Origin: a bacterium
GTDB lineage: Bacteria; Hydrothermota; DG-26; JAUXAN01
Assembly (NCBI GenBank): GCA_030619885.1
Contig: JAUXAN010000011.1
Span: 1-58,525, forward strand
DNA: 58,525 nt
Direction of reading: 5' to 3'
Part shown: positions 1 to 58,525 of the stretch, one piece after another
How positions within the stretch are numbered: the first letter of the stretch is position 1
How the letters are laid out: the number at the start of each line of letters is the position of its first letter
Translations under genes and position numbers: made by a program
The notes under the pieces: generated by a model
Told to the model about the DNA's origin: nothing
Databases searched by the model: none
What the model saw: only the letters and a program-made list of their open reading frames with translations

Positions 1-105
1 AGTTTTCAGCCCGACCCCATAAGACCTGCTCTATTTCTCCTGTTTTCTTAATTTTTCTCTTCTTTCAATGTAAATCTTTGAATAAAATATATATAACTCA
101 ATTCA

Positions 106-2469
106 TTAAATATTTCCGTGCTCTGTCCTTGCAATTATCTCATCCTGCAGGTCTTTTCCCAGGTCTACGAAATAATCGCTATATCCTGCTACACGGATTA
201 TAAGGTCCCTGTATTTCTCCGGGTGCCTCTGTGCATCTCTAAGGGTCCTGGTGGTTATAACATTGAACTGAATATGATGACCGTCAAGCTTGAAATAAGC
301 TCTTATTAGATGTGCAAGTTTTTCTATTCCTGTCTCATCCTCAAGAAGCTTTGGCATGAATTTCTGATTGAGGAGAGTCCCTCCTGTTCTTACATGGTCA
401 AATTTCGCAACGGATTTTATTACAGCTGTAGGTCCGTGTCTATCTGCTCCCTGGCTCGGAGATACTCCATCAGATAGCGGTTCCCCAACCCTCCTTCCAT
501 TCGGGGTGGCACCTGTAACTTTCCCGAAATAAATGTGAACTGTTGTGGGCAGAAGGTTGACCCTATATCTCCCTCCCTTGGTGTTTGGCCTTCCTTCGAG
601 GATATTGAAGTATGCTTCAAATATTTCCTTTGAAAGTTCGTCAGCATAGTCATCGTCATTTCCGTATTTTGGCGACCCATTTAAAAGCATCTGTCTTATC
701 TTTTCCTTTTCTTCAAAATTCTTCCTCAGGGTATCAAGAAGTTCATCCATTGTGAGGTTTTTCTTATCATACACATGATATTCTATGGCAGCCATAGAAT
801 CTGTGATGGTTCCCATGCCAACTCCCTGGATGTATGTTGTGTTATACCTGGCTCCTCCATCGTGGTAATCCTTTCCTTTCTTTATGCAATCTTCCATCAA
901 CAAGGACATAAAGGGGGTTGGCATGTATTCAGCATATAGCCTCTCTATTATGCTATTTGCCTCAACTTTCATATCAACGAAATATTTAAGCTGCTTCCTG
1001 TAGGCTTCCATAAGTTCGGCAAAGGTTTTGAAATTCCTTGGATTTCCTGTTTCCAGCCCAATTTTCTTCCCTGTCATTGGATCTACTCCATTGTTCAGCG
1101 TGATTTCAAATATTTTTGGCCAGTTCATGTATCCTGTCAAGGTGCAGCTTTCCTTTCCGAATGCGCTTATTGTCACACAGCCACTTGGACCTCCTGCCCT
1201 TGCATCTTCTATCGTCTTACCTGCTCTTAAAAATTCCACTATTATGGCATCGGTATTAAAGAATGAAGGCTGGCCAAACCCCTTTTTTACCACCTTTGAC
1301 GCTCTTTTCAGGAGCCTGTCAGGGGTTTTTTTGCTCAACTGGACACAGCAGCTTGGCATCATCATGTGCATCTCCTCAAGGATGTCAAGAATAAGATATG
1401 AGAGTTCATTCACAGCGTCAGAACCATCCTTTTTTATGCCTCCAACATTTATGAGGGAGAAATCCTGGTATGTGGCACTCTGTTCCTCTGTTACCTCCAC
1501 CTTTGGAGGAGCTGGCTGGTTGTTGAATTTTATCCAGAAGCATTCCAGAAGTTCCGTTGCAAATTCCCTGGTAAGCATTCCACCTTCAATATCCTTTTGA
1601 TAAAACGGGTAAAGGTTAAGGTCAAGGCGGCCAGGATTAAAGGAGTCCCAAACATTGAGCTCAGTTATTACACCAAGGTGTATAAACCAGTACATTTGAA
1701 GGGCTTCCCAGAAATCCCTGGGAGGATGTGCTGGAACATGGTTGCAAACATCTGCGATTTTTGCAAGCTCTTTTTTCCTCTGATGGTCTTTTTCCTTTTC
1801 CATAAGCTCCTTAGCGTTTTCTGCATACCTCCTCGCCAGAATTATCAGGGCATCTGCGGCTATTTTCATGGATTTCAATTCCTGTTCCCTATTATGGGTT
1901 CCCAGATCGTTAAAATAATCAAGATTCTTCAGCCTCTCGTCTATTTCCTTCTTGAAGTCCTCAAGTCCCTTGTAATATATTTTGTCGTCCATAATTGCGT
2001 GCCCAGGTGCTCTCTGTTCCATAAACTCAGTGAAAACCCCTGCGTTGAATGCCTCCATCCAATCCTTTGACATTGAGTTAAATAACCTCTCCCTCATTGT
2101 TCTTCCTTCCCAGAAGGGAATAATCCTTTCCCTGTATATCTTCTTTACTTCGTCGCTGACATTAAATTTTGTTTTCCCTCTGGAATTCAGCACTTCCAAA
2201 TCCTCAAGGGTATGGCAACATTGTTCAGGATAGGTTGGGGTTGCTCTTGGTGCAGGACCTCTTTCCCCTACTATAAGCTCGCCGTCATCAATGAAAATTT
2301 CCTTGTTTTCCATTATATGTTTTAAAGACAGTGCACGGGCAACCTGCACGGAAACCCTCTCAGGTACTCCGCTTTTATAAAATTCCGTTATCAACTGAGC
2401 TCTTTCAGTTGAAACATAGGGTCCTGTGTTTACACTTTTTCCCCTTAATTTTTTTACCCTCTCTGTCAT
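106..2469 (-). CDS. HypD-like glycyl radical enzyme, substrate unknown
   Basis: A 787-residue glycyl radical enzyme of the pyruvate formate-lyase superfamily. The C-terminal radical loop reads RVAGYSDYF, which places the glycyl radical on Gly762. The active-site thiyl cysteine is Cys431 in GPSGCVT. Length and the LTGY...LNNGVDP segment after the cysteine most resemble the trans-4-hydroxyproline dehydratase (HypD) branch. Most dehydratase and lyase members carry Cys-X-Glu here, the Glu acting as general base. This protein has Thr433 instead, so HypD activity should not be assumed. The enzyme is cytoplasmic and oxygen sensitive. It lies 2 bp downstream of its activase on the same strand and is presumably cotranscribed. 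Family assignment is secure; the substrate is not known. Confidence 0.93.
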   Translation of the reverse strand: MTERVKKLRGKSVNTGPYVSTERAQLITEFYKSGVPERVSVQVARALSLKHIMENKEIFIDDGELIVGERGPAPRATPTYPEQCCHTLEDLEVLNSRGKTKFNVSDEVKKIYRERIIPFWEGRTMRERLFNSMSKDWMEAFNAGVFTEFMEQRAPGHAIMDDKIYYKGLEDFKKEIDERLKNLDYFNDLGTHNREQELKSMKIAADALIILARRYAENAKELMEKEKDHQRKKELAKIADVCNHVPAHPPRDFWEALQMYWFIHLGVITELNVWDSFNPGRLDLNLYPFYQKDIEGGMLTREFATELLECFWIKFNNQPAPPKVEVTEEQSATYQDFSLINVGGIKKDGSDAVNELSYLILDILEEMHMMMPSCCVQLSKKTPDRLLKRASKVVKKGFGQPSFFNTDAIIVEFLRAGKTIEDARAGGPSGCVTISAFGKESCTLTGYMNWPKIFEITLNNGVDPMTGKKIGLETGNPRNFKTFAELMEAYRKQLKYFVDMKVEANSIIERLYAEYMPTPFMSLLMEDCIKKGKDYHDGGARYNTTYIQGVGMGTITDSMAAIEYHVYDKKNLTMDELLDTLRKNFEEKEKIRQMLLNGSPKYGNDDDYADELSKEIFEAYFNILEGRPNTKGGRYRVNLLPTTVHIYFGKVTGATPNGRRVGEPLSDGVSPSQGADRHGPTAVIKSVAKFDHVRTGGTLLNQKFMPKLLEDETGIEKLAHLIRAYFKLDGHHIQFNVITTRTLRDAQRHPEKYRDLIIRVAGYSDYFVDLGKDLQDEIIARTEHGNI

Positions 2470-2471
2470 TT

Positions 2472-3449
2472 CTATCCTCCTATATTTATTTTCAATCCAA
2501 AGCCCTCAAGCATGTTTTTAATCTCCCCCATCGTTTCCTTTGAGGGAGGTTCTGTAATAAATGGTTTACATTTCCTGCGCAGCCTTTTGAACTTATCAAT
2601 CCAGGCGTTGTGGTGGGGAAGCAAGCATACCTTATCTATATTGGGAAGAGAAGATAAGAACCTACTAATGGCTTCCATGTTTTTATTATCCTCATTTACC
2701 CCGGGAATAACAGGGATGCGAACGTTTATTTTTTTACCTCTTCGGGAAAGCTCTTTTAGATTGTTCAATATAGGTTCATTTGGTACTCCAGTGTGTTTTC
2801 TGTGTTTGTCGCTGTCCATATGCTTCAAATCATATAGGAAGAGGTCAACAAGTTCACTTATCCTAAGAACAAGTTCCAGATTAGCATAACCGGAGGTATC
2901 AAGGGTAGTATGAATATACCTCCCCTTGCACTCTTTAAGAAGTTCTTCCAGGAATCTGGGCTGCATGAGAGGTTCTCCCCCTGAAAAAGTTACTCCGCCC
3001 CCTGATTCATCGTAAAATACCAAATCCTTTTCTATCTCTCTCATAACCTCTCCAACTGTGATTTCCCTACCAACTATTTCAATGGTCTGAGGATGGCATA
3101 CCTTAATACACTCTCCGCAGAGGTCGCATTTTTCCGCATCTATAAACAAATTCCTATTGTTCAAAGAAATTGCCCCTCTATCGCAAGCTTTTAAACAGTC
3201 CTCACATTTTATGCACCTGTCCTGCCAGACTATAATCTCCTTTTCCATTTTTATCCCCTCCGGGTTTTGACACCAGGGACATCTCAGGGGACATCCTTTG
3301 AAGAATATAGTAGTGCGGATTCCGGGGCCATCGTGGATTGCGTATTTTTTTATGTCAAAAATCATACCTTGGTTCTTTCCCTTTTTTTCACTTATTACTT
3401 CCCTCCCTCTTCCAGTTTGTCTAAAGGGACTCGTTATTTTTTCTGTCAT
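2472..3449 (-). CDS. Glycyl radical enzyme activating enzyme (radical SAM)
   Basis: Activates the adjacent glycyl radical enzyme by abstracting a glycine hydrogen with a 5'-deoxyadenosyl radical. The radical-SAM motif GCPLRCPWC gives the CX3CX2C cluster at Cys53, 57 and 60, counted from ATG 3449. Two ferredoxin-type CX2CX2CX3C clusters follow at about residues 79-89 and 108-118, as in activases of HypD, CutC and glycerol dehydratase. A later SGGEP motif belongs to the SAM-binding region. The start is uncertain: the open frame reaches 3482, but that part lies in a dispersed repeat. ATG 3449 has a weak ribosome site, and ATG 3365, just before IFDIKKYAIHDGPG, would also fit the family. The stop is 2 bp from the glycyl radical enzyme start. 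Confidence 0.92.
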   Translation of the reverse strand: MTEKITSPFRQTGRGREVISEKKGKNQGMIFDIKKYAIHDGPGIRTTIFFKGCPLRCPWCQNPEGIKMEKEIIVWQDRCIKCEDCLKACDRGAISLNNRNLFIDAEKCDLCGECIKVCHPQTIEIVGREITVGEVMREIEKDLVFYDESGGGVTFSGGEPLMQPRFLEELLKECKGRYIHTTLDTSGYANLELVLRISELVDLFLYDLKHMDSDKHRKHTGVPNEPILNNLKELSRRGKKINVRIPVIPGVNEDNKNMEAISRFLSSLPNIDKVCLLPHHNAWIDKFKRLRRKCKPFITEPPSKETMGEIKNMLEGFGLKINIGG

Positions 3450-3456
3450 ACGACCC

Positions 3457-3516
3457 GTCCATTCCATACGGATGCTGTGCAACGGATCCGTAGGGATATG
3501 GGATGCTGTGCAACGG
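3457..3516. repeat. Dispersed repeat, two direct copies
   Basis: The 16-mer ggatgctgtgcaacgg occurs exactly at 3470-3485 and again at 3501-3516. The first copy is preceded by ccattccatac. The core recurs inverted at 43597-43625 and in diverged form at 48071-48100 and 49154-49171. It overlaps the 5' end of the activase reading frame, which is why that frame appears to extend upstream. Confidence 0.75.
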
Positions 3517-3643
3517 CTCTGTGAGTGGATAAATTTCCATTAGTGAATATTATGTCATACTTCATATAGTATGTCAAATGGAATAGACACGCCTTCACTT
3601 CGGGGTTGCTTCGCTTTCGCTCGCACTGACGAAAAAGAACGTT

Positions 3644-3674
3644 GTCATTGCGACCCGTAGGGGGAAGCAATCTC
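3644..3674. repeat. cattgcgac...aagcaatctc dispersed repeat
   Basis: The segment begins gtcattgcgacccg and ends gaagcaatctc. It matches the general form of a short repeat widespread in intergenic DNA of many uncultured bacteria (cattgcgag...gaagcaatct). Only one copy is seen in the window, so its repeat status rests on prior knowledge. Confidence 0.5.
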
Positions 3675-3753
3675 ATTCTCCCACTTCTCCCTTTCCCCTT
3701 GATTTGAATCTGTCTATACGGATCAAGAGATGTAATCCGTGGATTATTTTCTC

Positions 3754-3781
3754 TTGACATATTCGTTAAAATTTTATTAAA
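3754..3781 (+). promoter_or_regulatory. Candidate promoter
   Basis: TTGACA at 3754-3759 is followed after 16 bp by ATTAAA at 3776-3781 (or TATTAA one base earlier). It lies just upstream of the carbonic-anhydrase-like remnant and leuS. The -35 box is perfect and the -10 box weak. Confidence 0.45.
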
Positions 3782-3788
3782 ACAGGGT

Positions 3789-4064
3789 ATGTTTATGAAA
3801 TTTAGAGAGAAAGAACCGAAAATCGGCGCCGATGTTTTTGTTGCTGAAACTGCCCAACTCATCGGTGATGTGAGAATCGGCAACAATGCAAGTGTATGGT
3901 ATGGTGTGGTGGTGATTGGAAATCGGGTGACTAAAATACCACCACATTCACTGGTCGCAGGTGTACCGGGTGAGGTTAAAAGAGAACTGAAAGAGGAAGA
4001 GGTCAAATCTATAAGAGAGCTTGCGGTTAAATATAGCAAGTATGCAATGGAGTATCTAACGTAG
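3789..4064 (+). pseudogene. Gamma-carbonic anhydrase family remnant with internal deletion
   Basis: The 91 codons keep both ends of a gamma-class carbonic anhydrase (YrdA/CaiE-like). The N-terminal part GDVRIGNNASVWYG is joined directly to the C-terminal part IPPHSLVAGVPGEVKREL. The intervening 70 or so residues of left-handed beta helix, which carry the zinc-binding histidines, are absent. The frame is preserved, so this is one clean in-frame deletion. The product cannot form the usual active site. It is either a recent pseudogene or a residual non-catalytic protein. It precedes leuS on the same strand with about 75 bp between. Confidence 0.7.
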
Positions 4065-4138
4065 GGGCAACCTAAAGGGCAGACACAAGACCTGCCCCCA
4101 CGTGGTTGCTTAAAACAGGTATGGAGAGTAACCAGAAA

Positions 4139-6613
4139 ATGGAAAGGTATGATTTTAAAACTATAGAGCCTAAATGGCAAAAGCAGTGGAAAGAGAAGAA
4201 TATCTTTAGGACGGATAGTGGACCTGATAAATCGAAATTTTACTGCCTCGATTTCTTCCCCTATCCTTCAGGAGATGGTTTGAGTGTGGGGCACTGTCGT
4301 AATTATATCCCTACAGATGTTATATGCAGGTATAAGAGGATGCAGGACTATAATGTGCTTCATCCTATGGGATGGGATGCCTTCGGTCTGCCCGCAGAGA
4401 ATGAAGCTATAGAAAAGGGGCTCCACCCTAAAATAATCGTCCCAAAGTATATCGCAAACTATAAAAGACAACTGGACTTGATTGGCTGTTCTTATGATTG
4501 GGAACGGGAGATAAATTCGAGCACGCCTGAATATTATCGCTGGACCCAGTGGTTTTTTCTCTTACTCTATAAACGGGGTCTTGCATACAGGGCTACCGCC
4601 CAAGCCAACTTCTGTCCCAAATGTAAGACTGTGCTTGCTAATGAGGAGGTAGAAAATGAAATGTGCTGGCGGTGCCACACCACTGTTACTAAAAAAGATC
4701 TGAAACAGTGGTTCTTTAAGATCACAGACTATGCCGAATCGCTTCTGAATGATCTAGAAATCATCGAATGGCCCGAAAGCATAGTCTTGATGCAGAAAAA
4801 CTGGATAGGAAGGAGTGAAGGCGTAGGATTCAATTTAAAGATAAAAGATAGAGAAGAGACGATTTCGGTCTTCACAACCAGGCCTGACACGATATATGGA
4901 ATGACCTTCTGTGTCCTTGCTCCCGAACATCCGTTGGTGGAGAAGTTGACGACCCCTGAAAACAGGGAAGAGGTGACAAAATATGTAGAAAAGGCAAAGA
5001 TTGAAACAGAGATAGAACGCCTCTCCACTGAAAGAAAACCTACAGGGGTATTTACAGGTTCTTATGCTGTAAACCCTATGAACGGAGATGAGATACCCAT
5101 ATACATTGGTGATTATGTGTTGATGGGCTATGGAACAGGGGCGATAATGTCTGTCCCTGCCCACGATACTCGGGATTTTGAGTTTGCACATATATATAAG
5201 TTGCCGATAAAGGTGGTTATCGAACCTCCGGAATGGGATGGAGAATTGTCGAAGATCCAGAGAAAAGAGGCTTATACAGAAGAGGGAAGGATGATAAACT
5301 CTGGTGAGTTCACAAACTTGCCATCAAAAGAAGGGATTGAGAAGATTGCCGACTGTATGGAGGAAAAAGGTATTGGGAAGCGAGCAGTCTACTATCGAAT
5401 GCGCGACTGGCTCATCTCGCGCCAGCGATACTGGGGAGCACCCATCCCCATAGTCTATTGTAAAAAATGTGGGGAGGTCCCTGTTCCAGAAGACCAACTC
5501 CCTGTCCTTCTTCCGGATGTGGAGAAATACCAACCCTCTGGCACAGGGAGATCGCCTCTGGCAAATGTTAAAGAATTCGTCAAAACAAAATGTCCTCAAT
5601 GTGGTGGAGGGGCTGAACGGGAGACGGATACGATGGGTGGGTTCGCCTGTTCATCGTGGTATTTTTTAAGGTTCGCAAGTCCGCACTTTGAAAAAGGCGC
5701 ATTCAGAAAAGAGGATGTTAGCTACTGGATGCCCGTCGACCTCTATGTTGGTGGTGCAGAGCATGCTGTGATGCATCTTCTCTATGCACGCTTCTGGACA
5801 AAGGTAGCTGCAGATGCGGGACTGATAGATTTCAGAGAACCGTTTGCAAAACTTATGAATCAAGGCATGCTCCATGCCTCTGATGGTAAGCTAATGTCGA
5901 AGAGTGCAGGAAATGTAATAACACCAGATTCTATTGTAGAGAAATATGGTGCAGATACTTTGAGAATCTATGAGCTTTTCCTTGCGCCCTTCGAACAGAA
6001 TGTAATATGGAGTGAAGATGCAATCAACGGTAGTCACCGTTTCTTAAACCGAATCTGGAAACTCGTTATACAAAATAGACAAAGATATAATCCACAATGG
6101 AGAAATTCCCAAGTCACAACACCACAGGAAAAGAAACTCCGACAGAAAACCCATCGGACTATTAAAAAAGTTACTGAGGATATAGAGCATTTCAAATTTA
6201 ATACGGCTATAGCCGCTATGATGGAATGGATAAACGAGATAAAACCGGATGAAGTGAGTGACAAGGGTTTCAGTGAGACGATTGAGAACTTTCTTCTTAT
6301 TCTCTCTCCTTTTGCACCACATATCTCAGAAGAACTGTGGGAAAGACTCGGAAAGAAAGATAGTATCTCTCTTGAAGTATGGCCCACATGGAGTGAAAAG
6401 GAGATAGAAGTTGAGGAACTCAGTATTCCTGTTCAGATTAACGGTAAACTTCGAGATGTGGTCACAGTGCCTGTGGAGGCAACAGAAGAAGAACTGAAAG
6501 AGACGGTATTGTCGAGTGAGAAGGTGAGGCGGTGGGTGGAAGGTAAAAAGATAGAAAAATTCATAATAGTAAAAAAGAAACTCGTCAGTTTAGTTGTAAA
6601 GGACAAAACTTGA
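4139..6613 (+). CDS. leuS: Leucyl-tRNA synthetase
   Basis: Charges tRNA-Leu with leucine in the cytoplasm. The class I signature appears as SVGH (residues 49-52 from ATG 4139) and the KMSKS loop as KLMSKS (584-589). Between them lies the CP1 editing domain with TTRPDTIYG and GYGTGAIMSVPAHD, and a zinc-type CPKC...CWRC pair. The tryptophan-rich WDAFGLPAENEA segment is typical of LeuRS. About 824 residues is normal for the bacterial enzyme. The frame stays open upstream to TTG 4106 and ATG 4121. ATG 4139 was chosen because family members begin close to RYDF. No damage is visible. Confidence 0.97.
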   Translation: MERYDFKTIEPKWQKQWKEKNIFRTDSGPDKSKFYCLDFFPYPSGDGLSVGHCRNYIPTDVICRYKRMQDYNVLHPMGWDAFGLPAENEAIEKGLHPKIIVPKYIANYKRQLDLIGCSYDWEREINSSTPEYYRWTQWFFLLLYKRGLAYRATAQANFCPKCKTVLANEEVENEMCWRCHTTVTKKDLKQWFFKITDYAESLLNDLEIIEWPESIVLMQKNWIGRSEGVGFNLKIKDREETISVFTTRPDTIYGMTFCVLAPEHPLVEKLTTPENREEVTKYVEKAKIETEIERLSTERKPTGVFTGSYAVNPMNGDEIPIYIGDYVLMGYGTGAIMSVPAHDTRDFEFAHIYKLPIKVVIEPPEWDGELSKIQRKEAYTEEGRMINSGEFTNLPSKEGIEKIADCMEEKGIGKRAVYYRMRDWLISRQRYWGAPIPIVYCKKCGEVPVPEDQLPVLLPDVEKYQPSGTGRSPLANVKEFVKTKCPQCGGGAERETDTMGGFACSSWYFLRFASPHFEKGAFRKEDVSYWMPVDLYVGGAEHAVMHLLYARFWTKVAADAGLIDFREPFAKLMNQGMLHASDGKLMSKSAGNVITPDSIVEKYGADTLRIYELFLAPFEQNVIWSEDAINGSHRFLNRIWKLVIQNRQRYNPQWRNSQVTTPQEKKLRQKTHRTIKKVTEDIEHFKFNTAIAAMMEWINEIKPDEVSDKGFSETIENFLLILSPFAPHISEELWERLGKKDSISLEVWPTWSEKEIEVEELSIPVQINGKLRDVVTVPVEATEEELKETVLSSEKVRRWVEGKKIEKFIIVKKKLVSLVVKDKT

Positions 6614-6706
6614 GAAACAACCAGGAGAAACAGCATTTCCAGATGGTTTGGATTATCTCCCACTTGGATAAACGAATCAATAGTCGGTTATGAAGAAGAT
6701 GAAATC

Positions 6707-7438
6707 ATGAAAAACGAAGGAGAGAATATACAATCGTGGCAGGGAAAACAAATAAAGGTTAACATTTTATATTCAAGAGCTGGGGTAGCTCAGCACATTT
6801 GGGTGAGCAATGATAATGGCTCTATTCTTATCGATACTGGCGATGGGGTACTTAGAGATCTTCTATCCAATAAATGTGATCTTAATAAAATTAGTGGAAT
6901 AGTTTTTACTCATGGTCATTTTGACCATGTTGGTGGTCTACATTCATTGCTTGGATTCCTGAGGATGATAGGAAGAAATCAAACGCTCAGAATTTTTGCG
7001 CCAAAAGGATGCAAAGAGATATTTTCTATATTGAATAACTTTATAAAGTGTTATCCCAATACTATGCCTTTCAAAATTACCCGGAAAGAAATCCAGCCCC
7101 AGAAAGTTTTTCAAATTGCAGGGATGTCGGTCGAGTCTTATCCTGTCGTGCATTGCGGAGGCATAAAGGGTTCTGGAATCCTTGACCAAATCCCAGCGTT
7201 AGGCTATCGGATTTCATACAAGGATGAGAGTATTGCGATAAGCGGTGATACGGGAAATTGCCCTTCCCTAAAAGAGTTGGTAAAGGACGCAGATTTGGCA
7301 ATTATAGAGGCAACACTTGAGAAAAGCGAAGGCGTAGACAAGGAGTTGCTTGAGAAAGTGCATCTTTCAGAGGATTTGGCAAAAGAGATTGGAAAGTTAG
7401 CAAAAGATTTTATCTTAGTCCATAGAGAAAGGAGGTAA
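6707..7438 (+). CDS. MBL-fold hydrolase, RNase Z/arylsulfatase-like
   Basis: A 243-residue metallo-beta-lactamase-fold protein. The zinc ligands are visible: THGHFDHVGG, then a histidine in VVHCGG, then GDTG, and a late HLSED. This layout is closest to the RNase Z-like and AtsA-like branch, but no tRNA-binding exosite is evident, so the substrate is unknown. It is cytoplasmic, with no signal peptide. Its stop overlaps the ribosome-binding region of the next gene (GGAGGTAATGATG), so the tricorn-like gene is probably translationally coupled to it. Confidence 0.85.
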   Translation: MKNEGENIQSWQGKQIKVNILYSRAGVAQHIWVSNDNGSILIDTGDGVLRDLLSNKCDLNKISGIVFTHGHFDHVGGLHSLLGFLRMIGRNQTLRIFAPKGCKEIFSILNNFIKCYPNTMPFKITRKEIQPQKVFQIAGMSVESYPVVHCGGIKGSGILDQIPALGYRISYKDESIAISGDTGNCPSLKELVKDADLAIIEATLEKSEGVDKELLEKVHLSEDLAKEIGKLAKDFILVHRERR

Positions 7439-7440
7439 TG

Positions 7441-10400
7441 ATGTCTACTCGACGTTATATTAAAAGCGTAAAGGTGTTGATATTTGCGCTATTTTTAGGA
7501 ATTCTGGGTATGCCTTTAGCCAATCTTGAAGGTAACGCCTCAGAGCCTATAATCGGTGCAAGATTTCCTGCCCCATCTCCTGATGGAAAACAGATTGCTT
7601 TTTCATGGGCTGGGGATATATGGACAGTAACTATAGATGGTGGTAAAGCGAATCGAGTAACTGTCCATAAATCATACGAAGGATGGCCATGTTGGTCTAA
7701 AGAGGGTTCATATATTGCATTTGCATCAAAACGGCAAGGAAGCTATGATGTGTTCTATACACCTGTAGAGGGTGGAGTGGAGAAAAGGCTTACCTTCCAT
7801 TCTTCTGAAGATATTCCTATTCAATGGAAATCAGGCAAGATAATCTTCCTCTCTGACCGTTATGAATTTAGAGCTACTAGCTACGGGGTCTACGAAGTAT
7901 CAATACATGGTGGAACCCCCAAATCGTTGATTGATTACCCTGTATATGCAGGTTGTTTTTCTCGAGATGGCGAAAAATTTGCTTTTATGTCGAGGCCAAG
8001 TTTCTACACTCAATGGTGGAGAAGAGGTTACAAGGGGGCGGGAAATTTAAGAATTTATATACAGAATATATCCAGTGGAACTATGGATAGGATAACAACT
8101 ACAGACCACAACGATTTATGGCCTATGTGGTTGAGAGATACACTCTATTTTGTTTCTGAAAGGGATGGCTCAAAAAATATCTACAGGCTTAGCCCCGGCG
8201 AAGAACCCATTCAGATCACACACCATACTGGTCGAGGTGTTGAATTCCCAAAAATTTCCGCATACGGTTCAGTCATAGCATATGAATGCGAAGGGAAAAT
8301 CTGGGTACTTGAAACTTTAAAAGGAAAGTGCTCTCCAATAGAGATATTTGCAATTAGTGGGCCCAAGATAAATACTATTGAAAGAAAGATTTTTGAAAAA
8401 GATGCTACGGAGATGGCTCTATCACCAAATTGCAAAGAAATTGCATTTGTCGTGCATGGAAAGATCTTTATTATGAATGCTACTGGAGGAGAAGCAAAGA
8501 GACTTACCCAATTCCCTGGACGTGAATCTCAAATTTCCTGGTCACCTGATGGGAAAAAGATTGCCTTTATTTCTGACAAGGATGGCAACGAAGATATCTA
8601 TGTCGCAAGCCCTGGTGATAATGATACAACCTTCATGGATTGTATTAAGGTTGATATAACCCAAGTTACACGGACAGATGAGATAGAGGGGCGGATAATG
8701 TGGTCACCCGATGGAAGAAAAATCGGGTATCTTACTGGAGCCTCTGATCGTATATCTGATTATACCATTGGCAATTTGTATACAATTACACCTGAAGGCA
8801 AGGAGAAAAAGTTAATAGTTTCTAAATCACTTATCGGTGAATATAGCTGGTCACCCGACAGTCGATGGATTGCCTTCAGCTGTTTTAGTAACCTGCCAGA
8901 TTTAGAAATATTCATCGTATCTGCTAATGGCGGTGAGCTGGTTAATATTAGTAAACATCCAGAAGAGGATAAGAAACCAATATGGTCGCCAGATGGAACT
9001 ACAATTTCATTCTTGTCGGAAAGAACGGGTAATTTTGATATTTGGCAAATACCACTTTTGAAATCTAAAAGGATTCCTTCTAAAAAAGGAAAGGTAAAGG
9101 TCGAGATAGATTTTGACAAAATTCACAAAAGGGTGGTGCAAATTACAAAGACAAAGGGAGATGATGAACTGGCTACAATCTCTCCCGATGGTGAACTCTA
9201 CGCCTTTAAGTCCAACGCTTCAGGGGAATTCGAACTATACACTATTCAAAAAGATGGTACAAATCTTTGCAGACTGACAAATGCTGATCCACGAGAAATT
9301 CATTGGACTCCTGAAAGCAAAGAGATCTTCTATCTTTCTGAGAGTGGCGAAATTTCAAGAATAGATTTAGATGCTCAAGAACCTGTTAATGTAAATTTTA
9401 AGGCAGGAACCGAAATTAATTACGATGAGGAAAAAATGCAAGTGTTCAATGAGGCATGGCGTCTTTTGGCCAACTTCTTCTACGACCCAAATTTCCATGG
9501 TGTTAACTGGCACAAGATAAGGACCGAGTATCTTCCGTACATGCAATCTTGTTACATGGAAGAGGATTTGAATGATCTGATATCCCGTATGATTGGTGAG
9601 CTCAATGCATCTCACTTATTCGTGTATCCTGAAGAAATACCTCAAGAGGATCAAACAGGATATCTCGGTTGCTGGGTCGAGCAAAACGAAAAAGGGTGGT
9701 ATATTATCAAACATGTGCTGCCCAATGGTCCATGCGACAGTCCTGAAACTCGAGTAAGCGATGGCGAGTTTCTTTTAGAGATAGACGGTGCTCCTCTTTC
9801 ACCAGATGTTAATTTGTATTCTCTCTTGAACTACAAGGTTGCCAAAGAAGTAAAATTGAAGGTTGGCAAGCATCATTCAGGAAAAGGGGCTCGTATAGTA
9901 AAGGTCAAACCAATAGCAAAAAGATGGGATTTTTTAAATCTTTGTTACAATTACTGGATTGACCAGAAAAAGAAGTTAACTGAAAAGTGGAGTAATGGCA
10001 AAATTGGCTATATCCATATTCAATGGATGGGAGAAGAATGTTTCGAGTCCTTTAAAAAAGAGTTATTTTCAGAGCTATTGTCAAAAGAAGCCTTGATAAT
10101 TGACATACGAGATAATCCAGGAGGATGGCCACCTCAGGATATTTTTGATATCATACAGCGTAAAAATTATTCTACTAACGAGATAGCGGGTCGAAAATTC
10201 AAAGAACCGGGGAGGGTATGGCATAAGCCAACGGTGTTGCTTACTAACAGGTTTGGAAAGAGCGCTGCTGAGATGACCTTTTTTGCTTTTAAGGAACTTG
10301 GGCTTGGCAAGGTTGTTGGAGGAAAGACACCAGGATATGTAATTGGAACCGAGTATATAGAACTACTTAATGGAATAGGTTTCAAAGTTCCGATGTGGGG

Positions 10401-10557
10401 GATATACTCCTTGGAAAGGAAAAATTTAGAAAACTGGATTATGGAACCCGATGTTTACATCGAGAACTCACCCCCAGAAGATAGATTATTTGCCACTTCA
10501 GATACCCAGTTAAGGGAGGCAGTTGATATTCTATTGAAAGAGATTGGCGAACATTAG
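7441..10557 (+). CDS. Secreted tricorn-like protease (S41 family)
   Basis: A large peptidase that probably trims oligopeptides outside the cytoplasm. It begins with a signal peptide (basic RRYIK, then a hydrophobic stretch up to about residue 35). WD40/TolB-like beta-propeller repeats of the type WSPDGKKIAFISD run to about residue 640. The core and PDZ-like region and a tail-specific protease domain follow. The domain shows GYIHIQW, LIIDIRDNPGGWP and the nucleophile Ser942 in GKSAAEM (numbered from ATG 7438). The length of 1038-1039 residues agrees with the archaeal tricorn core protease. ATG 7441 is preferred to 7438 because it is better spaced from GGAGG. No tricorn-interacting factors are nearby. 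Confidence 0.92.
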   Translation: MSTRRYIKSVKVLIFALFLGILGMPLANLEGNASEPIIGARFPAPSPDGKQIAFSWAGDIWTVTIDGGKANRVTVHKSYEGWPCWSKEGSYIAFASKRQGSYDVFYTPVEGGVEKRLTFHSSEDIPIQWKSGKIIFLSDRYEFRATSYGVYEVSIHGGTPKSLIDYPVYAGCFSRDGEKFAFMSRPSFYTQWWRRGYKGAGNLRIYIQNISSGTMDRITTTDHNDLWPMWLRDTLYFVSERDGSKNIYRLSPGEEPIQITHHTGRGVEFPKISAYGSVIAYECEGKIWVLETLKGKCSPIEIFAISGPKINTIERKIFEKDATEMALSPNCKEIAFVVHGKIFIMNATGGEAKRLTQFPGRESQISWSPDGKKIAFISDKDGNEDIYVASPGDNDTTFMDCIKVDITQVTRTDEIEGRIMWSPDGRKIGYLTGASDRISDYTIGNLYTITPEGKEKKLIVSKSLIGEYSWSPDSRWIAFSCFSNLPDLEIFIVSANGGELVNISKHPEEDKKPIWSPDGTTISFLSERTGNFDIWQIPLLKSKRIPSKKGKVKVEIDFDKIHKRVVQITKTKGDDELATISPDGELYAFKSNASGEFELYTIQKDGTNLCRLTNADPREIHWTPESKEIFYLSESGEISRIDLDAQEPVNVNFKAGTEINYDEEKMQVFNEAWRLLANFFYDPNFHGVNWHKIRTEYLPYMQSCYMEEDLNDLISRMIGELNASHLFVYPEEIPQEDQTGYLGCWVEQNEKGWYIIKHVLPNGPCDSPETRVSDGEFLLEIDGAPLSPDVNLYSLLNYKVAKEVKLKVGKHHSGKGARIVKVKPIAKRWDFLNLCYNYWIDQKKKLTEKWSNGKIGYIHIQWMGEECFESFKKELFSELLSKEALIIDIRDNPGGWPPQDIFDIIQRKNYSTNEIAGRKFKEPGRVWHKPTVLLTNRFGKSAAEMTFFAFKELGLGKVVGGKTPGYVIGTEYIELLNGIGFKVPMWGIYSLERKNLENWIMEPDVYIENSPPEDRLFATSDTQLREAVDILLKEIGEH

Positions 10558-10646
10558 AGGAAACTCTGGGACGGTGCCTCTCCGAGATCTACGGCTTCAC
10601 ATTTTTACATTTTTATGCTATCGCATGATTAAAACAATCAAAAAAA

Positions 10647-10709
10647 CATTGACATAAAAGTGTAGATGGATAAAATGTCATAATGGTTGGTAATTTTGGA
10701 AATTTCTAC
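10647..10709 (+). promoter_or_regulatory. Promoter module, copy 1
   Basis: TTGACA (10649-10654), a 16-bp spacer, then TAAAAT (10671-10676), followed by a conserved tract containing ggttggtaattttgg. The 63-bp block differs at only two positions from the one at 13625-13687, which precedes the Lon-family gene. This copy precedes the penicillin-acylase-family gene. The conservation continues past the -10 box, so an operator or a shared 5' leader is likely. Confidence 0.8.
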
Positions 10710-10765
10710 AAAAAAGTGGAAATAACAGGGTATTCAACTCTCAGTGCAAAAAGAGAGGTTTATTT

Positions 10766-13201
10766 ATGAGGTGGCTTTCACTCATTTTATCTGCAGGCGT
10801 CGCATTAGGATTATTTTACTTCTTGAACTTTCCTCACGATGTACTTCCACCGCTGGGGAAGTTTTTGAATCCCTATGCAGGATTTTGGCAGAATAACGCT
10901 GCCTCGGATAAAATACCTTCTGTTTTAGATGTAAGAGGATTGAAAGACAGCGTTATGGTGCTGTGGGATGATCGACGGGTGCCGCACATTTTTGCACGAA
11001 ACGATTACGACTTGTATTTTGCACAGGGCTATCTCACCGCCTGCGATCGTCTCTGGCAAATGGAGTTTCAGATCTTTGCCACTGCCGGCCGACTTTCAGA
11101 AATTGTAGGAAAGCAGGCACTCGACTATGATCGCTTCCTTCGACGAATTGGGATGGTTTACGCAGCGGAAAATTCACTGAAAGAAATGCTTACTCATCCC
11201 GAAACACGCACGATATTGGAAGCCTATACTGCCGGCGTGAATGGTTACATCCACAGTTTGAGCTCGAAAAATTTACCTTTAGAATATAAAATTTTAGATT
11301 ACAAACCCGAAGCATGGACACCTCTCAAATCTGCTTTGCTGGTGAAATATATGGCATGGAGTCTTACGAGCTACAATATTAAAGATCTGTTCATAACCCG
11401 TGCCCTTGCTGCGCTGGGAGAGGCGGAAACAGCCAGGCTCTATCCCCGATATCCACCTTTTACCGATCCGATCATTCCGCCCGGAACTCCCTGGAATTTC
11501 CATCCGCAAATTCCCGAAAAGCCGAAATCGGATTTTCAACCGGCAACTAGGGCTATGCCCAATTCTATCGAGTTCACCCCGCATCTTGGCAGCAACAATT
11601 GGGCCGTATCTGGTGAAAAAACATCAAGCGGCTATCCGATTTTGTGTAATGATCCGCATTTAGTGCTGAACCTGCCCTCGATTTGGTATGAGATCCAACT
11701 GGTTTCGCCACAGGTGAATGTTTACGGAGTCTCTCTTCCTGGGGTGCCATTTGTGATCACCGGCTTTAACAGCGAGGTTGCCTGGGGCCTTACTAATGCA
11801 GAAACCGATGTTATTGATTGGTATGAGATTGAATTTAAAGACGATACCAAATTAGAATATCTATATGATGACAAATGGCGCCCCACGACGGTTCGCATCG
11901 AAAAAATTAAAGTTCGAGGTGAGAGAACCGTTTTGGACACCGTCTATTATACCCACCACGGCCCGGTGGTGTATCAAAAGACAGAGGCGCCTTTCGACAA
12001 ATGGATACCCCCGGGTTCGGCCATGCGCTGGACGGGGCACGATCCCTCCAACGAATCTCTCACTTTTCTGAAGTTGAATCGGGCTCGCGATTACGACGAC
12101 TATTTTGAGGCGCTATCCCATTACGACTGCCCGGGCCAAAACTTTGCGTTCGCCAGCACTGAAGGTGATATTGCTATTTGGCACAATGGGAAATTCCCCC
12201 TGCGTTGGCAGGGTCAAGGCCGTTATATCAACGATGGGAGAAATTCTACTTATGATTGGCAAGGCTGGATTCCCCGCGCCCAGCTTCCGCACATCAAGAA
12301 TCCAAATCGTGGCTTTGTCAGTTCTGCAAATCAATACCCCACTGACGAGAATTATCCTTATTACTTGACTGGTAGCTATCTTCCGTTTGAACGAGGCGCT
12401 CGCATCAATGAACGATTGGCCAAAATGGAGAATATTACTCCGCAGGATATGATAGCCCTTCAGAATGATGTGATGGATCTTCATGCCAGAAAAATACTGC
12501 CTGTTTTATTATCGCTATTGGATATCCAAAGTTTGACGCAGGATGAAATCCAAAGCTACGAGGAATTAAAGTCCTGGAATTATGAATATCGTGCTGAGTT
12601 AATAGCTCCAACCATTTTTGAATATTGGTGGAAGGAACTTTCTAACATGATCTGGCTGGATGATATGAAAAGTCCTTTAGGTGAATTGCAGATCCCACTC
12701 CGGGATGTCACCACTTCTTTAATATTAACAGAACCTAACAGCCACTATTTTGATATTCGAACCACCCCTGATAAAGAGACACTGAGCGACCTTGCTATTA
12801 AGTCTTTCCAATCTGCAATCAAAAAGTTAACCGAAGAGCTTGGGAGTTTAGATTACAATTGGGAATGGGGAAAAGCGAGGGGAACAGATATGAACCATCT
12901 GGGAAGAATACCGGGCCTCGGTCGAACTGGATTGCCGACTAACGGCAGTGAATGTACTGTGAATATGAAACATCCATTGTTTGTTGGCCCTTCCTGGCGC
13001 ATGGTTGTGGCGTTAGGAGAAGAAGTCAAAGCCTGGGGTATCTATCCTGGCGGGCAGTCGGGGAATCCCGGTTCGCAGTTCTACGATAATGCTGTGGATG
13101 ATTGGGTAGCCGGTAAAATCTATGAATTGCTGTATTTGAAATCTCCACACGATAAGCACGAACTTTTGGCAGGAAAAACAGTGATGTGGGGTGAGAAATG
13201 A
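10766..13201 (+). CDS. Penicillin acylase family protein (Ntn hydrolase S45)
   Basis: An amidohydrolase of the penicillin G acylase/aculeacin acylase family. Such enzymes are made as an inactive precursor that cuts itself, leaving a serine at the new N-terminus as nucleophile. That site is visible as LGSNNWAVSG, with Ser276 as nucleophile. An N-terminal hydrophobic segment (about residues 3-22) indicates export or membrane anchoring. The FAQGYLTACDRLWQME motif of the alpha chain and PGQNFAFAS of the beta chain are also family hallmarks. The natural substrate is not predictable; N-acyl amino compounds such as acyl-homoserine lactones are possible. The next small membrane gene overlaps its stop (ATGA). 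Local GC looks higher than in the neighbours. Confidence 0.93.
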   Translation: MRWLSLILSAGVALGLFYFLNFPHDVLPPLGKFLNPYAGFWQNNAASDKIPSVLDVRGLKDSVMVLWDDRRVPHIFARNDYDLYFAQGYLTACDRLWQMEFQIFATAGRLSEIVGKQALDYDRFLRRIGMVYAAENSLKEMLTHPETRTILEAYTAGVNGYIHSLSSKNLPLEYKILDYKPEAWTPLKSALLVKYMAWSLTSYNIKDLFITRALAALGEAETARLYPRYPPFTDPIIPPGTPWNFHPQIPEKPKSDFQPATRAMPNSIEFTPHLGSNNWAVSGEKTSSGYPILCNDPHLVLNLPSIWYEIQLVSPQVNVYGVSLPGVPFVITGFNSEVAWGLTNAETDVIDWYEIEFKDDTKLEYLYDDKWRPTTVRIEKIKVRGERTVLDTVYYTHHGPVVYQKTEAPFDKWIPPGSAMRWTGHDPSNESLTFLKLNRARDYDDYFEALSHYDCPGQNFAFASTEGDIAIWHNGKFPLRWQGQGRYINDGRNSTYDWQGWIPRAQLPHIKNPNRGFVSSANQYPTDENYPYYLTGSYLPFERGARINERLAKMENITPQDMIALQNDVMDLHARKILPVLLSLLDIQSLTQDEIQSYEELKSWNYEYRAELIAPTIFEYWWKELSNMIWLDDMKSPLGELQIPLRDVTTSLILTEPNSHYFDIRTTPDKETLSDLAIKSFQSAIKKLTEELGSLDYNWEWGKARGTDMNHLGRIPGLGRTGLPTNGSECTVNMKHPLFVGPSWRMVVALGEEVKAWGIYPGGQSGNPGSQFYDNAVDDWVAGKIYELLYLKSPHDKHELLAGKTVMWGEK

Positions 13202-13545
13202 TCATCGACATAATCATTTGTTTAGCGGTTATGTTGTTTCTTCAACTCTTAACCCCGTTTTGGTGGTGGATTATGATGGTACCGTTTCTCTATGGGATAG
13301 TGAAGGCACGGTCTGGCTGGAAAGGGTTTGGTGTCGGAATGGCCAGTGCAGGGCTGCTATGGCTGTTTGGTAGTTTATATTACTGGCTAACCGGAGGAGG
13401 TATCATTGCACAGCGAGTTGCCATGATGATGAAACTTGGTTCTCCATTGTTGTTAATTGCAGCCATAACTCTGGTTGCCGTGCTGGCGGGCGGCTTTGCA
13501 GGAAACAGTGGTTATTTTTTGAGAACAGCGCTCAGAAGGGATTAA
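13198..13545 (+). CDS. Small integral membrane protein
   Basis: A 115-residue protein with about four hydrophobic segments (roughly 3-20, 22-35, 45-63 and 80-97) and a short basic tail. No family is recognised. The ATGA overlap with the acylase gene indicates a shared transcript and coupled translation, so it may anchor or support the acylase. That role is inference from context only. Confidence 0.75.
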   Translation: MIIDIIICLAVMLFLQLLTPFWWWIMMVPFLYGIVKARSGWKGFGVGMASAGLLWLFGSLYYWLTGGGIIAQRVAMMMKLGSPLLLIAAITLVAVLAGGFAGNSGYFLRTALRRD

Positions 13546-13624
13546 TGGCTGCACGGGGACAGTGTATTTCAAAATTCCGGACTATGCTCGTGCGAAAAAT
13601 AAATACTTAAAGGCAGTCAAAAAG

Positions 13625-13687
13625 CATTGACATAAAAGTCTAGATAGATAAAATGTCATAATGGTTGGTAATTTTGGAAATTTCTAC
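13625..13687 (+). promoter_or_regulatory. Promoter module, copy 2
   Basis: TTGACA (13627-13632), a 16-bp spacer, then TAAAAT (13649-13654), with the same downstream tract as the 10647-10709 copy. 61 of 63 positions agree. It sits 80 bp before the Lon-family gene. Confidence 0.8.
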
Positions 13688-13766
13688 GAAAATCGGGTTA
13701 TAACCTGTCGTCAAAGCAAAATAAGGTGGTTTTTGACAATAATAACGCGAGAAGGAGGCGATAAAA

Positions 13767-16211
13767 ATGAAGAAAGCATTACATTTCAAGAAAGTGCAGG
13801 TCGATAAGCTCAGATGGCGATGTGACCCAAAAAGCCTGGGATTCGAATCAACCGATGAATTAAAACTGCGAGCAGACATAATTGGCCAAAGGAGGGCAGT
13901 GAATGCTCTTCGCCTGGGCTTAGATATCGAAAGTTTAGGATACAACATATTTGTTACTGGGCTTGTGGGAACCGGTAGAAAGACAGCCGTAAATTATTTA
14001 TTGGAGGAAACTGAGCGCTTAAAGCGTATACCCGATGATAAGCTTTATGTGAATAACTTCAAGAATCCTGACATGCCAAGACTCATCAGGTTGCCAGCAA
14101 GACAAGGTAGAAGTCTCAAGAAAGACATGGATGAGCTTGTTGAGTACTTAGCAAAGAATATATCATCGGTTTTTGAAAGCGAAGATTACCAGCGCAGAAA
14201 GAAGGAGATTGTCGAAAACCTCAAGAATAAGCAGAAAAAATTACTTAAAGGTTTCGAAAGCGAAGTTGCAAAAGAAAAATTTACTTTGATTCAGCTGCAG
14301 ATTGGTGCCTTTACAAAACCAACTGTACTACCTGTGATTGACGGTAAACCTGTAGACTTTAACCAGCTGGCGGCTTGGGTAAAGGAGGGGAAACTTACAA
14401 AAGAAAGACTAAAGAGACTTGAGGAGAAGCATTCTGAATTTGCTGATAAGATGGAGGCTGTTTTTAAAGAGATGATAAATCTTGAGAAAAAGGTAAATGA
14501 ACAGGTTAAATCACTTGATAATGAGGTTGTTACTCCTTTGGTTGAAGATAGGATTAATGAAATAAAAGATAGGTATAAAAATGATACGCTAAACGAATAC
14601 TTGGATGAGGTAAAGGAAGACATCCTTGACAACCTAGCCAAATTTCAGAAGCCAGAAGGGCAAACCTCTTCCTTACCCGGTGTGTCAATTTCACAGGGTG
14701 ATCCATTCTTAGAATATCGTGTTAATCTTCTCATAGATAACTTTGGAGCAAAAAAAGCACCTGTTATCTTTGAAACATCACCTACATATCGTAATCTTTT
14801 TGGAACTGTTGAGGTTACCCCGGATAGATCTGGGAACTGGAGGACTGATTTTACCAAAATAAAGGCAGGTTCCATTCTTCGAGCTGATGGTGGCTTTCTC
14901 ATCATCGAGGCCTTAGATGCTTTGGTAGAACAGGGAGTATGGCCAGCACTCAAAAGAACTTTAAGAAATAGAAAGATAGAGATACAGAACTATGCTCCAT
15001 TCTATATGATATCCATATCGGCATTGAAACCCGAACCAATACAATGCGATGTAAAAGTAGCCATGGTTGGTGATGCCTATTTGTATCACCTACTCTACAA
15101 TCACGATGAGGACTTTAAAAAGATATTCAAGGTACGTGCAGATTTTGACTCGGTTATGGATGTGAAGCGAGAAAGTATTATGGAGTATGCTAACTTTGTA
15201 AAAAAGATAGTTACGAACGAAAAATTAAACCCTTTTAATAAGAAGGCAGTTGCAGCCATTGTTGAATATGGGGTAAGGCTTGCTGGCAAACAGAATAAAC
15301 TATCCACTCAATTTAATAATGTAGCAGATATACTACGAGAAGCCAACTACTGGGCTCACAAAGACAATACTTCTAAGGTTACCGAAAAGCATGTAGAAAA
15401 GGCAATTGAGGAGAAGATGGATCGCTCAAGGCTTACTGAGGAAAAGATTCAAGAAATGATAGAGGAAGGGACAATTATGATTGATACCAAAGGAAGTGTA
15501 GTAGGACAGGTCAATGGTCTCTCAGTATACGACACAGGTGATTATTCTTTTGGAAGACCATCTCGCATAACTGCTAAGGCATCGGTTGGTGGCTCAGGTA
15601 TAATTAATATTGAGAGAGAGGCAGAGCTCAGTGGAAGAATTCATAGCAAAGGAGTGCTGATACTTGCAGGCTATCTTCGCTCAAAGTATGCTCAGGATAA
15701 GCCATTGGCAATGAGTGCCAGTCTTTGTTTTGAGCAATCATATTCAGGAGTGGAAGGTGATTCAGCTTCTTCAACTGAGGTGTATGCATTGTTGTCAACT
15801 CTGTCTGAACTGCCTGTACGACAGGATATCGCTGTTACAGGTTCTGTCAATCAAAAAGGCGAGATTCAACCGATTGGAGGAGTAAATCAGAAAATCGAAG
15901 GTTTCTACGATGTGTGTAAAGCCAAAGGACTTACTGGAACGCAGGGAGTGATGATACCGCATCAAAATATTGATGACTTGATGTTACGCAAAGATGTTGT
16001 GAATTCGGTAAAGAAGGCCAAGTTTCATGTCTATCCGATAAAAACTATCGACCAAGGCATTGAGATACTTACAGGAGTAAAGGCAGGTAAACGGAAAAAG
16101 GATGGCACTTATGAGAAGGGGACTGTCAACTATCTCGTAGACAAAAAACTGCAAGAATTTGCTGATACATGGAAGAGCTTTAGAATAGGTGAGGAGCTGA
16201 TTAAAGCTTGA
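13767..16211 (+). CDS. ATP-dependent Lon-family protease (AAA_32 type)
   Basis: A cytoplasmic ATP-dependent protease related to LonB/LonC and E. coli YcbZ. A P-loop reads GLVGTGRKT (residues 65-73). A long, charged, probably coiled-coil insertion spans about 110-290, and the AAA core follows. The C-terminal Lon protease domain has Ser666 in GDSASS and Lys709 in GGVNQKIEG, the Ser-Lys dyad. At 814 residues it matches the family. It lacks the LAN domain of classical LonA. A good ribosome site (GAAGGAGG) precedes ATG 13767. It shares its promoter module with the acylase gene, which suggests common control. Confidence 0.94.
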   Translation: MKKALHFKKVQVDKLRWRCDPKSLGFESTDELKLRADIIGQRRAVNALRLGLDIESLGYNIFVTGLVGTGRKTAVNYLLEETERLKRIPDDKLYVNNFKNPDMPRLIRLPARQGRSLKKDMDELVEYLAKNISSVFESEDYQRRKKEIVENLKNKQKKLLKGFESEVAKEKFTLIQLQIGAFTKPTVLPVIDGKPVDFNQLAAWVKEGKLTKERLKRLEEKHSEFADKMEAVFKEMINLEKKVNEQVKSLDNEVVTPLVEDRINEIKDRYKNDTLNEYLDEVKEDILDNLAKFQKPEGQTSSLPGVSISQGDPFLEYRVNLLIDNFGAKKAPVIFETSPTYRNLFGTVEVTPDRSGNWRTDFTKIKAGSILRADGGFLIIEALDALVEQGVWPALKRTLRNRKIEIQNYAPFYMISISALKPEPIQCDVKVAMVGDAYLYHLLYNHDEDFKKIFKVRADFDSVMDVKRESIMEYANFVKKIVTNEKLNPFNKKAVAAIVEYGVRLAGKQNKLSTQFNNVADILREANYWAHKDNTSKVTEKHVEKAIEEKMDRSRLTEEKIQEMIEEGTIMIDTKGSVVGQVNGLSVYDTGDYSFGRPSRITAKASVGGSGIINIEREAELSGRIHSKGVLILAGYLRSKYAQDKPLAMSASLCFEQSYSGVEGDSASSTEVYALLSTLSELPVRQDIAVTGSVNQKGEIQPIGGVNQKIEGFYDVCKAKGLTGTQGVMIPHQNIDDLMLRKDVVNSVKKAKFHVYPIKTIDQGIEILTGVKAGKRKKDGTYEKGTVNYLVDKKLQEFADTWKSFRIGEELIKA

Positions 16212-16220
16212 TATGCATAT

Positions 16221-16243
16221 CACAATAGACACGGATTATTGTG
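16221..16243. terminator. Weak hairpin after the Lon-family gene
   Basis: cacaata (16221-16227) pairs with tattgtg (16237-16243) across a 9-base loop. No T-run follows, so terminator function is doubtful. The rest of 16212-16374 shows nothing recognisable. Confidence 0.25.
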
Positions 16244-16374
16244 AAGGCTATAGATTCTTTGCAGGATACTCCATAATGTCTTCTACAGAGTTGGGCGAAA
16301 TTTTGCTCAATGTTTTCATGTACAGAATATGCGATATTAATTGGGGAAAAAATGTTTATAGGGGGTGACTAACC

Positions 16375-17055
16375 ATGGGTGGTTTATATTTTCTCCTTCC
16401 CACTTTGCTTGTGATCTTTGTGTCTTTTCTCATAATAAGGGCAGCAGCTATTGCCTTGATGATGACCGGGATGGATGAGAAAAGAGCAGGATTTCAGGCG
16501 CTATCAGCTTTTTCAGGAACGGGATTTACAACAAAAGAAGCAGAATTAGTTATAAATTATCCCTTAAGGAGGCGGATTATCACTTGGCTCATGATACTTG
16601 GAAACGTGGGGATTGTTACAGTTATCGTAACTACTACAACCTCCCTTGTCACCAGTAAAGGATTTACTCTTCCTATCAATGTTGTAATCCTGCTTTTAGG
16701 AATATATGTAATCTACAGAGTCGCAACTCGTAAAGGGTTTATAAAAAGATGGGAGAATTATATCAAGGGTAGACTCATAAAATCCCACGCCTTTGAAGAA
16801 GGTATAGCCGAGGACCTCCTTCATCTCATTGAAGGCTACGGTCTTGTGCGAGTGACTATAAAAGAAGACCATCCCTTTATCGGCTGTTCTCTTTTAGAAT
16901 GTAAATTGACTAAGAAGGGATTGTTGGTTTTAGGAATAGAACGGGGCAAAAGTTGGATTCCCATTCCGAAAGCAAGAGAGAAAATGAACAAAGGTGACAA
17001 TATCATTGTTTATGGCCCTCTCAAAGTCTTAAGGTCTCTATTCAGAGAGAAATAA
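16375..17055 (+). CDS. Membrane protein with C-terminal TrkA-C (RCK_C) domain
   Basis: A 226-residue protein. Three hydrophobic segments lie at about residues 3-30, 64-84 and 95-115. A soluble C-terminal domain of about 75 residues follows, with HPFIGCSLLECKL and KGDNIIVYG, the form of TrkA-C ligand-binding domains in ion transporters. No pore signature is seen, so it may be an ancillary or sensing subunit. The phrase ALSAFSGTGFTTKEAE between segments resembles selectivity-loop-like sequence of Trk/Ktr proteins, but the protein is too short for a transporter. The start has AGGGGGTGA at good spacing. Confidence 0.8.
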   Translation: MGGLYFLLPTLLVIFVSFLIIRAAAIALMMTGMDEKRAGFQALSAFSGTGFTTKEAELVINYPLRRRIITWLMILGNVGIVTVIVTTTTSLVTSKGFTLPINVVILLLGIYVIYRVATRKGFIKRWENYIKGRLIKSHAFEEGIAEDLLHLIEGYGLVRVTIKEDHPFIGCSLLECKLTKKGLLVLGIERGKSWIPIPKAREKMNKGDNIIVYGPLKVLRSLFREK

Positions 17056-17109
17056 TGGAAATAATGGGGACAGGCATAAACTTTTAAACCAAATACTCCA
17101 CTTATTTAT

Positions 17110-17142
17110 GATTTAATCCCACCCCAGGGGTGGGATTAAATC
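17110..17142. terminator. Perfect 16-bp inverted repeat (hairpin)
   Basis: GATTTAATCCCACCCC (17110-17125) and its exact reverse complement (17127-17142) are separated by one base. The stem is long and GC-rich at its centre and lacks a following T-run. It coincides with the point where the antisense Hsp20 remnant loses homology. It may be a bidirectional terminator or the scar of a mobile palindrome. Confidence 0.55.
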
Positions 17143-17401
17143 TGTTGTGAGAGAAAGAATTCCGTCGTTTATAGATATGCGTATATTCTTCTTTTTCATC
17201 CCAGGAAGCTTGGCCTTGAGGAGAAAATAGTTTTTCTTCTCTGCGAAGTCAATAACTGGTGTCCATACACCTTTGAATTTTTTTTGACCTTACAGGAAAA
17301 GAATCTGGAAAGGTACTATCAAAGAAGTCGTCAAAGACATCTTCCATTCTTGCGTTTTCAACAAGTAGATTATATCTGTCAATTTCAAATATCTCAAACA
17401 C
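17113..17401 (-). pseudogene. Hsp20 small heat-shock protein remnant
   Basis: On the minus strand a GTG at 17401 with a strong GGGAGG site opens a frame starting VFEIFEIDRYNLL. After a run of eight A's near 17280 the frame shifts, and the text continues as WTPVIDFAEKKNYFLLKAKL and PGMKKKNIRISINDGILSL. That is the first half of an alpha-crystallin domain. A one-base change in the A-run would rejoin the two parts. The second half of the domain is missing: homology stops at the palindrome, and TAA lies at 17113-17115. The gene is frameshifted and truncated, so it is not functional as read. Confidence 0.8.
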
Positions 17402-17472
17402 CTCCCTTCTACTTACACAGATGCAAAAATCTTAAAAAAGATTCAAAAATTGTAATTTTTTGCATTTTTTCC

Positions 17473-17508
17473 TTGACAAGAAATTTTTTTATATTATAAT
17501 AATTATTG
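17473..17508 (+). promoter_or_regulatory. Promoter with overlapping PerR-like box
   Basis: TTGACA (17473-17478), 16 bp, then TATAAT (17495-17500): a near-ideal housekeeping promoter. Over the -10 box, TTATAATAATTATTG (17494-17508) matches the PerR box consensus TTATAATnATTATAA at 13 of 15 positions. A bound PerR/Fur protein would block the promoter. This implies autoregulation of the next gene and probably of the stress genes behind it. Confidence 0.75.
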
Positions 17509-17527
17509 ATTAAGAATTGTTATAATT

Positions 17528-17950
17528 ATGAGTAACTTAATTGATAGATTGAGAAATAAGGGGGTCGTGTTAACTCCGCAGCGGTTAGCTGTGGTGGAGT
17601 TTTTGAAAAAAAGTACTACTCATCCAACTGTGAACGAGATTTATAAAGTCTTGCGAAAGAAATATCCAATGATGTCTCAAGCTACTGTTTACTCTACTTT
17701 GGAACTTTTAAAGAGGATAGGAGAGATACAAGAACTTTCCATAAGAAAAGATAAAGCATGTTTTGACCCTAATCCAAAGCTTCATCATCATCTGCTCTGT
17801 CGAAAGTGCGAAAAGATACTGGATATTGAGGTTAATTGTCCAATAATCAAAAAGGGAAAGGTCAAAAGATGTGAAGTTGAGGAAGTACAGGCATATCTTT
17901 ATGGAATATGCCCCGCGTGTTTGAAAAAGGAGCACGGAAAGAAGGAATAA
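17528..17950 (+). CDS. Fur/PerR family metalloregulator
   Basis: A 140-residue transcriptional repressor of the Fur superfamily. An N-terminal winged helix (LTPQRLAVVEFL...SQATVYSTLELL) is followed by a metal-binding dimerisation domain. That domain has HHHLLCRKC and a second pair, CPAC, close to the C-terminus; these are the structural zinc cysteines. The PerR-like operator over its own promoter, and a downstream run of superoxide/peroxide/NO defence genes, favour PerR (peroxide sensing) over Fur (iron). The distinction cannot be settled from sequence alone. Confidence 0.9.
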   Translation: MSNLIDRLRNKGVVLTPQRLAVVEFLKKSTTHPTVNEIYKVLRKKYPMMSQATVYSTLELLKRIGEIQELSIRKDKACFDPNPKLHHHLLCRKCEKILDIEVNCPIIKKGKVKRCEVEEVQAYLYGICPACLKKEHGKKE

Positions 17951-17978
17951 CTATGGAGTATCAAGGAGATTGGAGGAA

Positions 17979-18821
17979 ATGAATAAGAGAAAGATAATTC
18001 GCATCGACGAGGAGAAATGCAATGGTTGTGGTCTCTGTATTCCAAACTGTCCTGAAGGGGCACTTCAAATTATAGACGGTAAGGCAAGACTCGTAAGCGA
18101 CCTATTCTGCGATGGATTGGGTGCCTGCATTGGCCATTGTCCCGAAGGTGCAATCGTAATTGAAGAAAGGGAGGCTGAAGAGTACGACGAAAGAAAGGTT
18201 ATGAAAAATATAGTAAAGCAGGGGAAGAATGTGATAAAGGCGCACTTAGAACATCTCAAAGAACATAACCAGTTCGAATTTCTCAATGAGGCGATAGATT
18301 TCTTAAGAGATAGAAATATAGAGGTTCCTATCAAAGAGACTCTACATCCCGAGCATGAACACACTGCTGCATTCTCAGGATGCCCCGGCTCAAGGGTAAT
18401 GGACTTGATGGAAGAACAAAAGCCTGCCGGAGAAGCAGCTCCCAAACCTAAGGGGGTATCTCAACTCAGACAGTGGCCTATTCAGATTAAACTTGTTCCA
18501 CCGTTCGCTCCCTATTTTAAAAATGCCAATCTATTGATAGCAGCAGACTGTGTTCCTTTTGCCTATCCCGATTTCCATGACGACTTATTAAAAGGGAAGA
18601 TTTTGCTGGTAGGCTGTCCCAAGTTGGATGACGCCAAATTCTACGAGGAGAAGATCACTCAAATCCTGAAAGAGAACAACATAAAATCTATAACCTGTGT
18701 ACATATGGAAGTTCCCTGCTGCTTTGGTCTTGTAAACATAGTAAAAAATGCTATTAAAGCCGCGGGAAAAGATGTGTCTTTTAACGAAGTTACCCTTGGG
18801 ATTAAAGGAAATAAGAAATAG
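17979..18821 (+). CDS. 4Fe-4S ferredoxin-domain protein
   Basis: About 280 residues. An N-terminal 2x[4Fe-4S]-type domain has CNGCGLCIPNCPEG, then CDGLGACIGHCPEG. A large C-terminal domain has conserved cysteines (SGCPGSR, ADCVPFAYPD, VGCPKLDD, EVPCCFGL). Proteins of this layout are commonly found next to hybrid-cluster proteins and are thought to supply electrons; that role here is inferred from hcp lying 1 kb downstream. ATG 17979 is preferred to the upstream TTG 17970, with AAGGAG 10 bp ahead of it. Confidence 0.85.
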   Translation: MNKRKIIRIDEEKCNGCGLCIPNCPEGALQIIDGKARLVSDLFCDGLGACIGHCPEGAIVIEEREAEEYDERKVMKNIVKQGKNVIKAHLEHLKEHNQFEFLNEAIDFLRDRNIEVPIKETLHPEHEHTAAFSGCPGSRVMDLMEEQKPAGEAAPKPKGVSQLRQWPIQIKLVPPFAPYFKNANLLIAADCVPFAYPDFHDDLLKGKILLVGCPKLDDAKFYEEKITQILKENNIKSITCVHMEVPCCFGLVNIVKNAIKAAGKDVSFNEVTLGIKGNKK

Positions 18822-18857
18822 GTCGTAAATACTTATGAACGGTAGAAGAAGGAAACT

Positions 18858-18932
18858 ATGAGTGAGTTATTTAGAAATAAAAAGGAGATGTTAAAAGGGC
18901 TATCGCCTATTTGGAGAATGCACTGGGGGTGA
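18858..18932 (+). CDS. Possible 24-residue small ORF
   Basis: ATG 18858 follows an AAGGAAACT site and the frame ends at a TGATG that overlaps the region of the nitroreductase start. It may be a coupling leader peptide or the relic 5' end of a lost gene. No homology is recognised. Confidence 0.25.
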   Translation: MSELFRNKKEMLKGLSPIWRMHWG

Positions 18933-18935
18933 TGT

Positions 18936-19601
18936 ATGGTGGAATTATTAAAAGGGATTGAAACAAGGAGAAGTTTTCGTGCTTTTATATCCACTCCCGT
19001 TCCTAAAGAAATAATAGGAAGGATTCTAAAAGTAGCGAGTAGAAGTCCTTCTTACAAGAACACACAACCTTGGGAAGTTGTGGTGGTAAGTGGCAAGAAG
19101 AAAGAGGAACTCGGTAGAATTCTTTGTGAGTTGGCAAAATCAGATGTTACTCCAAATCCTGACTTTCCACTACCAGAGACCTGGCCAACAGAATTAGAGA
19201 GAAGGGCAAAAGAACATGGCGCGAAGAGGTTCAAGATCCTCGGAATAAAACGAGAAGATAAGCAGAAAAGAAAGGAGTTGAGTTTGTCGAATTTTGAATT
19301 TTATGGAGCGCCTTGTGTTCTATTCCTCTTTATGGACAGTACGCTCAGTTCCTGGTCAATATTGGATATGGGATTATTCATACAAAGTATCATCCTAGCT
19401 GCCCGTTCTTTCGGCTTGGGAAGCTGTCCGCAAGCATCGCTGGCTCATTATCCAGATGCTGTTCGGAAATTTTTTGGAATTCCAAAAACGAAACAACTCG
19501 TATTGGGAATCTCGATTGGCTATCCGGATCTTGAAGCTAGAATAAATGCTTATCGAAGTGAAAGGATTAGCCTAGATGACTTTGTGCAGTGGTATATTTA
19601 A
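18936..19601 (+). CDS. Nitroreductase family protein
   Basis: A 221-residue FMN-dependent oxidoreductase fold. The N-terminal RRSFRAF...PVPKEII and SYKNTQPWEVVVVSG segments are the classical FMN-binding opening. GLGSCPQASLAHYPDAVRKFFGIP and an ISIGYPD motif near the end complete it. Likely substrates are quinones, flavins or nitro compounds reduced with NAD(P)H; none can be assigned. It sits inside the redox-stress island, so a role in electrophile or oxidant detoxification is plausible. Confidence 0.88.
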   Translation: MVELLKGIETRRSFRAFISTPVPKEIIGRILKVASRSPSYKNTQPWEVVVVSGKKKEELGRILCELAKSDVTPNPDFPLPETWPTELERRAKEHGAKRFKILGIKREDKQKRKELSLSNFEFYGAPCVLFLFMDSTLSSWSILDMGLFIQSIILAARSFGLGSCPQASLAHYPDAVRKFFGIPKTKQLVLGISIGYPDLEARINAYRSERISLDDFVQWYI

Positions 19602-19617
19602 ACAGTTCGGTGACACT

Positions 19618-19758
19618 ATGAGAGTGGTCATGAAAAGAAAAATCCTTTACATCCGCTACTCGGCAGTCCGTAAAGATGGCGAGTATCTTGGAACTTTGGA
19701 AGTTACCTAGGATATTACGGATATTAAGAAAATAAAAGGAGAGAAAAGACTTTTATAA
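19618..19758 (+). pseudogene. PAS-domain (DUF438-like) C-terminal remnant
   Basis: The frame reads ILYIRYSAVRKDGEYLGTLE, then VT, a TAG at 19708-19710, then DITDIKKIKGEKRLL and a final TAA. This is the C-terminal end of the PAS domain in DUF438 proteins, where Gln normally stands at the TAG. Everything upstream of about residue 5 of the fragment is missing. It is a decayed gene end lying between the nitroreductase and hcp. Confidence 0.7.
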
Positions 19759-19767
19759 GGAGGAAAG

Positions 19768-21072
19768 ATGGATAGATTAGATATGTTTTGTTATCAATGT
19801 TCCCAGACTGCAAAAGGAACAGGGTGTACTGTTAAGGGTGTATGCGGAAAAGAACCCACAGTAGCTCGCCTACAGGATAACCTGATCTTTGCCACGAAGG
19901 GGATGTCTGCGTATCTCTATCACGCAAGAGAACTTGGGTTTACCGACCACGAGATAGACGGTTTTATCGAGAGAGCCTTTTATGCTACATTTACGAATGT
20001 GAACTTTGATGCAGAAAGCCTTATCCAGTTAGCTGTTGAAGCCGGAGAAATGAATCTAAAGACAATGAGACTTTTGAAGGAAGCTCATATTAAAACATAC
20101 GGTGAGCCTGAACCTACCAAGGTGCAGACAGGGACGGTGAAAGGTCCTGGGATTATTGTTACAGGTCATGGATTGAAACCACTTGAGGAATTGCTCAAAC
20201 AAACAGAAGGAACTGGGATAAATGTTTATACTCATTCGGAGATGCTGCCTGCACACGGCTATCCTGGGTTAAAAAAGTACAAGCATCTGGCAGGAAATCT
20301 TGGCAAAGCATGGTTTGATCAGCGAAAATTATTTGCAGAATATCCTGCAGCGATTCTTGCAACATCAAACTGTGCCCTTATACCAAAAGAAGAATATAAA
20401 GACAGGATGTTTACAACAGGTCCTATAAGGTTGCCCGGTGTGAAACACATAGATGGATACAACTTTAAGCCTGTTATAGAAAAGGCAAAATCGTTACCAG
20501 AGCTGGAAGAAAAACCAGGAGATGTTGTGCTAACAACCGGATTTTCTAAATCAGTAATTCTATCTCTGGCAGATAAGATCAAAAAGTTGGTAGAAGATGG
20601 TAAAATAAGCCACTTCTTCCTCGTAGGCGGCTGTGATTCTCCTGCTAAGAAAGCGGAATATTACACAGAATTTGTCAAACTTCTACCTAAGGATACCATC
20701 GTTCTTACTCTTGCTTGCGGGAAATTTAGAGTCAACGATTTAGATCTTGGAGATATAGAAGGTATTCCAAGGCTTATAGATTTGGGACAGTGTAATGACG
20801 CAATAGTTGCAGTTGAGATTGCATCTGCGCTTGCCGAACTCTTCGGTGTCGGGGTAAATGAATTACCACTTACATTAGTTCTCAGTTGGATGGAACAGAA
20901 AGCTGTAGCCATACTCTGGAGCCTTCTCTCTCTTAATATTAAGGGTATATACCTTGGTCCTATACTTCCTGCGTGGGTAAACGATGACATTCTGAAAGTG
21001 CTTAAAGATAACTACGATATAAGACTTGTAGGTAATCCAGAAGAGGATATAAAGGAGATATTGAGGAAGTGA
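19768..21072 (+). CDS. hcp: Hybrid-cluster protein (hydroxylamine reductase)
   Basis: A 434-residue class III prismane protein that reduces hydroxylamine and probably nitric oxide. The N-terminal cluster ligands are [13 protein letters not shown] and VCGK (CX2CX8CX5C). Hybrid-cluster ligands follow: [42 protein letters not shown] and [12 protein letters not shown]. The shorter length, without the long helical insertion of E. coli Hcp, is normal for class III. AGGAGG precedes ATG 19768. It overlaps the flavodiiron gene region (the frame there opens at 21069), so the two are cotranscribed, a known pairing for NO and O2 defence. Confidence 0.95.
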
Positions 21073-21077
21073 TAATC

Positions 21078-22259
21078 ATGAAACCAAGAGAATTAAGACC
21101 AGATATTTACTGTGTTGGTGCTATTGATTGGGATAGACGACTATTTGATGAACTTATTCCACTCCCAGATGGAACAAGCTATAATGCTTATTTAATTAAG
21201 GGTAGCAAAAAAATAGCACTGATAGATACAGTTGACCCAACTAAGGCAGATGTGTTGATAAATAATCTGAATCAATTGGGGGTTAAAAATATAGATTATG
21301 TTATTGCAAATCATGCAGAACAAGACCATTCAGGAACTCTGCCTCAGATATTGGACAAGTATCCGAAAGCCAAAATTGTAGCAACATCCAAATGTAAGGG
21401 TATGCTTATGGATTTGCTGGTTGTCCCTGAGGATAAGTTCATAACCGTTGAGGACAGGGAGATACTCTCGTTAGGAGATAAGACACTTGAATTTATCCAT
21501 TTCCCCTGGGTTCATTGGCCAGAAACGATGTTGACTTATCTAAAGGAAGATAAAATACTTTTCCCCTGCGATCTTTTCGGTTCTCATCTGGCAACATCTG
21601 ATTTGTATGTAACTGATGAAGCCACAGTCTATGAAGTAGCCAAAAGGTATTATGCAGAAATTATGATGCCATTTAGAACGATAATCCAGAAGAATTTGGA
21701 GAAGATAAAAGACATAGAGATAGATATAATTGCACCCAGTCATGGCCCTGTCTATAACAATCCTGAATTTATCCTCAATGCATACAAACATTGGGTCTTT
21801 GATCCACCGGAGAATATGGTTATAGTGCCTTATGTGTCTATGCACGGCAGTACAAAGAGTATGGTGGAGCATTTCATAGGAGCCTTGATTGAAAGAGGTG
21901 TAAGTGTGCAACAGTTTGACCTGACTGATACTGATATTGGTAAATTAGCAATGGCATTGGTGGATGCAGCTACTGTTGTCATAGGCACGCCTACAGTATT
22001 GACCGGTGCACATCCAGTTGTTATTTATGCCGCCTACCTTGTAAATATCCTGAGACCTAAATTGAAGTTTGTCTCTATCATCGGTTCGTACGGTTGGGGT
22101 AGCAAAGCAGTCGAACAACTTGAAGAAATTATTTCCAGCCTGCAAGTTGAGATATTGGATACTGTCTTCTGTAAAGGGGTTCCCAGGAAGGAAGACTTCA
22201 GTTCTCTGGACAGATTGGCGGATACCATTGCAAAAAAGCATAAGGAGGTGAGTTTGTGA
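21078..22259 (+). CDS. fprA: Flavodiiron protein (A-type flavoprotein, O2/NO reductase)
   Basis: About 393 residues. The N-terminal diiron MBL-like domain shows [25 protein letters not shown] and SHGPVY, the full set of iron ligands. The C-terminal flavodoxin domain begins near [13 protein letters not shown] with the FMN phosphate loop. It reduces O2 to water or NO to N2O with electrons from rubredoxin. The rubredoxin-bearing next gene overlaps its stop (GTGA at 22256), which supports them working as a pair. ATG 21078 is preferred over GTG 21069. Confidence 0.94.
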
Positions 22260-22948
22260 ATCCTAAAACTCTGCATAAGATAGGTTATGGTCTATATGTA
22301 ATAAGTTCTAAGAAAGCAGATAGATTTAACGGACAAATCGCAAATACAGTTTTTCAGGTAACAGCAGAGCCCCCAACAGTAGCGGTGAGCATAAATAAAC
22401 AGAATTTTACCCACGAATTTATCCAAGCAAGCAAGGTCTTTACTATTTCAATTTTATCAAAAGAGACGCCAATGAAATTTATAGGACATTTTGGATTCAA
22501 ATGTGGTCGAGACATTGCCAAATTCAAAGATGTAGATTATAAGGTTGGCATAACCGGTGCCCCGATAGTTTTGGAGAATTCCGTTGGATACTTGGAAGCG
22601 GAAGTTATTAATAGTATGGATATGGGGACGCATACAGTGTTTATTGGAAAGGCAGTCGACGCTCAAATCATCAAAGATGAGGAGCCGATGACTTATGCTT
22701 ACTATCACGATATAAAACGAGGCACGGCTCCAAAGACAGCGCCAACATACATTAAAGAGGAAGATCGTAAGGAGGTAGTGAAGAAAATGGAAAAGTACAG
22801 GTGTACAGTTTGCGGGTATATCTATGACCCTGAAAAAGGTGACCCTGATTCCGGAATAAAACCAGGAACACCCTTTGAAAAACTACCAGATGATTGGGTT
22901 TGCCCTGTATGCGGTGCGAGCCAAGATCAGTTTGAGGTAGCAGAATGA
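22256..22948 (+). CDS. hrb: Flavin reductase-rubredoxin fusion (Hrb type)
   Basis: A 230-residue fusion. Residues 1 to about 165 form a flavin reductase/NADH:flavin domain ([12 protein letters not shown]...[11 protein letters not shown]). Residues about 177-228 form a rubredoxin with [18 protein letters not shown] and CPVCGA. This is the layout of high-molecular-weight rubredoxin of acetogens, which passes electrons from NADH to the flavodiiron protein. The GTG start at 22256 overlaps the fprA stop by four bases. Confidence 0.92.
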
Positions 22949-22989
22949 AAATTTCAAAAAACTTCAAAGGTAATGTCAAAAAAACTATG

Positions 22990-23020
22990 AAACCAAAGGT
23001 GAACACAGATGAACACAGAG
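22990..23020. repeat. gaacacagat dispersed repeat
   Basis: gtgaacacagatgaacacagag carries two gaacacaga units in tandem. It resembles the acgcagat family seen at 48036, 48211 and 55694 and short repeats known from other bacterial genomes. Located after hrb. Confidence 0.45.
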
Positions 23021-23069
23021 AAAAAATTTCTTTATTGGAATATGAAAGATTTATAATTTAACAGTGTTT

Positions 23070-23097
23070 ACCCAGCACCTTTGTAAAGGTGCTGGGT
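23070..23097 (+). terminator. 13-bp stem hairpin, likely terminator after hrb
   Basis: acccagcaccttt (23070-23082) pairs perfectly with aaaggtgctgggt (23085-23097) across a two-base loop. A run of six T's follows 13 bases later. It probably separates the hcp-fprA-hrb transcript from the NifU-like gene. Confidence 0.6.
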
Positions 23098-23148
23098 TTA
23101 CCTGTGGTTTTTTGACAATATCTCTTTAATCAAATGAGGGATAATAAA

Positions 23149-23370
23149 ATGAAAGAGAAAGTAGAATCTGTTTTAAATAAAATTAAGCCAAAACTACAGG
23201 CTGATGGTGGTGATGTTGAGTTAATAGAGGTTACTTCTGATGGAGTGGTAAAGGTAAAGTTAACAGGCGCTTGTAGAGGATGTCCGATGAGCGAGATGAC
23301 ACTAAAAATGGGTATAGAGTGGGCAATAAAACACGAAGTGCCGGAAGTAAAAGAAGTTATTGCCGTGTAA
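23149..23370 (+). CDS. NifU C-terminal domain protein
   Basis: A 73-residue iron-sulfur scaffold or carrier. The conserved LQADGGDVELIEV and CRGCPMSEMTL motifs (the cluster-holding CX2C) are present. It corresponds to the Nfu domain alone. ATG 23149 has GAGGG eight bases ahead, whereas the upstream ATG 23134 overlaps that site and is less likely. It likely delivers clusters assembled by the downstream IscU. Confidence 0.88.
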   Translation: MKEKVESVLNKIKPKLQADGGDVELIEVTSDGVVKVKLTGACRGCPMSEMTLKMGIEWAIKHEVPEVKEVIAV

Positions 23371-23372
23371 AC

Positions 23373-23611
23373 AACATTGATTTAGAACTGTACTCTTCTT
23401 GTCTTTATCTGTGAATGTCTACTTATTTTGAGTCAATTAATCTGAAAGGATTTGCGAACTGGATAAGGATACAAGGGCAGGAGGAGTTGGTACAGACGAT
23501 GAAGGTGGTGGCTTATTTATGCTTGACAGTGAACTTGCCCAACGAGTATTTACTCCATCAGTAATACAAAAAGGGGGGCGAGTGAAACAGGCTGCGAAAT
23601 ATAGGATATAG
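23373..23611 (+). pseudogene. Ferritin remnant
   Basis: Frame 1 reads NIDLELYSSCLYL, a TGA at 23412-23414, then MSTYFESINLKGFANWIRIQ and GQEELVQTMK. This is the first half of a bacterial ferritin with a stop in place of serine and the iron-ligand His of the EELxHAMK motif replaced by Gln. In another frame the region continues GGGLFMLDSELAQRVFTPS, the C-terminal end of ferritin, up to TAG 23609-23611. The middle of the gene is deleted. It is dead iron-storage coding sequence lying between two Fe-S/sulfur genes. Confidence 0.75.
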
Positions 23612-23627
23612 AAAGGGGAAGTTATTG

Positions 23628-23870
23628 ATGAGTTTAAATATTATCTCTGATGCAGAGCTGGATTGTGTGGGTTTTTACTGTCCTATGCCCCTCGCTATGA
23701 CCAATGAGGAAATAGAAAAAATCGATGTAGGACAGGTGTTGAAAGTAGTAGCAGATGACCCTGCTGCGGAAGAGGACATTAAAAGATGGGCTAAAAGAAC
23801 TGGACACGAGATTTTGAAATTTGAAAAGGAGGGGACACTATTAACCTTCTTTATAAGAAGGGTGAAATAA
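23628..23870 (+). CDS. TusA/SirA-like sulfur carrier protein
   Basis: An 80-residue TusA-fold protein. The signature DCVGFYCPMPL holds the sulfur-carrying Cys-Pro motif, followed by VLKVVADDPAAEEDIKRWA. TusA proteins carry persulfide sulfur between a desulfurase and acceptors such as DsrE proteins. Here a DsrE-like protein and an IscS homologue lie directly downstream. ATG 23628 is preferred to TTG 23625. Confidence 0.92.
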   Translation: MSLNIISDAELDCVGFYCPMPLAMTNEEIEKIDVGQVLKVVADDPAAEEDIKRWAKRTGHEILKFEKEGTLLTFFIRRVK

Positions 23871-24054
23871 GACGAATCAAGTTAGTAAAGGCTGCATCTA
23901 ATAGAAAAGGACTGCAAAATGAGAAAAGTAAGGAATAGTTTCAAATGGCATCCTAAAAGAAGGAGTGAGAAAATTTTATATCGAAGAATAAAGGAGCAAG
24001 ATTGTTTCTGACACTAATTTTTGAGGGTGCCGAAAGAAAAATAGGAGGCTAAAG

Positions 24055-24417
24055 ATGAAAAGCAAAAATTCTATTCTGTATGTACAAACAAGTGATGTAC
24101 CAGAAAGACAGTATCCGCCTTTGGTTTTGGCACAAACTGCAAAGGCAATGGATATCGACCCAAAAGTATATTATTTAGGTCAAGGGTTGAAAATATTACT
24201 TCCTGGAGAAGCTGAAAAGATAAAACTTGGGAACTTTCCGAGCGTTCTGGAAATGATAAACAAGACCCTTGAGATGGGAATTGAAATCTATGTGTGTGAG
24301 GCATCCAAACAGATGTTAGGTTGGGAAAAGGTTGAATTGATACCCGGAGTAAAAATAGTAGGTGCAGGAACCCTGAACGATCTGGCGCTGGATGCTGGTA
24401 CAACAATGTGGTTTTAG
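24055..24417 (+). CDS. DsrE/DsrF-like sulfur-relay protein
   Basis: A 120-residue DsrE-fold protein (ILYVQTSD...PPLVLAQTAKAM...VYYLGQGLKIL). A cysteine in the loop IYVCEASKQMLG corresponds to the sulfur-trafficking cysteine of the family. It stands between TusA and the IscS homologue, which fits a persulfide relay. GGAGG precedes the ATG. The 183 bp before it contain nothing recognised. Confidence 0.82.
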   Translation: MKSKNSILYVQTSDVPERQYPPLVLAQTAKAMDIDPKVYYLGQGLKILLPGEAEKIKLGNFPSVLEMINKTLEMGIEIYVCEASKQMLGWEKVELIPGVKIVGAGTLNDLALDAGTTMWF

Positions 24418-24427
24418 AGGAGAATCT

Positions 24428-25582
24428 ATGGGAAGGATATATTTAGACCATGCATCAGTGACGCCAGTTGATCCAAGGGTATTGGAATTTGCCGAACGGT
24501 ATCTTAAAAATGACTTCGGAAATCCTTCGTCTCTCCATTCACTTGGATTAGGAGCGAAAAGGTTTATCGAAGATGCCAGGGGAAAAATCGCAAAACTTAT
24601 TAATGCAGAGAAAGAGACCTGTATTATCTTTACTAGTGGCGCAACGGAATCCAACAACTTGGCTATCAAGGGAACCGCACTTAGAAATGTAGCAAAAGGA
24701 AAAGAGGTCGCTGCAAGTGCCATAGAACACATGTCAGTTCTCAATCCTATGAAAGAGCTTCAGAAAAATGGTTTCAAACTGAACATTATACCGGTCGATT
24801 CAACGGGTATCGTCGATCTTGAAAAACTCGGTGGTGTTTTGACAAAAAACACCACAGTGACTTCAATAATGTACGCAAACAATGAGATAGGAACAATCGA
24901 ACCTATCAAGGAGATAAGTGAGATGGTTCATGAAAAGGGGTTGTACTTGCATGTGGATGCAATAGCCGCTGCAGGGCGTATACCTATAGATGTACAAAAT
25001 GATGGGATAGACCTGTTAACAATATCGTCTAATGATATGTACGGTCCTCAAGGTGCCGGTGCATTATACATAAAACCAGGTGTACGCCTTCAATCAATCC
25101 TTCCTGGCGGTGGACAGGAACGGGGACTTAGGTCTGGAACAGAGAATTTGTTTGCCATTGCTGGAATGGGGGAAGCAGCAAGGATAGCAAAGGATGAAAT
25201 GGAGCAAGAAAACACCAGACTCGAGAAAATAAAGGATAAACTCATCGATGAGATATTGAAGATAGAAGAATCGTATCTCACGGGTCATCCTACACAAAGG
25301 CTTCCACACCATGCAAGTTTCCGGTTCAGTCGTATAGAGGGCGAAAGTATCCTATTGAATATGAACATGCGGTACAGTATACAAGTATCCACAGGATCAG
25401 CTTGCTCTTCCAAAACATTAGAACCCTCACATGTTTTACTGGCAATAGGTTTGAAACACGAAGAGGCCCACGGGTCAATGGTTTTAACCTTGGGGCGGTC
25501 AAATAAGGCTGAAGAAGTACCGATAATTGTAAAGGCTGTAAAGGAAACGGTTCAAAAGTTGAGAAAGCTTTCGCCGCTATAG
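24428..25582 (+). CDS. IscS/NifS-like cysteine desulfurase lacking the PLP lysine
   Basis: A 384-residue fold-type I aminotransferase-like protein, homologous to IscS along its length: YLDHASVTPVDPRVLEF, TSGATESNNLAIKG, LHVDAIAAAGRIPIDV, RSGTEN and the sulfur-accepting Cys326 in STGSACSSK. The motif that normally reads SxHKxYGPKG reads SSNDMYGPQG here. Asn202 and Asp203 replace the His and the PLP-binding Lys. An Asp at this place is also known in the unusual IscS of Archaeoglobus fulgidus. Without the lysine, PLP would not be held as the usual internal aldimine. ATG 24428 with GAGGAG is the start; the frame extending upstream to 24392 overlaps the DsrE gene. Confidence 0.93.
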   Translation: MGRIYLDHASVTPVDPRVLEFAERYLKNDFGNPSSLHSLGLGAKRFIEDARGKIAKLINAEKETCIIFTSGATESNNLAIKGTALRNVAKGKEVAASAIEHMSVLNPMKELQKNGFKLNIIPVDSTGIVDLEKLGGVLTKNTTVTSIMYANNEIGTIEPIKEISEMVHEKGLYLHVDAIAAAGRIPIDVQNDGIDLLTISSNDMYGPQGAGALYIKPGVRLQSILPGGGQERGLRSGTENLFAIAGMGEAARIAKDEMEQENTRLEKIKDKLIDEILKIEESYLTGHPTQRLPHHASFRFSRIEGESILLNMNMRYSIQVSTGSACSSKTLEPSHVLLAIGLKHEEAHGSMVLTLGRSNKAEEVPIIVKAVKETVQKLRKLSPL

Positions 25583-25596
25583 GGAGATTTTTTAAA

Positions 25597-25794
25597 ATGG
25601 CATTAAGGTCGACGGAATTTACCTCACTTGGCTTTACAAAAGTTCCTGAAAGATTTAATAACTCTCTTAAATTCGGATACTCAGAAGAATGTAAGTTTTT
25701 CGCCGAGTTGTCGACAAGCCTGCGTTCGGTAAAAACCGTCTCCCCAGATCGACAAAAATATGGGGTTGATAATGAGAGATTCAGTTTGGAATAG
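25597..25794 (+). CDS. Possible 65-residue hypothetical protein
   Basis: An open frame between the IscS homologue and iscU, starting MALRSTEFTSLGF, with GGGAG about ten bases upstream. No domain or transmembrane segment is recognised. It may be a real small gene of the Fe-S operon or non-coding spacer DNA. Confidence 0.3.
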   Translation: MALRSTEFTSLGFTKVPERFNNSLKFGYSEECKFFAELSTSLRSVKTVSPDRQKYGVDNERFSLE

Positions 25795-25830
25795 ATTGTA
25801 TAATAGACGGTTGCAAAGGGAGGTGTTTAT

Positions 25831-26220
25831 ATGGCACAGATAGGTTATAGTGAAAAAGTACTGGAACATTTCATGAATCCGAGGAATGTAGGTACTATAG
25901 AAAAGCCTGATGGGTATGGAAAGGTAGGGAATCCTGTCTGCGGAGACCTAATGGAGATGTATATTAGAGTAAAAGACGATATTATCTCCGATATAAAGTT
26001 CAAAACCTTCGGTTGCGGTTCTGCCATTGCAACGAGTAGCATGGTGACCGAGATGGTAAAAGGGATGAATCTCGATAAAGCCATGAAGATAACACGTAAT
26101 GATGTGGCTGATGAACTTGATGGGTTGCCTCCTCAGAAGATGCATTGTTCAAACCTGGCAGCCGATGCGCTTCACGAGGCAATCAAAGACTATAAAAGAA
26201 AAAAGGAGGTAAAAAAATGA
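25831..26220 (+). CDS. iscU: Iron-sulfur cluster scaffold protein IscU
   Basis: A 129-residue scaffold on which [2Fe-2S] and [4Fe-4S] clusters are built. The ligands are intact: Cys37 and Asp39 in NPVCGD, Cys62 in FGCGSAIA, and His105-Cys106 in KMHCSNLA. The opening [16 protein letters not shown] is diagnostic. AGGGAGGTG precedes the ATG. Its stop overlaps the desulfoferrodoxin start (ATGA at 26217). The usual IscS partner is replaced by the lysine-less homologue just upstream. Confidence 0.95.
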
Positions 26221-26597
26221 CTGAGAGACTACAGATTTACAAGTGCGAGATTTGTGGAAACATTGTGGAGGTCTTGCACGGAGGTAAAGGAGAACTCGTG
26301 TGTTGTGGTCAACCGATGAAACTTCTAAAAGAGAACACAGTTGATGCTGCCCTTGAAAAGCATGTCCCCGTGGTTGAAAAGACAGTAGACGGTATTAAAG
26401 TGAAAGTTGGGAGTGTTGCTCATCCCATGGAAGAGAAACACTACATAGAGTGGATAGAGATAATTGCGGATGGTGCAGCATACAGGAAGTTTCTAAAACC
26501 GGGAGATAAACCAGAGGCTCTATTTAAAATCAAAGCAGAAAAAATAGAGGCGAGAGAATACTGCAACCTTCACGGTTTATGGAAGTCAACGGATTGA
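26217..26597 (+). CDS. dfx: Desulfoferrodoxin (superoxide reductase, two-iron)
   Basis: A 126-residue superoxide reductase that reduces superoxide to hydrogen peroxide. The N-terminal desulforedoxin site has Cys10, Cys13, Cys29 and Cys30. The catalytic site has His49 (in EKHVP), His69, His75, Cys116 and His119. The catalytic lysine of EKHVP is present. Electrons normally come from rubredoxin, available here from hrb. Start overlaps iscU by four bases. Confidence 0.96.
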
Positions 26598-26610
26598 AAA
26601 GGAGGTAGTC

Positions 26611-27183
26611 ATGAAATTAAAGGTAAGTAAAACCGAGAAAAATCTGCTGGCTGCCTTTGTAGGAGAGTCGCAGGCGAGGAATCGCTATACCTACTTTGCC
26701 TCTCAGGCAAGAAAGGAAGGTTATGAGCAGATAGCCGCTATATTTCAGGAGACAGCGGATAACGAAAAAGAGCACGCAAAGCAGGAATTCAAATTTCTGA
26801 AGGGTGGGGAAGTAGAGATATCTGCCTCATTCCCGGCAGGTGTGATTGGTGATACAAAAGCCAATCTCAAGGCAGCGGCCGAGGGCGAGAACTACGAATG
26901 GACCAACATGTATCCTACATTTGCTAAAATTGCCCGTGAAGAAGGGTTCGACGAAATCACTGGGGTATTCGAATCCATAGCAGAAGCTGAAAAGGCACAT
27001 GAAGCACGATACCTGGCACTGCTTAAAAATATCGAGGAAGGCAAAGTGTTTAAGCGAGACAAAGTCGTAAAGTGGAAATGTCGAAATTGTGGCTACATCC
27101 ATGAAGGAACTGAGGCACCTAAAGAGTGTCCTGCCTGTGCTCACCCGCAGAGTTTTTACGAATTGCTGTGTGAGAGTTATTAA
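26611..27183 (+). CDS. rbr: Rubrerythrin
   Basis: A 190-residue peroxide reductase. The diiron four-helix bundle shows Glu19 in GESQARNRY, Glu52 and His55 in NEKEHAK, and later EEGFDEI and AEKAHEARY. The C-terminal rubredoxin-like domain has [10 protein letters not shown] and CPACAHP. It removes the peroxide made by desulfoferrodoxin next door. AGGAGG precedes ATG 26611. Confidence 0.96.
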
Positions 27184-27262
27184 GATGGACCCTCTTAGGA
27201 TAGGGAATGAGAGATCCGAGGAGTGTTACAGGGAGATGGAATAAAGAGGGAATGCACGTTAC

Positions 27263-27373
27263 ATGAGAAACGATAAATATCACTGCGCACTGTTTGATGT
27301 CGATGGAACACTGGTGGATTCAGATGAAGGATTTGAGTGCCCAATTAAGCAAGGTTTAGGAAATAGAGATTAG
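27263..27373 (+). pseudogene. HAD phosphatase N-terminal remnant
   Basis: A 36-codon frame reads RNDKYHCALFDVDGTLVDSD, then diverges and stops at TAG. FDVDGTLVDSD is motif I of HAD-superfamily phosphoglycolate-phosphatase-like enzymes with the catalytic aspartates intact. Nothing of motifs II-IV follows, so the gene is truncated after about 25 codons. Confidence 0.7.
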
Positions 27374-27433
27374 AGTTTAGTAAAGTGGATAGTATCTAAA
27401 CGAGATAATAGAAAATTTATTATATAATGAAAC

Positions 27434-28195
27434 ATGAGTAGCAACATTGGCATAGCTTTATTATTGACCGCAGCTGCTGGCCTTTCCACCACGATCGGCA
27501 GTCTTATAGGACTTGTGATGCAGAAGCCTGGTGCACGGTTTATGAGTTTTGTGTTGGGCTTTTCAGCCGGTGTTATGATCATGGTCTCCTTTGTTGAGCT
27601 GCTACAGGGAAGCATTGAATATATTGGATTTCTACCAGCAAATCTGGGGTTCTTCGCTGGGATTCTAACTATGTTTCTTGTTGACTACCTTGTTCCGCAC
27701 GAATATATTGGACAGCATGACTTTCGCCAAATAGAACCAAACGGTAAACTTCTCCGTGCTGGACTCCTCGTTGCACTGGGTATAGGGATCCACAACTTTC
27801 CGGAAGGCATGGCCACCTTTGCAGGTACGCTGCAGGATGTACGGTTGGGTGGTGCAATTGCTGTCGCTATTGCTATCCACAACATTCCAGAAGGTATAGC
27901 GGTCTCAGCCCCTGTTTACGCAGCTACCCATAGCCGCAGCAAGGCCTTTCTATGGTCATTTCTCTCTGGTGTAGCAGAACCTGTAGGTGCAGCAATAGCC
28001 GCACTTATCTTGTTACCATTTTTGACTCCCACTGTATTAGGTTGGATTCTTGCAGCAGTGGCTGGAATTATGGTTTTTATCTCACTCGATGAGCTGATCC
28101 CATTGTCAAGATCTTTTGGCCGAGAACATCTACCCATCGTGGGAGTCATTGTGGGTATGGTCGTTATGGTCTTCAGCTTATGGATGTTGAAATAA
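27434..28195 (+). CDS. ZIP family metal transporter (ZupT-like)
   Basis: A 253-residue membrane protein with about eight hydrophobic segments. The ZIP signature motifs are seen twice, GIGIHNFPEGMATFAG in TM4 and AIHNIPEGIAVSAP in TM5, and together form the binuclear metal site. The family imports zinc and, in ZupT, also iron, manganese and cobalt. Its place next to iron-dependent stress genes and a copper exporter suggests metal homeostasis, but specificity cannot be read from the sequence. Confidence 0.92.
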   Translation: MSSNIGIALLLTAAAGLSTTIGSLIGLVMQKPGARFMSFVLGFSAGVMIMVSFVELLQGSIEYIGFLPANLGFFAGILTMFLVDYLVPHEYIGQHDFRQIEPNGKLLRAGLLVALGIGIHNFPEGMATFAGTLQDVRLGGAIAVAIAIHNIPEGIAVSAPVYAATHSRSKAFLWSFLSGVAEPVGAAIAALILLPFLTPTVLGWILAAVAGIMVFISLDELIPLSRSFGREHLPIVGVIVGMVVMVFSLWMLK

Positions 28196-28299
28196 TGCAA
28201 TCCTTACCAAAGGATAGGATATTTTCTCACACATCTAAAGTTAGAAACCAACGTGATGCGATGAGCTATGAGAGAATAATTTCAAAAGGAGGATAAATA

Positions 28300-28857
28300 G
28301 TGGATGTAAAAGAGGCAATAGAAAAAAGAAGAGCATATCGCTCCCTGGAGTCGGTAGAAATAACTGAGGAACTTGTTAGAGATTTGGCCCAAAGTGCTCA
28401 ACTTTTCTGTTCTTGCTTTAATAATCAGCCATGGAGATATGTTTTCGTGTATGACTTGGAAATGTTGAAAAAAATGCATTCTGCCTTATCACAAGGTAAT
28501 AAATGGGCACAGGATGCATCAATGATAATCTCCGTTTTTAGCAAGTCAGAATTTGATTGCGTTATTAAGGACAGAAAATACTACCTGTTTGATACGGGTA
28601 TGGCCACCGCAGCTCTGATTTTAAGGGCAACTGAGTTGGGACTTGTGGCACATCCAATAGCTGGATTTAGCCCAAAAAAGACAAGAGAGATACTTGGCAT
28701 CCCAGATGAAATGGAAGTCATTGCACTGGTTATTGTTGGCAGACATTCAGAAACTATAAGCCCGGTTCTTTCAGATAAACAGGTGGAGGCGGAGAAAAAC
28801 AGACCGGAACGACTTGCTCTGCAAAAATTCGTCTATATAAATAGTATCAAAGAATAG
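28300..28857 (+). CDS. Nitroreductase family protein
   Basis: A 185-residue FMN-binding protein with RRAYRSLE at the start, CFNNQPWRYVFV, and GLVAHPIAGFSPKKTREILGIP. It starts at GTG 28300 behind AGGAGG. The 5' end of a close paralogue is preserved as a fragment at 32760. The substrate is unknown. Nitroreductases of this short type often act on quinones or unsaturated compounds. Confidence 0.88.
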   Translation: MDVKEAIEKRRAYRSLESVEITEELVRDLAQSAQLFCSCFNNQPWRYVFVYDLEMLKKMHSALSQGNKWAQDASMIISVFSKSEFDCVIKDRKYYLFDTGMATAALILRATELGLVAHPIAGFSPKKTREILGIPDEMEVIALVIVGRHSETISPVLSDKQVEAEKNRPERLALQKFVYINSIKE

Positions 28858-28887
28858 GAAAGGCTGTGAAATTTAGGAAGTAAAGGG

Positions 28888-31323
28888 ATGGAAGAAAAGC
28901 ATAGAAAAAAGGCTGAACTCAAGATTTCGGGAATGACCTGTGCAACATGTGTCACAACAATAGAAAAATCACTATCACGCCTTAGTGATGTTACTAATGT
29001 GCAGGTGAATCTTGGAAATGAGACTGCTATGGTGAAGTATGATCCTACGAAATTGGAACTTGCTGACCTAGAAAAAGCAGTAATAGATGCAGGTTATAAG
29101 GTGATACATGAAAAAGTCACCCTGAAAATCGGAGGCATGACCTGCGCTACTTGTGTAAAAACAATTGAAAATTCCCTCAAAAAACTGGACGGAATCATTG
29201 GTGTTAACGTTAATCTCGGCGCTGAAAAAGCGTATATTGCCTACAACCCAAAAATAACAACAATATCTGACATGAAAAAAGCCATTGAAGAAGCTGGCTA
29301 TCGATATCTTGGGATAGAGGGAGAAGAAAGAGAAGATTTAGAAACAGTAGCCAGGGAGAAGGATTTAAGAGAGAAACGCAGCAGAGTCATTGTCGGGTTT
29401 ATTGTAGGCGTACCTCTAATGATTCTTATGTATGCTCCAGTTCATCTGCCTTTTTCAATGGCATATCTAATGCTGGTTGTTTCAGCCCCTGTCTTTATTT
29501 ATATAAGTCATCCTATTTTCAGTGCTGCCTATCGTTCTCTTAAAAATAGGAATCTCAACATGGATGTGATGTATTCCATGGGGATAGGGGTTGCATTTAT
29601 AGCCAGTATTTTAGGTACTTTTGAGTTTATACTTTCGAGTGAATTTTTGTTTTATGAAACTGCAGTTCTTCTTGCCACATTTCTCACAATGGGGCGGTAT
29701 TTAGAAGCAAGAGCAAAAGGGAAAACCTCGGAAGCGATTAAAAAATTGATGGGGTTACAACCAAAAACCGCCGTAGTTGTCCGTGGTGACAATGAAATTG
29801 AAATACAGATAGAGGATGTTCAAATAAATGATATAGTAATTGTAAAACCGGGAGAAAAAATACCTGCGGATGGTGAAGTCGTGGATGGTGAAAGCTATGT
29901 GGATGAGTCAATGATTACCGGAGAGCCTATTCCAACTTTGAAGGAGAAAGGTGATAGTGTCGTCGGTGGAACACTCAACCAAAACAGTGTAATCAAATTC
30001 AAGGCAACAAAAATAGGTAAAGATACAGTACTATCTCAAATCGTAAAGCTTGTAGAAGAGGCTCAGGGTTCAAAACCGCCTGTTCAAAGGATTGCTGATA
30101 AAGCAGTAAGTTATTTCATCCCAGCCGTATTAACAATTGCTATTCTTTCTTTCGTTGTCTGGTATTTAATTTTGGGCAATACACTGCTTTTTGCCCTAAC
30201 ATGTATGATTTCCGTCCTTGTTATTGCCTGCCCCTGCGCTCTTGGACTTGCAACACCCACTGCAGTAACTGTAGGTGTTGGTCGCGGAGCAGAACTTGGT
30301 GTTCTCATTAAGAATGGTGAAGCCCTTGAAACATCTGAGAAGCTAACCACAATAGTATTTGATAAAACCGGAACCCTTACAAAGGGGAAACCCGAAGTTA
30401 CAGACATAATTGGGATTGGCATGGATGATACAGAACTACTAACATTGGCAGCAAGTGTTGAGAAGAATTCACAGCATCCCCTTGCAGAAGCTATAGTAAG
30501 AAAGGCACAGGAAAAAGGTGTTGAGATGAAGAAAAGCGAAGGTTTTGATACCTTTGGTGGGAAAGGAGTGATGGCAAAAGTCGAAGGAAAAGAAGTACTT
30601 ATAGGAAATAGGACTCTTTTTAAAGAAAAAAATATCTCATATTCTGAAGAGGTTAAAGAAAAGATGCTTCAACTTGAAAACGAAGGAAAGACGGTAATAC
30701 TAATTGCTCAAGATTCAAAAATATGTGGTATAATTGCTATTGCTGACACATTAAAGGAGACAACAAAAAATGCGATTAAGGAATTAAAAGATATGAATCT
30801 CAATGTTGTTATGATTACCGGTGACAATGCAAGGACAGCAAACGCAATCGCAAAACAAATTGGAATAGAAAATGTTTTATCGGAGGTATTGCCACAGGAT
30901 AAAGCTAACGAAGTGAAAAAACTGGGAGAAAAAGGAGAAACAGTAGCGTTCGTGGGTGATGGCATCAACGATGCACCAGCACTTGCACAGGCAGATGTGG
31001 GTATTGCCATAGGCAGCGGTACGGATATAGCAATAGAAAGTGGTGAAATAGTGCTTATCAAAGACGATCTTATGGATGCTGTTGCGGCGGTGCAATTGAG
31101 TAAGAAAGTAATGGCGAGGATAAAACAAAACCTGTTCTGGACTTTTGCCTATAATAGTGCACTAATTCCTGTCGCAGCAGGAATACTGTATCCATTTTTG
31201 GGAATTACTTTTCGACCGGAACTTGCAGGTCTCGCGATGGCTATGAGTTCTGTTACGGTGGTGAGTCTTTCTTTGATGTTGAAAAAATATATGCCACCTG
31301 CAAAGGAGAAAATGAAAAGTTGA
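28888..31323 (+). CDS. copA: Copper-exporting P1B-type ATPase
   Basis: An 811-residue P-type ATPase. Two N-terminal heavy-metal domains carry GMTCATC (Cys18/21 and Cys86/89). Eight predicted membrane segments follow. The actuator motif is MITGEP, the transmembrane metal site is CPC (Cys448 and Cys450), and the phosphorylation site is Asp492 in DKTGTLT. The HP motif is in SQHPLAEA, with [10 protein letters not shown] after it. The YNSALIP and [13 protein letters not shown] motifs in the last membrane segments mark the Cu(I) subgroup. It pumps copper out of the cytoplasm. DUF302, SHOCT and YHS genes downstream form a metal-response cluster. Confidence 0.96.
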
Positions 31324-31334
31324 AGGAGGTTACA

Positions 31335-31724
31335 ATGATTAATTATGGATTTACCAAAGAAATAGATATGCCGTTTGAAGAAGCGGTAGAAGTAGTGACC
31401 GCAGAATTAAAGAAAGAAGGATTTGGAATTCTAACAAAAATAGATGTGAAGGAAAAATTCAAGGAGAAATTAGGTATTGAGTTTAAAAAATATATGATAT
31501 TAGGTGCTTGTAATCCACCCAGTGCCCACAAAGCCATTCTTGCTGAAGAAAATATTGGGTTGATGCTCCCTTGCAATGTTATTGTTTACGAAAAGGAAAA
31601 TAAAACTGCCATTTCGATTATCAAACCCACAGTAGCGATGGAGATGATTAAAAATGACGAATTAAAACAGATTGCAGTAGATGTGGAAACAAAATTAAAA
31701 AAAGTATTTGAATCTGTAAAGTAA
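31335..31724 (+). CDS. DUF302 family protein
   Basis: About 129 residues, with FEEAVEVVTAELKKEGFGIL, the conserved KKYMILGACNPPSAHKAI and GLMLPCNVIVYE. DUF302 proteins are small cytoplasmic proteins of unknown function, often beside copper ATPases and thiol-redox genes, and the conserved cysteine may bind metal. ATG 31335 has GGAGG at good distance. The frame opening at 31320 overlaps the copA stop and is less likely. Confidence 0.88.
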   Translation: MINYGFTKEIDMPFEEAVEVVTAELKKEGFGILTKIDVKEKFKEKLGIEFKKYMILGACNPPSAHKAILAEENIGLMLPCNVIVYEKENKTAISIIKPTVAMEMIKNDELKQIAVDVETKLKKVFESVK

Positions 31725-31763
31725 AAAGATGATAAATCAATTAAAAACAGAAAGGAGGTTAAA

Positions 31764-31820
31764 ATAAAAAGATATATAATTCTTCTTATAGGCTTTACAT
31801 TTTTGGTTGGAGTTTTGTAA
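31764..31820 (+). pseudogene. Relic signal-peptide-like gene start
   Basis: A strong AGGAGG (31753-31758) is followed by ATA, not ATG, then codons for KRYIILLIGFTFLVGVL and a TAA. This looks like the start of an exported or membrane protein whose initiator has mutated and whose body is lost. The rest of 31725-31892 shows only a TATAAT (near 31868) that may serve the next gene. Confidence 0.35.
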
Positions 31821-31892
31821 CTCGTGCGAAAATGAAAGTCTAATTTAGCTTCAAACTTTTTAAGTGTATAATACCCAAAGAAGGAGGTGTTT

Positions 31893-32141
31893 ATGTATCA
31901 GTGGGGATATGGTTGTGATATGTTTCATATGGGTTGGTATAGTTGGATTGCCATGGTAGTATTCTGGGTTTTGGTCATCCTCGGCATTTTTCTACTCATT
32001 CGATGGATAGCCAGAGGAGCACAGACCAGAGGCATTTTAGACGACCCATTGGAGATAGCCCGGCAGCGATATGCAAAAGGAGAGATCAAAAAAGAAAAAT
32101 ATGAGGAAATCAGACGAACTCTAAGAAAAGAAGAGGGTTAA
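31893..32141 (+). CDS. SHOCT-domain small membrane protein
   Basis: An 82-residue protein with one N-terminal membrane segment (about residues 15-40) and a C-terminal SHOCT motif (DPLEIARQRYAKGEIKKEKY). SHOCT ends oligomerise or tether proteins; no catalytic role is known. ATG 31893 follows AAGGAGG. It is paired with a second SHOCT gene after 2 bp. Confidence 0.82.
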   Translation: MYQWGYGCDMFHMGWYSWIAMVVFWVLVILGIFLLIRWIARGAQTRGILDDPLEIARQRYAKGEIKKEKYEEIRRTLRKEEG

Positions 32142-32143
32142 CT

Positions 32144-32356
32144 ATGGTATTGCTCGGATTTTTGTTAATAGCAGGTCTTGCGGTCCTCCTCTGGTATCTT
32201 TCTCGCGAAACATACCCGGAAGATATATTTCGCGGGTCTTATAAGAAAGAAGACCTGCTGGAGATAGCAAAACGACATTACGCACGAGGAGAAATAACAA
32301 AGGATGAGTTTGAAGAGATAAAAAGACGATTGCGAAGAGGCCACAGGGCACTCTGA
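32144..32356 (+). CDS. SHOCT-domain small membrane protein
   Basis: A 70-residue protein: a hydrophobic N-terminus (residues 2-19), a short linker, then the SHOCT motif KEDLLEIAKRHYARGEITKD. It is a shorter relative of the preceding gene and the two are surely cotranscribed. Function unknown; the context points to metal or envelope stress. Confidence 0.8.
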   Translation: MVLLGFLLIAGLAVLLWYLSRETYPEDIFRGSYKKEDLLEIAKRHYARGEITKDEFEEIKRRLRRGHRAL

Positions 32357-32413
32357 GAGAAATAGAGCAATAATTTGTGTTACATCTAATAAATATGAAA
32401 GGGGGTGAAATCC

Positions 32414-32572
32414 ATGGCTATAGACCCAGTATGTAAAATGAATGTAAACGAAGGCACGGCTGAATTTAAGAGCGAGTATAAAGGAAAAACATATTACTTT
32501 TGTGCAGCAGGATGTAAAAAAGCGTTTGATGAGAATCCTGAAAAATACATTAGAAAAAGCGAAGAATATTAA
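32414..32572 (+). CDS. YHS-domain protein
   Basis: A 52-residue protein with AIDPVCKMNVNE and YYFCAAGCKKAFDENPEKYI. This is the complete YHS (TRASH-like) metal-binding domain with Cys7, Cys30 and Cys34. Such domains bind copper or other soft metals and are often fused to or placed near CopA. AGGGGGTGA precedes ATG 32414. It is the last intact gene of the copper cluster. The 160 bp that follow show nothing recognised. Confidence 0.88.
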   Translation: MAIDPVCKMNVNEGTAEFKSEYKGKTYYFCAAGCKKAFDENPEKYIRKSEEY

Positions 32573-32752
32573 TATTGTAGGTGCTCATTGAAAGTGCAAG
32601 GTTGTCCAATGTTAATAGAATCAGCTTCGATTCGCACACAAGTACACGATTACGTAACAACCTTGTGTTATGTGTAATAAAGGTTGAAGCAAAATGTGAC
32701 AGATATGGCACTTTAAAGAAAGAAATTGTGATAGATGAATCTCAATAGGAGG

Positions 32753-33259
32753 ATGAATAATGGATGTAAAAAAGGCAATAGAAAAAAGAAGAACATATCG
32801 CTCATTAGAGCCTGTAGAAATTACCGAGCAATTGGTAAAAGCCCTGAGCCAAAGGGCAAAACAGAGACAACGGGAAACATGCCAATATATATTATTCAAA
32901 AGCACGCAGCTAGAAGGTTGCATTACGATTTAAGACTTGAAATGGGAGGAGTGCTCAAGAGTTGGGCAATACCCAAAGAACCACCAACAGTGCCTGGCAT
33001 TAAAAGGCTTGCCGTTCAAGTTGAAGACCATTCAATAGACTATGCGTCATTTGAGGGTGTAATTCCTGAAGGGCTGTATGGAGCGGGTACAGTTGAGATT
33101 TGGGATAGTGGTAATTTTCAGCCCATTGAAGTGGAAGAGAATAAAATTGTCCTCTCAATCAATGGCAAGAGACTCAAAGGTAAGTTTTGCCTCATAAGAA
33201 CAAAGTTTCAAGAAAGCGACAAAAACTGGCTCTTCTTTAAACTAAAGTCTAAACGATAA
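32753..33259 (+). CDS. LigD 3'-phosphoesterase-domain protein, chimeric 5' end
   Basis: From about 32838 the frame encodes a DNA ligase D-type 3'-phosphoesterase domain. SPEPKGKTETTGN leads to IIQKHAARRLHYDLRLEMGG, VLKSWAIPKEPP and VEDHSIDYASFEGVIPEG, with the catalytic His/Asp/Glu residues in place. The domain cleans 3' ends during DNA repair. Its normal N-terminal lead is replaced by out-of-frame nitroreductase sequence, so translation would start at ATG 32753 with about 28 nonsense residues or at ATG 32879. The C-terminal ligase and polymerase domains are absent, as in stand-alone members. Confidence 0.7.
   Translation: MNNGCKKGNRKKKNISLIRACRNYRAIGKSPEPKGKTETTGNMPIYIIQKHAARRLHYDLRLEMGGVLKSWAIPKEPPTVPGIKRLAVQVEDHSIDYASFEGVIPEGLYGAGTVEIWDSGNFQPIEVEENKIVLSINGKRLKGKFCLIRTKFQESDKNWLFFKLKSKR
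32760..32860 (+). pseudogene. Nitroreductase 5' fragment
   Basis: ATG 32760 behind AGGAGG opens DVKKAIEKRRTYRSLEPVEI, closely matching the start of the nitroreductase at 28300, for about 33 codons. The homology then passes into LigD-type sequence in another frame. The nitroreductase frame stops at 32931-32933. It marks a deletion or recombination junction. Confidence 0.8.
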
Positions 33260-33281
33260 TTAACCAGAGAAAGGAGGAAAA

Positions 33282-33470
33282 ATGAAAACCGCCGTTGATC
33301 CAGAGTTATGTACTGGGTGTGAACTTTGCGTAGAGACATGCCCAGAGGTTTTTGAAATGGACGGAGATATTGCAATGGTGAAGGTCGATACGGTTCCAGA
33401 GGATGCAATAGATTGTTGCAAACAGGCTGCAGAGGATTGTCCAGTTGAAGCAATAAGTGTAGAAGAGTAG
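33282..33470 (+). CDS. [4Fe-4S] ferredoxin
   Basis: A 62-residue single-cluster ferredoxin. Ligands are Cys10, Cys13 and Cys16 in CTGCELC and Cys53 in CPVEAI. Cys20 and Cys45 or 46 could form the disulfide seen in Pyrococcus-type ferredoxins. It is a cytoplasmic electron carrier. It lies directly before the hydrogenase operon and may feed or draw electrons there. AGGAGG precedes the ATG. Confidence 0.93.
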   Translation: MKTAVDPELCTGCELCVETCPEVFEMDGDIAMVKVDTVPEDAIDCCKQAAEDCPVEAISVEE

Positions 33471-33517
33471 CCAGAGAGGAAGAAGAATACCGTTACGACT
33501 CTGTGGTTACTTTTTTG

Positions 33518-33545
33518 TTGACGTTGTCTGGATTCTAATTATACA
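33518..33545 (+). promoter_or_regulatory. Candidate hydrogenase operon promoter
   Basis: TTGACG (33518-33523), 16 bp, then TATACA (33540-33545). The hydrogenase beta-subunit ATG lies 26 bp further on. Confidence 0.5.
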
Positions 33546-33571
33546 TAATAAATAAAGGGGAATAAAGAGAT

Positions 33572-34606
33572 ATGAGAGTTCTCTGGATGAAGAAAGAAGA
33601 CCTGAGGGAGTTTCTCGAATCCTCAAAACAATTCGGGGAGCTGTGGGGTCCAGTACAAAAGGGCGAAGTATATGTTTATGATAAAATAGATGACTTCTCC
33701 CGGTTGATCCTCGAACCCAAAAGAACCTTGTTACCCGTCAAGAAGCTTATTCATCCCCCAGAATTCAACATACTTAGATATGAGGGAGAGACTTACAAGA
33801 CTGAACTGGAGAACATACCCAGGAGGGTTGTATATGGTGTCCCCCCATGTGATATCCATGGACTCCTCATTCTTGATGACCTGTTCAGGAGATACTATCC
33901 AGACCCATATTACATCACAAGAAGGGAGAGGACTGCTATCTTGGGTGTCTCATTCTGCACCCCTACTGAGGGCTGCTTGTGCAAATCTATGGGTACAGAT
34001 GTTGTACAAGAAGGATTTGACCTGTTCTTCAGCGATCTCAAGGACTTTTACCTGGTATGGGTGGGTTCAAGTCTGGGAGATGATATGGTAAAGGTAAGGC
34101 CCGATCTGTTTAATAATAATATAACCCGTAAACACTTGGATAAGTTCATGGAATGTAAGAAGGAACGGGATGAGAAATTTACTAAAAGTATTGACATGAC
34201 CGTGATACCTGACATCATGGAATTAAGCTATGACAGCCCTGTATGGGAAGAAATAGGAGAAAGGTGCCTTGAATGCGGTGCTTGTACAATGGTCTGCCCT
34301 ACCTGTAACTGCTACAATGTTGTTGATGAGCCTTCTATTTCAGGATTCACAGGCGAGAGGAGAAGATACTGGGACTGCTGCATCTTCACTGAATATTCAC
34401 TTGTAGCCGGAGGAGATAACTTTAGAGCAACACGAGCAGATAGGCTCAAGCTCTGGTACACTCACAAACTCAAATCATTTGGCTACTCTGGAAAACCAGC
34501 CTGTGTGGGTTGTGGCAGGTGCATTGATACTTGTCCTGTGGACATAAATGTACTCTCCGTAGTCAGAGGGTTATTGGGCGGAAAGGAAAAGGAAGGAAAG
34601 TCATGA
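33572..34606 (+). CDS. hydB: Sulfhydrogenase beta subunit (Fe-S, HydB-like)
   Basis: A 344-residue subunit of a cytoplasmic group 3b [NiFe] hydrogenase. Two [4Fe-4S] motifs appear in the C-terminal half: CLECGACTMVCPTCNC (about residue 231) and CVGCGRCIDTCP (about residue 311). The upstream region has CTPTEGCLC. In Pyrococcus this subunit relays electrons between the flavin subunit and the hydrogenase dimer and resembles anaerobic sulfite reductase A. The gene order beta-gamma-delta-alpha is the same here. Its stop overlaps the gamma start (ATGA). Confidence 0.93.
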   Translation: MRVLWMKKEDLREFLESSKQFGELWGPVQKGEVYVYDKIDDFSRLILEPKRTLLPVKKLIHPPEFNILRYEGETYKTELENIPRRVVYGVPPCDIHGLLILDDLFRRYYPDPYYITRRERTAILGVSFCTPTEGCLCKSMGTDVVQEGFDLFFSDLKDFYLVWVGSSLGDDMVKVRPDLFNNNITRKHLDKFMECKKERDEKFTKSIDMTVIPDIMELSYDSPVWEEIGERCLECGACTMVCPTCNCYNVVDEPSISGFTGERRRYWDCCIFTEYSLVAGGDNFRATRADRLKLWYTHKLKSFGYSGKPACVGCGRCIDTCPVDINVLSVVRGLLGGKEKEGKS

Positions 34607-35451
34607 ACAAGTCAAACGAAGAAAATCCCTTTGTACCGGAACCTGCGAGAATAGTGAGGAAGTATGACCTATCTGATGATGTCAGGTTTTTTCAGATAAG
34701 GTTTGTAGACATGGAAAAGGCGCTTTCCATGAGATACCTTCCCGGGCAATTTATGATGCTCTCCATCGCAGGGGCTGGAGAGGCTCCTTTCTCCATATCT
34801 TCCACACCTTCAAGGCCGGGTCTACTGGAGTTTTGTGTCAGAGAGGTAGGAGAAGTTACCAGAGCACTATTTAGGTTGAAAGAAAATTCCATAGTAGGAA
34901 TAAGAGGTCCTTATGGAAATGGCTTTCCACTGGATAAGATTAAGGGAAACAACCTCATAATAGTTGTAGGAGGTCTTGGAGCTGCTCCGCTACGCTCGCT
35001 TTTACTCTACGCTTTAGACAACAGGGACAATTTCGGCAATGTCTATCTTCTTCACGGTGCCAGAACTCCGTCAGATATGCTTTTCAAAGAAGAGTTTCTT
35101 GAGTTGAAGGAGCGGGACGACCTTCAATGTCTACTATCAGTTGATAAGGACCCCACTGGAGATTGGCCATGCTATGTGGCAAAGGTCACTAAACTCTTCA
35201 AGTATGTTAAGAATGTTAATGTAGCCAAAACCTATGCAGCGGTATGCGGGCCTCCTGTAATGTATAAATTTGTCATCGAGAAACTTGTAAAACTTGGTAT
35301 TCCAAAACATCAAATTCTTATGACCCTTGAACGCCGTATGAAGTGCGGTATTGGCAAGTGTGGACACTGTGTTGTGGGTCATACCTATACCTGCATCGAC
35401 GGACCGGTCTTTACATACTGGGACGTAACAAATATGAGAGAATTGATCTGA
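34603..35451 (+). CDS. hydG: Sulfhydrogenase gamma subunit (FAD/NAD(P)-binding)
   Basis: A 282-residue ferredoxin-NADP reductase-like subunit. An FAD-binding barrel (YLPGQFMMLSIAGAGEAPFS) is followed by an NAD(P) domain (IVVGGLGAAPLRSLL, YAAVCGPPVMYKF). A [2Fe-2S] site of the dihydroorotate dehydrogenase K type lies at the end (CGIGKCGHC with a later Cys). It exchanges electrons with NAD(P)H. ATG 34603 overlaps the beta stop; the frame extending to 34531 is inside the beta gene. Confidence 0.94.
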   Translation: MNKSNEENPFVPEPARIVRKYDLSDDVRFFQIRFVDMEKALSMRYLPGQFMMLSIAGAGEAPFSISSTPSRPGLLEFCVREVGEVTRALFRLKENSIVGIRGPYGNGFPLDKIKGNNLIIVVGGLGAAPLRSLLLYALDNRDNFGNVYLLHGARTPSDMLFKEEFLELKERDDLQCLLSVDKDPTGDWPCYVAKVTKLFKYVKNVNVAKTYAAVCGPPVMYKFVIEKLVKLGIPKHQILMTLERRMKCGIGKCGHCVVGHTYTCIDGPVFTYWDVTNMRELI

Positions 35452-35456
35452 GATAT

Positions 35457-36278
35457 ATGGGAAAGAAGAAAATCGGGATATACAGCTTTAGCGGCTGTTC
35501 AGGGGAACAGTTAGTAATCCTGGAATGTGGTGCCGAACTATTCAATCTTTGTGATCTGACGGAAATTAAATCGTTCCCCATGGCACAGAGTAATAACGAA
35601 TATACTTTACTGGATATAGGTTTATTAGAAGGTTCAATCACCACTGAGAGGCAAAAAAGAGAATTGAAGGAGATTAGGTCGCACGCAAAGATACTGGTTG
35701 CCATGGGTATATGCGCCTGCTTCGGGGGAATTCAGTCCATGAAACTGGGTGAAGGAGGGTGGAAGAAGCGATTCCAGAAGGTATATGGTGATGAGGACAA
35801 GTTGTTCAAGACTATGAAACCCCTTGAATCAAAACCCTGCAATGCTTTTGTAAAGATAGATTACTACATCCCCGGTTGTCCCATAGACAAAAAACAGTTC
35901 CTTCATAGTATTACACATGTACTCAACGGTAGCTCCCCGTACCTTTACCAGTTTTCGGTTTGTACGGAGTGCAAATGGAAAGAAAACGACTGCCTTCTGC
36001 TCAGAGGGCTGCCCTGCTTGGGACCGCTCACGAGGGGAGGTTGTGGCGCTGCCTGCCTATGTTATAATATCCCATGCGTGGGGTGCTGGGGACCTGCAGA
36101 GGTACTGAATGTCCCATCCGAATATAGACTTCTCATAGAAAAGGGATACACCACTGAAGAAATACAGCGAAAATTCAGGAAATTCGGCGGTGCTCCTATG
36201 GTGGAATGCCTGAAGAAAATAATGAAACAGAGTAACTATTCAGCCACTAAGGCACCAAGGCTCAAAGGAGGAATATGA
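35457..36278 (+). CDS. hydD: [NiFe]-hydrogenase small (delta) subunit
   Basis: A 273-residue small subunit carrying the proximal and further [4Fe-4S] clusters. Conserved groups are SFSGCSGEQ, MGICACFGGIQ, YIPGCPIDK, CTECKWKENDC and GCGAACLCYNIPCVGCWG. It pairs with the large subunit and passes electrons to the beta subunit. ATG 35457 is chosen; the frame opening at 35343 lies within the gamma gene. The last few codons (ATKAPRL) are formed by a dispersed repeat whose inverted copy lies at 36361, so the natural C-terminus may have been altered. Confidence 0.92.
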   Translation: MGKKKIGIYSFSGCSGEQLVILECGAELFNLCDLTEIKSFPMAQSNNEYTLLDIGLLEGSITTERQKRELKEIRSHAKILVAMGICACFGGIQSMKLGEGGWKKRFQKVYGDEDKLFKTMKPLESKPCNAFVKIDYYIPGCPIDKKQFLHSITHVLNGSSPYLYQFSVCTECKWKENDCLLLRGLPCLGPLTRGGCGAACLCYNIPCVGCWGPAEVLNVPSEYRLLIEKGYTTEEIQRKFRKFGGAPMVECLKKIMKQSNYSATKAPRLKGGI

Positions 36279-36376
36279 GTTTTGAACCTTTATCAGAAAG
36301 AGAAAAATCCGTTTTAATGTACCACTTATTAAAAATGGTATTAAAAGAATTATCCTATAACCTTGGTGCCTTAGTG
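36245..36376. repeat. Inverted repeat pair between hydD and hydA
   Basis: cactaaggcaccaagg (36245-36260) and its exact reverse complement (36361-36376) flank 100 bp. The left copy lies inside the end of hydD and the right one ends 17 bp before the hydA ATG. Related text (aaagccaccaagg, ctttgtggct) occurs at 48103-48196. The RNA could fold into a long hairpin that affects the ratio of the two subunits. Confidence 0.7.
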
Positions 36377-36393
36377 TCTTTGTGGCAAAAAAT

Positions 36394-37689
36394 ATGAAAC
36401 GCATATTCATCAAATCATTGGCAAGAGTAGAAGGTCACGGGGGGATTACCGTTAAGATAGATGGTAAAAAAGTCAAGGATGTGAAAGTTCAAATCTATGA
36501 AGGTCCAAGGCTTATAGAGAAACTGGTAGTGGGTAAGTCTCCCGAAGATGTTCTCAATATCGTGCCAAGAATCTGTGGTATATGTACCCTTTCTCATCGG
36601 TATGCAGCTCTTAAGGGATTGGAGAAAGCATTGAATATTGAAGTGCCTCTCAGAACAAGACTCACAAGAGACCTTATGCTTATTGGAGAGATTATCCAGA
36701 GCCATTCATTACACATCTTTTTTCTATCTCTCCCTGATTTTCTTGGCTATTCCTCGGCTATGGATATGGTGGATAATTATGGTGAGGAAGTGAAGAGGGG
36801 TCTTGCCATGAAGGGTTTCGGGTATCGGCTTATGGAGATCATAAGTGCTCGAATAATCCACGGCGAGAATCCCATACTGGGAGGATTTGGTGCTCATCCA
36901 TCTCAAAAAGTGCTTGTCGAAATCAAAGAGTCAGCGGAGAAACTCGTCTCAGATGCGGAAAAAATTGTGGAATTGTTTGCATCCTTTGATTACCCTTCTT
37001 ATGTGGAGTATGACACAACTTTTATGGCACTCAATCCACCCGATGGGAAATACGGCTTTGTAAGTAATTCAATTCTCATTTCCACAGATGAAGAAAGAAG
37101 TGTGGAAGAATATAAGGAAGTAATTCAGGAACGGGTAGTTCCATACTCCTTTGCTAAGAGGTCAAGGTATAATGGGGAACCTTTCACCGTCGGAGCGATT
37201 GCAAGGATAAACCTTTTGGGTGAAAGACTATCAGGGAAGGCAGGTGATTATTACAAGAAATTATACAGCAAGAGGTGGCTGAGGAATCCCTTTTTTAATA
37301 ATCTTGCGCAGGCTATAGAGGTCTTGTACTGTCTTGAGACTATTCCTAAATTAGTGGATAAGATAATGGGACTTGAAGAGCCGGTGGTGAAGAAACCATT
37401 TAAAGATGCTGGAACAGGAACTGGAGCAGTGGAGGCACCAAGAGGCACATTATATCATTACTATTCTATGAAGGATGGATTGATCACTGATTGTGACATA
37501 GCTACTCCAACTGCCCAAAATTTGGACGATATCGAGCGATGTCTGAGAACAGCAGTTGGAAATCTGCTATCAAAAGGGATTGAAGACGACCTGGAGCTAA
37601 AGTTGGAAATGATAGCAAGGGCTTACGACCCATGCATAAGCTGTTCTGCACATTTAGTAAAAGTAGAAACTAGCAATAATTCCGATTAA
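36394..37689 (+). CDS. hydA: [NiFe]-hydrogenase large (alpha) subunit
   Basis: A 431-residue catalytic subunit that interconverts H2 and protons at a Ni-Fe site. The N-terminal pair is Cys61 and Cys64 in RICGICTLSH. The C-terminal pair is Cys414 and Cys417 in DPCISCSAH, after which maturation cleavage at His420 would remove 11 residues. RVEGHGG near the start is also typical. ATG 36394 is preferred over GTG 36382; no good ribosome site is seen, because the upstream region is a repeat. Its processing protease follows one base after the stop. Confidence 0.95.
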   Translation: MKRIFIKSLARVEGHGGITVKIDGKKVKDVKVQIYEGPRLIEKLVVGKSPEDVLNIVPRICGICTLSHRYAALKGLEKALNIEVPLRTRLTRDLMLIGEIIQSHSLHIFFLSLPDFLGYSSAMDMVDNYGEEVKRGLAMKGFGYRLMEIISARIIHGENPILGGFGAHPSQKVLVEIKESAEKLVSDAEKIVELFASFDYPSYVEYDTTFMALNPPDGKYGFVSNSILISTDEERSVEEYKEVIQERVVPYSFAKRSRYNGEPFTVGAIARINLLGERLSGKAGDYYKKLYSKRWLRNPFFNNLAQAIEVLYCLETIPKLVDKIMGLEEPVVKKPFKDAGTGTGAVEAPRGTLYHYYSMKDGLITDCDIATPTAQNLDDIERCLRTAVGNLLSKGIEDDLELKLEMIARAYDPCISCSAHLVKVETSNNSD

Positions 37690-37690
37690 T

Positions 37691-38176
37691 ATGACAAATG
37701 TCAAAAAGAGACTGAAAGGATTGATTGATTCCAAGTCAGTTGTCGTTATAGGTTTGGGAAATCCTGATCGAGCTGATGATGGGGTAGGCATTGAGGTAGC
37801 CAAAAAGTTAAAAGAATTAGCCCCAGACCGAATCTTTTTAGAGCAAGATGGACTCGAAGGGGTTGTTTTAGACATTTTAAACAGAAAAGATGCTGAGACA
37901 GTTCTCTTTATAGATGCAGTAGATTTTGGTGGAAGAGCGGGTGAGATTCAGATCTTTTCGCAAGCGACCTTCTCTCCTTGCAGCATTTCAACACATAAAG
38001 TATCCCTTCAGTTACTCTCAACACTTCTTAAAAAGGAAGGAAAGGCAAGTTATCTTTTGGGGATTCAACCCAGCACTTTAGATTTTGATTCAAAAATTTC
38101 GGATGAGGTGAAGAAAAGTTTAGAGAAGGTGGTAGAAATTTTTACTCCATTCTTTAACCATAGTGAAAGGGGGTGA
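37691..38176 (+). CDS. Hydrogenase maturation protease
   Basis: A 161-residue endopeptidase of the HyaD/HycI/FrxA family that cuts the C-terminus of the large subunit after nickel insertion. GLGNPDRADDGVGIEVAKKL carries the first nickel-recognising Asp (RADDGVG). FIDAVDFGG and STHKVS supply the second acid and the histidine. It follows hydA by one base, so its target is almost certainly that subunit. Confidence 0.92.
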   Translation: MTNVKKRLKGLIDSKSVVVIGLGNPDRADDGVGIEVAKKLKELAPDRIFLEQDGLEGVVLDILNRKDAETVLFIDAVDFGGRAGEIQIFSQATFSPCSISTHKVSLQLLSTLLKKEGKASYLLGIQPSTLDFDSKISDEVKKSLEKVVEIFTPFFNHSERG

Positions 38177-38180
38177 ATCT

Positions 38181-39164
38181 ATGCCATTAGAGTTGAATCT
38201 TAACTTAGCCAGCTTTACTGAAAAACACAGAGCTGTGCCCCTTCAACCAAACACAATATATGATGTCCTCATTCTGGGAGGTGGGCCAGCAGCATTAGCG
38301 GCTGCCGTTTATTGCATGAGAAAAGGAGTAAAAACAGGATTGATCTCCAAGGATATTGGAGGTCAGGTAATTGAAACAGCTGGAATAGAAAATTACATAG
38401 GGTATAAATACATTGAGGGAAGAGAACTTGTCGATAAATTCAGGGATCAGGTAAAACAGTTTGAGATAGGATACAGTGAAGGATTAAAAGCAACATCGAT
38501 TACCTCTGATAATATTAAAAAAGTGTACCTTGAAGATGGGAATTTTTATCAGGTGAAAGCACTTGTAATAGCTACTGGCAAGTCATCACGGAAGCTTAAT
38601 GTTCCCGGTGAAAAAAAATTGACAGGGAAGGGGGTAGCATATTGCGCAATCTGTGATGCACCCCTATTTGCGGGGAAACGAGTTGCAGTTGTGGGAGGAG
38701 GCAACTCGGGAATAGAAGCTGCTATAGATTTAGCAAAGGTAGCTGAATATGTAACGTTGATTCAATTTCGGGATAAGTTAACGGGAGATAAAGTTCTTAT
38801 CGATAGACTCGATATATTCAATAATGTTACTATATTGCTGGAACATGAAGTGTTAGAAATAAATGGTACGGAAAAAGTTGAATCAATCGTGGTAAAAGAC
38901 CGCAAGTCTGATGAAAAAAAGCAGATAGATGCACAGGGGGTATTTATAGAGATCGGTTTAATACCAAATACGGATTTTGTAAAAGGAATTGTAGAGCTCA
39001 ATCAATATGGAGAGATAAAAGTTGATTGTGCTTGCAGAACAAATGTGCCAGGTATTTTTGCAGCAGGAGATGTGACATCTGTACCTTTCAAACAGATCGT
39101 AATAGCTGCCGGCGAAGGTGCAAAGGCAGCACTGTCGGCCTGTGACTATGTTTTGAAAGTTTAG
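38181..39164 (+). CDS. Thioredoxin reductase-like flavoprotein
   Basis: A 327-residue FAD-dependent disulfide reductase. The FAD loop is ILGGGPAALAAAVYC (about residues 31-45), the redox-active pair is Cys155/Cys158 in YCAICDAP, and the pyridine-nucleotide loop is VVGGGNSGIEAAIDL. The usual NADPH-recognising HRRxxxR is missing: the site reads LIQFRDKLTGDKVL, which is nearer the AhpF subgroup. NADH or another donor is therefore likely. ATG 38181 has AGGGGGTGA ahead. It probably reduces the disulfide oxidoreductase encoded next. Confidence 0.92.
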   Translation: MPLELNLNLASFTEKHRAVPLQPNTIYDVLILGGGPAALAAAVYCMRKGVKTGLISKDIGGQVIETAGIENYIGYKYIEGRELVDKFRDQVKQFEIGYSEGLKATSITSDNIKKVYLEDGNFYQVKALVIATGKSSRKLNVPGEKKLTGKGVAYCAICDAPLFAGKRVAVVGGGNSGIEAAIDLAKVAEYVTLIQFRDKLTGDKVLIDRLDIFNNVTILLEHEVLEINGTEKVESIVVKDRKSDEKKQIDAQGVFIEIGLIPNTDFVKGIVELNQYGEIKVDCACRTNVPGIFAAGDVTSVPFKQIVIAAGEGAKAALSACDYVLKV

Positions 39165-39196
39165 ATTAATACGGACAAGGAAAGGAGGGATGAATT

Positions 39197-39838
39197 ATGC
39201 CATTATTTGATGAAAAGAAGAAAAAAGAACTCGGAGATATTTTAAAAGAGTTAGAGAATGATGTTACTATTGTATACTTCACCCAGGAGTTTGAATGCAA
39301 TACATGCAAGGATACAAAAAGTCTTTTAAAAGAGATTGCCGGGCTTTCGGATAAAATTAATTTAGACATTTATGATTTTCAAAAAGACAGTGAAAAGACA
39401 AAAGAATATGGCATCGATAAGATACCAGCCATTGCTATACTCGATAGCAAGAATTTTGATCCAGGAATAAGATTTTATGGCATACCAGCTGGATATGAAA
39501 TAAATTCATTCATTAAAAACTTATTGGAAGTGTCTGGAAAAAGGGAAGCATTACCGGAGAACATTAAAAAGAGAATAGATTCAATTAAAAAAGATATTCA
39601 TATACAGGTATTTGTAACACTCGTATGCCCTTACTGTCCTTCAGCAGTAATGACTGCTCATCGACTTGCGTTAGAAAGCGATAAAATTAAAGCTGATATG
39701 GTAGAAAGTTCAACCTTTACCCATTTGGCTCTCAAATACTCTGTAACAGGCGTGCCTAAAATTATTATCAATGAAAAACACGACCTTGTAGGTGCACAGC
39801 CAATTGACAAATTTCTCGATGTGATAGAAAAGATTTGA
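39197..39838 (+). CDS. Protein disulfide oxidoreductase (two thioredoxin folds)
   Basis: A 213-residue glutaredoxin-like protein of the PDO/AhpF-N type. The N-terminal fold has Cys34-Asn-Thr-Cys37 and the C-terminal fold has Cys144-Pro-Tyr-Cys147 followed by GVPKIIIN. PDOs are typical of thermophiles with many intracellular disulfides. They are reduced by a partner thioredoxin reductase, here directly upstream. AGGAGG precedes the ATG. It ends the hydrogenase-thiol operon. Confidence 0.92.
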   Translation: MPLFDEKKKKELGDILKELENDVTIVYFTQEFECNTCKDTKSLLKEIAGLSDKINLDIYDFQKDSEKTKEYGIDKIPAIAILDSKNFDPGIRFYGIPAGYEINSFIKNLLEVSGKREALPENIKKRIDSIKKDIHIQVFVTLVCPYCPSAVMTAHRLALESDKIKADMVESSTFTHLALKYSVTGVPKIIINEKHDLVGAQPIDKFLDVIEKI

Positions 39839-39841
39839 TCA

Positions 39842-39867
39842 AAAGACATAGGGTCACCTATGTCTTT
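39842..39867 (+). terminator. Hairpin after the hydrogenase-thiol operon
   Basis: aaagacatagg (39842-39852) and cctatgtcttt (39857-39867) form an 11-bp stem with a four-base loop three bases after the PDO stop. The stem ends in TTT but no long T-run follows. Confidence 0.5.
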
Positions 39868-39930
39868 CATGATTCCTAACACGTTTCCTGTAGATATTAG
39901 CTCTGCGGATAGAGAGAATACTACTGGAAT

Positions 39931-40575
39931 ATGAATGCTTTAAAAAAGATAAAAGATATATGTTCAGTCAAGCAAAACGAAATACAATTAAGATTAGATG
40001 ATTTTAAGCGGATTTGGCATGAAAGTAGTGAGAAGGATATTTTCACTGAATTGATTTTTTGCATATTAACTCCCCAGTCCAGAGCGAAATCTTGCTGGAA
40101 TGCTGTGAATAATCTTTTAGATAGAAACTTGCTGTTGAAAGGAGATGCAAATAAAATTGCTAAAGAGTTAAGTGGGGTGCGATTTAAAAACAAAAAAGCA
40201 GAATATATCATTGAAGCAAGAAAGCTGTTTACAATCAATGGCAGAATATCCATCAGACCTAAGATGAGACAATTTGACGAGATTAATGGTGCAAGAGAGT
40301 GGCTGGTTCAAAATGTAAAAGGTATAGGTTATAAAGAAGCGAGTCACTTCTTAAGAAATATCGGATTAGGAGAAAATCTGGCAATTCTTGACAGACATAT
40401 ATTAAAGAATTTACATCTGCTTGGAGTGATAGATGAAATTCCAAATTCTTTGTCCAAGCAGAGATATTTTGAAATAGAAAGTAAGATGACAAAATTTGCA
40501 AGCAAAATAAATATACCGATGAGCCATCTTGATTTGGTTTTATGGTTTAAAGAAACAGGAGAAATATTTAAGTGA
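39931..40575 (+). CDS. ogg: N-glycosylase/DNA lyase (archaeal Ogg2-type)
   Basis: A 214-residue 8-oxoguanine DNA glycosylase of the Ogg2 branch, common in archaea and some thermophilic bacteria. The helix-hairpin-helix is VKGIGYKEASHFLRNIG with the catalytic lysine (GYKEAS). The catalytic Asp is in AILDRHILKNL. The family's short length, without the extra N-terminal domain of eukaryotic Ogg1, is respected. It repairs oxidised guanine, which fits the oxidative-stress content of the region. It converges with the M23 peptidase gene. Confidence 0.9.
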   Translation: MNALKKIKDICSVKQNEIQLRLDDFKRIWHESSEKDIFTELIFCILTPQSRAKSCWNAVNNLLDRNLLLKGDANKIAKELSGVRFKNKKAEYIIEARKLFTINGRISIRPKMRQFDEINGAREWLVQNVKGIGYKEASHFLRNIGLGENLAILDRHILKNLHLLGVIDEIPNSLSKQRYFEIESKMTKFASKINIPMSHLDLVLWFKETGEIFK

Positions 40576-40652
40576 AAGAATAATTTGAAAATCCCTACAT
40601 AGATTTTGTTTTTAATTTCTAATATCTGCTCACTTCGGTGCTATAACCCTCG

Positions 40653-41459
40653 TTATTTTAATACAAAGTTGAATGGGTCGACCGTAGTACCCTTGACCCG
40701 AATTTCATAATGGAGGTGGGGTCCTGTACTCTTTCCAGTGGAACCAAGGAAGGCGACTATGTCTCCTCTCTTGACACTATCGCCTTCCTTCACGATGTTT
40801 CTGTAGTTATGTCCATAAAAAGTCTCAACATCACCATGGTATATCACAACAAGGTTGCCGAATTTATCATCCCATCCTGAGAAAGTAACTACACCATTGG
40901 CGGTAGATGTGATAGGTGTCCTAATGGAGGCGACAATATCTATTCCCGAATGCTCTCTTGAAAACCTCCTCGATACCCATCCACTCAACGGTAAGGCGTA
41001 TGGGATGTATCTCATCGATTCTTCCTTTTTTGCAAATAGAGCTGCCATCTCCGGACTTCTCTCCTTCTCCAACTTCGTTTTGTCAGATATATCTTCAGTT
41101 AGAACGGTGGATACTTTGTAGTAGTCGTTTACTTTGGATGGATCAAATTCGGATGGGTTCTTATCTATCCCGAGCATCGCTCTTATCTTGTCATCTTCCT
41201 TTTGAAGGAAGGCTAATCTCTCTTCCAGTTCCAATATCTTTCGATGTTCTTTTTCCAATTTTTCGTTACGTCGTTTGAGCGCATCTACCCTCCTTGCCTT
41301 CAAAAATAGATTTGAATAGTTGAAAACGGAGGATATGATTATAACTGCAATAATGAGCAGTGCAATTATTGCTATCCAAAGCGTAATCGAAGATAGAGAG
41401 ATAGTCTTCACATCCTTTCTGTCGTGAGGTATTATGATAAAAGTAGTCTTTTTTCTCAC
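40653..41459 (-). CDS. M23 family metallopeptidase, membrane anchored
   Basis: A 268-residue cell-wall endopeptidase or divisome activator. One membrane segment (about residues 24-46) is followed by a coiled coil (about 54-93). The LytM/M23 domain comes next, with HSGIDIVA, FYGHNY and GPHLHYEIRV, the zinc and catalytic histidines. An intact zinc site favours real hydrolase activity on peptidoglycan cross-links. The gene lies directly after the M42 gene with no spacer, in the same direction. Confidence 0.92.
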   Translation of the reverse strand: MRKKTTFIIIPHDRKDVKTISLSSITLWIAIIALLIIAVIIISSVFNYSNLFLKARRVDALKRRNEKLEKEHRKILELEERLAFLQKEDDKIRAMLGIDKNPSEFDPSKVNDYYKVSTVLTEDISDKTKLEKERSPEMAALFAKKEESMRYIPYALPLSGWVSRRFSREHSGIDIVASIRTPITSTANGVVTFSGWDDKFGNLVVIYHGDVETFYGHNYRNIVKEGDSVKRGDIVAFLGSTGKSTGPHLHYEIRVKGTTVDPFNFVLK

Positions 41460-42461
41460 CTAAAACCCTTCCTTCTTTAAATTCTTTTTCAAAATTTCAA
41501 CGAACAGTCTGACAGCGTTTTCAACATCCGCAATATCAAGCACTTCTGAGGGTGTATGGACATATCTTGTTGGTATAGAGATAACACCTGCGGGGACACC
41601 GCTCCTTGAGAGATGGATTGCACCTCCATCCGTTCCACCCCACTCTAAAATCTCGAGTTGATACGGTATCTTTTTACTCTCAGCGGTGGAGACCATCAAT
41701 TCCTTTACCTTGAGAGGTGTTATAATAGTCCGATCTTTTACTTTCACACACGGGCCCTTTCCTAATTCTACAGCCATTGTTTCAGCCTCCGGCGTATCAC
41801 CTGTGTCTGTGACATCACAGGCGATTCCAATGTCCGGTTCGATACCGTATGCAGAAGTCTTTGCTCCCCTTAAACCGACCTCCTCCTGGACAGTGAAGAC
41901 AAAATAGACCGCATTGGGGCTACTTTTGAGTTTTCTTGCTGTCTCGATAAGCACTGCACAACCTATCCTATCATCAAATGCTTTGGCTGTGAGTCTACTG
42001 CCTAAAACATCGAGCTCTCTGTAATAAGTTGCTACATCACCAATGTGCACATACTTCGATGCCTCTTTCTCATCCTTTGCTCCTATGTCAATGAACATCT
42101 TTTCGAGTTTCAATTCGCCCTTCGTAGATCCTTTCTCCTCTTTTCCAAATGTGCCTATGATACCATTTTTAAATATCACTCTGTGAGCCAATAAATATGT
42201 AGGAAAGACCCCGCCTACGGCAGCAAATCTCAAAAAACCCTTCTTATCAATGTGGTTGACTACTACACCGATCTCATCCATATGGGCAGCGAGCATCACC
42301 TTCGCTCCCTTACCCTTTTTTATACAGATTAAATTGCCAAGCGTATCCGTTTTCATCTCATCAACCAGACCTTTCATCTTGTTTTCAATTATATTCCGTA
42401 TTAGCTCCTCGTTTCCTGATGGCCCGTAAGTTTCGGTTAACTCTTTAATCAAGTCTTTCAT
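41460..42461 (-). CDS. M42 family aminopeptidase
   Basis: A 333-residue dinuclear-zinc aminopeptidase of the TET/glutamyl-aminopeptidase family that degrades oligopeptides in the cytoplasm. Metal ligands are AAHMDEIG, AFDDRIG, VQEEVGLRG, CDVTDTGD and YVHTPSE. The second M42 gene lies 55 bp upstream on the same strand, so the two subunits may form a mixed dodecamer. Tricorn-type proteases often feed such enzymes. Confidence 0.93.
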   Translation of the reverse strand: MKDLIKELTETYGPSGNEELIRNIIENKMKGLVDEMKTDTLGNLICIKKGKGAKVMLAAHMDEIGVVVNHIDKKGFLRFAAVGGVFPTYLLAHRVIFKNGIIGTFGKEEKGSTKGELKLEKMFIDIGAKDEKEASKYVHIGDVATYYRELDVLGSRLTAKAFDDRIGCAVLIETARKLKSSPNAVYFVFTVQEEVGLRGAKTSAYGIEPDIGIACDVTDTGDTPEAETMAVELGKGPCVKVKDRTIITPLKVKELMVSTAESKKIPYQLEILEWGGTDGGAIHLSRSGVPAGVISIPTRYVHTPSEVLDIADVENAVRLFVEILKKNLKKEGF

Positions 42462-42516
42462 ATCTGCTCCTTTTTATTAGTCCACTGTTGATGTTTTCGA
42501 AAATAAACAGCACATA

Positions 42517-43524
42517 CTATTTAAGAGACCTTAAAGTTAGCGAAATCAATCTTTTTGTATTTTCCATATCTGATAGACTTGCGATTGATACAGGGGAGTG
42601 GATATATCTTGAGGGTACGGATAAGACTGCAGCCTTGGTTCCAGTTTTTGCAGTTCTGATTTTTCCAGCGTCCGTTCCCCCAATCATAGGACGTTTGAAT
42701 TGGTAAGGGATACCATTTTTCTCTGCAATGTTGATGAGAAGACTGACCAACTCTTTATCACAGATCACAGAACGGTCCATGTGGGTAACGACCGGACCCT
42801 TTCCCACATGAGCCGCCTTGCTCAAATCTTTTTTTATTGGAAAATCTCCTGCCGCAGTGCCTTCAAGAACGAACGCTACTTCGGGCTCGACTCTGTATGC
42901 GGCAACTGTAGCACCTCTCAGACCAACTTCTTCCTGAACTGTAAACACTCCATAGAGTGCAAAGGGATAGGTATCTTTTAAAAGTTCAGTCAAAATCGCA
43001 CATCCTATCCTGTCGTCAAAAGCCTTTCCTTTTATCAACCCATTCTCCATTCGTGAGAAGTTGGTAGCGAAGGTTGCATAGTCTCCTGTTTTTACATATT
43101 TTTCTGCATCTTCTTTATTCTTAGCCCCTATATCTATCCTCAAGTCTTCAATTTTTATAACCTTATCTCTTTCCGACTTTTTAGTAAGGTGTGGTGGCGG
43201 TATTCCAATTACACCTCTGATTTTCTTATCACCAACCATTACGACTTTGGAAGGGAGAACTCTTTGGTCTATTCCGCCGACGGTGTTGAATTTAAGCCAT
43301 CCATCTTTCTCTATGTTAGTAATCATAAAACCCACCTCGTCCATGTGGGCAGCAAGCATAACCTTTGGTTGCTTCTTTTTACCACTTTTATAGGTTATGA
43401 GATTTCCTATCGAATCGGTCTCTATACTATCGACACTGTCTTTAATCTCATCTTCGATGAGTGTCCTCACTTCATCTTCATTTCCTGATACACCAAAGGC
43501 ATTGGAGAGCTTTTCAATAAACAT
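42517..43524 (-). CDS. M42 family aminopeptidase
   Basis: About 335 residues, paralogous to the gene at 41460 (AAHMDEVGFMI, AFDDRIGCA, VQEEVGLRG, EGTAAGDFP, YIHSPVS). The open frame reaches 43665, but its first 47 codons run through a dispersed repeat and are not family sequence. ATG 43524, giving FIEKLSNAFGVSG, is the likely start. The ribosome site is weak. Confidence 0.93.
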   Translation of the reverse strand: MFIEKLSNAFGVSGNEDEVRTLIEDEIKDSVDSIETDSIGNLITYKSGKKKQPKVMLAAHMDEVGFMITNIEKDGWLKFNTVGGIDQRVLPSKVVMVGDKKIRGVIGIPPPHLTKKSERDKVIKIEDLRIDIGAKNKEDAEKYVKTGDYATFATNFSRMENGLIKGKAFDDRIGCAILTELLKDTYPFALYGVFTVQEEVGLRGATVAAYRVEPEVAFVLEGTAAGDFPIKKDLSKAAHVGKGPVVTHMDRSVICDKELVSLLINIAEKNGIPYQFKRPMIGGTDAGKIRTAKTGTKAAVLSVPSRYIHSPVSIASLSDMENTKRLISLTLRSLK

Positions 43525-43596
43525 AATCTCAGTTATTCTACGAAATAAACTCTCATTGTCAAGTAGAAAAAAATAATGCCTTGAGAAACCACGATT

Positions 43597-43625
43597 GTCC
43601 ATTGCACAGCATCCGTATGGAACGG
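43597..43625. repeat. Dispersed repeat copy (inverted)
   Basis: ttgcacagcatcc followed by gtatggaacgga is the reverse complement of the repeat at 3457-3485. It lies in the spacer between the M42 gene and the reductive-dehalogenase-like gene. Confidence 0.7.
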
Positions 43626-43692
43626 ATACCATACCGGCCTGCAACCATAGAGAAAGGGTTAACAATAAGTTTAATATATTTTCGATATTTTT

Positions 43693-44727
43693 TTATCTTC
43701 TGATTTTGTCTGAAAGCATGGCGTTCGTCTTCGCATTTCGAATAAAAGGGCACACTGCAATGCAGTTTGAACAATCTCCAGCATTTTCTGTCCAAAATGA
43801 ATAACACTTATCATAATTCACAGCCCATCGCAGAATTCCTTGATTGTTAGAAAGGCATACTACTTTGAAAGAAGGTTCTGTCTCTGATTGGATTGCATCT
43901 ACTTCACAGGCTTCTGTACATTTATTACATCGTTTGCAAAAATCTGTAACCCCAAATTCTATAGGTTTATCTGGCTTCAACGGTAAATTCGTGAACACTT
44001 TACAAAGCCGCACACATGGTCCATATTCAGGAGTTATCAGCAAACCATTTCTTCCCAAGCCACCAATTCCCGCATCAATAGCCAGAGGAATACTCAAAGC
44101 AGTATCGTTACCCATCGGAATAGCCTTGTACCCCAAGTTTCTAATAAACTCTGCCAGGCAGGCAACACAGAAAGCCATTTGTGAATAACCTATAGCAGTG
44201 GCAGTGCAGGCAGGGAAAGCCGGTGAAGTCTTAATAGCCGTTGCATCCATTTCTATAGCTATAACAATCGCATACTTATATTCTTCAGGGATCTCAACCA
44301 GGTTTCCGTCTATATCATAAGAATATATCCAATGGCGGTCAAGCTTACAGATTCCTACAAGAGATGCCCCATATATCTTTGATGTTTCTTTAACCTGTTT
44401 ACTAATAATAGTAGGTTTCGTCACAGGATATTTTTCTAATACGGGTTTAGCTATGACCGAAATGGATTTGGTCAGTTTCTCCCAGGAGAATGCTCCATGA
44501 AAATAATCATAAACAGTCCAGGCTCCCAATGCCCTGGCAAATTCTACTCGTGAATATCCAGTCTGATTCTTGGCAATAATTTTTGCAACATTTTCGTACA
44601 TACCTTTTTTATAAAAAGCCGCCTTTTCATCCCAGAGCATTCGTCCAAATACATTTTGCCTCTGATCAAACCTCTTCAGGACTTTACGGTCAATCCTGTA
44701 AGGTGGTAAATCAACTTTTCTGACCAT
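43693..44727 (-). CDS. Reductive-dehalogenase-like corrinoid Fe-S protein
   Basis: A 344-residue protein of the RdhA/epoxyqueuosine reductase superfamily. The conserved core PMGNDTALSIPLAIDAGIGG and LGRNGLLITPEYGPCVRLCK is followed by two cluster motifs: CKRCNKCTEACE, and CSNCIAVCP with an upstream Cys. Such proteins bind a B12 derivative and two [4Fe-4S] clusters. There is no twin-arginine signal and no RdhB membrane anchor, so this is a cytoplasmic member of unknown substrate, not a respiratory dehalogenase. It is preceded by a promoter motif shared with asnA. Confidence 0.85.
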   Translation of the reverse strand: MVRKVDLPPYRIDRKVLKRFDQRQNVFGRMLWDEKAAFYKKGMYENVAKIIAKNQTGYSRVEFARALGAWTVYDYFHGAFSWEKLTKSISVIAKPVLEKYPVTKPTIISKQVKETSKIYGASLVGICKLDRHWIYSYDIDGNLVEIPEEYKYAIVIAIEMDATAIKTSPAFPACTATAIGYSQMAFCVACLAEFIRNLGYKAIPMGNDTALSIPLAIDAGIGGLGRNGLLITPEYGPCVRLCKVFTNLPLKPDKPIEFGVTDFCKRCNKCTEACEVDAIQSETEPSFKVVCLSNNQGILRWAVNYDKCYSFWTENAGDCSNCIAVCPFIRNAKTNAMLSDKIRR

Positions 44728-45027
44728 GCTTTTTCGTTAGATAATATATAAGGACATTCTCCTAAAAGATCAAAAAAGACACCTTTAATTTTCATTCGTC
44801 TCATTCCTTACATTGTAATGGCATATAACTCTGTAAATGCGAATGGTTCGGATATATCATCCTACAACTGCACTTTATAGCAACTTTACTATAATATCAA
44901 AAAATGTCAAGTCTGGAATAAGGAGTAAAAATAGGAGGATTTTTCTTGAGGGACTGCCTGTCAGTAGAAGTCCCCTAAAATGGGGACGGTTCTTTTTATT
45001 TCTTATTTTGTAGATTGACTCCCAATT
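44728..45027. other. Intergenic region with promoter and repeats
   Basis: Holds the minus-strand promoter motif (44880-44914), a small inverted repeat gggact/agtccc (about 44950-44974) and a tggggacgg repeat (44981-44989). A 39-codon minus-strand frame (44678-44795) beginning MKIKGVFFDLLGE vaguely recalls a HAD N-terminus but is too short and degenerate to call. Confidence 0.5.
44880..44914 (-). promoter_or_regulatory. Shared promoter motif, copy 1 (dehalogenase-like gene)
   Basis: On the minus strand: GACTTGACATTTTTTGAT, a few variable bases, then ATAGTAAAGTTGC. TTGACA is at 44905-44910 (plus-strand coordinates), with TAAAGT 16 bp further as a possible -10. The same text stands before asnA at 47575-47610. 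Confidence 0.6.
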
Positions 45028-45585
45028 TTATTGCCAATTCCTATGGACCATCTGTATGCAATCATCAGGACAGACATCATAGCAAAGGCCGCAACCATAA
45101 CAAGCATCCCGGTCTACAATCAGTTTTTCATCATCCACTTTCCTGGCGCCAAAGTAACAGACCTCCACACATTCACCGCAATTGGTACATTTATCCGAGT
45201 CGGTTTTTTCGACAAGATCTCCCTTGTCACATTTATTTTCGTCAGGCTTCAAGAAGTACTCGCAACAGTCGTCACAGCAAAAGCATATACCATCCGTTTC
45301 GGACATATTCTTTTCGTTTCGGAAAGGTCTAGTTACCAGATGCTTCTCCTTTGCTTCTCGAAAGATTTCCTCTTTCTCAGATTGGGAGATCTCTTTGATG
45401 CCGGAACCGCTAGTGGGAATATCAGTTCTGAACATCAAACAGACATCCATGCGTGATCGGGCACACTGCCCACGACTTTCACGGCACCCACAGTTCGACA
45501 CCCAAAATCGGTTGTGATTCTTTGCTATTCTCCTTGCCTCTTCCCAAGTGCAAACATAGTGAAAAGCTAAATCTTTATCATTCAT
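45028..45585 (-). CDS. Dicluster [4Fe-4S] ferredoxin-like protein with Cys-rich N-terminus
   Basis: A 185-residue protein. The N-terminal half has NCGCRESRGQC, DVCLMF and ICFCCDDCCEYF, a cysteine-rich domain of unknown role. The C-terminal half is a typical ferredoxin pair, CTNCGECVEVC and CYGCGLCYDVCPDDC. It probably moves electrons in the cytoplasm. It sits upstream of the reductive-dehalogenase-like gene on the same strand, 300 bp away, so it could be its donor; that is inference. Confidence 0.8.
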   Translation of the reverse strand: MNDKDLAFHYVCTWEEARRIAKNHNRFWVSNCGCRESRGQCARSRMDVCLMFRTDIPTSGSGIKEISQSEKEEIFREAKEKHLVTRPFRNEKNMSETDGICFCCDDCCEYFLKPDENKCDKGDLVEKTDSDKCTNCGECVEVCYFGARKVDDEKLIVDRDACYGCGLCYDVCPDDCIQMVHRNWQ

Positions 45586-45640
45586 GGTTACCTCCGTTCA
45601 AAGTACAAATATACCAATGTTGAGTGAAGTGATTCGAATC

Positions 45641-46351
45641 TCACAATCCTAAGAACTTGATTGCACTCCCACAAAGAAGAATCGTCAAACCAGCCAATGC
45701 ATGAGAATATTTTTCAAATTTTCGAAGTGGTAATTTTGAAAATCCGTAAGACGAGCCTAAAACTATACATAACATCGTTCCAATTGTAGTTAATCCAAAA
45801 ATAGACGCAACCATTAGTATGGTTATCATGTTGCCCTTGGCTGCTGGATACATCACGAGAGGAATTAATGGTTCACAAGGACCAAATATAAATATTGTAA
45901 AAAGAATCCAAGGGGTTAGACTGTCAGATTTTAAATTGTGAATGTGAGAGTGGTCTCTAGTATGCTTGTGAGAATGGATATGACCATCTCTATTTTTATG
46001 TAGATGGAAATGCTCATGTGGTCGATTGCGAATCGCTCTATGTACACCCCAGATGAAATATGTAAACCCAAATGCAATCAGAAACCAAGCGGCTAATTCG
46101 CCTCGAAATGACTCGATCGCTTCCAGTTTAAAAACGGTAACTCCTAGGGCAATGCCTATAAATCCCAACACGACGGAACTTAATACATGACCAAGTCCGC
46201 ATAATAATGTAATCATAGCTGTCTTAATACTACTCCATTGCCTTGCTTTGGATAGAACAATGAAGGGTAAATAGTGATCTGGCCCAAGGATAGTATGAAC
46301 AAATCCTATACTCACAGCCGTTCCCGCTAAAATGATAAATTCGTTTGACAT
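45641..46351 (-). CDS. NicO/RcnA-like nickel-cobalt transporter
   Basis: A 236-residue membrane protein with about six hydrophobic segments. HTILGPDHYLPF in the first segment matches the HxxGxDH-type metal site of this family. A long histidine-rich loop (HEHFHLHKNRDGHIHSHKH, about residues 112-142) lies between segments 3 and 4. Such proteins export or balance Ni and Co, both needed here: Ni for the hydrogenase, Co for the B12 enzymes. Direction of transport cannot be told. Confidence 0.82.
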   Translation of the reverse strand: MSNEFIILAGTAVSIGFVHTILGPDHYLPFIVLSKARQWSSIKTAMITLLCGLGHVLSSVVLGFIGIALGVTVFKLEAIESFRGELAAWFLIAFGFTYFIWGVHRAIRNRPHEHFHLHKNRDGHIHSHKHTRDHSHIHNLKSDSLTPWILFTIFIFGPCEPLIPLVMYPAAKGNMITILMVASIFGLTTIGTMLCIVLGSSYGFSKLPLRKFEKYSHALAGLTILLCGSAIKFLGL

Positions 46352-46408
46352 ACTTACTCCTTATTTTAAATGTCTCGCCTAACTTTTTATATCCGACTGA
46401 ACATCTGT

Positions 46409-47539
46409 CTACTCTAGGACATGGATGTACTTCTTCCTGCACATGTCCTTGAGTATCTTTGGCCATACGGTGACACTGACCTCTCCAAGATGCGCCTTCT
46501 TGAGCAGAAGCATATAGGTGCGGGACTGCCCAATGCCACCACCAATGCAGAGCGGGATCTCGTTGTTTAGGATTACCTAATGGTATGGGAACTTGAGGAA
46601 ATCAATCTGGCCGGTAATCTCCAGCTGCTTCTTGAGCGTGTCGGCGTTAACGCGGATACCCATAGATGTCAGTTCGTGGCGGCGCTTTGTTACTGGGTTC
46701 CAGACAAGAATATCACCGTTAAGACCATGCATGGGTCTGCCGTCTTCGGACTTTGTCTCCGTGACCCAGTCGTCGTAGTCCGGCGCCCTCATTTCGTGCG
46801 GGTAGCCATCCTTGAGCGTCCAGCCGACTCCATAGATGAAGATCGCGGGGTGTTCCTTCACGGTCTCAGTCTCGTGCTGCTTACGCGGCAGGTCAGGGTA
46901 CTTGTCAAGGATGTCTTCGGCGTGCAGGAATATAATCTTATCGGGCAGGTCGGGATACTTGTCCGTCTTCAGCTGGGGGAAGAACTGCTGGACGTGGGTT
47001 TCGGCGTCCTTGAGAACCTTCCAGATTTTCTCTACTACTTCCTTCAGATACTGCAAGTTGTGCTGCTCTTCCGTTATCACCGGTTCCCAGTCCCACTGGT
47101 CCACATAGCAGCTGTGGTCGTGGTCAAGGAAGTAGTCCTTGCGCACGGCGCGCATGTCAGTGCACAGACCTTCACCTACCTTCATACCGAACTGCTTCAG
47201 CGCAACACGCTTCCACTTAGTTGCAGCCTGTACTACTTGGGCATTGATTGGGTGCTTGTCATAATCGTTTGAAATGTGGAACTGGATTGGGGTACGTGAG
47301 CCATCACGGTCCAACATGTCGTTTACGCCGCTCTCAACATCTACGATCAGGGGAACCTGAACCATCATCAGATTTAGTTCCTTGCACAGATTCTCCTCGA
47401 TGTAGTTTTTCACTGCAAAGATAGCCTTCTGCGTTTCCTTTGGGGTTAACAGAGGGCTGTAGTCCTGTGGCAGGATTTTCTCCAGTTCATCATAGTCACC
47501 GATGCCTGGCCCAGCCAGGTCTGCCTTCTTGTTTGCCAT
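46409..47539 (-). pseudogene. asnA: Aspartate-ammonia ligase interrupted by in-frame amber codon
   Basis: AsnA makes asparagine from aspartate, ammonia and ATP. The first 320 codons from ATG 47539 (AAAGGAGG ahead) are fully conserved, with VYVDQWDWE-like, RAPDYDDW, GLNGDILVWNP and SMGIRVNADTLK. TAG at 46577-46579 then stands where relatives have Gln in WHQALL. The same frame continues for 55 codons with [13 protein letters not shown] and [16 protein letters not shown], the ATP-binding motif 3, to TAG 46409. Stopping at the first TAG would remove that motif and inactivate the enzyme. GC content is visibly higher than around it, which suggests transfer. Recent inactivation, suppression or sequencing error all remain possible. 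Confidence 0.85.
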
Positions 47540-47574
47540 TGTGTTTACCTCCTTTGAGTGCCCTTTATTGTATT

Positions 47575-47610
47575 GCAACTTTACTATGAGATCAAAAAAA
47601 TGTCAAGTCT
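47575..47610 (-). promoter_or_regulatory. Shared promoter motif, copy 2 (asnA)
   Basis: Minus strand: GACTTGACATTTTTTTGAT, then ATAGTAAAGTTGC, matching 44880-44914 with one extra T in the spacer (17 bp between TTGACA and TAAAGT). It lies about 60 bp before the asnA start. Confidence 0.6.
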
Positions 47611-47634
47611 ATATAGAGGGAATAAAAATAGTGT

Positions 47635-47651
47635 AAAAATGGGCGCTGCCC
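47635..47651 (-). terminator. Terminator hairpin after the DUF3795 gene
   Basis: Minus strand: GGGC-AGC-GCCC directly after the stop codon, followed by ATTTTT. The stem is short but the T-run fits an intrinsic terminator. Confidence 0.45.
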
Positions 47652-48005
47652 CTATTTTCCAAGACTTTTTCTTATTTCATCGAGAGTCGCTTTTGCCTCA
47701 GTGGACTGAATAAACTCCCAAAGCTTATCGAGTTCCTCACAGGGATACTTGTCACAATGAGCACAGTTTTCGACATTTTTCTCCAATCCGCAGAGTCTTA
47801 CTTTACAATCTTTGCAAAACTTGATTAGTCTTCTCTCGGTCACAAGACATCCATCACAGTTAATATCTTCTGGTTTGAGTATTTCCTTCTCTGTTGACCA
47901 TGATTTGGCAACTTTTTTCCTCTCCTCATCATCGTTTTTCTGTGTTGCAATATATGCTGGGCAATCGGTACAAATAAGCCCACAAAAAGCAATCATTTTT
48001 TGCAT
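47652..48005 (-). CDS. DUF3795 family cysteine-rich protein
   Basis: A 117-residue protein with CGLICTDCPAY, CDGCLVT, FCKDCKVRLCG and NCAHCDKYPCEEL, a set of zinc- or Fe-S-type cysteine pairs found throughout DUF3795. Function unknown; members are common in anaerobes. GGAGG stands before the start. It ends in its own hairpin terminator just ahead of the asnA promoter. Confidence 0.85.
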   Translation of the reverse strand: MQKMIAFCGLICTDCPAYIATQKNDDEERKKVAKSWSTEKEILKPEDINCDGCLVTERRLIKFCKDCKVRLCGLEKNVENCAHCDKYPCEELDKLWEFIQSTEAKATLDEIRKSLGK

Positions 48006-48035
48006 GGTTTTTCACCTCCTTTAAATATTAATAGA

Positions 48036-48230
48036 ACGCAGATTTACGCAGATAACCGCAGATAATTTTTGCCACTCCATACGGATCCTGTGGACAAGGC
48101 ATAAAGCCACCAAGGTTAAAGAAATATTTTTTTCTTCGGCTTCGCTCAGGACATGCCCTTCGGCTTCGCTCAGAACATGCTTCGAGTCTTTGTGGCTAAT
48201 AAAATCCTGCAAATCTGCGTTAATCTGCGT
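48036..48230. repeat. Nested composite of dispersed repeats
   Basis: Outer arms: acgcagatttacgcagat (from 48036) and, inverted, atctgcgttaatctgcgt (48213-48230). Next: a ccatacggatcctgtgg copy (48076-48092). Inner inverted pair: aaagccaccaagg (about 48103-48115) and ctttgtggct (about 48187-48196). Centre: two direct copies of cttcggcttcgctcag (about 48133 and 48160). The spacer appears to have grown by repeated insertion of repeats into one another. Confidence 0.7.
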
Positions 48231-48238
48231 CCAGTAGT

Positions 48239-49084
48239 TCACTTTGAAATTCCTAATAGAAATTGATAGACGCATTCAGGCATTTCTTTACTGTATCCGC
48301 CTTCTAATACAATGAAAAGAGGTTTTTTTATCTCATTTATTAACTTGGCAATCTTTCTGTATGACCCTACTTCTAAATTTAGATTGGTGATAGGGTCACC
48401 TTTATAGGTATCAAAACCTGCAGAGATGCCAATGAGTACAGGATCAAATTCAGCCACATTTTCGAGGCCCTGGTTGAGTTTTTCAAGATATTCCTTCTCA
48501 TCCGAACCAGGTAGAAGAGGAAAGTTTAAACAGTTTTTCTCACTGCGCAATCCTGTTCCAGGATATAGAGGACTCTGGTGGAGCGAGAGGTAGAGAACCT
48601 TCTGATTCCCTAAAAAGATGTGTTCCGTTCCATTTCCGTGATGACAATCGATGTCAATTATTGCCACTCTGTCTATTGAACCCAAAGTTTTCTGAACTGC
48701 TATGGCGATGTTGTTGAAGTAGCAGAAACCTCCCACGCTGTTTTTCGTAGCATGATGTCCCGGAGGTCGCATCAAAGAGAATGCGTTTTCACCTTTCAGT
48801 GCTAACTCGGCTGCGTCTATTGCTGAACCAACCGATAACTTCGCATAGTCGAATATATGGGGAAGACTCGGCGTATCGATGTCGAAAATCTGACCGCTCT
48901 TTACCGTACGCAATAACCCTTCAGTATGAACTGATAGAATATCCTCATCCTTTGCCGGGTTCGGTTGCAAAGATTCGTAGCCGCACTCTTTTAAATGTTT
49001 GTGGGTTAGCTCTACCCTTTGCGGTGATTCGGGATGTCCTGGCTCACCATACTCTAAACATTTTTTCGAAAAAATGATCTTCAT
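48239..49084 (-). CDS. Histone deacetylase/acetoin utilization (AcuC) family protein
   Basis: About 281 residues of the arginase-deacetylase fold. Zinc and charge-relay residues are visible: RPPGHHA, GFCYFNNIAIA, DIDCHHGNGT, LSLHQSPLYPG, SAGFDTYKGDP and VLEGGYS. Bacterial members remove acetyl groups from acetyl-CoA synthetase, polyamines or other small amides. ATG 49084 (KIIFSKKCLEYG) is preferred to 49093. The stop lies at the edge of the composite repeat. Confidence 0.92.
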   Translation of the reverse strand: MKIIFSKKCLEYGEPGHPESPQRVELTHKHLKECGYESLQPNPAKDEDILSVHTEGLLRTVKSGQIFDIDTPSLPHIFDYAKLSVGSAIDAAELALKGENAFSLMRPPGHHATKNSVGGFCYFNNIAIAVQKTLGSIDRVAIIDIDCHHGNGTEHIFLGNQKVLYLSLHQSPLYPGTGLRSEKNCLNFPLLPGSDEKEYLEKLNQGLENVAEFDPVLIGISAGFDTYKGDPITNLNLEVGSYRKIAKLINEIKKPLFIVLEGGYSKEMPECVYQFLLGISK

Positions 49085-49153
49085 AATGTACAATCATAAT
49101 ATATAGTCCTCACGAAGGCAAGTAAAAAATATCTCACTACTTCCAAATTTCTC

Positions 49154-49171
49154 CTGCACAGCATCCTGTGG
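49154..49171. repeat. Dispersed repeat, partial copy
   Basis: ctgcacagcatcctgtgg combines the ends of the repeats at 43601 and 48085. It lies upstream of the histone-deacetylase-family gene. Confidence 0.5.
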
Positions 49172-49218
49172 ACTTTCCCCTATTCTTTAATCTGTGTAAT
49201 CAGTGGCTAAATTTTTCA

Positions 49219-49246
49219 TTGACAAAAATTTTAAATATTATAATCT
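49219..49246 (+). promoter_or_regulatory. Promoter of the methylmalonyl-CoA operon
   Basis: TTGACA (49219-49224), 16 bp, then TAATCT (49241-49246), with an overlapping TATAAT at 49239-49244. A leader of about 90 bp precedes the first ATG. The -35 box is perfect. Confidence 0.55.
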
Positions 49247-49340
49247 ATCTTTATGAAATATTGGCAGATACCATTAAACGCCGGGAGGAAGAAATAACAA
49301 TATTCTATGGTAACAGTATAATGAAGAGATGGAGGGGCAA

Positions 49341-49736
49341 ATGAAGAGAAAAATCAGAGTTTTGGTCGCAAAACCCGGACTCAATGGTCACGATAGAGGT
49401 GCAAAGGTTGTTGCCGCTGCCCTTCGGGATGCAGGAATGGAGGTGATATATACAGGCTTACACCAGACATCAGAACAGATAGTCGAAGCAGCGATTCAGG
49501 AAGATGTGGATGTGATTGGACTGTCAATTCTCTCTGGTGCCCATATGACTATATTCTCAAAAGTATTGGAACTTCTCAAAGAGAAGGGGGCTGGACATAT
49601 TATGGTTACAGGTGGAGGAATAATTCCAAAAGACGAAATCGCAAAATTGGAGAAAATAGGGGTGAAAAAACTCTTTGGGCCGGGGACTGCAACGACCGAG
49701 ATAGTAGAGTTTATAAAACAGAATGTGAATCGATAG
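49341..49736 (+). CDS. Methylmalonyl-CoA mutase small subunit (B12-binding)
   Basis: A 131-residue cobalamin-binding domain. [20 protein letters not shown] holds the axial His17 of the HxxG signature. [12 protein letters not shown] and [11 protein letters not shown] complete the B12 fold. The catalytic domain is a separate gene at 54122, as in archaeal and many anaerobic bacterial mutases. ATG 49341 follows GGAGGGG. It is first in the operon. Confidence 0.94.
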
Positions 49737-49745
49737 TGTGGCTTT

Positions 49746-50585
49746 ATGAAATTTGGAGATATGGAACTTTTCTCTCTTTCCGATGGTATTTTCCGACTGG
49801 ACGGTGGGGCTATGTTTGGAGTGGTCCCGAAAGTTTTCTGGAATAGACTGAACCCTGCAGATGAGCAGAATCGCATTGAATTAGGACTAAACTCTCTTCT
49901 GATTAAAACCGAGCAGAAAAACATCCTGATCGATACAGGGATCGGTGATAAATTCGATGAGAAATTTATAGAGATATACAAAATTGAAAAGCAAAAAGAT
50001 CTCACTACATCTCTTGGTGAAATTGGACTTTCTTTGGATGATGTAGATATTGTGGTCAATACTCACCTCCACTTCGACCATTGTGGAGGAAATACTAAAA
50101 AGGAGGGGGGGAAGGTAGTTCCTACATTTCCACGAGCAAGGTATTATATCCAGAAAGGTGAATGGGAGGACGCCGTGAACCCAAATGAACGGACAAAAGC
50201 CAGTTATCTTAAAGATAATTTTGTTCCGATTGAAGAAAATGGTCAACTCCAATTGATAGATGGGGATACTGAAATTGTATCAGGGGTCAAAACCGTGGTT
50301 ACCGGTGGACACACCCCACACCACCAATCTATTCTGATAAACTCGGCTGGAAAGACCGCATTCTATCTTGGCGATTTGATACCTACGGCTTCACACATAA
50401 AGATACCCTATGTGATGGGCTACGACCTCCTCCCATTGGATACGATTAGAAAGAAGAAAGAAATGCTGGAAAAGGCGCAAGACGAAAATTGGCTCCTGAT
50501 CTTTGAACACGACCCAAAAATCACTATGGGATACCTCGAAGATAAAGAGGGCAAAGTATGCATTAAAACAGTTGGGGAGAACTGA
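49746..50585 (+). CDS. MBL-fold hydrolase (lactonase-like)
   Basis: A 279-residue metallo-beta-lactamase-fold protein with [19 protein letters not shown], a GD at FYLGDLIPT and a final FEHDP histidine. The pattern resembles quorum-quenching lactonases and hydroxyacylglutathione hydrolases. It lies inside the methylmalonyl-CoA operon, its stop overlapping the carboxyltransferase start (TGATG). A role on a CoA thioester or lactone intermediate is possible but unproven. Confidence 0.85.
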
Positions 50586-52135
50586 TGTCTATAGATGAAA
50601 AACTTAAGCACCTTGAGAGATTGAAGAAAGAGGCATTGCTTGGGGGTGGTAAGGAGAGGATAGAGAAGCAGCACCAGAAGGGGAAGTTGACTGCTCGCGA
50701 AAGGATAGATTTGCTCTTAGACAGAGGTAGTTTTCGGGAGACGGATATGTTCGTTACACATAGATGCACTGATTTTGAGATGGATAAGAAGAAGATACTC
50801 GGTGATGGTGTGATAACAGGTTATGGAACGATCGATGGAAGGCTGGTCTATGTGCTCTCTGAGGATTTCACCGTATTCGGTGGCTCTTTGAGTCTTGCTT
50901 ATGCAGAGAAGATTTGCAAAATCCAGGACCTGGCACTGAGGAATGGTGCGCCTATAATAGGGTTGAAAGACTCGGGTGGTGCGAGGATACAGGAAGGGGT
51001 GGATAGCCTCGCAGGTTATACCGAGATATTCTTGAGGAATGTGCTCACCTCAGGTGTAGTTCCCCAGATTTCAGCAATAATGGGCCCATGCGCTGGTGGA
51101 GCGGTCTATTCCCCTGCACTAACCGATTTCGTCTTTATGGTAAAAGGGACATCTTATATGTTTTTAACAGGACCCGATGTGATAAAGTCAGTGACCCATG
51201 AAGAGGTTAGCTTTGAAGAATTGGGCGGTGCGATGATACATAATACAAAAAGTAGTGTGGCACATTTTGCATCAGATAATGAAGAAGAATGTCTGGCTTC
51301 GATTAAGGAACTACTCGCCTATATTCCTTCTAACAATATGGAAGATCCACCAACAGTCGAATGTAAAGATGACCCGAATAGAATGGATGCGAGTCTGGAC
51401 TCTATGGTTCCTGATTCACCGATTAAACCTTACGATATGAAAGAGTTGATACATAGGATAGTCGACGATGGGAAATTGTTCGAAGTTCAGCCACATTTCG
51501 CAGAGAATATCATCGTGGGATTCGCAAGGTTGAACGGAAGGAGTGTAGGGATAGTAGCGAATCAACCCGCTGTATTAGCAGGGGTGTTGGATACGAAATC
51601 ATCAATAAAAGGCGCAAGATTTGTAAGATTCTGTGATTGTTTCAATATACCGCTTGTGACCTTTGTGGATGTTCCTGGTTTTCTACCAGGGGTCGACCAG
51701 GAACACACCGGGGTGATAAAACAGGGTGCGAAACTCATGTATGCATTCTGTGAAGCTACCGTGCCACGGCTAACCGTGATAACTCGAAAAGCTTACGGGG
51801 GTGCCTATTGTGTTATGAACTCCAAACATATGCGTGCCGATGTGAACTATGCATGGCCAGGTGCAGAGATTGCTGTGATGGGACCAGAAGGGGCGGTAAA
51901 CATTCTATATAGGAAAAAAATCGCTGAATCGAAGGATAGCGCAAAGACAAGGTCGAATCTAACTACAGAATTTACAGGAAAATTTGCCAATCCATATATC
52001 ACAGCAAGCAAAGGGTATATAGACGAGGTGATTCAAGCGAAGGAGACGAGGGCAAAACTTATAAGTGCACTTGAGATGCTGCAGAATAAAAGGGATACAA
52101 ATCCAGCAAAAAAACATGGGAATATACCTCTGTGA
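50585..52135 (+). CDS. mmdA: Acyl-CoA carboxyltransferase (methylmalonyl/propionyl-CoA)
   Basis: A 516-residue carboxyltransferase subunit of the MmdA/PccB family. [32 protein letters not shown], the oxyanion motif [13 protein letters not shown] and [15 protein letters not shown] are all present. It moves CO2 between biotin and propionyl-CoA. Which way depends on partners: with the biotin carboxylase next door it would carboxylate propionyl-CoA; with a sodium-pumping decarboxylase it would run the other way, but no membrane subunit is seen here. Confidence 0.94.
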
Positions 52136-53631
52136 TGTTTAAAAAAATCTTGGTGGCAAATCGTGGGGAGATAGCCGTCCGCGTGCTTCGCGCCTGCAAG
52201 GAACTTGGTATACCCACCGTTACCGTATATTCTGAAGCGGATAGAAATGCTCTGCATGTGAGATATGGAGATGAAGCCTATTGTATCGGTGAGCCACCTT
52301 CTACTGAAAGTTATCTGAAGATAGAGAAAATAGTAGATGTGGCTAAAAAGTGCGGTGCTGAGGCTGTGCATCCCGGATATGGGTTCCTTGCAGAGAATAC
52401 CCTATTTGCAAAAAGATGCGAGAAGGAAGGAATAACCTTTATCGGACCATCGAGCAGAGCGATAAAACTTTTGGGTGATAAAACCGTCGCCCGTAAGACG
52501 ATGTCAAATGCAGGAATATCCATTGTTCCCGGAACTGAAAAAGGGTTGACAGACGAGAAAGACGCGATGAGGATTGGTTTAAAACTCGGCTTTCCCCTTA
52601 TGATAAAAGCGGCTGGCGGTGGTGGTGGAAAAGGCATGAGAATAGTGAAGAAGAAGGAGGAACTCAAAAGCGCCATTAAGACAGCGATGGCAGAGGCGGG
52701 GTCTGCCTTCGGGGATCCAAGAATATACTTCGAACGTTATCTCATCAATCCAAGGCATATAGAATTTCAGATACTCGCTGATAGTTATGGTAATGTTGTC
52801 CATCTGTGTGAAAGGGAATGTTCGATACAGAGGCGACATCAAAAGATGATCGAAGAATCCCCTTCCTGTATAATGACACCAGAACTCAGAAAAAGGATGG
52901 GAGAAATTGCGTGTAAGGTCGTTCTAACATGCAATTACACAAATGCAGGAACTGTCGAATTTCTTGTGGATAAAGATAAGAACTTCTATTTCCTGGAGAT
53001 GAATACTCGACTCCAGGTCGAACACCCAGTTACAGAACTAGTTACTGGGGTTGACATAGTGAAAGAGCAGATCCATATATCCGCTGGAGAGAAACTCACT
53101 TTGAAACAGAAAGATGTGTCTATCAGAGGCGCTGCTATAGAATGTAGAATATCAGCAGAAGACCCGTATAACAATTTCATGCCTTCTTCAGGAAAGATAA
53201 TGCAACTCGTGGAGCCATCTGGACCTGGGGTGAGGGTAGAAAGTGGGATATTTGAAGGGTTCGAGGTACCTATCTTATACGACCCGCTCATCGCGAAATT
53301 GCTAACATGGGGAAGGGATAGAAACGAGGCAATAGCACGAATGAAGAGGGCGCTGAGTGAATATAGAATTTATGGGATTAAAACGACCATCCCTTTTCAT
53401 CTACATGTTATGGACAATGACTCATTCATAAGCGGAAAGTATGATACGGGTTTTGTGGAAAAACTCTCTTTTGAAAGGGGTGGGAGAACCCAAGATGAGA
53501 TTGCAGCTATAGCGGCCGTTATATATGCCACTAAACAGCAGAAACAAGTTACTATTCAAAAAAGAGGAAAAGGGTATAACCTATGGAAGATGGCTGGAAG
53601 GGTAGGTTTTAAGGGGCAATGGCATACATAG
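52135..53631 (+). CDS. Biotin carboxylase subunit
   Basis: About 498 residues of the AccC/PccA biotin carboxylase family. ILVANRGEIAVRVLRACKEL opens the protein, and the ATP-grasp region has KAAGGGGGKGMRIV, then ERECSIQRRHQKMIEE and FLEMNTRLQVEHPVTE. It carboxylates biotin with bicarbonate and ATP. ATG 52135 overlaps the previous stop (TGATG). It overlaps the biotin carrier gene by 13 bases. ATP use points to propionyl-CoA carboxylase rather than a transcarboxylase. Confidence 0.95.
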   Translation: MFKKILVANRGEIAVRVLRACKELGIPTVTVYSEADRNALHVRYGDEAYCIGEPPSTESYLKIEKIVDVAKKCGAEAVHPGYGFLAENTLFAKRCEKEGITFIGPSSRAIKLLGDKTVARKTMSNAGISIVPGTEKGLTDEKDAMRIGLKLGFPLMIKAAGGGGGKGMRIVKKKEELKSAIKTAMAEAGSAFGDPRIYFERYLINPRHIEFQILADSYGNVVHLCERECSIQRRHQKMIEESPSCIMTPELRKRMGEIACKVVLTCNYTNAGTVEFLVDKDKNFYFLEMNTRLQVEHPVTELVTGVDIVKEQIHISAGEKLTLKQKDVSIRGAAIECRISAEDPYNNFMPSSGKIMQLVEPSGPGVRVESGIFEGFEVPILYDPLIAKLLTWGRDRNEAIARMKRALSEYRIYGIKTTIPFHLHVMDNDSFISGKYDTGFVEKLSFERGGRTQDEIAAIAAVIYATKQQKQVTIQKRGKGYNLWKMAGRVGFKGQWHT

Positions 53632-54122
53632 TCACTATAGGGGAGAAGACTTTCAAGGTTGATATAAAGGATATAAATACAAAAAGTGGGGAGAGTAGTT
53701 TCCATCTTACCCTTGATGGGAAACCATTGGAAGCAACTGTGGTTGAAGTTAACAACCCCTCCCACCTTTCTCTCATCGTGAACAACCGTTCTTATGAGGT
53801 GGTAAAAGGGGAGGGGGTGGTGGCTATAGATGGCGAACTGTACTATGTAAAAGTAGAAGATGAGATTGCAAGTCGATTTGCGAAGACCCGCGGGGGTGGG
53901 GCTGAAGAGAAGACAGAGATAACCGCACCGATGCCAGGTTTTGTGGTTGCGGTTGAGACAAAGGTGGGGGAGAGGGTTGTCGCTGGAGAGGGGGTTATTA
54001 TTTTAGAAGCGATGAAAATGCAGAATGAACTGAAGGCACCGAGGGACGGGATAGTAAAGAAAATCCCTATTAAAGAAGGGATGACCGTAAACGGTGGCGA
54101 TACACTCCTTACTTTGGAATAA
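53619..54122 (+). CDS. Biotin carboxyl carrier protein
   Basis: A 167-residue carrier. The N-terminal part is a beta-rich domain like that of pyruvate/oxaloacetate carboxylase carriers. The C-terminal biotinyl domain has EAMKMQNEL, with biotin on Lys133, preceded by [18 protein letters not shown]. The two domains are joined by a short linker ([15 protein letters not shown]). It shuttles carboxybiotin between the two enzyme subunits encoded upstream. Confidence 0.94.
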
Positions 54123-55672
54123 TGAGACCTGTATTCGAGCCGAAGGATATAAAAGATATAGATTATACCAAAGAGATTGGTGCTCCTGGAAATTATCCAT
54201 TCACCAGAGGCATATATCCCACAATGTATTCTGGGAGACTCTGGACGATGCGGCAGTATGCCGGGTTTGGGACTGCTGAGGAGACGAATAAAAGATATAA
54301 ATACCTTTTAGAACAGGGGCAGACAGGACTTTCGGTCGCTTTCGATCTACCTACCCAGATGGGTTACGACTCTGACCATCATCTATCCAAAGGAGAGGTC
54401 GGTAAGACAGGGGTAGTGATAGATTCTTTGGAAGATATGGAAATTCTGTTCAAAGATATACCGCTCGATAGGGTCTCTACCTCGATGACCATAAACTCTA
54501 CAGCATCCATACTGCTTGCTATGTATGTTGCAGTTGCAGAGAAGCAAGGCATCCCACCAAAACTACTCACCGGGACTGTCCAGAACGATATTCTGAAAGA
54601 GTATATAGCGAGGGGTACTTACATATTTCCCCCAAAACCTTCGATGCGGTTGACAGTCGATATATTCTCTTACTGCAGTGAAAACATACCGAAATGGAAT
54701 ACCATATCTATAAGCGGATACCATATACGGGAGGCGGGCTCGACCGCGGTTCAGGAACTCGCCTTTACCCTCGCAAATGGTATCGCCTATGTAGACGAAG
54801 CGAGCAATGCAGGGCTGGATGTGAACAAATTCGGTGCGAGACTGTCGTTTTTCTTCAACGCTCACAACAACTTCTTTGAAGAAATTGCAAAGTTCAGAGC
54901 ATCGCGAAGGCTGTGGGCAAAGATAATGAAGAAAAGGTTCAATGCGAAAGAACCAAAGGCACAGATGCTCAGATTCCATACCCAGACCGCAGGTTCCACA
55001 CTTACTGCTCACCAATTTGAAAACAATGCGGTGAGGGTAGCACTCCAGGCGCTCGCTGCAGTCTTTGGCGGCACCCAGTCGCTCCATACCAATTCAATGG
55101 ATGAGGCGCTTGCCCTTCCATCGGAAGAATCGGTTCGTTTAGCATTACGGACACAGCAGATAATCGCTTATGAGAGCGGTGTTGCCAACACCGTTGACCC
55201 ACTCGCAGGCTCATACTATGTAGAGTGGCTAACAAAGGATATGGAAAAGAAGGCCGATGAATATATAGAAAAGATAGACAAACTTGGAGGTTCACTAAAG
55301 GCGATTGAGAATGGGTTCTTTCAGAGGGAGATACAGAAAAGTGCATACGAATATCAAAAGAGTGTAGAGAAAAAAGAGACGACGGTTGTTGGAGTAAATG
55401 CATTTACGGTCGAAGAAGAAGCGAGTCCAAAAAGGATACTGAAAGTTGACCCGATGGTCCAGAAAGTCCAGATTGCAAAGTTGAAAAAATTAAAAAGAAA
55501 AAGGGATAATAAGAAAGTTAATCTGTCCCTTAAGAAATTAAAGAAGGAGGCTGAGGGTAGGGGAAATTTAATGTTCCCTATATTGGACTGTGTCCGTTCC
55601 TATGCAACGCTCGGTGAAATCTGTGATGTATTGAGAGTAATTTTTGGCGAATATAAACCACCCAGATTATAA
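54122..55672 (+). CDS. Methylmalonyl-CoA mutase large subunit
   Basis: A 516-residue catalytic TIM-barrel subunit that interconverts methylmalonyl-CoA and succinyl-CoA with the B12 subunit at 49341. [72 protein letters not shown] and [18 protein letters not shown] are hallmark segments, including substrate-binding Tyr/His/Gln residues. It lacks the C-terminal B12 domain because that is a separate gene. Start overlaps the carrier stop by one base (TAATG). Confidence 0.95.
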
Positions 55673-55981
55673 AAATGGAACTAATCTCAAATTAGAACGC
55701 AGATTTCCGCAGGTGAACGCAGATTATAGAAATGTCAAAATTTCAAGACAGGTACCGTAAAGGAAGAATGGGAATCGACGTCCCAGGTGGGGACGGTGCT
55801 TGACTCTGTGACTTTAGGAACAACCCCTATGGAAAACATGGCAGAGACCATATTATCAATCATCTTTCTTTTTTGGTGGTCGACTGCCTTTATTAAAAAA
55901 TCTATTGTGAACGGTGCTTGACAGTTTTAATTAGGTTTATATTACTAATAGTTAAAAGGGTATTATATTAAGGAGGGAAGA
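55673..55981. other. Intergenic region of dispersed repeats
   Basis: Contains an acgcagat-family repeat (55694-55725), a ggtggggacggtgcttgactctg unit split between 55787 and 55808, a cagagaccatattat unit (about 55841-55855) that recurs at 57729-57743, and gaacggtgcttgac (about 55909-55922). No gene remnant is recognised. A TTAAGGAGGG ribosome site for the acetyltransferase ends the region. Confidence 0.65.
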
Positions 55982-56743
55982 ATGGTAGAAGTAAAAGAAG
56001 TAACAAAAGAAAACATTATTGACCTTTATAAAGTCTGTTGTCCTAATGAGGAGTCGTATATGAGTGCCATGCAAGAAAGCACAAGACATTTTCTTAAGAA
56101 AACGGACAAAGGCTGGAAAGGTTTTGTAGTATATGAAGACGATGGAGTAGTTGGTCGAGCAGAAATTGCACCTATTGAAGAAAGTTTAGTTGCTCTTGAA
56201 GGTGAGGATATATATTTTCTTTACTGTATCTGGGTGAAAAAAGAAGCCGAGGGTAAAAATTATGGCAGGAAACTAATGGAAAAAATAATTGAGGTGGCAA
56301 AAGAAAAAAAAGGGCTTGCTACCATCGCAATAGAAGGCTGGATGCCTAAGAAATTTTTTGAACATTTTGGGTTTGAGTCGGTTAAATCAATGGGGCCAGT
56401 GGATTTGATGTTAAAGAAATTCGATAGGCAAGCTAAAGCAGAATTTGCACAGGTTGAGTTTCATCCAGAAATTAGTCTGAACAAGGTTAATATAACTGTT
56501 GTGCATTCACTCAGGTGCCCGTATATGATGGTAAGTTACAATAAAGCCATTGAAACAGTAAAGAATGTATCAGACAGGGTTGTGGTTACCGAACACATTT
56601 TAAAAACACAATCGGATGTTTTTCGCTATGGGGACGAGAATTTTTATATTGATGATGAAGCACCATTCATGGGACCGATAAATACAGAAAAATTACAGGA
56701 AATAATCAAAATAAAGCTTAAAGAAAAAATGAGAAATGCGTAG
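55982..56743 (+). CDS. GNAT acetyltransferase with thioredoxin-like C-terminal domain
   Basis: A 253-residue two-domain protein. The N-terminal GNAT fold has FLYCIWVKKEAEGKNYGRKL, the acetyl-CoA loop. The C-terminal part from about residue 165 has VVHSLRCPYMMVSYNKAIE, a CPY-type redox-like site. This resembles the YoaP-type arrangement, whose substrate is unknown. Position after the B12 operon is separated by repeats, so it is likely its own transcript. Confidence 0.78.
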   Translation: MVEVKEVTKENIIDLYKVCCPNEESYMSAMQESTRHFLKKTDKGWKGFVVYEDDGVVGRAEIAPIEESLVALEGEDIYFLYCIWVKKEAEGKNYGRKLMEKIIEVAKEKKGLATIAIEGWMPKKFFEHFGFESVKSMGPVDLMLKKFDRQAKAEFAQVEFHPEISLNKVNITVVHSLRCPYMMVSYNKAIETVKNVSDRVVVTEHILKTQSDVFRYGDENFYIDDEAPFMGPINTEKLQEIIKIKLKEKMRNA

Positions 56744-56791
56744 GGATAAAACTGAGCATGAAACATGCAAATAAAACTGGGGACTGTAAAA

Positions 56792-56815
56792 CTGGGGATG
56801 GTGCTTAACTCTGAC
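56792..56815. repeat. ggggacggtgcttgac-type dispersed repeat
   Basis: ctggggatggtgcttaac, then tctgac: a variant of the unit at 55787-55808 and 57901-57920. All copies are intergenic. Confidence 0.55.
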
Positions 56816-56852
56816 ATAGAAAATTTTTTGCGTCTAAAATGTGATTTTCCCT

Positions 56853-56880
56853 TTGACAAATTTTTTAAAATGATTATATT
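56853..56880 (+). promoter_or_regulatory. Promoter of endonuclease III gene
   Basis: TTGACA (56853-56858), 16 bp, then TATATT (56875-56880). Transcription would begin near 56887, downstream of GTG 56881, which rules out that GTG as start for this transcript. Confidence 0.6.
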
Positions 56881-56922
56881 GTGTATAAAGATATCCAAAC
56901 CATTCGGATAGAGATAGACGAG

Positions 56923-57633
56923 ATGGCAGAGAAGGGGAAATTTGTGAAAGTGAAAAGTTTAGATTCGAAGATAATAAATTCGTTAGAGAAGAAATACGGT
57001 CCACTCTGGGAAACTATATGGCCAGAGGAGTATTCTTTCACAGATCCATTTAAAAATTTGATAATTACGGTTCTTTCACAAAATACAAGTGAGGCGAACT
57101 GTATCCGAGCATATAAGGGCTTGTCAGCAAAATTCGATGTTACGTCCCAGAGACTCGTAAGTGCAGATGAAAGTAAGATTAAAGAAGCCATTAGAAGTGG
57201 AGGACTCTATAATGTGAAGGCAAAAAGAATTAAAGAGGTTTCCAAAGCAGTCTTGGAGAAATTTAGTGGCGATTTATCCTCTGTCCTTGCTCTTCCCAAA
57301 GAAGATGCAAAGAAAAAGTTAATGGAGCTACCGGGAATAGGAAACAAAACAGCGGATGTTCTTCTGACCAACCGTTACTCTTATCAGAAAGTAATACCCA
57401 TTGATACACATTTCGAAAGAATTGTAAAGCGAATGGGTTTAGCCGAACCGAACGCTGATTATAACGCTGTACAGATGGCCTTAATGAATCTATTGCCAGA
57501 AGAGAGACGTGCCCGATTGTCGGGTCTAATGTGGCTACTTGCCAAAAACACATGTCGAGCAAAGAATCCAAAATGCTATGAATGCCCACTTGCTTGTCTA
57601 TGTGAATATAAGACCAAGAAGGAGGAGTCATAA
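56923..57633 (+). CDS. nth: Endonuclease III family DNA glycosylase
   Basis: About 236 residues. The helix-hairpin-helix reads LPGIGNKTADVLL with the catalytic lysine in GNKTAD. The catalytic Asp is in PIDTHFERI. A [4Fe-4S] motif ends the protein (CRAKNPKCYECPLACLC). It removes oxidised pyrimidines and nicks the abasic site. The frame opens at GTG 56881, but the promoter's -10 box abuts that codon, so ATG 56923 is preferred. Confidence 0.93.
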   Translation: MAEKGKFVKVKSLDSKIINSLEKKYGPLWETIWPEEYSFTDPFKNLIITVLSQNTSEANCIRAYKGLSAKFDVTSQRLVSADESKIKEAIRSGGLYNVKAKRIKEVSKAVLEKFSGDLSSVLALPKEDAKKKLMELPGIGNKTADVLLTNRYSYQKVIPIDTHFERIVKRMGLAEPNADYNAVQMALMNLLPEERRARLSGLMWLLAKNTCRAKNPKCYECPLACLCEYKTKKEES

Positions 57634-58084
57634 CAAGCCTAATCAGGTGTCACCTATGAAAAAGTTGCTACTTCACCTCCTGTGTGATAGATATTATAAT
57701 ATCTTAATAATTTGAACAAAAACATGGGGACAGAGACCATATTATTAAACATCCTTTTTGTTCGTTGTCTGCCTTTCTCTCTTTCGCACGAAAGCGAGAA
57801 ACCTATTTTTACTGTTTTTATACATTTATTACCCCCCTTCAATTGATTTTTGAACTTGACCCCTTGAAGGATGTATAAGGCGTGGGGTCAGGATAAAATT
57901 GAGGACGGTGCTTGACTCTTGGCTCAGTTGTTTTTCTCTTGACTAAATTTTTATTGTATTTTATAACAAACCTATGAGACAGTCAATTTTTTTATTACGA
58001 AAGCAAAAATTCATATGTCATGACTGGATATACAAGGTCTAATAGCGTAAACAGTTATGATGTCTGCCTCACAAAGGAGGACAG
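57634..58084. other. Intergenic region with repeats and palindromes
   Basis: Contains a perfect 16-bp palindrome (agatatta/taatatct, 57689-57704), the ggggacagagaccatattat repeat (57724-57743), a small hairpin ctttcg/cgaaag (about 57780-57793), an inverted pair gacccc/ggggtc (57858-57889) and a gaggacggtgcttgactct unit (57901-57919). A promoter for the PIN-like gene is at 57939-57967. No coding remnant is recognised. Confidence 0.6.
57939..57967 (+). promoter_or_regulatory. Candidate promoter
   Basis: TTGACT (57939-57944), 17 bp, then TATAAC (57962-57967). It would drive the PIN-like gene with a leader of about 110 bases. Confidence 0.5.
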
Positions 58085-58525
58085 ATGAGGAGACCCGTAC
58101 TCTATGTTGAGACATCTGTTTTTGGTTTTTATTACGATAAACGGAAAGAAAATATCTCCAAAAGAGAGGCATCTATAAAACTTTTTGACCAAATCTATAA
58201 GGGACTTTTTGATGCATACTATAGTAATGTCACTTTAGCAGAGATTGAAAAGACCAAAGACCCTAATAAAAGAAGAAAACTTCTATCTTTAATCTCACGA
58301 TATGGAATTGAAAGACTCACTGAACCAGAAAATATTGAGGATGTAGAGTTGCTTACCACAACTCTAATAGAGAAGAAAATAATTCCTGCTAATAAAAAAG
58401 ATGATGCTTTTCATTTGGCACTTGCAATTCTATCTCCTCAGATTGATTATCTTATCACTTGGAATTATAAGCACCTTGCGAACAAGAACACTTTTCGTCA
58501 GGTAAAAGTTGTAGCCCTGTCTCAA
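58085..58525 (+). CDS. PIN-domain-like protein, cut by window edge
   Basis: 147 codons are visible and the frame is open at the right edge. VLYVETSVFGFYYD near the start supplies the first acidic residue, NVTLAEIEKT the second, and DDAFHLALAI with DYLITWNYKHLAN the later acids. This is the layout of PIN-like ribonucleases, often toxins of type II systems. No antitoxin gene is seen upstream; it may lie to the right. AAAGGAGG precedes ATG 58085. Confidence 0.75.
   Translation, partial: MRRPVLYVETSVFGFYYDKRKENISKREASIKLFDQIYKGLFDAYYSNVTLAEIEKTKDPNKRRKLLSLISRYGIERLTEPENIEDVELLTTTLIEKKIIPANKKDDAFHLALAILSPQIDYLITWNYKHLANKNTFRQVKVVALSQ

Follow-up and report, generated by a model that had tools for sequence, protein, structure and literature searches.

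Described relatives of the enzyme

The closest described system is HypD of C. difficile (PDB 6VXC and 6VXE; NCBIfam model NF043068), a glycyl radical enzyme (GRE) of anaerobic hydroxyproline breakdown that acts as trans-4-hydroxy-L-proline dehydratase and whose functional residues are Glu436, His160, Asp278, Asp339, Ser334, Phe340, Tyr450 and Thr645, with Phe152, Trp277, Arg156 and Lys326 near the site (PMC7077986). The glutamate of the Cys-X-Glu (CXE) motif is conserved among GRE eliminases (PMC7077986, PMC8473560), and the E436Q variant of C. difficile HypD shows no activity (PMC7077986). It has been argued that in HypD Glu436 contacts or orients the leaving hydroxyl rather than serving as the base, its role in other eliminases; Asp278 is the proposed acid/base (PMC7077986). 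Among other GREs, HplG, a hydroxyproline C-N lyase (PDB 7VUA), also acts on a hydroxyproline and retains Cys-Ile-Glu, the N-methyl-cis-4-hydroxyproline dehydratases (PDB 8IOF, 8ID1) act on a hydroxyproline derivative and have Cys-Val-Glu, and the glycerol and 1,2-propanediol dehydratases (PDB 1R8W, 5I2A), which have the same GRE eliminase fold, carry Cys-Val-Glu with Glu proposed as base. In one solved hydroxyphenylacetate decarboxylase (PDB 7e7l) Cys-Val-Leu replaces CXE, thus a non-Glu third position does exist in a GRE of another activity.

A HypD-like gene encodes Cys-Val-Thr in its Cys loop

Here, we analysed a stretch of 58,525 nucleotides (the window) which represents an entire contig (C19). 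The genome comprises 2.46 Mb at 97% completeness and comes from a phylum that includes records labelled candidate division WOR-3. At the contig end lies a GRE gene; the contig stops 105 bases past it, which cuts off the window's own downstream side. The following features were recognized:

106 to 2469, minus strand: glycyl radical enzyme, HypD-like, with a PFL-like domain and a Gly-radical domain, 787 aa (translation; NF043068, 1287.8 bits, cut-off 1100)
1171 to 1182, minus strand: Cys loop Gly430-Cys431-Val432-Thr433, with Thr433 at the position of the HypD catalytic Glu436 (translation and alignment)
184 to 186, minus strand: Gly762, the glycyl radical site in RVAGYS (aligned to HypD Gly765)
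2472 to 3482, minus strand: radical SAM glycyl-radical activase, ORF of 336 aa, likely start at 3365 (profile search; best model NF043069)

The initial annotation had reported the Cys-Val-Thr (CVT) loop, and translation confirmed it: G430 is encoded by GGC (1180-1182), C431 by TGT (1177-1179), V432 by GTG (1174-1176) and T433 by ACA (1171-1173). The reading frame is open, and Thr433 aligns without gaps with Glu436 of C. difficile HypD. Since 21 other bacterial genomes, all of the same subclade, have a Thr codon at this position, with four different Thr codons across the set, a sequencing error or frameshift was ruled out and a one-off mutation was rejected as the source of this residue. The Gly762 loop and a dedicated activase, also described earlier as intact, are indeed both present. 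The activase gene adjoins the enzyme gene on its upstream side, and its ORF contains the radical-SAM CxxxCxxC motif and two ferredoxin-like clusters. Its best model is that of the HypD activase, with a score of 393.8 bits that lies below the cut-off of 425. The family model does not cover the first 38-39 residues of the ORF, so that translation probably begins at M40 (codon 3363-3365).

The protein belongs to a variant subfamily within HypD

The rest of the protein is HypD-like, in agreement with the initial annotation. Behind NF043068 the runner-up NCBIfam models follow far below (sulfopropanediol dehydratase 629 bits, choline lyase 559 bits). C. difficile HypD is the best PDB match both by sequence (1104 bits) and by fold (TM 0.96 at about 57% identity, Foldseek of an AlphaFold2 model), and a FastTree phylogeny rooted on glycerol and propanediol dehydratases placed the protein inside the HypD family. 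In contrast, HplG is distant (443 bits), and the CXE glutamate that it retains is absent here; the N-methyl-cis-4-hydroxyproline dehydratases share about 34% identity. Six other CVT proteins scored with NF043068 reach 1184-1295 bits, all above the cut-off; thus the HypD model accepts proteins regardless of the missing glutamate. Among the six CVT relatives from a scan of GTDB genomes, identity is 64-79% over essentially full length. Because one reported defining residue (Glu436) is absent, we file the enzyme as a HypD-like variant subfamily and not as plain HypD. A different Cys loop, GGPIGCVETVAFGRERSTLTGY, outside the usual signatures, was seen in another HypD homologue (L106).

The likeness to C. 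difficile HypD extends from the fold, the Cys and Gly loops and the adjacent activase to every published substrate-binding residue but one. The equivalents of the functional residues lie as follows:

1999 to 2001, minus strand: His157, equivalent to HypD His160, the partner of Glu436 in HypD (alignment; invariant in 99 HypD homologues)
1645 to 1647, minus strand: Asp275, equivalent to HypD Asp278, the proposed acid/base (alignment; role from PMC7077986)
1459 to 1479, minus strand: Ser331, Asp336 and Phe337, equivalent to HypD Ser334, Asp339 and Phe340, the carboxylate, amine and ring contacts (alignment)
1129 to 1131, minus strand: Tyr447, equivalent to HypD Tyr450, a carboxylate contact (alignment)
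544 to 546, minus strand: Thr642, equivalent to HypD Thr645, a carboxylate contact (alignment)

According to the alignment, all eleven published hydroxyproline (Hyp)-binding or catalytic residues besides Glu436 (Phe152, Arg156, His160, Trp277, Asp278, Lys326, Ser334, Asp339, Phe340, Tyr450 and Thr645 in HypD numbering) are unchanged in the window protein and in all its subclade relatives, and most of them differ in the glycerol and propanediol dehydratases. Unlike C. difficile HypD, however, the subclade carries common changes at HypD positions 161, 162, 331, 333, 378, 431, 438, 445 and 453. The diagnostic ones, found in Thr and Glu members alike, are T161A and V162I beside His160, A331E and E333Q beside Ser334, T431P, G438S and Y445C in the Cys loop, and N378C; five of them (E333Q, A331E, G438S, Y445C and T161A) affect second-shell residues that are constant, or nearly so, in other HypDs. 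The AlphaFold2 model has an overall confidence of 87, with pLDDT below 50 in the Cys loop (432-436) and the His157 region, which came out equally poor in a CVE (Cys-Val-Glu) control folded from the same 29 sequences. Thus, the model was not used for any reading of Thr433.

Thr and Glu interchange within one subclade

Homologues were gathered by the scan of GTDB genomes and by whole-genome searches of four lineages, which gave an alignment of 99 HypD-family sequences, 28 of them in one subclade and 71 outside it. Glu was found in all 71 outside sequences, while the subclade has Thr in 22 members and Glu in six. Its members come from four phyla: WOR-3, Acidobacteriota, Latescibacterota and Planctomycetota (Phycisphaerae). 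When column 436 was left out, a 27-row version of the subclade received 100/100 support inside HypD (IQ-TREE), and over its well-supported branches the Thr/Glu label changes at least three times. Every observed Thr/Glu exchange takes two nucleotide changes. The simplest history would be a single Glu-to-Thr change near the subclade base with Glu regained later, at least twice if Thr is ancestral there; independent losses would be a possible, less simple alternative. The initial annotation had named, as a finding that would speak against a different chemistry or substrate, clustering inside a characterised family in which Thr is already known at this position: the protein does cluster inside the HypD family, but a characterised Thr member was not found. 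Likewise, no Thr variant of HypD was found in the open-access literature, the original HypD and HplG papers aside.

Gene neighbourhoods and the fate of the product

Since the contig ends beside the GRE gene, gene neighbours are taken from related loci. Two Thr forms (L123 and L134) lie in clusters of activase, GRE, M2/M3-like peptidase, SSF symporter and Xaa-Pro aminopeptidase genes, and a third (L002) has the order GntR, activase, GRE and Xaa-Pro aminopeptidase. Ordinary Glu forms have the same kinds of partners, GntR and aminopeptidase in L148 and L152, peptidase and aminopeptidase in L153. The Xaa-Pro aminopeptidase, GntR and M2/M3-like peptidase genes thus occur beside both Thr and Glu forms, the SSF symporter with two Thr forms. 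A Thr form (L133) and a Glu form (L127) from the Phycisphaerae search have a common order, c31, activase, GRE and TRAP DctM. Such common neighbourhoods make it hard to believe that the substrate changed with every Thr/Glu exchange. At one locus of a WOR-3 genome (L005:2170-5012), genes for an MttB-family methyltransferase, a corrinoid protein and its activation are divergent from the CVT GRE operon; as a general clue to an N-methylated substrate this was rejected, since the other loci did not show it.

A gene for P5C dehydrogenase is present in the window's genome (G000:C7; TIGR01237, 705.5 bits, cut-off 659.65), therefore a route from (S)-delta1-pyrroline-5-carboxylate (P5C) to glutamate is available. 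The enzyme was also found above the cut-off in three genomes with CVT forms (G060, G061 and G063) and in CVE-bearing genomes of the same phylum. Its presence fits P5C as the product, as in HypD, and is no proof of it. ProC was looked for and not detected in the window's genome, but we rejected this as a sign of a different product, since 20 of the 22 sampled genomes with ordinary CVE HypDs have no match either. The CVT Phycisphaerae do have ProC, and in one of them (G784) it adjoins the P5C dehydrogenase gene. The enzyme is the sole PFL-like protein found in the window's genome, and in each of nine genomes checked (this one and eight related) there is one GRE, thus no second HypD serves as cover.

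A probable hydroxyproline dehydratase with threonine in place of the glutamate

The enzyme is probably still a dehydratase of trans-4-hydroxy-L-proline, in which Thr replaces the CXE glutamate of a HypD-type GRE and P5C is the product. Since the Hyp-site residues are kept, the neighbours are common to Thr and Glu forms and a P5C dehydrogenase is encoded, we consider this more probable than either a new chemistry or a change of substrate. The same evidence, together with the Thr/Glu interchange, led us away from the view of the initial annotation that chemistry or substrate is probably different. The conserved site and the Thr/Glu interchange between close relatives suggest that the CXE glutamate may be dispensable in this HypD-like enzyme. 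Because Glu436 is proposed to orient the hydroxyl and not to act as a base, HypD would be the eliminase in which loss of this residue is easiest to tolerate. Several findings stand against Hyp dehydration, namely the inactivity of E436Q, the altered second shell, as expected of a retuned site, the undetected ProC, and the activase score just below the HypD-activase cut-off.

From the observed sequence, motif, conservation, phylogeny, gene context and occurrence of a P5C dehydrogenase we infer the substrate, the reaction and the role of Thr433 as follows. By homology, the activase would make the Gly762 radical, and Cys431 would become a thiyl radical that abstracts a hydrogen at C5 of Hyp. Asp275 would deprotonate the amine and protonate the leaving hydroxyl, with the carboxylate held by Ser331, Tyr447 and Thr642, and the ring and the amine handled by Phe337 and Asp336, respectively. 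Water would then depart and the hydrogen return to C4. In place of Glu436, the hydroxyl group of Thr433 would contact the leaving hydroxyl together with His157 and perhaps a water molecule. Peptides would be the source of hydroxyproline; oxidation of the P5C to glutamate would fall to the P5C dehydrogenase, whose gene lies in another part of the genome.

A further reading is possible, although on the unlikely side: the whole subclade (PSGCV[T/E]-x-S-A-FGKESC, with E333Q and A331E) may have a rebuilt site without need for the CXE glutamate, and may either use some relative of hydroxyproline in place of trans-4-hydroxy-L-proline, or dehydrate Hyp by a different proton route. If so, a new GRE activity would be hidden under the HypD annotation.

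A different proline-type substrate for the subclade, such as another hydroxyproline stereoisomer, 3-hydroxyproline or N-methylated hydroxyproline, is unlikely; in this reading the enzyme would have retained its contacts to amine and carboxylate and altered the one to the hydroxyl. The pattern of substitutions would agree with it, as only the hydroxyl-facing residue and its second shell differ, and GREs for N-methyl-cis-4-hydroxyproline are represented in the PDB. However, Glu and Thr interchange in the subclade, once at one and the same locus with unchanged neighbours, and ordinary CVE HypDs share neighbours with the subclade. The MttB-type methyltransferase and corrinoid-activation gene beside the activase in L005 would point to N-methylation, but this arrangement was seen once and is divergently transcribed.

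We regard it as very improbable that loss of Glu abolishes dehydration in favour of C-N cleavage, decarboxylation or addition. The conservation of the CXE glutamate in GRE eliminases, the dead E436Q variant and the Cys-Val-Leu of the decarboxylase 7e7l would all argue for such a change, but the Hyp site is complete but for Glu, C-N-cleaving HplG itself keeps Cys-Ile-Glu and is far from the clade, and Thr as the ancestral state would imply that the clade has regained Glu. That the enzyme is inactive or in decay, its active-site change being neutral, might be suggested by the one missing catalytic residue but is scarcely credible, as Thr is kept over four phyla with codons varying synonymously, the other catalytic residues, Gly loop and activase are all intact, and the six CVT relatives show 64-79% identity over essentially their full length.

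A natural Glu-less subfamily with Glu in sister lineages offers paired orthologues for asking whether this residue positions the leaving group, serves as a base or acts together with His160. It also cautions that proteins without the glutamate pass the current HypD annotation model with full credit.

Other features of the window

Beside the activase, the intergenic positions 3460-3522 contain two near-identical 22-nt repeats with the core GGATGCTGTGCAACGG, 31 nt apart. The core occurs a third time at 43599-43614 on the minus strand, there with one mismatch, and shares the flank TTCCATACGGATGCTGTGCAA; the copies exceed chance (expected 0.02) and look like a dispersed repeat. At 3620-3690, TCATTGCGACCCGTAGGGGGAAGCAATCTC resembles what we take to be a REP-like repeat of the kind frequent between the genes of environmental genomes. 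Further along, positions 36382-37689 encode a nickel-dependent hydrogenase large subunit, and the small ORF behind it resembles a maturation protease. A propionate/methylmalonyl-CoA cluster occupies 49329-55672 and comprises a split methylmalonyl-CoA mutase (B12-binding part at 49329, large part at 54122), a carboxyl transferase at 50585 and, at 52132, an ORF that by appearance is a putative biotin carboxylase.
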